IMG/VR virus record: IMGVR_UViG_3300043595_000015 | Span: 1-33,572 of that record | DNA length: 33,572 nt | Direction: 5' to 3' (one strand) | Origin: a virus | In this document: one piece after another, positions 1 to 33,572 of the stretch | Layout: every line of letters starts with the position of its first letter | How positions within the stretch are numbered: position 1 is the first letter of the stretch | The notes under the pieces: generated by a model | Told to the model about the DNA's origin: nothing | The model's database searches: none | The model's input: the letters and a program-made list of their open reading frames with translations, nothing else | Position numbers and translations under genes: made by a program

Positions 1-196
1 GGCCGGCCAGTTCTTCCATGACCTTGCCGGCCTGGGACACAAACCGCCCCAGCGCATTGATGGAGACCCGCACATCGCGTTCGGTGGATTTGGTGAGGAC
101 CATCTCCAGCCCCATCCCGACAGCCTCGATAAGTATCGCCGCTTCGCCGATCGCTTCGCGAATGTCGATGCGTAGTTCTTCGCTGATCGCTGTCAT
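1..196 (-). CDS. Small helical protein, last gene of left operon (C-terminus cut by window edge)
   Basis: At least 65 residues are visible, starting MTAISEELRIDIREAIGEA and running off the window edge without a stop. The sequence is predicted to be mostly amphipathic helix with no recognisable motif. The start is well supported: a GGAG lies 8 nt before the ATG, inside the last codons of the upstream leftward gene, which ends only 4 nt away. It is therefore the third gene of the leftward operon. I do not recognise the family. Small leftward early genes beside a repressor often act in host takeover, recombination or exclusion, but nothing here points to one of these. Confidence 0.7.
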   Translation of the reverse strand, partial: MTAISEELRIDIREAIGEAAILIEAVGMGLEMVLTKSTERDVRVSINALGRFVSQAGKVMEELAG

Positions 197-200
197 GGGG

Positions 201-572
201 CTATCTCCAATATAAAAGAGCGGTAAGTATAATTGCGTATGACCACCCGGACGCACCCAAGATACGGGTAAGCGCAAGTGACGACATACTAGATACAGCT
301 ATAGCCTTGACTTGGGTTATGGCAAGTTGAATGCTGGCGATGACTGCGAGCCACAGGATGAGCACGCCTGCCGCGAAATGGGCCATTGCCTCATCCCATG
401 CGGATGGCTTCACGATATTTTGAACTACCGGGATGCAGGCTTGCGGCTCTACAACCGCCAATGCGCGGGATTGGCTGCGCAGATAGACGTCGAGATCGCT
501 GAGGCTGTGGAAATAGACCCCGTCCAGCGCGGCCGGCGCGTGGGCGAAGTCGATGGCGAGGCCGCTGCGCAT
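201..572 (-). CDS. Hypothetical membrane protein of left operon
   Basis: A 123-residue protein. The first ~65 residues look soluble. A long hydrophobic stretch (about residues 67-92, rich in A, I, L, V and W) and a second one at the C-terminus (about 107-122, ending YWR) suggest two membrane segments. The ATG overlaps the TGA of the upstream gene (TGATG), so translation is probably coupled; a GTG one codon earlier is the alternative start. Base composition is more AT-rich than the neighbours over 201-420. Position in an early leftward operon beside the repressor, plus membrane segments, would fit a superinfection-exclusion or immunity role. That is inference only; the family is not recognised. 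Confidence 0.65.
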   Translation of the reverse strand: MRSGLAIDFAHAPAALDGVYFHSLSDLDVYLRSQSRALAVVEPQACIPVVQNIVKPSAWDEAMAHFAAGVLILWLAVIASIQLAITQVKAIAVSSMSSLALTRILGASGWSYAIILTALLYWR

Positions 573-913
573 CACGCCACCTCGCCGTAATGAACGGCCT
601 CGGCGTACTCATAGCCGGCCTGCCAGAGTTGCGCGCCGAAATGCAGCAGTAGGAAGCTTTGCGCTGCGGCGCGTTCATCGCCGTTCAGCTTTTTCCAGCG
701 ACGCCAGCACTGGGTGCGGATTTCGATGGTGTCGATATCGCCGTTCCAGTCCATGCCAGCGCCGACATCGGGCTCGGCAGGGTAAATCTCGGCGATGGCG
801 AAGCGGACGCGAAGGTCGCAGATCGTGTCTGTCGCATCGACCATCTCGTCGCCGAGAACGAAGACGCGGGCTCCATTGTCATCGGAGCGGTAGGCACATT
901 CGCATTCATACAT
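572..913 (-). CDS. Hypothetical protein, first gene of left operon
   Basis: A 113-residue acidic protein starting MYECECAYRSDD, with several aromatic residues and three cysteines but no motif I recognise. The same frame stays open to 1123, but the ATG at 913 is preferred: it has a GGAG 8 nt upstream, and the upstream extension is Arg/Ser-rich, as expected for untranslated GC-rich DNA. It is followed without a gap by the membrane-protein gene (TGATG overlap). Its leader carries a strong hairpin at 931-968, and the likely promoter lies at 1074-1102. Confidence 0.65.
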   Translation of the reverse strand: MYECECAYRSDDNGARVFVLGDEMVDATDTICDLRVRFAIAEIYPAEPDVGAGMDWNGDIDTIEIRTQCWRRWKKLNGDERAAAQSFLLLHFGAQLWQAGYEYAEAVHYGEVA

Positions 914-930
914 GACGGGGCTCCAAAAAG

Positions 931-968
931 GGCCCGCCGTGCCGGGAGTGATTGAGCGGCGGCGGGCC
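931..968 (-). terminator. Terminator-like hairpin in the leader of the left operon
   Basis: A perfect 9-bp arm pair (GGCCCGCCG at 931-939 and CGGCGGGCC at 960-968) with a 20-nt loop. Read leftwards it is followed at once by CTTTTT and then by the GGAG ribosome site of the first left-operon gene. Between promoter and first gene it could act as an attenuator or an antitermination target, or simply be a stable leader stem. The T-run is only five long. Confidence 0.4.
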
Positions 969-1064
969 AAGTCTTGGGAAGAAACGCCCAGAGCGAATGC
1001 TCGCCGCGAACGGCAAGCGCTCCGTCTGGAGGCTGCGGCCCGATCAGGCATAGAAGACCGAGCC

Positions 1065-1087
1065 GCGCGTATAGTTAGACTACGCGC
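1065..1087. promoter_or_regulatory. Operator-like 23-bp dyad 1 (over left promoter -10)
   Basis: Arms GCGCGTA (1065-1071) and TACGCGC (1081-1087) form a perfect 7-bp inverted repeat with a 9-bp centre. Two further 23-bp dyads with the same outer GCGCGT and CGCGC arms occur at 1129-1151 and 2051-2073, on either side of the repressor gene, which suggests repressor binding sites. Confidence 0.5.
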
Positions 1088-1102
1088 AGCGTATCCGGTC
1101 AA
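1074..1102 (-). promoter_or_regulatory. Candidate left (pL-like) promoter
   Basis: On the minus strand a TTGACC -35 (1097-1102) is followed after exactly 17 nt by TCTAAC (1074-1079), matching four of six -10 positions. The -10 lies inside the 23-bp dyad at 1065-1087, so a protein bound there would block the promoter. It would give a leader of about 150 nt before the ATG at 913. Confidence 0.5.
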
Positions 1103-1128
1103 GCAAAAATGTGGAGATTGCACACGCG

Positions 1129-1151
1129 GCGCGTAGATTAACTACACGCGC
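1129..1151. promoter_or_regulatory. Operator-like 23-bp dyad 2
   Basis: Outer arms GCGCGT (1129-1134) and ACGCGC (1146-1151) enclose an inner dyad GTAG-ATTAA-CTAC. Length and arms match dyad 1, whose start lies 64 bp away. It sits upstream of the left promoter -35 and just past the stop codon of the repressor gene. Confidence 0.45.
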
Positions 1152-1155
1152 AGGG

Positions 1156-2034
1156 TTACCACTTATGAAAGGTGAGGATCAGGCGTCCGCCGAATTCCCA
1201 TTTCTGCGGGTCGGTAACGCGGATCGGCTCAACGGAGGGGTTCAGCGCCTCCAGGGTGTATTCGCTGGCCGCCGAGAAGGGCAGCCCGGCGGCGTAGCGG
1301 CGAAACAGCCAGAAGTTCGCCCCCTTGGGCCGGATCAGCAGCAGTTTTCCCGGCAGCACGTCCTGGCTGGGATCAAGCACCAGCTCGGTTCCTGGCGGAA
1401 ATGACATGCCTCCTGGGCCCACCATCGCCTCATCCGTCGCCGGCACCACCCAGCACCAGGCGGCGTCGCTTGCGTCCAGCGTTTCCGGGATGATGACAGT
1501 GCGCCCCGCCGCCATGAAGGCACCTCTGCTCTCTCCGGCTAAAAAAGAGGCAATGTTATCGCCGGACAGAACAGGAATACGACGGAGTGGAACAGACTGC
1601 GACGTATTTATGTCAAAATCAGTCGCTTTTGGGGTTAATTGGTAAACCGGGGCTGAAGGCCGTAACCCATTCTGGGGCCCCGCCATTTTCTGGCGCACCT
1701 CTTTTGCGGCGCGGCGGCTCTCCACATCGAGCTTGGCGAAGATGTCCTGCAACGCGGACAGGCTTTCGCCGGCGCCATCGGCGATCCAGCCCTTGGGCTG
1801 GGCGCGCAGTTCATCCTCTAAGATGGCGTAAAACACCGAGCTGCCGGGCGTGCGTTCGCCGGTCTCCCAGCCCTTATAGGCACGCGCGGTGATGCGCCGC
1901 GAGCCGGGGAGCGCGTCGAAATGGGCGGCGGCGTCTTCCGTGGTGACAAACCCACGGCGCAGACGCGCAATTTTGAGGCGGAACTTGAACCGTTCCCGGT
2001 CTATCTTCTCATCGGGCATGTGCATCTTATACAT
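1156..2034 (-). CDS. CI-type phage repressor: HTH plus degenerate S24/LexA-like domain
   Basis: About 292 residues. The N-terminal part (roughly 20-65) is XRE-like, with EDAAAHFDAL and a YKGWETGERTP segment where the recognition helix of short-chain repressors lies. After a linker, residues ~148-270 follow the S24/LexA peptidase fold: the VPLRRIPVLSG entry strand, then DEAMVGPGG, PPGTELVLDP and LLLIRPKGANFWLFRRY. In autocleaving members the nucleophile Ser lies in a G/D-D-S-M motif and the Lys in a V-K-R-L motif; here these positions read DEAM (Ala203) and FRR (Arg245), so self-cleavage looks lost. The frame is open to 2490, but the divergent Cro-like gene and promoter make starts at 2034, 2025 or 2019 more likely. 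None has a clear ribosome site, so a leaderless message is possible. Expected role: maintenance of lysogeny. Confidence 0.85.
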   Translation of the reverse strand: MYKMHMPDEKIDRERFKFRLKIARLRRGFVTTEDAAAHFDALPGSRRITARAYKGWETGERTPGSSVFYAILEDELRAQPKGWIADGAGESLSALQDIFAKLDVESRRAAKEVRQKMAGPQNGLRPSAPVYQLTPKATDFDINTSQSVPLRRIPVLSGDNIASFLAGESRGAFMAAGRTVIIPETLDASDAAWCWVVPATDEAMVGPGGMSFPPGTELVLDPSQDVLPGKLLLIRPKGANFWLFRRYAAGLPFSAASEYTLEALNPSVEPIRVTDPQKWEFGGRLILTFHKW

Positions 2035-2050
2035 GATTTGCGAAAATCGT

Positions 2051-2073
2051 GCGCGTGTATCGAAAACCCGCGC
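2051..2073. promoter_or_regulatory. Operator-like 23-bp dyad 3 (repressor/Cro intergenic region)
   Basis: GCGCG (2051-2055) and CGCGC (2069-2073) bound a 23-bp site of the same length and ends as dyads 1 and 2. It lies between the divergent repressor and Cro-like genes, the place of lambda OR. The inner bases are less symmetric than in dyad 1. Confidence 0.4.
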
Positions 2074-2074
2074 A

Positions 2075-2095
2075 GCGTGTTGACTTCGCACACGT
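2075..2095. promoter_or_regulatory. Second operator-like dyad overlapping the right promoter -35
   Basis: CGTGT (2076-2080) and ACACG (2090-2094) form an inverted repeat whose centre is about 23 bp from the centre of dyad 3. It covers the TTGACT box at 2080-2085. Two adjacent sites over an early promoter resemble cooperative OR1/OR2 binding. Confidence 0.4.
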
Positions 2096-2110
2096 AATGC
2101 GATCCATATT
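2080..2110 (+). promoter_or_regulatory. Candidate early right (pR-like) promoter, possibly leaderless
   Basis: TTGACT (2080-2085) is followed by a 19-nt spacer and CATATT (2105-2110, four of six -10 positions). Transcription would start at about 2116, which is the ATG of the Cro-like gene. This agrees with the absence of a ribosome site there and suggests a leaderless message. Spacing is longer than ideal. Confidence 0.45.
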
Positions 2111-2115
2111 GGATC
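2101..2115. promoter_or_regulatory. Perfect 15-bp dyad abutting the Cro-like start codon
   Basis: GATCCA-TAT-TGGATC: perfect 6-bp arms with a 3-bp centre, ending one base before the ATG at 2116 and covering the proposed -10. It differs from the GCGCG-type dyads, so it may be the site of another regulator such as the Cro-like protein itself. Confidence 0.4.
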
Positions 2116-2412
2116 ATGCACGACGCTCCCCTGACCACCCCCCTGACCTGGGCCGCCATATTCGAGATGTGGCGCGACCCGGCAAATCCCACCGACGGAC
2201 GCCTGGCCCGCAACATGGCCAGAGATGTCGGCGCCGACTTCGAAGCCGTGCGCCAATGGCACAAGGTCGGCGCGGTGCCCTCCCATTACTGGCGCAGACT
2301 GGTCCAGGCCATCGCCCGCCATGCCGGCGTCTGCCTGACTTGCGACGACCTCGCCGCGGCGACCGAAAGGCTGCGCCCGCCGAAGCTGCGCGAGCGCGAG
2401 GATGCCGCCTGA
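2116..2412 (+). CDS. Cro-like HTH regulator (YdaS/carph-isopro-like)
   Basis: A 98-residue protein. Residues ~15-78 match the layout of the small phage antirepressor HTH group: a first helix (IFEMWRDP), an LARNMARDVGADFEAVRQWHKVG helix-turn-helix, then VPSHYWRRLVQAIARHAGV, with the x-P-x-x-Y/H-W tail typical of the carph-isopro/YdaS type. It is divergent from the CI-type repressor and is the first rightward early gene, the position of cro. There is no ribosome site; the ATG lies at the predicted transcription start and next to a 15-bp dyad. Its TGA overlaps the next ATG (TGATG). Expected role: shutting down the repressor promoter and tuning early transcription. Confidence 0.75.
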   Translation: MHDAPLTTPLTWAAIFEMWRDPANPTDGRLARNMARDVGADFEAVRQWHKVGAVPSHYWRRLVQAIARHAGVCLTCDDLAAATERLRPPKLREREDAA

Positions 2413-3074
2413 TGGGCAATAACGCCGACAGCTTCGCCTGGCCACCCCTAGCCATCGACATGCTCCGCAAATATTGGGCGGATGGCGCATCCGCAGGCTA
2501 TATCGCTGGCAGGCTCAACGCCGTGTTCAAGGCCGGGCTCTCCCGCAATGCCGTGATCGGCAAGATCGGCCGGCTCGGATTGCAGCGCGACGAGGATGAA
2601 GTCCGCGCGGCGCGGCGTGAGAGCGGGCGCGCGTCCGGCCGGCTGATGTCCGCAAGGTCGCGCGAGCGGCGCAAGGGCATCATCGAGAAAGCGGTTGCGA
2701 AGTGCGCCGCCGAGCCTGCCGCAGCCGCACCGGCCAAGCCAGCATGGACACCGAACGATCTTACCCCCGTGGCGCCGCCGCCACCACCGCCACGCATCCC
2801 CACCGTCCATGTCAGCGCCATCACCGGCGGCATCATTCCAGGGCCGCATCCGTCGCCGCCCCGCCTGCTCCCGCTGCCAACGCCCGCGCCGGTCTCCGGC
2901 CAACCGCTCACCATCGACCAGCTCACCCACGCATCATGCCGTTGGCCCATCGATCCGGATGGTGAGCATGGCTGGCGCTATTGCGGCAAGCGGCGCGATC
3001 CAAAATCCCGGCTTAGCTGCTATTGCACCGAGCATTTTTCCAGGAGCGTCGGGCGCGCGCGGAGGGCGGCGTGA
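2412..3074 (+). CDS. gcrA-like: GcrA-like cell-cycle transcription regulator
   Basis: A 220-residue protein with both hallmarks of GcrA. The N-terminal HTH (about residues 13-57) contains YWADGASAGYIAGRL and SRNAVIGKIGRLGL, matching the A-x-x-IA-x-x-L...TRNAVIGK-x-x-R-LGL signature. The C-terminal domain (about 170-213) contains the C-x-WPI...W-x-YCG...YC-x-x-H pattern. A long Pro/Ala-rich linker joins them. Host GcrA binds sigma-70 holoenzyme and activates promoters carrying methylated GANTC. A phage copy in the early operon, second after the Cro-like gene where lambda has cII, may redirect host or phage transcription. The ATG overlaps the previous TGA; the stop overlaps the next GTG. Confidence 0.85.
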   Translation: MGNNADSFAWPPLAIDMLRKYWADGASAGYIAGRLNAVFKAGLSRNAVIGKIGRLGLQRDEDEVRAARRESGRASGRLMSARSRERRKGIIEKAVAKCAAEPAAAAPAKPAWTPNDLTPVAPPPPPPRIPTVHVSAITGGIIPGPHPSPPRLLPLPTPAPVSGQPLTIDQLTHASCRWPIDPDGEHGWRYCGKRRDPKSRLSCYCTEHFSRSVGRARRAA

Positions 3075-3541
3075 GGCGGATAGGCCAGCGCAAATGCCGC
3101 AAATGCGGAGAGACCAAGCCCGCGCGCGCGATGAACGGGCGCTTGTGCAAGGAATGCGCGACGAGGCTGGAAGCGTGCAGGGCTGCCAGAGAAGCCACGA
3201 AGACTGAGCGCGGAGCAGCACATCCGCGCTGGACCGAGGCGGAGAAAACCCAGCTCGCCGAGGCCGTCACCCAGGGCATGTCCCGTGAGGAAGCCGCGGC
3301 CCATTGCGGGCGCAGCGTCGCCGGCGTCATCAACATGCATTTCCGCATGGGATTGCCGCCATTTGCGCGGACGAGCGGATCGTGCGTGTGGGAATCCCGG
3401 CGGGACGAGGTGCTGGCGCTGCTGGACCAGGGCTGGAACGGGGCGCGCATCGCCAAAGCCTACGGCGCGACGCGGCTCGCCGCCTACAGCGCCATCTATC
3501 GGATCAGGGGCAAGCGGGCGCGGCGGGAGAGCGTCCCATGA
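3071..3541 (+). CDS. Zinc-ribbon and Myb/HTH-like DNA-binding protein
   Basis: 156 residues from a GTG that overlaps the preceding stop (GTGA). Residues ~8-30 form a zinc ribbon, C-x2-C...C-x2-C (CRKCGETKPA then LCKEC). Residues ~53-95 (WTEAEKTQLAEAVTQGMSRE onward, with AAAHCGRSVAGVIN) resemble a Myb/SANT-like or sigma-like HTH. A second HTH-like unit follows at ~108-150 (VLALLDQGWNGARIAKAYGA). These domains recall GcrA N-terminal repeats, so it may have diverged from the same regulator class as its neighbour. The operon position suggests an early transcription regulator. The start is inferred from coupling; the frame is open further upstream inside the previous gene. Confidence 0.65.
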   Translation: MRRIGQRKCRKCGETKPARAMNGRLCKECATRLEACRAAREATKTERGAAHPRWTEAEKTQLAEAVTQGMSREEAAAHCGRSVAGVINMHFRMGLPPFARTSGSCVWESRRDEVLALLDQGWNGARIAKAYGATRLAAYSAIYRIRGKRARRESVP

Positions 3542-3990
3542 TCGACGGCATCGAATGCGCCATCATGGGCACCATCACCCGCGATGCGGAGATCAAGACC
3601 GTCAAGGCCTCCGGCCGCCCGTTCCTGTCGCTGGGCATCACCACCGGCAAGGACGAGAAGCAGCAATATCTCTCCGTCATGGCATGGCGCGAAACCTTCA
3701 CGGACCTGGCCCCGCATCTCACCAAGGGGGTGAGAGTCTATATCGAGGGCAGGCTTGAGCTGCGCCACTGGCAAGGCACCGATGGTCCCCAGCATGGGCT
3801 GTCGGTCTCCGCATCCGTCATCCAGCCGATGGGATTGATCGGGGAGAGGAAGCCGAAAGCCCCGCGTGCGGCGAAGAAGGCCGCTGGCGCTGGCCGGGCG
3901 GGTGGCGCTGGCCAGGTGGATAGCCAGAGGCCTATCGGCGCGGGCGAGGCGGGCAGGCCGTTTGACGACAGCATCAGCGATCTGTTCTGA
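3538..3990 (+). CDS. ssb: Single-stranded DNA-binding protein
   Basis: A 150-residue protein with an OB-fold core (about 1-105): an N-terminal IMGTITRDAEIK strand pair, LSLGITTG, YLSVMAWRE, a KGVRVYIEGRLE hairpin and a final strand before IGERKP. This is the usual order of bacterial SSB. The Gly/Ala/Lys-rich tail ends FDDSISDLF, an acidic tip like the DDDIPF tail through which SSB recruits replication partners. The ATG overlaps the previous stop (ATGA). It lies two genes upstream of the VapE-type helicase/primase and the origin candidate, so it should coat single-stranded DNA in phage replication or recombination. Confidence 0.88.
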   Translation: MIDGIECAIMGTITRDAEIKTVKASGRPFLSLGITTGKDEKQQYLSVMAWRETFTDLAPHLTKGVRVYIEGRLELRHWQGTDGPQHGLSVSASVIQPMGLIGERKPKAPRAAKKAAGAGRAGGAGQVDSQRPIGAGEAGRPFDDSISDLF

Positions 3991-4001
3991 GAGTTTTCCG
4001 C

Positions 4002-4256
4002 ATGGCCGCCACAGCCGAACTGCGCACGCCATCCACCCAGGTCGCGACATCGCCCCAAGGCAATGAGGACGGCTATCGCCGGCTGCTGCTCGCCGCTTTG
4101 CGTGTCGCCAGAGCAAAGCTGAAAGTCATCCTCCTGGAGATCGACGATATCGGCATCGACCTCCAGGAGGGCCGCCTCACTGCGTCTGAAGCCCACGCAC
4201 GGTGCGAATGGGCGCACATCGACGCCCTCTTCCCGAGGGAAGGTGATGGTGGCTGA
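4002..4256 (+). CDS. Hypothetical protein between ssb and the helicase/primase gene
   Basis: 84 residues. The first ~25 residues are low in structure. A helical stretch follows (YRRLLLAALRVARAKLKVIL), then an acidic helix and RCEWAHIDALFP. No family recognised. The gene starts 11 nt after the ssb stop and overlaps the start of the VapE-type gene by 11 nt, so it belongs to the replication operon. It could be a small loader or adaptor, but this is context only. Confidence 0.65.
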   Translation: MAATAELRTPSTQVATSPQGNEDGYRRLLLAALRVARAKLKVILLEIDDIGIDLQEGRLTASEAHARCEWAHIDALFPREGDGG

Positions 4257-5745
4257 CGTGACGAAAAGCCCAAGGGAACTGCTCGCCGAATGGACGCAGT
4301 ACATCGTCGCCCTCAAGGGCGCGGACCCCTTGCGCATCCAGGTGGAATGCGAAGCCGCCGCCGAACTGCTGCTCGCTGACATCGCCGGCGGCAAGCTTCC
4401 GGCCAGACGCACCGCGATGGACATCGCCAAGGCCGCCGACCTTGCCGGGCTTCCCGATGCCGCCGAGATCGTGTTCCCGTTGTTCGGGCAAGACCCGCCC
4501 AAGACCACAAAGCGCAAGGCCCCACGCGCGCCGGCGGACGCCGATGAGTTCGAGCGCTCCGAAATCGGCCAGATCATCAAGTCCGAGCGCAATGTGCTGC
4601 TCGCCCTGCGCAAGGCCGGCGTGGCGATGCGCTACGACGAGTTCGCCGACCGCTATCTGATTACCGGCCTGGATGGCTATGGCCCGGTGCTGAGCGATCA
4701 TGCCCTTGACGAGCTGTATCTGCTCATCCAGCGCGAATACCTGTTCAAGCCGTCCAAGGATGACTTCGACCGCATCGTGCTGGCCTACGCGCGGCGCAAG
4801 CGGTTCCACCCGGTACGGGATTACCTTGCCAAGCTCGAATGGGACGGCATCGAGCGTCTCGACAACTGGCTTTCGGTTTATGGTGGCGCCGAGGACGACG
4901 CCCTCACCCGCGCCGTTGGCCGCATCGTTCTCATCGCCGCCATCAGACGCATTCGCCGTCCCGGCGTGAAGTTCGACGAGATGCTGGTCATCGAAGGCGA
5001 TCAGGGCACGCTGAAGTCTTCCGCCGTTGCCGCGCTGTCGCCCAACCCGGATTGGGTCACGGATAGCCTGTCGCTGAGCGCTGAAGAAAAGGTGGTGATC
5101 GAACAGACAGCCGGAAAATGGCTTGCCGAGATCGGCGAACTGTCGGGCTACCGAAAGCGCGAGGTGGAGCACATCAAAGCGTTCCTGTCGCGCCAGGTCG
5201 ATAGCGCCCGCCTCGCCTTCGGGCGGCTGCGCGTTGATCGCCCACGCCAGTTCATTGCGATCGGCACCACCAACGAGAAAAATTATCTTATCGACGACAC
5301 CGGCGACCGCCGATTCTGGCCGGTGCGCATCAAAGCGTTCAACGTCGCCAAGATCGTCGAAAATCGGGACCAGCTTTGGGCTGAGGCGGCGCATTGGGAA
5401 GCCGAAGGCGAAAGCATCCGGCTCCCGGTCGAGCTTTGGCCGGACGCGGCTGAGCGCCAAGCCGAGCGCAAGGAGGAGGATGAGTGGACGGCTGTGCTGG
5501 GTGCTTGGCTCGCCGCGGAATCGCGCGATTCCCGTAGCCTGTTCGCGCACAGTCAAAACGGCTTCCGCATCACTATGGCCGAGGTCGCGAAGGGCGCACT
5601 GGGAATCGAGCGGGACAAGCTTGACCCGGCCGTCCAAAAGCGCCTGGCGCGGTGTCTGAAAGCAGCCGGCTGGCACATGTCGCAGAAGTCCAACGGGCAG
5701 CGCTACTGGCGGTGTCAGGAGAGCAATGCGGAAGTGCCCTTCTAA
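4246..5745 (+). CDS. VapE-family replication helicase/primase
   Basis: 499 residues. The middle and C-terminal half match the VapE (virulence-associated E) family. A P-loop variant EGDQGTLKSS lies at about residues 249-258, replacing the usual G-x-x-G-x-GK-S. It is followed by an acidic segment near LAEIGELSGYRKREVEHIKA, then DRPRQFIAIGTTN and a DDTGDRRFWPV motif characteristic of the family. The N-terminal ~170 residues may hold the primase-like or DNA-binding part. The ATG at 4246 is preferred over the GTG at 4243 because a GAGGGAAGG lies at proper distance. Phage and satellite VapE proteins act in replication initiation. An iteron region starts inside its last codons, which supports an initiator role. 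Confidence 0.85.
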   Translation: MVADVTKSPRELLAEWTQYIVALKGADPLRIQVECEAAAELLLADIAGGKLPARRTAMDIAKAADLAGLPDAAEIVFPLFGQDPPKTTKRKAPRAPADADEFERSEIGQIIKSERNVLLALRKAGVAMRYDEFADRYLITGLDGYGPVLSDHALDELYLLIQREYLFKPSKDDFDRIVLAYARRKRFHPVRDYLAKLEWDGIERLDNWLSVYGGAEDDALTRAVGRIVLIAAIRRIRRPGVKFDEMLVIEGDQGTLKSSAVAALSPNPDWVTDSLSLSAEEKVVIEQTAGKWLAEIGELSGYRKREVEHIKAFLSRQVDSARLAFGRLRVDRPRQFIAIGTTNEKNYLIDDTGDRRFWPVRIKAFNVAKIVENRDQLWAEAAHWEAEGESIRLPVELWPDAAERQAERKEEDEWTAVLGAWLAAESRDSRSLFAHSQNGFRITMAEVAKGALGIERDKLDPAVQKRLARCLKAAGWHMSQKSNGQRYWRCQESNAEVPF

Positions 5746-5967
5746 CAGAAAACATGCGCCCTCAGTGCCCCTGCAACTTACGATATGGGGCACTTGGGCA
5801 CTTGCAACCGCCACTCCTTAAGCCGTTGAAATACCACTGAAAGTGCTGACAGTGCCCTTAGTGCCCTTAAAGAAGATAGAGATCAAAATCATAAGAAATA
5901 TAGGGAAACAAGGGGGGTAGCGCGTGGAAAACAGGGTTTTTAGCACTCTGAGGGAAATCGGGGCACT
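5733..5967. repeat. Iteron cluster with AT-rich tract: candidate replication origin
   Basis: The 7-mer AGTGCCC or its complement GGGCACT occurs seven times: 5733-5739, 5764-5770 and 5851-5857, 5860-5866 on the plus strand, and 5788-5794, 5796-5802, 5961-5967 on the minus strand. Two copies are tandem in each orientation, spaced 8-9 bp. Weaker AGCACT copies lie at 5942 and 5979. Between the second tandem pair and the last copy is an unusually AT-rich tract (about 5867-5910) in an otherwise GC-rich genome. Iterons plus an unwinding-like tract directly after a replication initiator gene are the usual picture of a phage origin. No gene is apparent in 5746-6006. Confidence 0.55.
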
Positions 5968-6006
5968 AGAGGCCCTAGAGCACTGTGAGGCGTAAGGAGG
6001 CGGAGC

Positions 6007-6228
6007 ATGAACACATCCAGCAAGTCACTCACCATTCTCGAATCCGTAGCCGACGCCCTCGCGGACGGCTGCTGCCAGATGTTCACAAACGGCGAATGCT
6101 GCATGAGCGACCGAGCCCGCGAGATGTTCACAGCCATGAACCAGGTCGGAGGTCCCTCACTTGAGGAATGCGAGGCTATCGCGAGAGGCGATGTGAAGCT
6201 GACCCCAACGATGCCGGAGCGCCCATGA
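6007..6228 (+). CDS. Small hypothetical protein after the origin candidate
   Basis: 73 residues starting MNTSSKSLTILESVADAL, containing a Cys-rich patch (DGCCQMFTNGECCMSD) that could bind a metal. A strong AAGGAGG ribosome site lies 6 nt before the ATG. The stop overlaps the next start (ATGA). Family not recognised. Its place between replication and the Q-position gene marks it as early or delayed-early. Confidence 0.65.
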   Translation: MNTSSKSLTILESVADALADGCCQMFTNGECCMSDRAREMFTAMNQVGGPSLEECEAIARGDVKLTPTMPERP

Positions 6229-6803
6229 CCATCACCCTCCATGCCCGCCGCATCATCACCGACAATCTCGGCACCCGAAACCATCCCGTGCCCCGGCATC
6301 GCGTCGCCACACCGCTCACCCCGCGCCGCGTCCGTCTCGCCCTCATCGAGGCCCCGGAATGGCTGGAGGCGGACAAAGCCGCCGAGTGGCTGGAGGAGCG
6401 CCGCGGCGAGCTCGCGGGGATGCTCACCCCGCTCGACATGCTGCTGACCGACGAGGAGGCCTGGGCGCTGGAGCGTTTCATCGCCAACGAGGAACTGCTC
6501 GCCGGCAATGCGAGGGGATCGAACTGGACGGGCGAGCGTGTACAGACATCGGCTGCCCATGTCGCCCCGCTGCATGACAACGATCTCGACGCGCTCGACG
6601 GGCACACCGCATTCCGACGCAGGCTGGGGCAGACGGCGCGCGGCGTGCTGCTGATCTTCTTCGCACAGCAAACGGCGATGGATGGCGCGCCCGATGAGGA
6701 GGCAGCGGCGGCGATGCTCGGTATGATCGGGGGGCGCAAAGGGGGCGATTGGCTGCGCGCGGTGAAGCAATGCGCGCAAGGCCTTGTCGCGATGGGGTAT
6801 TGA
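6225..6803 (+). CDS. Hypothetical protein in the position of a Q-type late antiterminator
   Basis: 192 residues, coupled to the previous gene by ATGA. The N-terminal ~45 residues are basic (RHRVATPLTPRRVRL). The middle is helical and acidic (AAEWLEERRGELAGMLTPLD, LLTDEEAWALERFI). The C-terminus ends GGDWLRAVKQCAQGLVAMGY. No sequence family recognised, and only one cysteine is present, so it is not an obvious lambda-Q relative. The case for Q is positional: it is the last early gene, and its stop codon overlaps a TTGACA box followed by a strong terminator and then the late (packaging and virion) genes, as in lambda Q-pR'-tR'. Confidence 0.6.
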   Translation: MTITLHARRIITDNLGTRNHPVPRHRVATPLTPRRVRLALIEAPEWLEADKAAEWLEERRGELAGMLTPLDMLLTDEEAWALERFIANEELLAGNARGSNWTGERVQTSAAHVAPLHDNDLDALDGHTAFRRRLGQTARGVLLIFFAQQTAMDGAPDEEAAAAMLGMIGGRKGGDWLRAVKQCAQGLVAMGY

Positions 6804-6829
6804 CAAACCACCGCGTTTCAAATTATGGC
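6800..6829 (+). promoter_or_regulatory. Candidate late (pR'-like) promoter
   Basis: A perfect TTGACA (6800-6805) overlaps the TGA of the preceding gene. After 18 nt comes TATGGC (6824-6829), a weak -10 (TTATGG with 17-nt spacing is the alternative). Transcription would begin near 6836, immediately before the terminator hairpin. Confidence 0.45.
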
Positions 6830-6839
6830 TGAAATTGGC

Positions 6840-6874
6840 GCCCGAATTGCGACTACTCGCAGTCGGGCTTTTTT
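6840..6874 (+). terminator. Rho-independent terminator ahead of the late genes (tR'-like)
   Basis: GCCCGA (6840-6845) pairs with TCGGGC (6863-6868), and an inner GCGA/TCGC pair (6849-6852 with 6857-6860) extends the stem. A run of six T follows (6869-6874). It would end early-operon transcripts and also any RNA started at the candidate promoter just upstream, giving a very short terminated RNA unless antiterminated. Confidence 0.7.
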
Positions 6875-7012
6875 CATGGGCGCGCGAATGCGGATCGCCT
6901 TGGTGGCGAGCGCGCTACGAGCCGTGGAAATGGTCGCCGATATCTTGTCATCTGTCTGGCGAACGCAAATCCCCGCGGTTTGGTTCCCGGGTAACGGAGT
7001 TAACGGCGCAGC
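6875..7012 (+). other. Structured leader of the late operon; possible short ORF
   Basis: About 140 nt with no convincing gene. A short frame starting at 6875 or 6890 (MRIALVASALRAVEMVAD...) ends with a TGA overlapping the ATG at 7013, but it lacks a ribosome site and a recognisable family. The stretch also folds: GCGCGC arms near 6880 and 6911 enclose CGCC-TTGGT-GGCG. It may be a leader involved in antitermination. Confidence 0.3.
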
Positions 7013-7297
7013 ATGAGCACCCCCTTCAATCCCGGCGATACGGTCACCCTCCGCTCCGGCGGTGTGGCGATGGTCGTGGACGAGATGAAGCCGGATGGCG
7101 TGCGCTGCACCTGGGTGGATGCAACGGGCGAAGACCGCGCCGCGCTGTTCGCCCCGCGCTGCCTGTCGCTGGTCGTTCACCGCGAGGTGATCATCGAGGC
7201 CGGGCTGTATCGCTATGTCTGGGTGTTCGCCGATACCGGCTTCCCGATAGCTGAGCATATCCTGACGGCGGTGCCTGTCGCGAGGGGCGAGGCGTGA
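7013..7297 (+). CDS. DUF2158-like small protein, first late gene
   Basis: 94 residues. Residues ~6-50 (FNPGDTVTLRSGGVAMVVDE, then VRCTWVDATGEDRAALFAPRCL) match the small DUF2158/YodC-type beta barrel: GD-x-V-x-L-x-SGG-x-x-M-x-V, then C-x-W and a final hydrophobic strand. The C-terminal 40 residues are unassigned. The function of the family is unknown. It stands just upstream of the small terminase gene and after the late leader. Confidence 0.7.
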   Translation: MSTPFNPGDTVTLRSGGVAMVVDEMKPDGVRCTWVDATGEDRAALFAPRCLSLVVHREVIIEAGLYRYVWVFADTGFPIAEHILTAVPVARGEA

Positions 7298-7311
7298 GCG
7301 CCGTGCCTCCG

Positions 7312-7336
7312 GTCTAAAAGTAGACAGAAAGTAGAC
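7312..7336 (+). repeat. Short TAGAC repeats before the small terminase gene
   Basis: GTCTA (7312-7316) and TAGAC (7321-7325) form a hairpin with a 4-nt loop, and AAAGTAGAC is directly repeated (7317-7325 and 7328-7336) just before the ATG at 7341. It occupies the place of the ribosome site, so it may affect translation or mark a packaging-related site. Confidence 0.3.
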
Positions 7337-7340
7337 GCAG

Positions 7341-7649
7341 ATGGCGGCTGGAAAGAAAACCGGCGGCAGACGAAGGGGGGTCCCCAACAAAACGACAGCG
7401 AACAGGCGCAAAGAGATCGCCAACGCTGGATTGGCTGGACTGACCCCACTTGATTACATGTTGTCGCTGCTGCGGGACGAATCGAACCCGACGGAGACGC
7501 GCTTCGAGGCTGCCAAGGCGGCGGCCCCTTACGTTCATCCAAAGCTTGCCAACGTTCAGCACTCCGGCGATCAAGAGAACCCTTTGCAGCATCAGGTCGG
7601 CGTCAGATGGATGACAGAGGCTCAGGCGAAGGCGCGTGGCTGGGCATAG
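7341..7649 (+). CDS. terS: Small terminase-like DNA-packaging protein
   Basis: 102 residues. The N-terminus KKTGGRRRGVPNKTTANRRK is the basic G-R-x-x-G-x-PN-K-x-T start seen in many phage small terminase-like proteins. Then comes LTPLDYMLSLLRDESNPTETRFEAAKAAAPYVHPKLANVQHSG, the usual LD-x-M...R...AAKAAAPY-x-HP-x-L signature. The gene overlaps the large terminase start by 43 nt. Expected role: DNA recognition and regulation of the packaging motor. Confidence 0.82.
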   Translation: MAAGKKTGGRRRGVPNKTTANRRKEIANAGLAGLTPLDYMLSLLRDESNPTETRFEAAKAAAPYVHPKLANVQHSGDQENPLQHQVGVRWMTEAQAKARGWA

Positions 7650-8947
7650 GCGAATACTGGCCCCGAGAGCCGTTTCGTAAATTCCACGTCAGGACGCAGC
7701 GCTGGGCGGCGATGGCCTGTCACAGGCGCGCTGGCAAGACCGTGGGATGTGTCGCTGATCTCGTCCTGGAAGCCAAGTACACCACGCTGCAAGATGCCCG
7801 CTATGGCTACGTGGCGCCGTTGTTCAATCAGGCCAAGGACATTGCCTGGCCGTATGTGAAGCGCCTGACTTCGGACATCCCCGGTGTCACCCTGAATGAA
7901 AGTGAGCTGAGGGCAGACTTTCCAAGCGGCTCGCGCGTCCGTATCTACGGCGCCGACAACCCCGACCGGCTCCGCGGCGGCTATTTCGACGGCGTCGTAC
8001 TTGATGAGTACGCGGACATGCGACCAAGCGTCTGGGGCGAGGTTATCCGTCCCATGCTTATGGACCGCAAGGGGTGGGCAGCGTTTATTGGCACGCCGAA
8101 GGGCCGCAACGAGTTCTTCCGCATTTGCGAACGCGCCAAGGATGATCCGGAATGGTTCATGCTGCTGCTGCGCGCCTCGGAAAGCGGGCTTATTTCGCCG
8201 GAAGAGATTGAGGACGCCCGCAAGGAGTTGACGCCGGAGCAGTTCGAGCAAGAGCTTGAATGCTCCTTTGAGGCGGCCATTCTCGGCGCTTACTGGGGTA
8301 AGGAACTGGCCGCGGCGGACCGCGAGGGCAGGATATGCGATGTCGCACATGACGCCCTGTTGCTAACGCATACGGCGTGGGATTTGGGAATAGGTGACAG
8401 CACCGCTATCTGGTTCTTTCAGGTGGTGGGCAATGAAGTCCGGATCATCGACCACTACGAGAACCACGGGCAGCCCCTATCGCATTACGCTAGCGTTCTG
8501 GCGGCGCGCGGCTATCGCTACGGCGATCACTGGCTGCCTCACGACGCCAAGGTCAAGGAACTCGGCACGGGCCGCACGCGCGTGGAAACGTTGATGTCAC
8601 TAAACGTCAAGCCGCGCATCGTTCCGGACGCCAAAATCATGGATGGCATCAACGCGGTGCGGCTCGCTCTGCCGCTGATGTGGTTCGACAAATTCAAATG
8701 TGCGGACGGCCTTGAGGCGTTGCGCCAGTACCAAGCCGATTTCGACGAGAAGCTGCGTACATTCAAGGCAACGCCGCGGCATGACTGGGCGTCTCACACG
8801 GCCGATGCGATGCGCTACCTTGCAATCGCCTACCGTGAGATCAAGGCGCCCGCGGAGAAGCCCAAGCCCGACCCGACGAAACCCCCAACCCTTGGCGCCC
8901 TGGCGTCGCAGCATAAGCAATCGAGAGCGCGAGCGAACCGGATATGA
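7607..8947 (+). CDS. terL: Terminase large subunit (packaging ATPase/nuclease)
   Basis: 446 residues. Walker A CHRRAGKT at 38-45, Walker B VVLDEY with D133-E134, and coupling motif FIGTPKG at 160-166 make up the ATPase. The nuclease domain shows WDLGIGDSTAIWFF (D259 and D264), a central conserved LPHDAKVKE segment and the C-terminal DWASHTADAMRYLA motif. All expected motifs are present, so the protein should be functional. It drives DNA into the procapsid through the portal encoded two genes downstream. Its stop overlaps the next ATG (ATGA). Confidence 0.95.
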   Translation: MDDRGSGEGAWLGIGEYWPREPFRKFHVRTQRWAAMACHRRAGKTVGCVADLVLEAKYTTLQDARYGYVAPLFNQAKDIAWPYVKRLTSDIPGVTLNESELRADFPSGSRVRIYGADNPDRLRGGYFDGVVLDEYADMRPSVWGEVIRPMLMDRKGWAAFIGTPKGRNEFFRICERAKDDPEWFMLLLRASESGLISPEEIEDARKELTPEQFEQELECSFEAAILGAYWGKELAAADREGRICDVAHDALLLTHTAWDLGIGDSTAIWFFQVVGNEVRIIDHYENHGQPLSHYASVLAARGYRYGDHWLPHDAKVKELGTGRTRVETLMSLNVKPRIVPDAKIMDGINAVRLALPLMWFDKFKCADGLEALRQYQADFDEKLRTFKATPRHDWASHTADAMRYLAIAYREIKAPAEKPKPDPTKPPTLGALASQHKQSRARANRI

Positions 8948-9243
8948 GTGAGCGAGTTGAAGCCGCCTCATTGGAGTCGAAAGTCAAAGCCCTGGCTGAG
9001 ACCCATATCCCCGCAATGACGCGCTTCGGGCGTTTTGCCGAGCACGCGCTATCGGGCGCGGAGGTTTTCGCGATCTTCGGGCCAGTTGTGCACGACCGCC
9101 AAGCCTACGTGCTGATCACGGTCACGGCTTCGGAGCAGGCGGCGTCGCGCGACCTTGACGCCATGCTGCTCGCAAAGGTCAGGACCGCCAACCTCGTGAT
9201 GATCAACAGTTTGCGCGAAGCCGGTTTGGAAATCGCCGCGTGA
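8944..9243 (+). CDS. Hypothetical protein between terminase and portal
   Basis: 99 residues, predicted mixed alpha/beta, with a central AYVLITVTASEQAASRDLDA and a C-terminal ANLVMINSLREAGLEIAA. No family recognised. It is coupled at both ends (ATGA with the large terminase, GTGA with the portal), which indicates membership in the packaging operon. Confidence 0.7.
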   Translation: MSERVEAASLESKVKALAETHIPAMTRFGRFAEHALSGAEVFAIFGPVVHDRQAYVLITVTASEQAASRDLDAMLLAKVRTANLVMINSLREAGLEIAA

Positions 9244-10760
9244 CCCAGGAACTGACCGAGAGCGAGGCCAAGGAGCAGGGCGAGCCGCCCAAATCCGCCC
9301 GCTATTGGCACAACCAGATCGATGCGTCGCTCAAGCGCGAGGACAAATGGCGCAAGCGCGCCGAGACCGTGATCTGCCGCTACATGGACGAGCGCGACCG
9401 TGACGAGGCCGATGTCGAGCGCCGGATCAATATCTTGTGGTCCAACACCGAGGTGCTGAAATCCGTCCTCTTCGATGAGCTTGGTTCGCCCGATGTGCGC
9501 CGCACCTTCCCGCAGCCCGGCAAGGCCAACAAGATCGCCCGCACCTCGGCGCTGATCCTGGAGCGCGCGCTGACCGCTTGCGGCAACCGCTATGACGTAG
9601 CCGGCGAGATCGAGGACGCCGTTACCGATTACCTGCTTTCCGGGCGCGGCCAGTGCTGGATCGAATACGACGCGGAGATCGTCGAAAAGGATGGCCAGCA
9701 GAGTGTCGGCTACCAAGAAGCCAAAATCTGTCACGTCTGCTGGGACGACTGGACGCATGGGCCGGGCAAGAAATGGCGACAGGTGCCTTGGGCGGGGCGT
9801 AGCCATCTGTTTACCAAAGATGATTGGAAGAGCCAGTTCCCCAACCATGATCCGGACAAGCTGAAAATCCCCTTCAATTACACCCTGAAGGAAGGCGAGA
9901 AGCGCACCGATGAGGAGGGGGCCGGCGACTTCAAGCGGGCCAAGCTGTGGGAAATCTGGGACAAGGTCTCGCGCACCCGCATTTACATCGCCGAGGGCTA
10001 TGACTGGGAAATCGAGCGCGTTGACGACCCCTACCGGCTGGAGGGGTTCTTCCCGTGCCCCAAACCGCTCTACGGCGTCAAGACGCCGGACAGGCTGATC
10101 CCGCAGCCCGAATATTGCCAGTACCAGGATCAGGCCGCCGAGCTGGACCGCATCAATCAGCGCATTTTCGTGCTGGTTGAGGCGCTGAAATATTGCGGCA
10201 TCTACGACGGCTCCGCCGAGGACGATGTTCTGTCGGCGCTGGGCAATCTGTCCGATGGGCAGTTCTTGCCGTTCAAGAATTTCGCCGCCCTCAGTCAGGG
10301 CGGCGGCTTGGCGGCGGCATTCCAGGTCCGCGATCTCGCGCCGATCGCCGCGGCAGTCCAGCAGCTCGCCCAGCGCGCGATCAGCCTGATCCAGTCCATC
10401 TACGAGATCACCGGCATCTCCGACGTGATCCGCGGCGCGACCGATCCGAACGAGACGCTGGGCGCGCAGCAACTCAAGGCGCGCTTCGGTTCCCAGCGCA
10501 TGCAGAAGCGCCAAAAGGAAGTGCAGACCTTCGTGCGCAACCTCTACAAAATGACAGCCGAGATCATCGCCGAGCATTTCGGCCGCGAGCAGCTTTCGCA
10601 GATGACGGGCATCCTGCTGCCGACCGAGACGGAGCGCGCGCAGGCAAAGCAGCGGCTGGCGATGGCGGAGAAAATGAAGCAGATGGCGCAGCAGCCCCAG
10701 CCGGCACCGATGGGGCATAATGGCGGGCCGCCGATGGAACAGCAGGAGATGGCGGCGTGA
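9240..10760 (+). CDS. Portal protein, main part
   Basis: 506 residues from a GTG overlapping the preceding stop. It follows the P22-like portal family common in alphaproteobacterial short-tailed phages: an N-terminal RYWHNQIDASLKREDKWRKR, then INILWSNTEVLKSVLFDE, ILERALTACGN, a DYLLSGRGQCWIEYD strand, the GFFPCPKPLYG loop, YCQYQDQAAELDRINQRI, and YEITGISDVIRGATDPNETL near the stem helix. In relatives I recall, one polypeptide continues through a Pro-rich linker into a W-x-x-I...S-x-x-IDIETD module. Here that module is a separate ORF starting at 10757. The portal ring forms the DNA entry vertex and docks the tail. Confidence 0.88.
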   Translation: MTQELTESEAKEQGEPPKSARYWHNQIDASLKREDKWRKRAETVICRYMDERDRDEADVERRINILWSNTEVLKSVLFDELGSPDVRRTFPQPGKANKIARTSALILERALTACGNRYDVAGEIEDAVTDYLLSGRGQCWIEYDAEIVEKDGQQSVGYQEAKICHVCWDDWTHGPGKKWRQVPWAGRSHLFTKDDWKSQFPNHDPDKLKIPFNYTLKEGEKRTDEEGAGDFKRAKLWEIWDKVSRTRIYIAEGYDWEIERVDDPYRLEGFFPCPKPLYGVKTPDRLIPQPEYCQYQDQAAELDRINQRIFVLVEALKYCGIYDGSAEDDVLSALGNLSDGQFLPFKNFAALSQGGGLAAAFQVRDLAPIAAAVQQLAQRAISLIQSIYEITGISDVIRGATDPNETLGAQQLKARFGSQRMQKRQKEVQTFVRNLYKMTAEIIAEHFGREQLSQMTGILLPTETERAQAKQRLAMAEKMKQMAQQPQPAPMGHNGGPPMEQQEMAA

Positions 10761-11608
10761 CGCCCATGCCCCTTGGCGCGGGAGCCGGCGGCATGCCTGC
10801 CCCGCCCCAGATGATGCCGCAGCCCATGCCGCCCATGCCGTCACCGGAGCAGCTTGAGGAAGACAAGCTCATCGCCGAGGCGTGTTCCTGGGAGGAAATC
10901 TCCAGCGTCCTGCATTCCGATGACCGGCGAAACTACAACGTCGATGTGGAGACGGATGCGACGGCGTTCGAGGACGCCGAGGTCGAAAAGCAAAGCCGCA
11001 TCGAATATGTGCGGGCGATGACCGAGATGATGCAGCTCTGGATACCCGCGATCCAGAGCAATCCCAGCCTTGCGCCGTTTGCCAAGGAGCTTGCGATCTT
11101 CGGCTCCGGCGCGTTCAAGCCCGGCCGCCAGTTCGAAGAGCAGCTTGGCGACGCCTTCGACCAGATCCAGAACATGCCGCCCCAGCCCAACCCGGAAGCG
11201 GAGAAGCTGAAGGCGGAAGCGGGCATGGACAAAGCGCGGTTCCAGATGGACATGGAACTGAAGAAAGCGGACCTCCAGGGCAAGCAGCAAGCGTCGCAGA
11301 TCGCTACCGCCGGCAAGCAGGCCGATCTCCAGGCTCAGCAGCAGTCCACGCAGATGGACATGCGGGCCAAGCAACTCGATTTGCAGCTCAAGCAGGTCTC
11401 GGCTCAGCTCGACATCATGCTGAAGAAAATGCAGATGGGCATTGAGCAGGAAAAGCTCGGCCTGGAGCGCGAGAAAACGGTCTTGGATGCTCAAGCAGCG
11501 CGCGAGAAAGCCGAGATTGACCGCGACAGCATGGTGTTCGAGGCCAACATGCAGCGTCAGGCCAGCCTCGATAAGCGTGAAGAGCAAATGGGAACGTCGC
11601 CTGCGTGA
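10757..11608 (+). CDS. Portal protein C-terminal module as a separate ORF
   Basis: 283 residues starting at a GTG that overlaps the portal stop (GTGA, shift to the -1 frame). The first ~40 residues are a Met/Pro/Gly linker. Residues ~44-130 carry SWEEISSVLHSDDRRNYNVD then VETDAT, EKQSRIEYVRAMTEM and FAKELAIFGSGAFKPGRQFE, which in other phages is the C-terminal part of the portal. From ~145 to 280 it is a long Gln/Lys-rich coiled coil, comparable to a portal barrel extension. It is probably a portal subunit translated by coupled reinitiation. It could also be read as the remnant of a frameshifted portal gene, but both frames are intact and conserved-looking. Confidence 0.75.
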   Translation: MTPMPLGAGAGGMPAPPQMMPQPMPPMPSPEQLEEDKLIAEACSWEEISSVLHSDDRRNYNVDVETDATAFEDAEVEKQSRIEYVRAMTEMMQLWIPAIQSNPSLAPFAKELAIFGSGAFKPGRQFEEQLGDAFDQIQNMPPQPNPEAEKLKAEAGMDKARFQMDMELKKADLQGKQQASQIATAGKQADLQAQQQSTQMDMRAKQLDLQLKQVSAQLDIMLKKMQMGIEQEKLGLEREKTVLDAQAAREKAEIDRDSMVFEANMQRQASLDKREEQMGTSPA

Positions 11609-11649
11609 GGACGACGACATCGAAACGCTGATGCTGCTGGCGGCTTGAA

Positions 11650-11952
11650 ATGAGCAATGTCTTGAACAAGATCGCGACGAAGGCCGCCTTCACCCAGGTC
11701 GCCGACGTTGCAACCAGCGCCGCGCTGCTCGCCGCCAATGGCGCCCGCGTCGGCGCGAGCTTCGTCAACACGAGCAGCGCGAGGCTGTATATCCGTTTCG
11801 ACGGCGGCACGGTATCGAGCGCGAACCATTCCGTCTCCCTAGCGCAGGGGGCGCGGTTCGACCTGCCCTTCGCCTATAACGGAGCGATCACCGGCATCTG
11901 GGCATCCGATCCGGGCGACGGCGCGGCCAACATCACCGAGTATACGAATTAG
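11650..11952 (+). CDS. Small structural beta protein, tandem copy 1
   Basis: 100 residues, clearly paralogous to the next gene. Shared elements in order: N-terminal IATKAAFTQVA, LLAANGARVGASFVNTSSA, LYIRFDGGTVSSANHSVSLA, then a YNGAITGIWASD strand and an acidic ITEYTN end. The all-beta pattern resembles small phage virion proteins found near head and tail-connector genes. The role is not established; capsid or connector decoration is a guess from the gene order. Confidence 0.72.
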   Translation: MSNVLNKIATKAAFTQVADVATSAALLAANGARVGASFVNTSSARLYIRFDGGTVSSANHSVSLAQGARFDLPFAYNGAITGIWASDPGDGAANITEYTN

Positions 11953-11954
11953 CC

Positions 11955-12254
11955 ATGTCCAACTTCCCCAATCTGATCGCGACGAAGGCGGCGTTCACCC
12001 AGGTCGCCAGCGGCACCGGCAGCGTGCCGATCCTGGCGGCGAATGGCAGCCGCATCGGGGCCATCATCACCAATACCGACGCCAACGCGCTGTATTTGCG
12101 CATGGATGGCGGGACGGTGACCGCAGCCAACCATTCGGTGTCGCTGGCGCAGAACGCCAATTACACCGTGCCACATGGCTATAACGGGCTGATCACCGGC
12201 ATCTGGGCTGGCGATGGCGCCGGACATGCCAATGTCACGGAGTTCACAGCGTAA
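11955..12254 (+). CDS. Small structural beta protein, tandem copy 2
   Basis: 99 residues, with the same sequence plan as the preceding gene: LIATKAAFTQVASGTGSVP, ILAANGSRIGAIITNTDANA, LYLRMDGGTVTAANHSVSLA, YNGLITGIWAG and NVTEFTA. Only two bases separate the stop of copy 1 from this ATG. The pair is a tandem duplication with roughly 60% identity by eye. TAATG overlap links it to the next gene. Confidence 0.72.
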   Translation: MSNFPNLIATKAAFTQVASGTGSVPILAANGSRIGAIITNTDANALYLRMDGGTVTAANHSVSLAQNANYTVPHGYNGLITGIWAGDGAGHANVTEFTA

Positions 12255-12598
12255 TGATCACCGACGAATTCAAGAGCGGCATCGAGGCCAAAATCACCGC
12301 GGGTTGCCCGCTGCCGCTCAGCTTCCACTGGGAAGACAAGGGCGGCGGCAGCGCGCTGCTACAGATCGCCATGCCCGTGGAGACGCCGGCTGGCCGACCC
12401 ATCGTCATCGTCGCGTTTCCGGCCGCGATGCCCAAGCAGTTCGTGCCGAGAGCGATTGCGCGGGCCAAGGCGGTCATCGACGAAATCTTCGAACAGAACA
12501 TGGTGGCGGTGGTCATCGCCGGCGGCCCCAGAAACGGCATCGTGAAGCCGCAAAACGCTTTGCTTCTGCCGGATAGCCTCGCGATGGGACGGGCGTGA
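12254..12598 (+). CDS. Hypothetical virion-module protein
   Basis: 114 residues. Mixed beta/alpha with LPLSFHWEDKGGGSALLQIA, VIVAFPAAMPKQFVPRAI and ARAKAVIDEIFEQNMVAVV. No family recognised. It is coupled on both sides (TAATG before, TGATG after), so it is a genuine member of the late operon. Confidence 0.65.
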   Translation: MITDEFKSGIEAKITAGCPLPLSFHWEDKGGGSALLQIAMPVETPAGRPIVIVAFPAAMPKQFVPRAIARAKAVIDEIFEQNMVAVVIAGGPRNGIVKPQNALLLPDSLAMGRA

Positions 12599-12789
12599 TG
12601 GCGCAATTCGACGAAGACGCCTTTCGCGCCGACATCACCATGCCAACTGACGAGCAGGTCGAGCGCGCGGCGCGGCTGCTGAGCATCGCCAATGGCGAGC
12701 GCACGGATTACTGGGTGATCCGCAAGACCGAGGCCCGCGCTTGCCTGATCATTCACCTCAACGCCGCCAAATGGCGGCTGGGGCTGTAA
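12598..12789 (+). CDS. Small hypothetical protein
   Basis: 63 residues (MAQFDEDAFRADITMPTDEQ onward), acidic N-terminus followed by a helix (VERAARLLSIAN) and a short beta/alpha end with WVIRK and CLIIHLNAAKWRLGL. The ATG overlaps the previous TGA; a GTG one codon earlier is the alternative. Family unknown. Confidence 0.6.
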   Translation: MAQFDEDAFRADITMPTDEQVERAARLLSIANGERTDYWVIRKTEARACLIIHLNAAKWRLGL

Positions 12790-12798
12790 CGGAGAGAC

Positions 12799-13095
12799 AT
12801 GATGGCCGATCTCAAGGTGGGCGATACCGTCCGCATCAAGAAGGATGGCGCCAAGGCCGTGGTGACGAACGATTTCGCCGTCCCGGACCGCAAGCAGCAG
12901 CGCGTCGAATATCGCCGCGAGGATAATGGCTCGGTCTATGAATGCTGGGTCGATGAGGTCGTGCGTGTTGGCGGCGGGGCCGCGCCGGCTCCGGTCGCTG
13001 TGGAGGAGGAACCGGAAGCGCCCGCGGAGGAACCTGTCCGCCTCGTCAGGGTTGACGATGCCAAGCCCAAGGGCCGGGCGCGGAAGGCCAACTGA
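12799..13095 (+). CDS. Small KOW/DUF2158-like protein with acidic-basic tail
   Basis: 98 residues. The N-terminal ~60 (LKVGDTVRIKKDGAKAVVTN, RVEYRREDNGSVYECWVDEV) form a small SH3-like barrel of the same general kind as the protein at 7013. An Ala/Pro/Glu-rich linker and a basic KPKGRARKAN end follow. GGAG lies just before the start; a second ATG is one codon later. The reading frame continues in phase beyond its TGA for another 77 codons without a stop (13096-13329). Confidence 0.6.
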   Translation: MMADLKVGDTVRIKKDGAKAVVTNDFAVPDRKQQRVEYRREDNGSVYECWVDEVVRVGGGAAPAPVAVEEEPEAPAEEPVRLVRVDDAKPKGRARKAN

Positions 13096-13329
13096 GCAAA
13101 GCCGCCCTCGCTGTCGTTCAACCGTGAAGCCTTCGAAGCCTATATCGCCGCACATTCGCCGCTGACGCCTGCCCAGCTCGACAGGATGTTCGGCACGGTC
13201 GGTGCGTCGAACAAGCGGGCGGTATGGGACTTTTTGCGGCTGGCCGATAAGGAGCAGCTCGCGCTGTTCTTCCAGGTGGCACGGGCGCAGCGGAGCTTCC
13301 CGCAGGCGGTCGTCACAGGTGTGAAATAG
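13096..13329 (+). other. Open in-phase extension: readthrough domain or gene without a standard start
   Basis: This frame is in phase with the gene at 12799-13095 and separated from it only by a TGA. It encodes 77 codons with protein-like composition (FNREAFEAYIAAHSPLTPAQ, RAVWDFLRLADKEQLALFFQ) and ends in TAG. No ATG, GTG or TTG occurs before the ATG at 13186, which would give only 47 residues. Either the TGA is read through, the gene has been split by a nonsense mutation, or a rare start (for example CTG at 13108) is used. I cannot decide between these. Confidence 0.4.
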
Positions 13330-13360
13330 TTCGTCTGACCTGCCACGCGTAGGCTCAGCA

Positions 13361-13560
13361 TTCGGGCACGCATCATTTTCGCGAGGTGGTGAAAATGATT
13401 GCGTGCCCAGCAGGAGCAAGTCGCTAACCCCGCACACCAAACCGCCACCCTATGGTGGCCGGGCGGGAGGCGCACCCAACTGTTCGGGATTTCCGAATGG
13501 TTGGCCTCAAGACCTGTCCTTGACAGGCCGCCGGGGCTGATCTCCCGGCGCAGTCATTAG
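13361..13560 (+). ncRNA. Cluster of five hairpins: candidate structured RNA in the head-gene operon
   Basis: No gene is visible from 13330 to 13611, but the plus strand folds into consecutive stems. H1: 13364-13408, 9 bp plus 8 bp with a single bulged T and a 10-nt loop. H2: GCCACC-CTAT-GGTGGC at 13444-13459. H3: 13476-13504, 12 bp including tandem U-G/G-U pairs around a 5-nt loop. H4: CCTGTC-CTT-GACAGG at 13513-13527. H5: 13529-13550, 7 bp plus one G-U. CCTGC (13339-13343) and GCAGG (13410-13414) could enclose H1. Wobble pairs within stems favour an RNA rather than a DNA-site explanation. No known RNA family recognised; it could be a standalone phage RNA, a leader or a processing element. 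Confidence 0.5.
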
Positions 13561-13610
13561 CGTCACCATCGACAGCCATTAGTGTCATTTAGCGCACGGA
13601 TTAGCGTCAC
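13556..13610. repeat. Degenerate ATTAGCGTCAC repeats on an 11-bp period
   Basis: ATTAGCGTCAC occurs at 13556-13566 and 13600-13610, ATTAGTGTCAT at 13578-13588 and a degenerate TTAGCGCAC at 13589. The intact copies start exactly 22 bp apart, and the degenerate one falls midway between the last two, so the register is one helical turn. They end one base before the ATG at 13612, where no ribosome site is seen. They may be protein-binding sites or an upstream regulatory element. Confidence 0.45.
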
Positions 13611-13611
13611 A

Positions 13612-13953
13612 ATGCCCGTATCGTACACCGGCCTCGATCTCTCCTTCATGAAGGAAAACCCGCTGCCCAAGGACTGGGGCGGGCGCAAACAGGCCAGGCC
13701 GGACTTTTCCGTGCATGGCTCCGATCTGCCCAAACCCTACTTCATGGATGACATCAAGCCCTTCGTGAACGTCGCCAATTCCGAGCGCGCGCAAATCATC
13801 TCGTCGCGCTCCGAGCTTCGTAGCTTCGAGCGCTCCTTCAACTGCCATCAGGTCGGCAACGATTTCCCGGCCGGGACTGTGGCGGCGAAAAACGAAGCCA
13901 AGCTGGCTGAGCGGGAAAAGCGCGCTGCTGGCGTCGAGAGCGGCTGGGCTTAG
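13612..13953 (+). CDS. Conserved phage head-region protein
   Basis: 113 residues starting MPVSYTGLDLSFMKEN. The stretch DIKPFVNVANSERAQIISSR then SELRSFERSFNCHQVGND resembles a protein often found between portal and scaffold genes, with the pattern DIKPY...I-x-SRS-x-H/L-R-x-x-L...VGND. Its function is not known to me. The frame is open back to a GTG at 13582, but that lies inside the 11-bp repeats; the ATG at 13612 is chosen although it lacks a Shine-Dalgarno sequence. Confidence 0.65.
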   Translation: MPVSYTGLDLSFMKENPLPKDWGGRKQARPDFSVHGSDLPKPYFMDDIKPFVNVANSERAQIISSRSELRSFERSFNCHQVGNDFPAGTVAAKNEAKLAEREKRAAGVESGWA

Positions 13954-13998
13954 CCGTCCTCACAATTTCATAGCAACCGTTACAATCAGGACACCCAC

Positions 13999-15207
13999 AT
14001 GGACGGTGATCGCAGTCCCACGGACTCTGCGGCCGGCGAACGCATTGACCGCGCCGTCGTCGCTTCCGCCTCAAGCAGAAGCTCGGCAATCGACGCAGCT
14101 TTTTCAGCATTCCCCGAATTCGGTGACGATGCTCCTCCCGCCAGCGCGGCGGAGCATTACGCCGAAAAGCCCTCTGCTGACGAGCAGACGGCTGAGCCGG
14201 GCAAGGTTGCCGCGGCCGCCCCTGAACAGGGCGCCGAGACGCCTCCCCCGGACGATAACACACCGGCTCCCGAAGGCCAGCAGGGCCAACCGACGTCGAA
14301 AGACGCATTGGACGCGCCCAAGCATTGGCCCCTGGACCGGCGCACCCAGTTTGCCTCCCTGCCCGATGACGCCAAGCGCATCATCCTGGAGCGGAACAAG
14401 GAGGCCAATGTCGCCGTAACCCGCGCGCAGCAGGAATCGGCGCAATACCGCAAGCATCACGAGGCTGTCACCAGCCTGTTTTCCGACGATCACCGGCGCG
14501 AGATGCAGTCGGCTAACCTGGATGAGATTGGCGCGGTGCGCTATCTCGTCCAGCAGCACGACGCGCTCAACCGCGATCCTGTCGGCTTCCTCAAGGCCGT
14601 CATCGCCCAGACGGGCGTCAAGCCGGAGCAACTGTTCGGGCCGCAAGCCCCAGGACAACAGCCCCAGCCCGGCGCCCAGCCTCCGACCGAGGCGGAATGG
14701 GAAGACCCGGCCGTTGCCACATTGCGTCAGCAGCTCGCCAAGCTTGAGCAGGCGGAGACTTCCCGCCAGCGCCAGGCGCAGGAGCACAGCCGCAACGAGC
14801 AGCAGCGCTTCAATCATTGGTTCGGCGAACAATGCAATGCATTCGAAACCGCCATCGATGACGAAGGCAACCCGAAATACCCGCATCTTGCGGCGGTCAT
14901 GGATGACGTGATCCGTCTCGTCAAAACCGACCCTGCCGCCAGTGGCATTCTGCTCTCCAGGCCCCATGAGGCGCTGGAGAGAGCCTACACCCAGGCCCTT
15001 TATCTCAATCCCGAAATTCGCCAGCAGATCATCGACGCGGACTATGAGCGTCGCCAGAGCGCGGCGGACGCGCAACACGCGGTGAGAAAGGCTCAGGCCG
15101 CAGCCACCCGGAAAGGCTCCCCAGGAGCCTCGGGGCAGGCGCAGGCCAGCCGGCATATGTCACGCGACGAAGCGATCGCCAAGGCGATGCGGGAGGCGGG
15201 CCTATGA
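13999..15207 (+). CDS. Scaffolding protein (probable)
   Basis: 402 residues, acidic and Gln/Ala/Glu-rich. Disordered N-terminal ~95 residues (PAPEGQQGQPTSKD), then KHWPLDRRTQFASLPDDAKR, a helical VAVTRAQQESAQYRKHHEAV and a long central coiled coil (LRQQLAKLEQAETSRQRQAQ). The C-terminus has an Arg/Ala-rich helix and a final MSRDEAIAKAMREAGL, which could contact the coat. Composition, length and place directly before the major capsid gene are those of P22-type scaffolds that guide procapsid assembly and then leave. AGGA lies 9 nt before the ATG. Confidence 0.8.
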   Translation: MDGDRSPTDSAAGERIDRAVVASASSRSSAIDAAFSAFPEFGDDAPPASAAEHYAEKPSADEQTAEPGKVAAAAPEQGAETPPPDDNTPAPEGQQGQPTSKDALDAPKHWPLDRRTQFASLPDDAKRIILERNKEANVAVTRAQQESAQYRKHHEAVTSLFSDDHRREMQSANLDEIGAVRYLVQQHDALNRDPVGFLKAVIAQTGVKPEQLFGPQAPGQQPQPGAQPPTEAEWEDPAVATLRQQLAKLEQAETSRQRQAQEHSRNEQQRFNHWFGEQCNAFETAIDDEGNPKYPHLAAVMDDVIRLVKTDPAASGILLSRPHEALERAYTQALYLNPEIRQQIIDADYERRQSAADAQHAVRKAQAAATRKGSPGASGQAQASRHMSRDEAIAKAMREAGL

Positions 15208-15234
15208 CCCAACTCCTGTTAGGAAGCCCCACCT

Positions 15235-16200
15235 ATGGGTACACCCAACAGCACCTATACCCAGGTGCTAACGGCGTCGATTGCCAATTACTCATCGACG
15301 CTGGAGGACAACATCACGGGCAACAATGCCCTGCTGATGTTCCTCAAGAAGAAAGGCAACACCAAACCGGCTGACGGCGGCGCGGAAATCCTGGAAAACA
15401 TCTTGTTCGCGGAAGCGGCGGCCGGCGGATGGTATTCGGGCTCCGAAGTGCTCTCGACATCCGACAGCGATGTGATGACCTCGGCGAATTTCGCCTGGAA
15501 ACAGCATTACGCGCTGATCACCATGAGCGGCCTGGAGATTACCCAGAACAAGGGTAAGGCCAAGATGCATTCGCTGATCGACGGCAAGCTTGCCGCGGCG
15601 GATGCGAGGATGCAGAACGGCATCGGCGCTTCGCTGGCTTACTCGAACACCGAGTTCTCCGGCAAGGCGATCGGCGGCATGCAGCATCTGATCGCCGACA
15701 GCCCGGCGACGGGCACGGTGGGCGGCATTGTCGCATCCGACGCGGCCAACGCTTGGTGGCGGAACTATGCGTTCGGCTATGGCGCTAATTCGCTGACGGC
15801 CAGCTCCACCACCGTCCTGACCGCGCTGAACACCTCGTTCCTCAACACCAATCGGGGAACGGAAAAGGTGGACCTGGTCCTCGGCGGCTCGACCTATTTC
15901 GGCCATTTCGAGGGTGCGCTGCAGGCCAACCAGCGCTTCATGGATGCCGAACTCGGCAAGGCGGGCTTCGAGGCCTATCGCTACAAGACGGCGATGGTCA
16001 TGCACGACCCGAACTTCTCGGCGACGCGCATGTACGGGATCAACACCAGCACGGTGTCGTTCCGTCCCGACCCTGATCGCAACTTCACGCAGGGCGACAA
16101 GGTCAAGCCGGTCAATCAGGACATGTTCGCGGTGCCGATGTGGTTCACGGGCAACCTGACCATCCGGTCGCGCCGGCGCAACTTCGTCATCATCGCCTAA
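15235..16200 (+). CDS. Major capsid protein
   Basis: 321 residues starting MGTPNSTYTQVLTASIANYS. Features fit the HK97-fold coat proteins of short-tailed phages: LEDNITGNNALLMFLKKKGN, a glycine-rich WYSGSEVLSTSDSDVMTSAN loop, FAWKQHYALITMSGLEITQN leading into a long helix, a central LVLGGSTYFGHFEGALQANQ, and MFAVPMWFTGNLTIRSRRRN near the end. Located between scaffold and probable decoration protein. It builds the icosahedral shell. Confidence 0.87.
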   Translation: MGTPNSTYTQVLTASIANYSSTLEDNITGNNALLMFLKKKGNTKPADGGAEILENILFAEAAAGGWYSGSEVLSTSDSDVMTSANFAWKQHYALITMSGLEITQNKGKAKMHSLIDGKLAAADARMQNGIGASLAYSNTEFSGKAIGGMQHLIADSPATGTVGGIVASDAANAWWRNYAFGYGANSLTASSTTVLTALNTSFLNTNRGTEKVDLVLGGSTYFGHFEGALQANQRFMDAELGKAGFEAYRYKTAMVMHDPNFSATRMYGINTSTVSFRPDPDRNFTQGDKVKPVNQDMFAVPMWFTGNLTIRSRRRNFVIIA

Positions 16201-16224
16201 GCGCCGGGAAAGGGAAAACAAACC

Positions 16225-16719
16225 ATGGCTTACACTATCGTTGACCCGATCCTCGGCACGCAGCCGATCTCGGAGACTTCCACGACCAAGCGGCATCCGC
16301 TTGGAACCGTGGTCCGGGCGCATGACCCCGATTTCGGCGAAAGCGCGTTCATCTATGTGCAGGCGTCGAATTCGAGCGCGCAGTATGACGCTGTCGCGGT
16401 CAAGGCCGGTTACAAGACCGCTCCGCTGACAATCACCAATGGCAAGCTCGGGATCGAGCTGGCTTTCTCCCAGCTCGCGGTCGGCACCAAGGGCGACTAC
16501 TACTGGGCGATCCAGGGCGGGCGGCCGATGGTGCGCCTGGCTCTTGCCACGCAACCGAACGTGCCGCTGTTCGCCACCGCGACCGGCGGCGTCCTGGATG
16601 ACGCATCGTCCTCGGTTGTGATCCAGGGCATCCAGGCCGAAACCCAGGTCACGAACAGCGCTGGTCCTGCGACCTGCGTCGTGCGCTTCCCGACCGCTCA
16701 CCACGAGCCTCCCGGCTAA
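16225..16719 (+). CDS. Probable capsid decoration/head protein
   Basis: 164 residues, mostly beta, starting MAYTIVDPILGTQPISETST. It contains a FIYVQASNSSAQYDAVAVKA segment, GTKGDYYWAIQGGRPMVRLA and a C-terminal TCVVRFPTAHHEPPG. A protein of this size and pattern usually follows the coat gene in related phages, and I read it as a shell decoration or stabilising protein. GGGAAAGGGA precedes the ATG. A perfect 28-bp palindrome closes the unit. Confidence 0.65.
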   Translation: MAYTIVDPILGTQPISETSTTKRHPLGTVVRAHDPDFGESAFIYVQASNSSAQYDAVAVKAGYKTAPLTITNGKLGIELAFSQLAVGTKGDYYWAIQGGRPMVRLALATQPNVPLFATATGGVLDDASSSVVIQGIQAETQVTNSAGPATCVVRFPTAHHEPPG

Positions 16720-16735
16720 TCACAGCACTCAACCA

Positions 16736-16763
16736 GCAGAGGCGACAACGTTGTCGCCTCTGC
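16736..16763. terminator. Perfect 28-bp palindrome at the end of the head genes
   Basis: The arms GCAGAGGCGACA (16736-16747) and TGTCGCCTCTGC (16752-16763) flank ACGT, and the whole 28 bp is self-complementary. There is no T-run on either side, so it may be a factor-assisted terminator, an mRNA-stabilising 3' stem for abundant coat transcripts, or a protein site. Confidence 0.45.
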
Positions 16764-16788
16764 ATTCTCACAATCATCATGGGGAACC

Positions 16789-18162
16789 ATGCAGCTACAG
16801 ACGATCACCGAAGACTATGCGCTGCTTAACCGCGAGATGCATGAGATCAGGGACGATTACGGCGTCGGCGGCTGGCGGCATGCGCAGAAGGTTCTCGACC
16901 TGCTCGAAGAGCTGGAATGCGCCACTGTGCTGGACTGGGGCTGCGGCAAGGGCGCACTAAAGCAGGCGCTCGGCAACCCGGATTGGGTAAGCGAATATGA
17001 CCCCGCCATTCCAGGTAAGGAACAGCGGCCGGCGATGGCCGATCTCCTGGTCTGCACCGATGTCCTGGAACATATCGAACCGGACCTGATCGATAATGTG
17101 CTGACCGAGATCGTGCGGCTGAGCGCCAAGGCGGCGTTCCTGGTCATCGCCACGCGCCCCGCCCGCAAGACACTCCCGGACGGCACCAACACCCATAAGA
17201 TTATCGAAAGCGCGGAGTGGTGGCAGGCCAAGCTTGCCGAGAAGTTCTTCATCCTGAGCGTCGAGGCCGGAAACGGCCATGTCGTGGCTCTCGTCACGCC
17301 CGTGCGCCCGGTGAAGGAAATCCAGGGCAAATCGGCCGTGTCGAACACCATCCGCCTGGAGAATGCGGTGCGCAATTGCGCTATCGTCAAGGACCGCGTG
17401 CTCGACGGCGACATGCTGTCGCGCCATGACGGGCGCATCTGCATCGTCGGTTACGGCCCCACCTTGCACGAGACCTGGCGCTATCTGAATGTTGAGCGGC
17501 GCGCTTTCGGCGCAAAGATCGTCTCGGTTTCCGGCGCGCACGATTTCCTGATCGAGCGCGGTATCGTTCCCGACTTCCACGTCGATGTAGACCCGCGCGA
17601 GCACAAGGCGTTCTTCACGCGCACGCCGCGCTCCCAGATCCAGTATTGGATCGCTTCGTGCTGCCATCCGGTTCTGATCGACAACCTCCTTGCACATGGC
17701 GCGAAGCTCGCGCTCTGGCATCTGCTGAACAGCGATGAGGACATGCAGATCAGCGCTCCCGATGGCCCCGACCCGGGAAGCCTGCTCGTGTGCGGCGGCA
17801 GCGGTGTCGGCGCCCGCGCCATCCACCTGTTCTATGCGCTTGGATACCGCACCTTTTCGCTTTACGGCATGGACTGCTCATTTGCGGCGTCCGGGGAACA
17901 GCACGCCGGCGCGCATTCCGGCAAGGCGCAGAAGGAATGGAATGTGCGCGTTGGTGAGCGCTGGTTCCGTTCATCCGCCACGCAGGTCTACATGGCGCGC
18001 TCGATAATGGCCTCATGCGCCATGCTGGAACGGCTGAGCGTGGAAGCGGGGGAACCGTGCATCGAAGGCGCGCCTGATCACGTTGAGTTCTTCATGCATG
18101 GCGACGGCCTGCTCCAGACGATGGTCGCCGAGGGCAACAAAACCGAGGCGCAAGCCGCATGA
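16789..18162 (+). CDS. Fusion protein: SAM methyltransferase domain plus MptE-like (DUF115) domain
   Basis: 457 residues. Residues ~46-130 are a class I methyltransferase: motif I VLDWGCGKGALKQAL (47-61), then LLVCTDVLEHIEP (86-98). Residues ~213-400 resemble the 6-hydroxymethylpterin pyrophosphokinase MptE-like/DUF115 family, with GRICIVGYGPTLHE (215-228), IVSVSGAHDFLIERGIVPDF, then HVDVDPREH, a central CGGSGVGARAIHLFYALGYR and YGMDCSFAASGEQHAGAH. In bacteria this family also covers Maf-like proteins linked to nonulosonic acid transfer onto flagellin. It is coupled (ATGA) to a glycosyltransferase gene, so I infer a surface or virion glycan modification cassette. The chemistry cannot be fixed from sequence. 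Confidence 0.72.
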   Translation: MQLQTITEDYALLNREMHEIRDDYGVGGWRHAQKVLDLLEELECATVLDWGCGKGALKQALGNPDWVSEYDPAIPGKEQRPAMADLLVCTDVLEHIEPDLIDNVLTEIVRLSAKAAFLVIATRPARKTLPDGTNTHKIIESAEWWQAKLAEKFFILSVEAGNGHVVALVTPVRPVKEIQGKSAVSNTIRLENAVRNCAIVKDRVLDGDMLSRHDGRICIVGYGPTLHETWRYLNVERRAFGAKIVSVSGAHDFLIERGIVPDFHVDVDPREHKAFFTRTPRSQIQYWIASCCHPVLIDNLLAHGAKLALWHLLNSDEDMQISAPDGPDPGSLLVCGGSGVGARAIHLFYALGYRTFSLYGMDCSFAASGEQHAGAHSGKAQKEWNVRVGERWFRSSATQVYMARSIMASCAMLERLSVEAGEPCIEGAPDHVEFFMHGDGLLQTMVAEGNKTEAQAA

Positions 18163-18872
18163 TGAAAAGCATCTGGATCGGCTTCGACCCACGCGAGGCT
18201 GCGGCCTTTGCCGTCGCGCGCAAGACCACCAAACACCACACGGTTCGCCATATCGGGGTGAACGCCATCGTGCTCGACGAAATGCGAGAGCGCGGACTCT
18301 ACACCCGGCCGACCTCGCGCCGGGACGGCAAGCTTTGGGATGACATATCCGAAGCGCCCATGGCGACCGAGTTCGCGATCGCACGTTTCCTGGCCCCGCA
18401 TCTGGCCGGCGAGGGCCTGGCGCTGTTCATGGACTGCGATGTCATGGTGCGCTCCTCGCTCGCGCCGCTGTTCGAATATGCGCGCGCACACCGGGAATTC
18501 GCGGTGCTGTGCGTGCAGCACGATCACCAGCCGCCCGAAGGCGTCAAGATGGATGGTCAGGTGCAGACGCGCTACCAGCGCAAGAACTGGTCGAGCGTCA
18601 TGCTGTTCAACTGCGAGCACCCCGCGAACAAGCGGCTGACAGTCGAGATGATCAACACCGTCCCCGGCCGCGATCTCCACCGCTTCTGCTGGCTGGAGGA
18701 TCACGAGATCGGCGCCATCTCGCCGGAATGGAACTATCTCGTCGGGCACACTCAGACTGAGAACACCCCGGCGATCGTGCATTTCACCGACGGTATCCCC
18801 AGCATGCCCGGCTATGAGGACGCGCCCTTCGCGGACGAATGGCGCGCGCAGCTTGCTGCATGGGCACGATAA
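18159..18872 (+). CDS. GT8-like glycosyltransferase
   Basis: 237 residues. N-terminal IWIGFDPREAAAFAVA is the usual first strand of phage and LPS-type nucleotide-sugar transferases. ALFMDCDVMV (88-97) contains the metal-binding D92-x-D94. MLFNCEHP and EDHEIGAISPEWNYLVG follow in the order expected for GT8 folds, and AIVHFTDGIPSMPGY is the C-terminal His motif. It overlaps the upstream fusion gene (ATGA), so both products probably act on one pathway. Likely targets are virion proteins or host envelope glycan; phage DNA cannot be excluded. Confidence 0.75.
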   Translation: MMKSIWIGFDPREAAAFAVARKTTKHHTVRHIGVNAIVLDEMRERGLYTRPTSRRDGKLWDDISEAPMATEFAIARFLAPHLAGEGLALFMDCDVMVRSSLAPLFEYARAHREFAVLCVQHDHQPPEGVKMDGQVQTRYQRKNWSSVMLFNCEHPANKRLTVEMINTVPGRDLHRFCWLEDHEIGAISPEWNYLVGHTQTENTPAIVHFTDGIPSMPGYEDAPFADEWRAQLAAWAR

Positions 18873-18894
18873 GCCCCAGACGAAAGACAACGCC

Positions 18895-19224
18895 ATGACC
18901 AGCCCGATTTCCCCCCTTTCCGCTGTCGGCATCGGCCATGCCGCACAGACCGCCGCCGGCACGACCTCGGCAACCGCCGCGCTCGTGCTCGCCGATCATG
19001 TGTGGGTGGCGAGTGTCGCCGCCGGGGCGGGTGTCAGGCTGAAGGAAGCCGATAGAGGCCTCATCACAGTCACCAATGCCGACCCCGCCAATGCCCTCAA
19101 GGTCTATCCGCCGAGCGGGGCCTCCCTGAACGGGCTGGCGGCCGACCTCGCCTTGCTCCTGCCGCCGCAGCGCTCGGCGCTGTTCGTCCACGTGGACGCG
19201 ACCAAAGTCACCGCCATTTTCTAA
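18895..19224 (+). CDS. Hypothetical small virion protein
   Basis: 109 residues starting MTSPISPLSAVGIGHAAQTA. The sequence is Ala/Gly-rich, beta-like (HVWVASVAAGAGVRL, GLITVTNADPANALKVYPPS) and ends TKVTAIF. The layout resembles small virion beta proteins, including the tandem pair at 11650-12254, though identity is not obvious. The start at 18895 is chosen because the longer frame would run back into the glycosyltransferase gene. Confidence 0.6.
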   Translation: MTSPISPLSAVGIGHAAQTAAGTTSATAALVLADHVWVASVAAGAGVRLKEADRGLITVTNADPANALKVYPPSGASLNGLAADLALLLPPQRSALFVHVDATKVTAIF

Positions 19225-19236
19225 GGGAAATCCCCC

Positions 19237-19893
19237 ATGAACCAGCTTACCGAAGCCCTCCAGTCCCTCATGAACCAGAACCAGGGCAGCGTCCTGGACG
19301 TTCCCCATCCCGCGGACTTTGCCAATGTGCAGATCAAGGAGCTGACCGCCTGGCATGACAGCGCCCTGAAAAACGATTGGCACCGCGAAGAGGACGGCGA
19401 CTGGAACAAGACCGTGGTCAAGGGGCGGCTCGCCGAGGTGACCAATCTCGACGCGTACGGCGAACCGCTCGGCGCGCCGCAGATCATCCTGCAGCACAAA
19501 TACGGACACCCCACCCGCCAGTCGAAGGATGTCTCCACCACTAACGTGCAGCCGCACGAGGTGCGCAAGATGAAGGAGCGTTTCCCGACAGCGTTCCAGG
19601 AATATGAGATGAAGCTGGCGCGCGAGCGCGCCGAGATCCCGCTGGTGCTGCTCGACAACGTGCCGCCGGACGTTATCGCGATGATCGGCACCATGGGCGT
19701 GCGCACCGTGCGCGAATTCGCCGTGTTCGACGACGCGAAGGTCGAGGAGCTGCTGAAGCGGCTGCACGCTCACCAGATGGTGCAGCGGGCGGGCTACGTG
19801 CCGGAATATCTCGCCCGGGCGCGGGAGATGATCGGCCATGTGCCGCCGGATGCGGTGGAAGCCCCGGCGCGGCCGAAGCGGCAGGCGGCGTAA
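19237..19893 (+). CDS. Hypothetical tail/head-region protein
   Basis: 218 residues starting MNQLTEALQSLMNQNQGSVL. It contains VQIKELTAWHDSALKNDWHR, a TRQSKDVSTTNVQPHEVRKM segment, then KERFPTAFQEYEMKLARERA, a short VPPDVIAMIGTMGVRTVREF that recalls a helix-hairpin-helix-like unit, and a Pro/Arg/Lys-rich tail. No family recognised with confidence. Position before the tail adaptor suggests a virion or assembly role. Confidence 0.65.
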   Translation: MNQLTEALQSLMNQNQGSVLDVPHPADFANVQIKELTAWHDSALKNDWHREEDGDWNKTVVKGRLAEVTNLDAYGEPLGAPQIILQHKYGHPTRQSKDVSTTNVQPHEVRKMKERFPTAFQEYEMKLARERAEIPLVLLDNVPPDVIAMIGTMGVRTVREFAVFDDAKVEELLKRLHAHQMVQRAGYVPEYLARAREMIGHVPPDAVEAPARPKRQAA

Positions 19894-19899
19894 GGGCCG

Positions 19900-20595
19900 A
19901 TGGCAACGCTTCTTGAGCTATGCACCGACGCCCTTGAAGGCGTCGATGGCTTCAATGTGCCCTCCACGATCATAGGCAATGACGACGGCACTGCCACGCT
20001 GCTCAAGAACCTCGCCACCCAGGTTGGCCGCGAGCTGGTGCGCGAGGTGAGATGGCAGGCGCTGAAGACGGCCTATTCCTTCGCCACGGTGCCCGCCACC
20101 TCCGCCTACAGCCTCCCGCCGGATTTCCAGCGCTTCGCCAATCTCACCTTCTGGAACACCTCGGAAAATCAGCCGCTGATCGGGCCGTTGAACGGTATCG
20201 ACTGGGCCGCGCTGACCCGGGGGCTAACGGTGCTCGGCATCCGCTACGCCTTCCACGTGGCCGGCGGCTATCTGAACATGACGCCGACGCCGACCGATGT
20301 GCAAAACATCGGCTATGACTATTACAGCCGGTATTTCTCCATGACGGGCGCGGGCGTGGCGCAGGAGAATTGGGGGGCGGACGGCGATCTCTGGCGGCTT
20401 GATCCCGATCTTGCCGTGCTCGGTGTGCGGTATCGGTTCAAGGCCCGCAAAGGCCTGCCGTTCGCCGAGGAAAAGGCCGATTACGCCGCGGCGGTCGCGG
20501 CGCTACAGTTCGATGACACGCCTAAGCCGCTGATCGATGTCAGCGGCGTGCCGCGGGTTCGCTATACCGGCATCCCCGACGGGAACTGGGGTTGA
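19900..20595 (+). CDS. Head-tail adaptor (P22 gp4 / T7 gp11-like)
   Basis: 231 residues. N-terminal MATLLELCTDALEGVDGF, a helix bundle with ATQVGRELVREVRWQALKTA, then YSLPPDFQRFANLTFWN, GIRYAFHVAGGYLNMTPTPT and a C-terminal helical stretch. This is the recognisable order of the adaptor that binds beneath the portal in short-tailed phages, especially the YSLP-x-DF-x-R hallmark. It is followed directly by the nozzle gene (TTGATG overlap), as expected. Confidence 0.78.
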   Translation: MATLLELCTDALEGVDGFNVPSTIIGNDDGTATLLKNLATQVGRELVREVRWQALKTAYSFATVPATSAYSLPPDFQRFANLTFWNTSENQPLIGPLNGIDWAALTRGLTVLGIRYAFHVAGGYLNMTPTPTDVQNIGYDYYSRYFSMTGAGVAQENWGADGDLWRLDPDLAVLGVRYRFKARKGLPFAEEKADYAAAVAALQFDDTPKPLIDVSGVPRVRYTGIPDGNWG

Positions 20596-22109
20596 TGGCC
20601 AACCGCCTCCCCACGCCCGAAATGCAGGGCGCTGGCGGCTCATTCCCGATCCCGGCGCCGTTCCAGGGGCTGAACACGCGCGAGGCCTACACCGCCCTCC
20701 AGCCGACCGAGGCGCGCGTCCTGGAGAACTGGTTGCCCGACGAAGGCGCGGTGAAGGTGCGCCCCGGCCATGCCGAGCATCAAGACATCGATGGGGCGAC
20801 GACCGTCCCGACGCTTGCGGTTTGGAAGGGTGCGACCGGCCAAAAGCTGATCGCGGGCGCTGACGGCGAGTTGCACGATGTCACCGGCACGCCCTCGGCG
20901 CTGACCACGGCGAGCTACACCTCCGACCGCTGGCAGACCGCCAATTTCAACGGCTGGCTGTTCGGGGTGAACGGCATCGATACGCCGTGGCGCTATGACG
21001 GCGCGGCGGTTGCGGCGACAGGCTTCACCGGCCCGACGCTGACCAGCCTGCAAACCGTCTCCCAGGTGCGCAACCGGCTGTGGTTCACGCTGATCAACAG
21101 CGCCGATGTGCGCTATGGTCCGATCGGCGGCGTCACCGGCGCGCTGACCGCGTTCCAGCTCAGCCAGATCGCGGGCGGCGGCAAATGCGTGGCGATCGGG
21201 TCATGGTCGCGCGATGCCGGCGACGGATCGGACGATTTCACCGTGTTCGTCATGAACACCGGCGAGATCATCGTCTATCAGGGCGACCCGGCGACCAATT
21301 TCGCCCTTGTCGGCAAATATTCGGCACCGCCCCCGGTTGGCGTCGGCGCCGTGGTCAAGGTCGGCGGCGAGCTGGTGGTGATGACGGTGTCTGGGCCGAT
21401 CCCGGTCTCGGCGGCGGTCGCGGGCAACGCCTTTTCCTTTGACGCGCTGCAAATGTGGGGCAAGGTCGCGCCATCCTGGAAAGCCGATTTCACCCGCTAT
21501 GGGAACAATCCGGGCTGGAACGCGCATTTCTTCGACGGGCTGGTCTATTTCAACATCGCCACCGGCCTTTCGACGACCAAGCAATATGTGCTGAACACGC
21601 GGGTTTCGGCCTGGACGCAGTATACCAAGCTGCCCGCCGCGCAGTTCGCCGACATCGGCGGCGTTTTGTATTTCGGCTCCTATTCCGATGGCATGGTTTA
21701 CCGCCACGGCACCGGCGCGGACAATGGCAGCCAGATCATCACCCTTGCCCGCCAGGGAGCGTCCTATCCGATGGGCGCGGCCAAGGCGGCGCAATATACC
21801 TCCTATCAGCCGCTGATCGACGCCAACGGCCCGACGCAGATGCAATTTGCGCTGGATGTGGATTTCCGCGATGCCGCGCTGGGGTCGAGTGTTTTCGACC
21901 TGACGACAGCGGGCACGGGGGCGCAATGGGGCGATCCGTGGGGATCGGACTGGGGCGCGCCGGGCACGTCGAAGCGGCGCTGGTATTCGGCCAAGGGCTT
22001 TGGCCGGGCCGTCGCGCCTGTGGTGCGCACGCGCTCGACGGCGGATAATGTGTCGTGGTTCGCTAGCCAGCTGATTGCCGTGCTGGGCGGGCCTCTGGGG
22101 CAGGGGTGA
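20595..22109 (+). CDS. Tail nozzle protein (P22 gp10 / T7 gp12-like)
   Basis: 504 residues from the ATG that overlaps the adaptor stop; a TTG one codon earlier is the alternative. GLNTREAYTALQPTEARVLE and NWLPDEGAVKVRPGH at the N-terminus, then repeated beta-propeller blades such as RWQTANFNGWLFGVNGID, RNRLWFTLINSADVRYG, DFTVFVMNTGEIIVYQGD, GGELVVMTVSGPIPVS and GGVLYFGSYSDGMVYRH. This is the usual pattern of the podovirus nozzle that closes the tail tube. It joins adaptor to injection apparatus and fibres. Confidence 0.78.
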   Translation: MANRLPTPEMQGAGGSFPIPAPFQGLNTREAYTALQPTEARVLENWLPDEGAVKVRPGHAEHQDIDGATTVPTLAVWKGATGQKLIAGADGELHDVTGTPSALTTASYTSDRWQTANFNGWLFGVNGIDTPWRYDGAAVAATGFTGPTLTSLQTVSQVRNRLWFTLINSADVRYGPIGGVTGALTAFQLSQIAGGGKCVAIGSWSRDAGDGSDDFTVFVMNTGEIIVYQGDPATNFALVGKYSAPPPVGVGAVVKVGGELVVMTVSGPIPVSAAVAGNAFSFDALQMWGKVAPSWKADFTRYGNNPGWNAHFFDGLVYFNIATGLSTTKQYVLNTRVSAWTQYTKLPAAQFADIGGVLYFGSYSDGMVYRHGTGADNGSQIITLARQGASYPMGAAKAAQYTSYQPLIDANGPTQMQFALDVDFRDAALGSSVFDLTTAGTGAQWGDPWGSDWGAPGTSKRRWYSAKGFGRAVAPVVRTRSTADNVSWFASQLIAVLGGPLGQG

Positions 22110-22112
22110 TCG

Positions 22113-23003
22113 ATGCCGACAAGCTCGGAACTGGCGCGTCGTCTGCTGGATGAGGGCGGCCCGGTGCGCGGGTTTTATCCCCATCTCAACCCGAAGGTGC
22201 CCGGCAAGGCGGATACGCTGAACACGCCGGAGCATCGCGGAGCGCTTGCCAAGGGGCTGCTGGAGGTGCTTCCGGGATCGGGCGAGGCAATGTCGGCGCG
22301 CGATGCCTGGGATGCGTCGGGACGGGCTGGCGAGGCGCTGCTTGCCGGACGTTTCGGTGATGCCGCGTCGGGATATGGCGACATGGCGCTGGGCGCGCTT
22401 GGGGCGATTCCGGGGGCTGGCTATATCGCTCGCGGCACAAAGCGCGGTGCGGCGTGGATGGATCGCAATGTGCCCGAGTGGGCGAATAGGTTGCTGGATG
22501 CGGTCGGGCCGAAGGACGCGGGGCGGACACTGTTTAGTGGCGCGGGGCCTACGGATGACGATTGGCGCTATGTGCGCCGAACGAAGGGCGATAACCCCGA
22601 TACCGGCGTTGGCTACATGATGTTCCGCGACGGCGCGAGCGACCCGGACGCGGCATTTGATAGTTTAAGAAGGTTTGGTGCTCACCAATGGCAGGGGCGG
22701 CCGGTAAATCCGGTGATGTCCGCCGACATCGAAGCCGACATCGAGCGGTATTTGTTGGATAATCCTAACATCGCCGCTGACTATACGAACGCGGGAGAGC
22801 ATTCTATTGAAGAGGCCGCGCAGTTGATGGGCCAACTCGCCAGCCCTTCCAATATCGTTGACAGTGCGGGTTTATGGGATGACCCGGCTATGGTCGAGAA
22901 AGTCTGGGAACAAATTCTAGAGCCGCGTGGAGCCGCTACCGTGATCACACCGGATGGAATGATCTTGTTCGATCCCTCCGGTGTTAGGCCGTACAAGCCT
23001 TAA
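22113..23003 (+). CDS. Internal virion-type protein with unrecognised C-terminal domain
   Basis: 296 residues. The N-terminal ~115 residues (LLEVLPGSGEAMSARDAWDA, DMALGALGAIPGAGYIARGT) have the Ala/Gly-rich amphipathic character of ejected internal virion proteins. The C-terminal half, from ~160, is different: DDDWRYVRRTKGDNPDTGVG, then IEADIERYLLDNPNIAADYT, ending ATVITPDGMILFDPSGVRPY. That last motif recalls the ends of some phage polyvalent or toxin-like domains. Its DNA (about 22650-23000) is richer in A and T than the flanks, suggesting an acquired module. The stop overlaps the convergent HTH gene by 4 bases. Confidence 0.6.
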   Translation: MPTSSELARRLLDEGGPVRGFYPHLNPKVPGKADTLNTPEHRGALAKGLLEVLPGSGEAMSARDAWDASGRAGEALLAGRFGDAASGYGDMALGALGAIPGAGYIARGTKRGAAWMDRNVPEWANRLLDAVGPKDAGRTLFSGAGPTDDDWRYVRRTKGDNPDTGVGYMMFRDGASDPDAAFDSLRRFGAHQWQGRPVNPVMSADIEADIERYLLDNPNIAADYTNAGEHSIEEAAQLMGQLASPSNIVDSAGLWDDPAMVEKVWEQILEPRGAATVITPDGMILFDPSGVRPYKP

Positions 23004-23230
23004 ACTAAGGCCGCGCATTCGTGCATGGCATTGTCAATGTCGATCTTGTGGCGCTCGGCAATGCCGAGAAGTTCGGCGATGATCTTGTCGCTGGGGGGCT
23101 GTTCGCCTGCATCCCAGCGCAGCACGGTGCGGTAGTTGACGCCGAGATCGCGGGCGACGGCGCGCATCCAGCGAGACCCGTGGAGGGCCTCGCCGAGAAT
23201 GCGAAGTTTGTCGAGATTGGTCATCTGCAT
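23000..23230 (-). CDS. Small HTH regulator, Aca-like by position
   Basis: 76 residues; a start two codons later (23224) is possible. Residues ~12-60 form an HTH: LGEALHGSRWMRAVARDLGV, NYRTVLRWDAGEQPPSDKII, AELLGIAERH, with the recognition helix around YRTVLRWDAG. It is the second gene of a leftward pair inserted against the tail genes. Small HTH proteins ending such short operons are typical of anti-CRISPR-associated (Aca) autorepressors, which bind dyads in the operon promoter; a matching promoter with dyads lies at 23644-23680. No ribosome site is seen. Assignment as HTH is good; as Aca it is inference. Confidence 0.72.
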   Translation of the reverse strand: MQMTNLDKLRILGEALHGSRWMRAVARDLGVNYRTVLRWDAGEQPPSDKIIAELLGIAERHKIDIDNAMHECAALV

Positions 23231-23238
23231 AAATTGTG

Positions 23239-23265
23239 GTTTCGATCCACGCCCCGAAGGGCGAC
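23239..23265 (-). repeat. Solitary type I-C-like CRISPR repeat (candidate RNA anti-CRISPR)
   Basis: On the minus strand this 27-nt element begins GTCGCCC, has a TTCG loop, then GGGCG, and ends TGGATCGAAAC. Type I-C repeats are typically 32 nt, begin GTCGC, fold as a short stem and end GCGTGGATTGAAAC. Here the end matches except T to C, and the stem (CGCCC with GGGCG) is shorter. It is a single copy, lying 4 nt after the stop of one leftward gene and 8 nt before the start of the HTH gene, in the transcribed orientation. Solitary repeats in phages can act as crRNA mimics (Racr). Confidence 0.6.
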
Positions 23266-23269
23266 ATGC

Positions 23270-23617
23270 TTAGATTGCCGAAATGTTGCCTATCTCGTCT
23301 CGGAATGCCCCCATGCCCACGCCCAGGATAGCGGCAACGAGTTCGTCCTTGTTCGCCACGCCGGTAACGTCGAAATTCGTTTCGTTGTTGAGGTAGCCGG
23401 CCATGTAGGCGTCGTTCAGGACGCTGATCATCTTGGCGCCGCGCTTGTCGTTATCGGTAAACAGGTGGCCGGTTGCGCTAAAGCGCTCGACCCACTTGCG
23501 ACCGGTGGCAGCCTGCATGGCATACCAGTCGTTGCCGATATAGGTCATCTTCTGGCCTTTGAGGGCAAAGGTCGTTCCAGCGGGGTAAAGGACTTTGGTC
23601 ATCGTGGTCGTTTCCAT
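23270..23617 (-). CDS. Unknown small protein; anti-CRISPR candidate by context
   Basis: 115 residues from METTTMTKVLYPAG (an ATG at 23602 would give 110). It has a beta-rich first half (TTFALKGQKMTYIGNDWYAM, RKWVERFSATGHLFTDND) and a helical second half (MISVLNDAYMAGYLNNETNF, KDELVAAILGVGMGAFRDEI). No family recognised. The frame is open to 23692, but that start lies upstream of the promoter at 23652-23680. Size, strong own promoter with dyads, leftward orientation among late genes, and a following small HTH gene match anti-CRISPR operons. This is guilt by association; no sequence similarity to a known Acr is claimed. Confidence 0.65.
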   Translation of the reverse strand: METTTMTKVLYPAGTTFALKGQKMTYIGNDWYAMQAATGRKWVERFSATGHLFTDNDKRGAKMISVLNDAYMAGYLNNETNFDVTGVANKDELVAAILGVGMGAFRDEIGNISAI

Positions 23618-23643
23618 CGCGTGAGCGGCCCGTTGCCGTCTCC

Positions 23644-23678
23644 ATGTCACTAATATAGCGACATTACTGCGGAATGTC
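23644..23678. promoter_or_regulatory. Overlapping dyads covering the leftward cassette promoter
   Basis: ATGTC-A-CTA-ATA-TAG-C-GACAT (23644-23664) is a 21-bp inverted repeat with one mismatched pair. It shares a half-site with GACATT (23660-23665) and AATGTC (23673-23678), a second dyad. Three ATGTC half-sites therefore overlie the -10 and -35, the expected design for autorepression by a small HTH protein. Confidence 0.6.
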
Positions 23679-23680
23679 AT
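23652..23680 (-). promoter_or_regulatory. Near-consensus promoter of the leftward 2-gene cassette
   Basis: On the minus strand ATGACA (23675-23680) and TATATT (23652-23657) are separated by exactly 17 nt; each matches five of six consensus positions. The start would be near 23645, giving a leader of about 28 nt to the ATG at 23617. Confidence 0.65.
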
Positions 23681-23696
23681 CAGGATAAACACCTAA

Positions 23697-24125
23697 ATGA
23701 TCCTCGCTGGCCAGCGCGCCCGTGTCGCCGCCTGGGTGGCGTCGCGCATCCGCGATATGGGCGACCCGCCGCAGCGTGATTTTGAGGCTATCGGGGTGCT
23801 CAAGGATGGCGCGCTGATCGGCGGCGTCATCTACACCGAGTTCCGGCAGATGGGGGCGAACGCCCATGACATGCGCATGCATTGCGCCGGCGATCCGGGC
23901 TGGCTGACCAGGATCACATTGCGCGCCTTCTTCGGCTACCCGTTCCGCCAGCTTGGCTGCATCCGGGTGACCGCAACCGTGGCGCGGGCGAACCGGCGGG
24001 CGCTGGATATGAACCGCCGGCTGGGTTTTCAGATCGAGGGTCGCATCCGCGACGGCTACGGGCCGGGGCGGGATGGATTGCTGCTGGGCATGTTGCGGCA
24101 CGAATGCCGCTGGATAGAGGATTGA
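23697..24125 (+). CDS. GNAT-like acetyltransferase
   Basis: 142 residues. AIGVLKDGALIGGVIYTEFR forms the first beta pair, ITLRAFFGYPFRQLGCIRVT and ATVARANRRALDMNRRLGFQ give the classic GNAT ending (N-x-x-A...N-x-x-LGF, here NRRALDMNRRLGF), followed by IEGRIRDGYGPGRDGLLLGM. The family transfers acetyl from acetyl-CoA; GNATs of this kind are common among tail genes of alphaproteobacterial phages, substrate unknown. It is divergent from the leftward cassette, and the dyads at 23644-23678 lie close upstream, so they may affect it too. Confidence 0.78.
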   Translation: MILAGQRARVAAWVASRIRDMGDPPQRDFEAIGVLKDGALIGGVIYTEFRQMGANAHDMRMHCAGDPGWLTRITLRAFFGYPFRQLGCIRVTATVARANRRALDMNRRLGFQIEGRIRDGYGPGRDGLLLGMLRHECRWIED

Positions 24126-24129
24126 CACA

Positions 24130-25125
24130 ATGGGCAAATCGACACCGAAGGCGCCCGACCCCTACAAGGTTTCCGCTGCCCAGACCCAATCCAACAAGGA
24201 GACGGCGGAGTACAATGCGGCGCTGAACCGGATCGATCAGTCCTCGCCGTTTGGCTCAATCAATTACACCCAGTCTGGGACGGACCCCAAGACCGGCGCG
24301 CCGCTCTATAGCCAGAACACCCAGTTGACGCCGCAGATGCAGGCGCTTTTCGACAGCCAGATCGGCGCGCAACAGGGCATCTCTTCGGCGATCACCGGCG
24401 CGCTCGGCAATTTGCCGACCGGAGCGTTCAACCCCGACATCAATGTCGATGATGTGCGCAAGCGCTCCTATGACAGCCAGATGGCGTTGCTCGCCCCGCA
24501 ATTTGACGAAGGCTGGCGCAATCTGGAAGGCACGATGAGCGATCGCGGCATCCCGATCGGGGCCGAAATCTGGGACAACGAGGCCACCCGCTTCGACACC
24601 GCGCGCGATAGCGCCCAGCTCGGCGCGGCGCGCCAGGCCGACCTTGACGCCTCCAACGAGTTCCAGCGCCAATACGGCAATGAGCTGACCGAGTACAATC
24701 TGCCATTGCAGCAATTGAGCGCGCTGATGGGCAATAGCCAGGCGGTGCAGAACCCGAGCTTTTCGCCGTTCGCGCAGTCGTCGTCGGCGGGAACCGATGT
24801 CAGCGGCAATGTCTGGAATGCGTACAAGGCGGATGTGGACCGGGCCGGCCAGCAGCAGTCCAACATGATGGGCGGACTGCTTGGCCTGGGCAAACTCGGC
24901 GTCAGCGCCTACTCGGCGGGCATGTTCTCCGACATCCGCCTGAAGCGCGATATCCGCCGCATCGGGGCGCTGCCGTCCGGCCTGCCGGTCTATGAATTCC
25001 GCTATCTGTGGTCGGATGCGCCGATGGTCGGCGTCATGGCGCATGAGGCGCGCGGGCTGTTCCCGGATGCCGTGTCGATGCATGACAGCGGCTTCCTCAT
25101 GGTCGATTACGCGCGGGTCGGCTGA
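24130..25125 (+). CDS. Tail/internal virion protein with C-terminal S74-type chaperone domain
   Basis: 331 residues. The first ~260 residues are Gln/Asn/Ser-rich and helical (YKVSAAQTQSNKETAEYNAA, EFQRQYGNELTEYNLPLQQL), with a GGLLGLGKLGVSAYSAG hydrophobic stretch. Residues 264-331 form a short peptidase S74-like intramolecular chaperone: FSDIRLKRDIRRIG with Ser267 and Lys272 (the S-D-x-R-L-K dyad), then PVYEFRYLW and VGVMAHEARGLFPDAV. S74 domains assemble trimeric fibres and cut themselves off. Here the partner is a virion protein without fibre features. GAGG lies 9 nt before the ATG. Confidence 0.75.
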   Translation: MGKSTPKAPDPYKVSAAQTQSNKETAEYNAALNRIDQSSPFGSINYTQSGTDPKTGAPLYSQNTQLTPQMQALFDSQIGAQQGISSAITGALGNLPTGAFNPDINVDDVRKRSYDSQMALLAPQFDEGWRNLEGTMSDRGIPIGAEIWDNEATRFDTARDSAQLGAARQADLDASNEFQRQYGNELTEYNLPLQQLSALMGNSQAVQNPSFSPFAQSSSAGTDVSGNVWNAYKADVDRAGQQQSNMMGGLLGLGKLGVSAYSAGMFSDIRLKRDIRRIGALPSGLPVYEFRYLWSDAPMVGVMAHEARGLFPDAVSMHDSGFLMVDYARVG

Positions 25126-25128
25126 TCC

Positions 25129-27057
25129 ATGGGAGACCTGGCAAGCCGCATCATCGGGGCTGAGAGCGGCGGCAACCCGCTCGCCCGCAACCCGCGCTCG
25201 TCCGCCGCCGGATTAGGCCAGTTCATCGATTCAACCTGGCTGGCCACGATCAAGAAGCATCGCCCCGATCTCGCCCAAGGCAAGACGCCCGCGCAGCTCC
25301 TTCAGTTGAAGTTCGATCCCGCTGTTTCCCGCGAGATGACCAGCGCCTATGCTTCGGACAATCAGGGGTTCTTGCGCGGGCGCGGCATCGATCCGACGCC
25401 GGGCAACACCTATCTGGCGCATTTCGCCGGACCGCAAGGCGCGGCGGCGATCCATGGCAATCCCGACGCTTCCGCTGAACAGCTTCTTGGATCGCGCGCG
25501 GTCGCGGCCAATCCATTCCTGCGCGGCAAGACAGGAGCCGATGTCATCGGCTGGGCTGCCGGAAAGGTCGACGGTCAAGCCCCTGCCGATGTTTCCCAAA
25601 ACAATGGAGGCCCCATGCCCGGACCCATAGGCGGCGCGCCGATTGCTGGCGGCCCTGTTCCGCTCACCGCGCCCAATACCCGCTATTCCAAGCTGGCCGA
25701 TGCGCTGCTGGCGTCAGCGGCTGGGGCAAAGCCCAAGGGCTGGGGCGACCTGCTCAACGCCACGGGCGATCTCGCGCTGGGCTATACCCTCGCCAATCGC
25801 GCCGATGAAGAGCAGAAGGGCTATAAGAGCCAGCTTGCCGAAAGGTTGCTGGCGACGGAAGACAATGACGCCATGGCCGCGACGTTGATGTCCACGGGGG
25901 ATGACGATCTCGTCAAGCAGGGCGTGGCGCTGAAGGTCGCGCAGGCCAAGCCGCAGGGCCCGCGATTTATCCCAACGCCGCGCGGCATCTTCGATGTGAC
26001 CGCCCAAAAATATGTGCCCGGCACGGAGATCACTCCGGACGACAAGCCTATTGAAATCAACGGGCGCTTGGTGAGGCGCAATCCGCAGACGAACCAATAC
26101 GATGAGGTTTACGCGGCGCCGCCGCAAGCCAAGCCGCCTGTTCTGTCGGAAATCTACGATGACACAGGACGCAAGCAGAAGGCGGTCGTGAACCTCGACA
26201 GTGCGGAATACACGCCTATCGGAGGGGCTGCTCCGCTGGATGCCGAAAAAGCGGCCAAGCTTGGCCTGAAACCTGAAGCTTACACGGACAAGGACGGGAA
26301 CCTCGTCTACACGCAGATTAGCGAGGTGGGCGGGCGCAAGGATATCGAATTGCCCGAAGGCGCGCGCTGGGCGCCGGGCTATGACATGAGGGATACCGGG
26401 ACGGCGCTAACCGGCTTCAACAGGAAGAGTGGCGAGGTTGGCCCCGTCGTGCCCAAGGACATTGCGGGCAAGGAAGCGGCGCAAGAACGCGGCAAGGCTG
26501 CCGGGCAGGCGCAAGCGGGACTGCCAGCGGTGAAGACGACCGTGGAGAACGCCTTCAAGACGATTGGAGAACTGGAGCGCCACCCGGGCATTGACACCGG
26601 CACCGGCCTTTCGAGTTGGCTACATCCAGCCGCTTGGACGGCGGGGACGGACGCCTACAACTTCAATGTGAAGAACCGCAAGGCGCAGGCGCAAAGCTTC
26701 ATGGGTGCGCGCGACGCCCTGAAGGGCGCGGGGCAGGTTACCGACTTCGAGGGTGCGCGTGGCGAAGCTGCTATTGCCGCTATCGAAACGGCTCAGTCCA
26801 AAGAGCAGTATCTGCAGGAACTCGCGAACCTGAAGCGCATGATGCAGGCGTCCTACACCGACATGCAGCGCAAGGCCGGGCTGGCCGATCAGCCCACGCC
26901 CGTGCGCACCCAGACCATCGATCCAGCGACAGGCCAGCCCGGTCCAGCCGGAGCAAGCGGCGGGCCGGCGCGCATCCAGACGCAGCAGGAATATCAGGCG
27001 CTGCCGCCCGGCACGCCGTATGTCGCCCCTGACGGCTCTATCCGGACCAAGCAATAA
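25129..27057 (+). CDS. Internal virion protein with lytic transglycosylase domain
   Basis: 642 residues. Residues 5-130 are an SLT-type lytic transglycosylase: IIGAESGGNPLARNPRSSAA with catalytic Glu12, then GLGQFIDSTWLATI, and NTYLAHFAGPQGAAAI as the usual later motif. The middle (~170-400) is low-complexity and beta-like, and ~440-600 contains helical segments. Such proteins are ejected and open the peptidoglycan for DNA entry, like T7 gp16 or P22 ejection proteins. The stop overlaps the next start (TAATG). Confidence 0.8.
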   Translation: MGDLASRIIGAESGGNPLARNPRSSAAGLGQFIDSTWLATIKKHRPDLAQGKTPAQLLQLKFDPAVSREMTSAYASDNQGFLRGRGIDPTPGNTYLAHFAGPQGAAAIHGNPDASAEQLLGSRAVAANPFLRGKTGADVIGWAAGKVDGQAPADVSQNNGGPMPGPIGGAPIAGGPVPLTAPNTRYSKLADALLASAAGAKPKGWGDLLNATGDLALGYTLANRADEEQKGYKSQLAERLLATEDNDAMAATLMSTGDDDLVKQGVALKVAQAKPQGPRFIPTPRGIFDVTAQKYVPGTEITPDDKPIEINGRLVRRNPQTNQYDEVYAAPPQAKPPVLSEIYDDTGRKQKAVVNLDSAEYTPIGGAAPLDAEKAAKLGLKPEAYTDKDGNLVYTQISEVGGRKDIELPEGARWAPGYDMRDTGTALTGFNRKSGEVGPVVPKDIAGKEAAQERGKAAGQAQAGLPAVKTTVENAFKTIGELERHPGIDTGTGLSSWLHPAAWTAGTDAYNFNVKNRKAQAQSFMGARDALKGAGQVTDFEGARGEAAIAAIETAQSKEQYLQELANLKRMMQASYTDMQRKAGLADQPTPVRTQTIDPATGQPGPAGASGGPARIQTQQEYQALPPGTPYVAPDGSIRTKQ

Positions 27058-29648
27058 TGGCGGAGTGGTGGGAAAACGACCCGGTCGCGCAGCAGATGCA
27101 GCCGCAGCCGGTGGAATGGTGGAAGGGCGATCCGGAGACACCGGACGCAGCGGCGGCCAAGCCCAAAGCCCCCGAAGGCTGGCTGGACTATGCCAATTCC
27201 GTCGCGCGCGCCGGGGCGAATTCCCTCACCGCTGGCCACGCCGATGAACTCGCGGGCATGGTCGGATCGGCAGGCAACAAACTGCTGCGCGCCGTCGGCA
27301 TGGATGTGCCTGAACAGACATACACCGATATCCGCGAGAAGGAAGATCAGGGTATTCGCGACTTCCGCGAGACAAACCCGGTTGCGGCATACGGAACGGA
27401 GGTGGGTGCGGGCCTCGCCATTCCGTTCGGGGCAGGAGCGAAACTGCTGCAAGGCGGGCTGACGCTTGGGAAGATCGGCAAGGGCGCGGCGACGGTCGGC
27501 GCTCCGATGGGCGCGGCCTATGGCATTGGCGAGGCCCGGCAGATCGATGACGCGGGTGACGCCATAGGCGAGGCGGTGAAAGGCGGATTGCTGGGGGCTG
27601 CCGGGCACGCTGTCGGTACGCCGCTGGCCTATGGCGCGGGCAAGGGCATCCAGGCGATCGGCAAGGCCGTCCGCTATGCCAGGAAGCCGCAGGATGCAGC
27701 GCTGGAAAAGACCGCCCAGGCGCTGATGGACGACGATATCGACCCGAACGCGCTGCGGGGACTTGTTGCCCCCAAGGGCAAGGAGGCGGCGGGCAATCGC
27801 GGGCTTAGCGATGTCCAGGTCTCCGAGGTGATCCGCCGCGTGCGCGATGGTGAGGATCTGACCGCGATTGCATCTGGCATGGTCAATCCGAGAACCGGCA
27901 AGCCGTTCACGCCCGCCACGCTCTCGCGCTATGTCGGGGAGTATGCCGACAATACCGATGTCCCGATGAACCTGATCGATCTGGCCAAGTCCATGCCGGA
28001 TGCGGGCGGGGCTGCATCGATCACCAATCTGGGCAGGGCTGCGGCCTCATCGCGCGGCAAGGCGCAGTCCACCGCCGCCACGGCGCTCGTCAACCGCCAG
28101 CAGGAGCAGGGCGGACGGATGGGCGAGCATCTCGACCGCGCGGCCGGCGGGGTGCATATCGAGGATGAGATCGCCCGGCTGGAAAGCGTCGTCGGCGAGC
28201 AGTCCAATGCAGCCTATGCGGCGGCGCGGGCGAACACCAAGCCGTTCGACCTGCGCGGCGTCGTCAGCAAATGGCGGGCGGACGCGCGTGGCAACGATCC
28301 GGTATCTCGCCAACTCAACGAGGCGCTGGACAGCTTCTTCGATCCCGGCATGGTCGAACAGGTCTCGGCGAAACAGTCCCCAATTACGTTCAAGACCGCC
28401 AAGGGCAGCACATATTCCGTCCACGGTGACGGCACGACTTCGCGCAACAAAGCATTTAGGCCAGAGCATGGCCCTGCGGAACAGGGACACCAACCTCGGT
28501 CACAGGCAACATTTTACGTGACGCCGGCCGAAGCCAATGTGCTGGGCGAAATCCAAGCCAAGGGGGGCAATGCCAGTCGGCTCGTTGCCCCTACTGGTGA
28601 TGGTCGCTACGGGATTAAATATGCGTCGGGGCCGAACCAAGGCAAATTCGAACGGCGAACGCTCGTCTCCGCGCAGACCGAGCCTGGGGTCGGGCTAATT
28701 CCGGTAGAGCTGTGGGAAGGCGGCAAGCGCGTTCATTTTGGCAACAGCATTGTGGAAGTGGGCGGGGGCGGGCCGATGCCCTTGGACCAGCTCCGCCACA
28801 CCAAGCTGATGCAGCCGACGTCGGACATGGAGCAGTTCATGCGCTCCCGGCGCGGGCTGGACCAGATGATCGATGCGTCCAAGCAAAACGGCAAGCCGAC
28901 GACGCTGACGCGGGCTTTGTCAGGCCTGCGGCGCGATCTCAATGACGCCGCGCGCAAGGACAACGCCGATTGGCTCACCGCGGACACCAAATTCTCTGAA
29001 GGCAAGGCGGGGCAGGCTGCGTTGGAGATGGGCGAGAAGCTGGCGCTGCGCTCCGGCGGCAAGCAGCGCCAGATACTGGCCAAGTTCGACAAGATGGGGG
29101 ACGAGCAGAAGGGCCTGGTTCGCTTGGGCTTGATCCGCCAGCTTCAGGACCGGGTGATCAACAAGGGCGAGGGGCACGATGTCACCGCCCAGCTCTCCAA
29201 TGACGGCATGAACCGGATGATCCTGCGGGTCTTCCCGCCCAAGGTCGGCCAGCGGCTTATCCGCGACATCAAGCGCGAGGGCATCACCACCGACACGCTG
29301 CGCGAGGTGTTTGGCGGATCGCGCACCGCGCCGCTGATGGATGACATGAAGCAGCTCGGTCAGGACGCCGCGCTGCTGGGCAATCTCATGACGGGCAATG
29401 TCGGCGGGTCGCTGCGCGAGGCGGCCAGCCGCATCATGCGTGGGTTGAATGAGCGCCAGAGCCAGGAGATCACCACGCTGCTGACCAACACGCGGCCCGA
29501 AGACCTGCTGCCTATCCTGGATGCGCTGGGGAAGGCGAAAGACCGGCTCCGGGCTGGGGAGCCGGTTCGCAATGTGCTCCGGCATTGGGGCGCGTTCGTC
29601 GGGACGCAGCAGACCGAGCCGCTGGTGCTCGGCGGCCAGCGTCAATAG
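27057..29648 (+). CDS. Large internal virion/ejection protein with inserted domain
   Basis: 863 residues. N-terminal WWENDPV and VEWWKGDPE repeats, then glycine-rich amphipathic stretches (LAIPFGAGAKLLQGGLTLGK, GGLLGAAGHAVGTPLAYGAG), typical of ejected proteins. The C-terminal third is helical (GQAALEMGEKLALRSGGKQR, KVGQRLIRDIKREGITTDTL). Between ~440 and 575 lies a distinct beta-rich segment (KTAKGSTYSVHGDGTTSRNK, SQATFYVTPAEANVLGEIQA, VELWEGGKRVHFGNSIVEV) with less GC-biased DNA, apparently an inserted module seen in other phage polyvalent proteins. Function of that module unknown. It overlaps the convergent small gene by 7 bases. Confidence 0.72.
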   Translation: MAEWWENDPVAQQMQPQPVEWWKGDPETPDAAAAKPKAPEGWLDYANSVARAGANSLTAGHADELAGMVGSAGNKLLRAVGMDVPEQTYTDIREKEDQGIRDFRETNPVAAYGTEVGAGLAIPFGAGAKLLQGGLTLGKIGKGAATVGAPMGAAYGIGEARQIDDAGDAIGEAVKGGLLGAAGHAVGTPLAYGAGKGIQAIGKAVRYARKPQDAALEKTAQALMDDDIDPNALRGLVAPKGKEAAGNRGLSDVQVSEVIRRVRDGEDLTAIASGMVNPRTGKPFTPATLSRYVGEYADNTDVPMNLIDLAKSMPDAGGAASITNLGRAAASSRGKAQSTAATALVNRQQEQGGRMGEHLDRAAGGVHIEDEIARLESVVGEQSNAAYAAARANTKPFDLRGVVSKWRADARGNDPVSRQLNEALDSFFDPGMVEQVSAKQSPITFKTAKGSTYSVHGDGTTSRNKAFRPEHGPAEQGHQPRSQATFYVTPAEANVLGEIQAKGGNASRLVAPTGDGRYGIKYASGPNQGKFERRTLVSAQTEPGVGLIPVELWEGGKRVHFGNSIVEVGGGGPMPLDQLRHTKLMQPTSDMEQFMRSRRGLDQMIDASKQNGKPTTLTRALSGLRRDLNDAARKDNADWLTADTKFSEGKAGQAALEMGEKLALRSGGKQRQILAKFDKMGDEQKGLVRLGLIRQLQDRVINKGEGHDVTAQLSNDGMNRMILRVFPPKVGQRLIRDIKREGITTDTLREVFGGSRTAPLMDDMKQLGQDAALLGNLMTGNVGGSLREAASRIMRGLNERQSQEITTLLTNTRPEDLLPILDALGKAKDRLRAGEPVRNVLRHWGAFVGTQQTEPLVLGGQRQ

Positions 29649-29812
29649 GTGACGAGAATGTCGATGATGCCGACGATGGTCGTCCAGATCGCCAGGAATT
29701 TAAGCGAGCGCCAGAAGGCCTCCCACTGATGCGCATGGGGGTCTTCCGGCTTGAGGCCGTAGATGCCGGGTTCGATCTCGATGAGGTCGATGGCGTCGGG
29801 ATCGCGGTCCAT
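29642..29812 (-). CDS. Small single-span membrane protein (56 aa)
   Basis: 56 residues starting MDRDPDAIDLIEIEPGIYGL, with KPEDPHAHQWEAFWRSLKFL and then a C-terminal membrane span LAIWTTIVGIIDILVTY. The ATG follows directly after the TGA of the upstream leftward gene (TGAATG), so the two are coupled. It runs against the tail genes. A short protein of this sort could be a holin, spanin or exclusion factor, but there is no specific motif. Confidence 0.6.
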   Translation of the reverse strand: MDRDPDAIDLIEIEPGIYGLKPEDPHAHQWEAFWRSLKFLAIWTTIVGIIDILVTY

Positions 29813-30022
29813 TCAATGCCACCGAATGAATGGAATCATGCCCACGCCCGTAACGACCAGAATGAGCAGAGTGGCACCGACTATCTCAACCCATTCCTCG
29901 CGCTTCTTCGCCTTCAGCTCCGCCTCGCGTTTGGCGGCGCGTTTCTGCGCCCGTGTCGGAGCTGGCGCAAACACGCCGGACGCGGTCTCTTCGTACACAA
30001 TTTCCTTCGCGGCACTTGCCAT
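29813..30022 (-). CDS. Small membrane protein with basic N-terminal helix (69 aa)
   Basis: 69 residues. A soluble basic helix (RAQKRAAKREAELKAKKREE) precedes one membrane segment (WVEIVGATLLILVVTGVGMI) ending PFIRWH. AAGGG lies about 7 nt before the ATG. The start is only 11 bp from the start of the divergent internal virion gene, so any promoter must lie within that gene. The pair with the 56-aa gene looks like a membrane cassette (holin-like or superinfection exclusion); no lysis gene of other type is visible nearby. Confidence 0.6.
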   Translation of the reverse strand: MASAAKEIVYEETASGVFAPAPTRAQKRAAKREAELKAKKREEWVEIVGATLLILVVTGVGMIPFIRWH

Positions 30023-30033
30023 GGGATGCCCTT

Positions 30034-31749
30034 ATGAATGAGCAGCAATTCAACAGCCTTCCACTGGAACAGAGGAAGATAGCACAACAGCGGCTGCTTG
30101 ACTTGGGTGTTTATAACGGAGCCGCCGACGGCAAATGGGGCGCGGGCACCAAGGCCGCTTTCGAGCTTGCGACGAAGCGCTCTCAGGAAGAGGCGAAGGC
30201 TGGTGAAGTTGCCGCCGAACGCAAACGCGCCGACGATCTTCGCGCCAAGGAGCTGGAGATTGAGAGCCTTAAGGCTGAAGGCAACAAGGGGGCTGTAGAC
30301 GCAGCGACAGCCGAGCAGACCGCGAGAACCAAGCGCAAGCAAGAATATGATACGCAAGCCAATTCGGGGGTGGGCATTGCGGCTCAGATCGCCTCCAATT
30401 CTGCCGCCCCGCTGGGAGGCTATTATGTTGGCCGTGGGATCGGTTCCGGCTTGAATTGGGCGGCCGACCGTTCGCAGGCGTCCAAGAATGCTGTGTTGCA
30501 GGGCGCGGCTGAAGATCGGGTGGCGGGGTTGACGACGCGTGATGGCGCGCGCCTTGGCACGGAGCGGGCGGGGGCCATGCCGGCGTCTAACTCCGGGGTT
30601 CGTGCCTTTGGGCGCATGTTGCCGTACGGCATCACTGGTGCGGCTATGCTCGGCAAGGGCGGTGCGATCCTGGCGGGCGGCGGCGAAGATGAGCCGTTCT
30701 GGCCATCGACCGTCAATCATGGCGTCGGTCTCGGCATGCTTGGAGCGGGGGCGGGCATCTTGGAACAGGGCGCGAATTACGCGCAAAACCCTGGCGTCGC
30801 GCCAGATGCGCGCGCCATCGCGATCATGGAAAGCAACCAGCTTCGCCGCACGCCCCCGCCCGGCACGCCCAGCGCGCCTTCTGCCCCTGGCGCACTCGCA
30901 CGGGGCCTTGCCGATGTGACCGACGCCGGGGGAACCCGCCCGGCTCACCCCACATCGGACGCCCCCGACAAGCCGTCCGCCGCAGCGGGCACCAAAGCCT
31001 ACATGGCCGCCCAGGCCAAGGAACTCGGCATCAAGGGCGTCTCGAAACTGTCCAAGGGCGAGCTGGCGACAAGGCTCGCCGAAGCCATGGCGGAACATGG
31101 CGGCAAGCGGACGGTGGCCAAGCGCCTGCCCAAGCTGCCGGGCGGCAGCGGCGCGGCCGGGCTTGCCGGCGGTCTGGCCTATGCGCTGACCCCCGATGAA
31201 GCCATGGCGGCCGATGGCACGGCGAGAGGCGGGCAATCGGAGGCGCTGACCAATGCCGGTGTTGCCGGCGGCGCGGCTTATGGCGTCTCCAGGCTCGCGG
31301 AAAAGCTCGGTCCGATGGTAGGCGGCGCGCTTGGCACGGGCGGCGCGATGGCAACACCATTCGCAGCGGCTGATGCCTACGACCCGACGCCGACGCGGCT
31401 TCTGCAGGACCGGGTTCAGACAGGCGAGCTGGCCCGCAAGCTGATGCCGGACAGCATGGCGTCCGCAGTCAGCCCGGCCCCCATCGAGCAAGCCTACCAG
31501 ATGGCGCAGATACCCGAACGCGGCGACCGCTCCGACGCGGCCATGCTCGCCCGCGCGCAAGGTGACCAGACCGAAGCTATGCCGATGCCGTCGGCATCCG
31601 CGCTGGAAATCCCGCAAGGCATCCCCGCGCCGAACCCTGACGGCTCATCGCCCTATCCCGTCCCGGTGATGGGCCGCTTGTCGCGGATGCAAAAACACGG
31701 CGCGACGCCGGAGCAGATCGCGCATTTCCTCAATCAAGCCGTCCGCTAG
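30034..31749 (+). CDS. Internal virion protein with N-terminal peptidoglycan-binding-like domain
   Basis: 571 residues. Residues ~10-50 (EQRKIAQQRLLDLGVYNGAA, DGKWGAGTKAAFELATK) match the PG_binding_1 signature: Q-x-x-L-x-x-LG-Y-x-G-x-x-DG-x-x-G-x-x-T-x-x-A. A charged coiled coil follows (~55-115), then alternating Gly/Ala-rich hydrophobic stretches (GVGLGMLGAGAGILEQGANY, AGLAGGLAYAL) typical of ejected proteins. The C-terminal RLSRMQKHGATPEQIAHFLN ends the chain. Probably an ejection protein interacting with the cell wall. The start at 30034 is used because the upstream extension overlaps the leftward gene and looks basic and non-conserved. Confidence 0.7.
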   Translation: MNEQQFNSLPLEQRKIAQQRLLDLGVYNGAADGKWGAGTKAAFELATKRSQEEAKAGEVAAERKRADDLRAKELEIESLKAEGNKGAVDAATAEQTARTKRKQEYDTQANSGVGIAAQIASNSAAPLGGYYVGRGIGSGLNWAADRSQASKNAVLQGAAEDRVAGLTTRDGARLGTERAGAMPASNSGVRAFGRMLPYGITGAAMLGKGGAILAGGGEDEPFWPSTVNHGVGLGMLGAGAGILEQGANYAQNPGVAPDARAIAIMESNQLRRTPPPGTPSAPSAPGALARGLADVTDAGGTRPAHPTSDAPDKPSAAAGTKAYMAAQAKELGIKGVSKLSKGELATRLAEAMAEHGGKRTVAKRLPKLPGGSGAAGLAGGLAYALTPDEAMAADGTARGGQSEALTNAGVAGGAAYGVSRLAEKLGPMVGGALGTGGAMATPFAAADAYDPTPTRLLQDRVQTGELARKLMPDSMASAVSPAPIEQAYQMAQIPERGDRSDAAMLARAQGDQTEAMPMPSASALEIPQGIPAPNPDGSSPYPVPVMGRLSRMQKHGATPEQIAHFLNQAVR

Positions 31750-31760
31750 GAGATCCCCAG

Positions 31761-32987
31761 ATGTGCCCATGGAGCGGTTCAGCGCCGAACCAGACGTTTA
31801 CGCGCACCGATGGCACCCGTACCGGGCCGGAGACCTGGAAAGAAGCCAATTCCGCCGACATCGGCATCTTGTCCGCAGCGCACGACACGCATGACGAGGA
31901 TCTGGCCGATGGCGTCGAGGCGTGCCTGAAGAAGGACGGCGGCAATCAGCCCACCGCCGCCATGCCCTGGAACAACCAGCGCATCACCGGCTATGGCACG
32001 CCGGCGGCGCGGACGGACGCCCAGCGCGTCGATAAGGTGCAGGACAGCGTGCACACCTATGCCGGCGAGTCCTCCGGCACGGACACCATCACCGCGACGC
32101 TTTCCCCGGCGATCACGGCGTATGTGGTCGGGCAGCGCTTCACCTTCCTGGCAGGGGGGACGAATACCGGCGCGGCGACGATTGATTTCAATGAGGTGGA
32201 CCCAAAAGACATCAAGAAGGGACCAGCCGGCGCGACAGCACTCGATGCGGGCGACATCACCGAGGGCGGCTTCTACACCGTCGAATATGACGGGACGAAT
32301 TTCCAGTTGCTCAACCCGGCCACGCTCCGCATTGCGGGAACCATCATCATCGGCGGCACCGCGGCTGCTGCTGCCGCCATCACGTTGGGCGAAGACACCG
32401 ACAACGGCGCGCATGCCGTGACGCTTCAAGCGGCCGCATCCTTAGCGGGAAACCTCACCTTTACCCTGCCAAACGCCGATGGTGCGGCGGGACAGTCGCT
32501 GCAAACCAACGGGTCTGGCGTATTGAGTTTTGGCAGTCCCGGCCCCATCGGCGCGATTGTAGCGTGGCCGACGGCGACCGCGCCAACTGGCTGGCTGGAA
32601 TGCAGCGGCGCGGCGGTGTCGCGCGCCACCTATGCCACGCTATTCGGGCTGATCAGCGACGATTACGGCGCGGGCGACGGCTCGACGACATTCAATCTGC
32701 CCGACCTGCGCGGCCGCTTCGTGCGCGGCTGGGATCATGGCGCTACGCTGGACCCCGACAGAGCCAGCCGCACCGATCGCGGCGACGGCACCACGGGCGA
32801 TAATGTCGGCACAAAGCAGGCGGATGCGTTCAAGGCGCATACGCATACCTATTCCGTCTCATCAAGCGGCGAGGGGGCCGTTGATGGCGATAACAACGGC
32901 CCAGTGAACGCCAACACGGGATCGACCGGCGGCAACGAAACCCGCCCTGTCAACATCAACATGATGTACATCATCCGCGCGCTCTGA
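31761..32987 (+). CDS. Tail fibre protein with phage tail collar domain
   Basis: 408 residues. N-terminal ~75 residues include TFTRTDGTRTGPETWKEANS. Residues ~95-195 contain a repeat-like module with AYVVGQRFTFLAGGTNTGAA and DITEGGFYTVEYDGTNFQLL, shared with the next gene. The C-terminal part is a tail collar domain: PIGAIVAWPTATAPTGWLEC, FNLPDLRGRFVRGWD, and an AHTHTYS segment whose His-x-His is typical of metal-binding fibre tips, ending INMMYIIRAL. AGGAG lies 9 nt before the ATG. Expected role: host recognition. Confidence 0.82.
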   Translation: MCPWSGSAPNQTFTRTDGTRTGPETWKEANSADIGILSAAHDTHDEDLADGVEACLKKDGGNQPTAAMPWNNQRITGYGTPAARTDAQRVDKVQDSVHTYAGESSGTDTITATLSPAITAYVVGQRFTFLAGGTNTGAATIDFNEVDPKDIKKGPAGATALDAGDITEGGFYTVEYDGTNFQLLNPATLRIAGTIIIGGTAAAAAAITLGEDTDNGAHAVTLQAAASLAGNLTFTLPNADGAAGQSLQTNGSGVLSFGSPGPIGAIVAWPTATAPTGWLECSGAAVSRATYATLFGLISDDYGAGDGSTTFNLPDLRGRFVRGWDHGATLDPDRASRTDRGDGTTGDNVGTKQADAFKAHTHTYSVSSSGEGAVDGDNNGPVNANTGSTGGNETRPVNINMMYIIRAL

Positions 32988-33572
32988 TGGACCGCGCCCT
33001 GTCCGACCACATCTGGGATTCATCGGGCCGCATCGACAGCACCGGCTCGGCGAACGCCTATGTGATCGAAGTCGCCGAGCCGATCGCCGCCTATCACCGC
33101 GGCATGACGCCGATCCGTTTCCGGGCCAATTTCGGCAATACCGGCTCGGCAACGGCCAATATCGTCACGCCCAATGCGCCCGCCGGGCTTGGCGCGGTGA
33201 CGATGAAGAAAAATGGCGGCGCGGCCAATCTGGCAACCGGCGATATCGCCTCTGGCGGCGTCTACACGCTGATCCATGACGGCACGAATTTCCAGGTGCT
33301 GGAGCTGAATGCCCCAGAGGGTTCTGTTTCGGATGGAACATCGGCAGGCTTGAAGTGGAACTTCGATTCATCGACCGCGATGGCGGACCCTGGAAGCGGC
33401 GACTTCAGGCTGAACAATGCTACGCTGTCAGGCGTCACCGCGGCGGCTGTTTCCGACCTGACCGGAGAGACCGGCAATCCCGACGCATCCGCGTGGGTGC
33501 TGGCCTGGGATGACAGCACCAATTCGGTGCGCGGCACACTGGTCATCAAGACGTTCGGCGCGGAGCAGAACT
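32987..33572 (+). CDS. Tail fibre-like protein (C-terminus beyond window)
   Basis: At least 195 residues, ATG overlapping the preceding TGA. The first ~105 residues (AYHRGMTPIRFRANFGNTGS, GDIASGGVYTLIHDGTNFQV) repeat the module in the preceding fibre protein: a Y-x-x-G strand, N-T-G-S/A-A-T, and GDI-x-x-GG-x-Y-T...DGTNFQ. The following residues (GLKWNFDSSTAMADPGSGDF) look like the start of a further beta repeat. No stop within the window. It is probably a second fibre or receptor-binding component. Confidence 0.7.
   Translation, partial: MDRALSDHIWDSSGRIDSTGSANAYVIEVAEPIAAYHRGMTPIRFRANFGNTGSATANIVTPNAPAGLGAVTMKKNGGAANLATGDIASGGVYTLIHDGTNFQVLELNAPEGSVSDGTSAGLKWNFDSSTAMADPGSGDFRLNNATLSGVTAAAVSDLTGETGNPDASAWVLAWDDSTNSVRGTLVIKTFGAEQN

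Follow-up and report, generated by a model that had tools for sequence, protein, structure and literature searches.

The window, that is the whole stretch of 33,572 bases that was analysed, is a complete virus record with the layout of an Mx8-like short-tailed phage: terminase, portal (phrog_12082), major head protein (phrog_9953) and tail genes. Its named relatives, at 25-37% protein identity, include the Myxococcus phages Mx8 and Mx9, Bradyrhizobium phage ppBjS10J-1 and Stenotrophomonas phage BUCT555. The phage also carries a gene of the GcrA cell-cycle regulator family (window 2049-3074), and the known range of this family suggests that the host is an alphaproteobacterium. No tRNA genes were found in the window. 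The features at and around the start of the capsid genes are:

13353-13417, plus strand, hairpin domain 1: a 19-bp stem with one bulge (13364-13382/13389-13408), loop GAGGTG, and a 6-bp base; folded alone z = -6.85
13420-13475, plus strand, hairpin domain 2: three stacked helices of 6, 5 and 8 bp; the weakest when folded alone, z = -2.07
13476-13504, plus strand, hairpin 3: 12 bp with tandem U-G/G-U pairs, loop GATTT; alone z = -5.64
13513-13527, plus strand, hairpin 4: 6 bp, loop CTT; alone z = -3.07
13529-13550, plus strand, hairpin 5: 8 bp, loop CTGATC; alone z = -3.06
13556-13609, plus strand: three ATTAGYGTCA copies starting at 13556, 13578 and 13600, 22 bp from start to start
13612-13953, plus strand: first gene of the capsid module, 113 aa, immediately before the scaffold gene; homologues occur in Mx8-like phages
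13999-15207, plus strand: putative scaffold gene, 402 aa, assigned by position and relatives (tblastn against L002, L014, L017 and L018)
15235-16200, plus strand: major head protein gene (phrog_9953, E 3.6e-72)
16736-16763, plus strand: perfect 12-bp hairpin with no U-tract, at +1501 from the capsid gene start; the 101-nt stretch has z = -5.08

The start of the 113-aa gene at 13612 was fixed by alignment with L002, L013 and other relatives, and 282 bases separate its ATG from the stop codon at 13329. Over 13330-13611 all six frames have a negative codon-usage score, whereas the flanking genes score positive. The preliminary description had put about 200 nt with no gene here, and 13353-13550 (plus strand) is indeed non-coding in all six frames by this score. 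Two antisense open reading frames (ORFs) of 398 aa and 111 aa that run across the hairpins are not genes by codon usage. On the upstream side a 98-aa ORF ends with TGA at 13093-13095, after which the frame is open to the TAG at 13329. This extension (13096-13329) has coding-like codon usage from its first codons, and no ATG, GTG or TTG occurs before 13187; it may come from stop-codon read-through (a 77-aa extension), be a gene that starts at a non-standard codon, or be an artefact of sequencing or decay. Searches found no relatives of it, and L092, which was returned as one, is a spurious match.

The plus strand of 13350-13555 (206 nt) folds with -104.8 kcal/mol (z = -5.85), and none of 200 dinucleotide-preserving shuffles is as stable; in the minus direction the same stretch gives z = -4.51. 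When the plus strand was scanned in overlapping 200-nt windows, the hairpin stretch came second of 334 (z -6.1, against a mean of -0.44 and an sd of 1.32). The strongest-folding position, 15101-15300 (z -7.3), spans the end of the scaffold gene and the start of the capsid gene and is mostly coding. The five stems in a row that had been described are there: five domains adjoin one another at 13353-13550 on the plus strand with gaps of 2, 0, 8 and 1 nt, their mean pair probabilities are 0.83-0.99, and every one of them beats its own shuffles when folded alone (z from -2.1 to -6.9). The 12-bp stem with its tandem U-G/G-U pairs is as first reported; the long stem has to be corrected from 17 bp to 19 bp with one bulge. 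Single hairpins of at least 10 bp are no commoner in the window (16) than in shuffles (4-16), so the clustering is the unusual part: five side-by-side hairpins are not expected by chance in the GC-rich DNA of the window, whereas single ones are. It should be added that the wobble pairs, which had been taken to speak for RNA, are present but express only a mild preference, since parameters for single-stranded DNA produce nearly the same fold (z = -6.4). A structured plus-strand RNA at the 5' edge of the scaffold and capsid genes is nevertheless a sound reading.

Relatives were collected through searches with the portal, head and 113-aa genes. The hairpin sequence is in none of them and no stem is kept in any. 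BLAST against 50,697 phage and 72,556 plasmid records returned nothing beyond 30 bases, the sole partial DNA match being 30 bp in Vibrio phage pYD21-A, and 398 Pseudomonadota genomes yielded three matches of 22-37 nt at chance level. Rfam gave nothing at the gathering threshold; the best sub-threshold match of a relaxed search had 13.5 bits against 70 and lay on the opposite strand. A covariance model of the element found no full match among about 115 loci (92, later 28 more) or in ten whole records, but it was built from a single sequence, which limits its reach, so that absence of matches is not proof. Apart from the element itself, it picked up that element's complementary stems and short pieces no better than chance. 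Neither hairpin 3 nor a linker, scanned for as exact patterns, led to a second element, and the stretch was rejected as a tRNA or tmRNA. To the extent that these searches reach, the element appears private to this phage. Neither an Rfam family nor a known mobile element, the two identities that the preliminary description had weighed against novelty, was found; its proposal of a new phage RNA class is all the same not supported, because there is no second member to define a family, and the stems are not kept in relatives, which it had named as a sign against the class. Nothing in the analysis points to the roles in packaging or assembly that it had suggested.

The founding member of such a class could be a separate, trans-acting phage non-coding RNA carried as cargo between the portal and scaffold genes. 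The compact and well-defined multi-domain fold would suit this, and so would the interval, where the window, L002 and L013 have small genes that vary and where cargo thus seems to get inserted. Structured phage RNAs are known (PMC12286853, PMC2864571), and one relative, L012, has a skipping-rope RNA, though elsewhere in its genome (387-525, RF02924, 40 bits, about 6.4 kb upstream of its portal gene). Like GOLLD, ROOL (PMC12286853) and skipping-rope (Rfam RF02924), the element would be a structured RNA borne by a phage, but it has no Rfam match; GOLLD and ROOL, in addition, are larger RNAs often found close to tRNA islands, and the window has no tRNA gene. As there is no homologue or structural match in any collection searched, and as the plus strand shows neither a promoter-like nor a terminator-like site belonging to it, we regard a trans-acting RNA as decidedly unlikely. 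A more specific version, in which a discrete five-domain RNA of about 200 nt would serve capsid assembly or expression as cargo of the interval, with relatives too diverged or too rare for the collections searched, we find improbable. Within the variable cargo interval, at 11650-12254, the window has two adjoining related genes of about 100 aa each that resemble each other at both the N- and the C-terminal end and apparently arose by tandem duplication; L008 and L009 have a homologue of them upstream of their portal gene.

Presence in this phage only, with nothing of the kind at the same position in any relative, is also what a small inserted DNA element would leave behind, intact or as a remnant (a MITE, a REP-like palindromic element, an intron remnant), and such an element would have no role in the capsid operon. 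The good fold as single-stranded DNA would agree with an insertion, and so would the neighbouring ORF 13096-13329, which lacks a usual start codon and might be decaying. A mobile element is recognized by multiple copies or flanking target repeats. The window has one copy, and no second one was found there, in the phage or plasmid records or, beyond chance-level pieces, in the 398 Pseudomonadota genomes; no direct repeats were reported on the two sides of the whole element, and no Rfam intron matched. An insertion is therefore a poor candidate in our judgement.

The three ATTAGYGTCA repeats sit between hairpin 5 and the ATG of the 113-aa gene. No other viral contig searched has a pair of repeats of this type at the exact 22-bp spacing. 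They may be operator-like and bind a protein that controls the downstream genes. They could also be part of a cis-acting leader controlling translation of the 113-aa and scaffold genes, for example autogenously by a head protein. The element immediately precedes the start codon at 13612, the repeats end beside the ATG, and the Shine-Dalgarno match before this start is weak (-3.3 kcal/mol). Sites just as weak precede several other genes of the window, however, and the hairpins stop about 60 nt before the start codon and leave it uncovered; moreover, leader and repeats are found in no relative. Translational control of this kind is in our view unlikely, although it deserves some weight.

A spacing of 22 bp places the repeats two helical turns apart, and the hairpins and repeats together might be a site in the DNA itself, for replication or for a regulatory protein, as the folding with DNA parameters would also allow. 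Against a site in DNA it counts that the U-G pairs would be mismatches in a DNA cruciform, that there is no sustained switch in GC skew, and that a non-coding, repeat-rich stretch at about 5740-5990 looks more like an origin. We consider it very improbable, and a replication origin at the hairpin cluster was rejected for want of a sustained skew change and in view of the better candidate elsewhere. The 5740-5990 stretch lies next to a VapE-like gene, carries AGTGCCC/GGGCACT many times and in both orientations, and is a candidate replication origin or operator array.

What the relatives have at the same positions bears most directly on the function. In the closest one, L002, whose capsid (head) protein is 89% identical, the corresponding interval consists of about 390 bases of unrelated non-coding DNA with a canonical terminator at its end, followed by two small ORFs; the terminator is about 500 nt upstream of the homologue of the 113-aa gene. 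The L002 stretch was rejected as another copy of the element; as a whole it folds no better than shuffles (z -0.32). Forty distinct homologues of the 113-aa gene were compared across Mx8-like phages. Nearly all of them overlap the upstream ORF or begin at most about 12 nt from it, and longer gaps precede the gene in the window, L104 and L015. An intrinsic terminator on the plus strand lies between -350 and +200 of the gene start in five of the 40, all divergent relatives, where about 1.3 would be expected from the background density. Two of the five are just before the ATG (L015 at -23, L104 at -39) and three are inside the first codons (L098 at +64, L082 at +66, L105 at +81).

On the 3' side 12 of 20 relatives have a terminator downstream of the capsid gene start, at a distance of 950-1900 nt, with about 1.1 expected from the background density, and these terminators fall after the gene that follows the capsid gene. 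The window has the perfect hairpin 16736-16763 at this border, and at the 3' border of its own capsid module L002 has a U-poor hairpin that is very long, about 20 bp (L002 9499-9539, +1498). A U-tract terminator was found at neither border of the module in the window; no terminator-like site was detected on the plus strand at 12500-14100, nor by a second detector near 13612. The numbers suggest that in Mx8-like phages the capsid module is often delimited as a transcription unit of its own, on the 3' side more than on the 5' side; both the enrichment and the layout with a terminator-bounded module were noticed after looking, and they are post hoc.

Because relatives have terminators at both borders of the module and the window has hairpins there, we read the cluster as a transcript boundary of the capsid module, set by termination or by RNA cleavage and protection of the end. 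This is the explanation we favour, tentatively and with somewhat less than even confidence. The module would consist of the 113-aa gene, the scaffold gene, the major head protein gene and the next head gene, with the five hairpins as a U-tract-free cluster in the mRNA at its 5' boundary. The cluster would terminate or attenuate transcription arriving from the terminase and portal genes; alternatively, an RNase acting on double strands would cut the long stem. In either case the abundant scaffold and capsid message would become a separate, hairpin-capped transcript, ending at the matching hairpin 16736-16763. What the analysis shows is the folding potential, the non-coding nature and the position of the cluster, and the terminators at equivalent positions in relatives. 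That the cluster takes the place of a terminator would follow by inference, and termination and cleavage look alike in sequence alone. The syntenic support for the boundary is indirect.

Several observations speak against it. The cluster has no U-tract, so that standard intrinsic termination is not predicted; 35 of the 40 homologues have no terminator near the start of the 113-aa gene and nearly all have no gap, which means that a boundary there is optional; and five hairpins exceed what a terminator needs. If the boundary is true, this phage delimits a highly expressed capsid message with hairpins where relatives use canonical terminators at both borders, and it would suggest that transcript boundaries around the capsid module are a recurrent arrangement in Mx8-like phages. 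The hairpin structure itself is real and well formed, and its function is likely to be of a kind already known.

In phage T7, RNase III processing hairpins lie between genes, and these sites are single hairpins. The cluster has in common with them a long double-stranded stem between genes of one transcription unit, but it consists of five hairpins, and cleavage here is hypothetical. The canonical Rho-independent terminator, a GC-rich hairpin with a run of U, is not what the window has. The terminators of Mx8-like phages (L015, L104, L098, L082, L105 and L002, and the 12 of 20 on the 3' side) share with the window hairpins their syntenic positions, strand and GC-richness; the window hairpins differ in having no run of U and, on the 5' side, in being five and not one. 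By its sequence the cluster fits the hairpin-cluster terminators of bacteria (Gupta and Pal, 2021; PMC8355165), in which hairpins are less than 15 nt apart, poly-U is not required, and 98% of clusters lie within 80 bases of a stop codon. The definition is loose, as most of the inter-operon regions studied had such a cluster. The gaps in our cluster are well below 15 nt, and it begins 24 nt after the stop codon at 13327-13329 if ORF 13096-13329 is a gene; if it is not, the distance is 258 nt, from the stop at 13093-13095. With the former stop, the likeness extends to several close hairpins starting less than 50 nt from a stop codon in GC-rich non-coding DNA, with no need for a U-tract. Unlike the bacterial clusters, this one lies between genes of a phage late module, and five domains including a 19-bp stem are large for the class.

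A minor observation concerns the three terminators inside the first codons of the 113-aa gene homologues (L082 6692-6709, L098 2987-3002 and L105 about 2989-3002). Their T run encodes a Phe-rich GPFF/GFF motif, and each is possibly an attenuator within the coding sequence.
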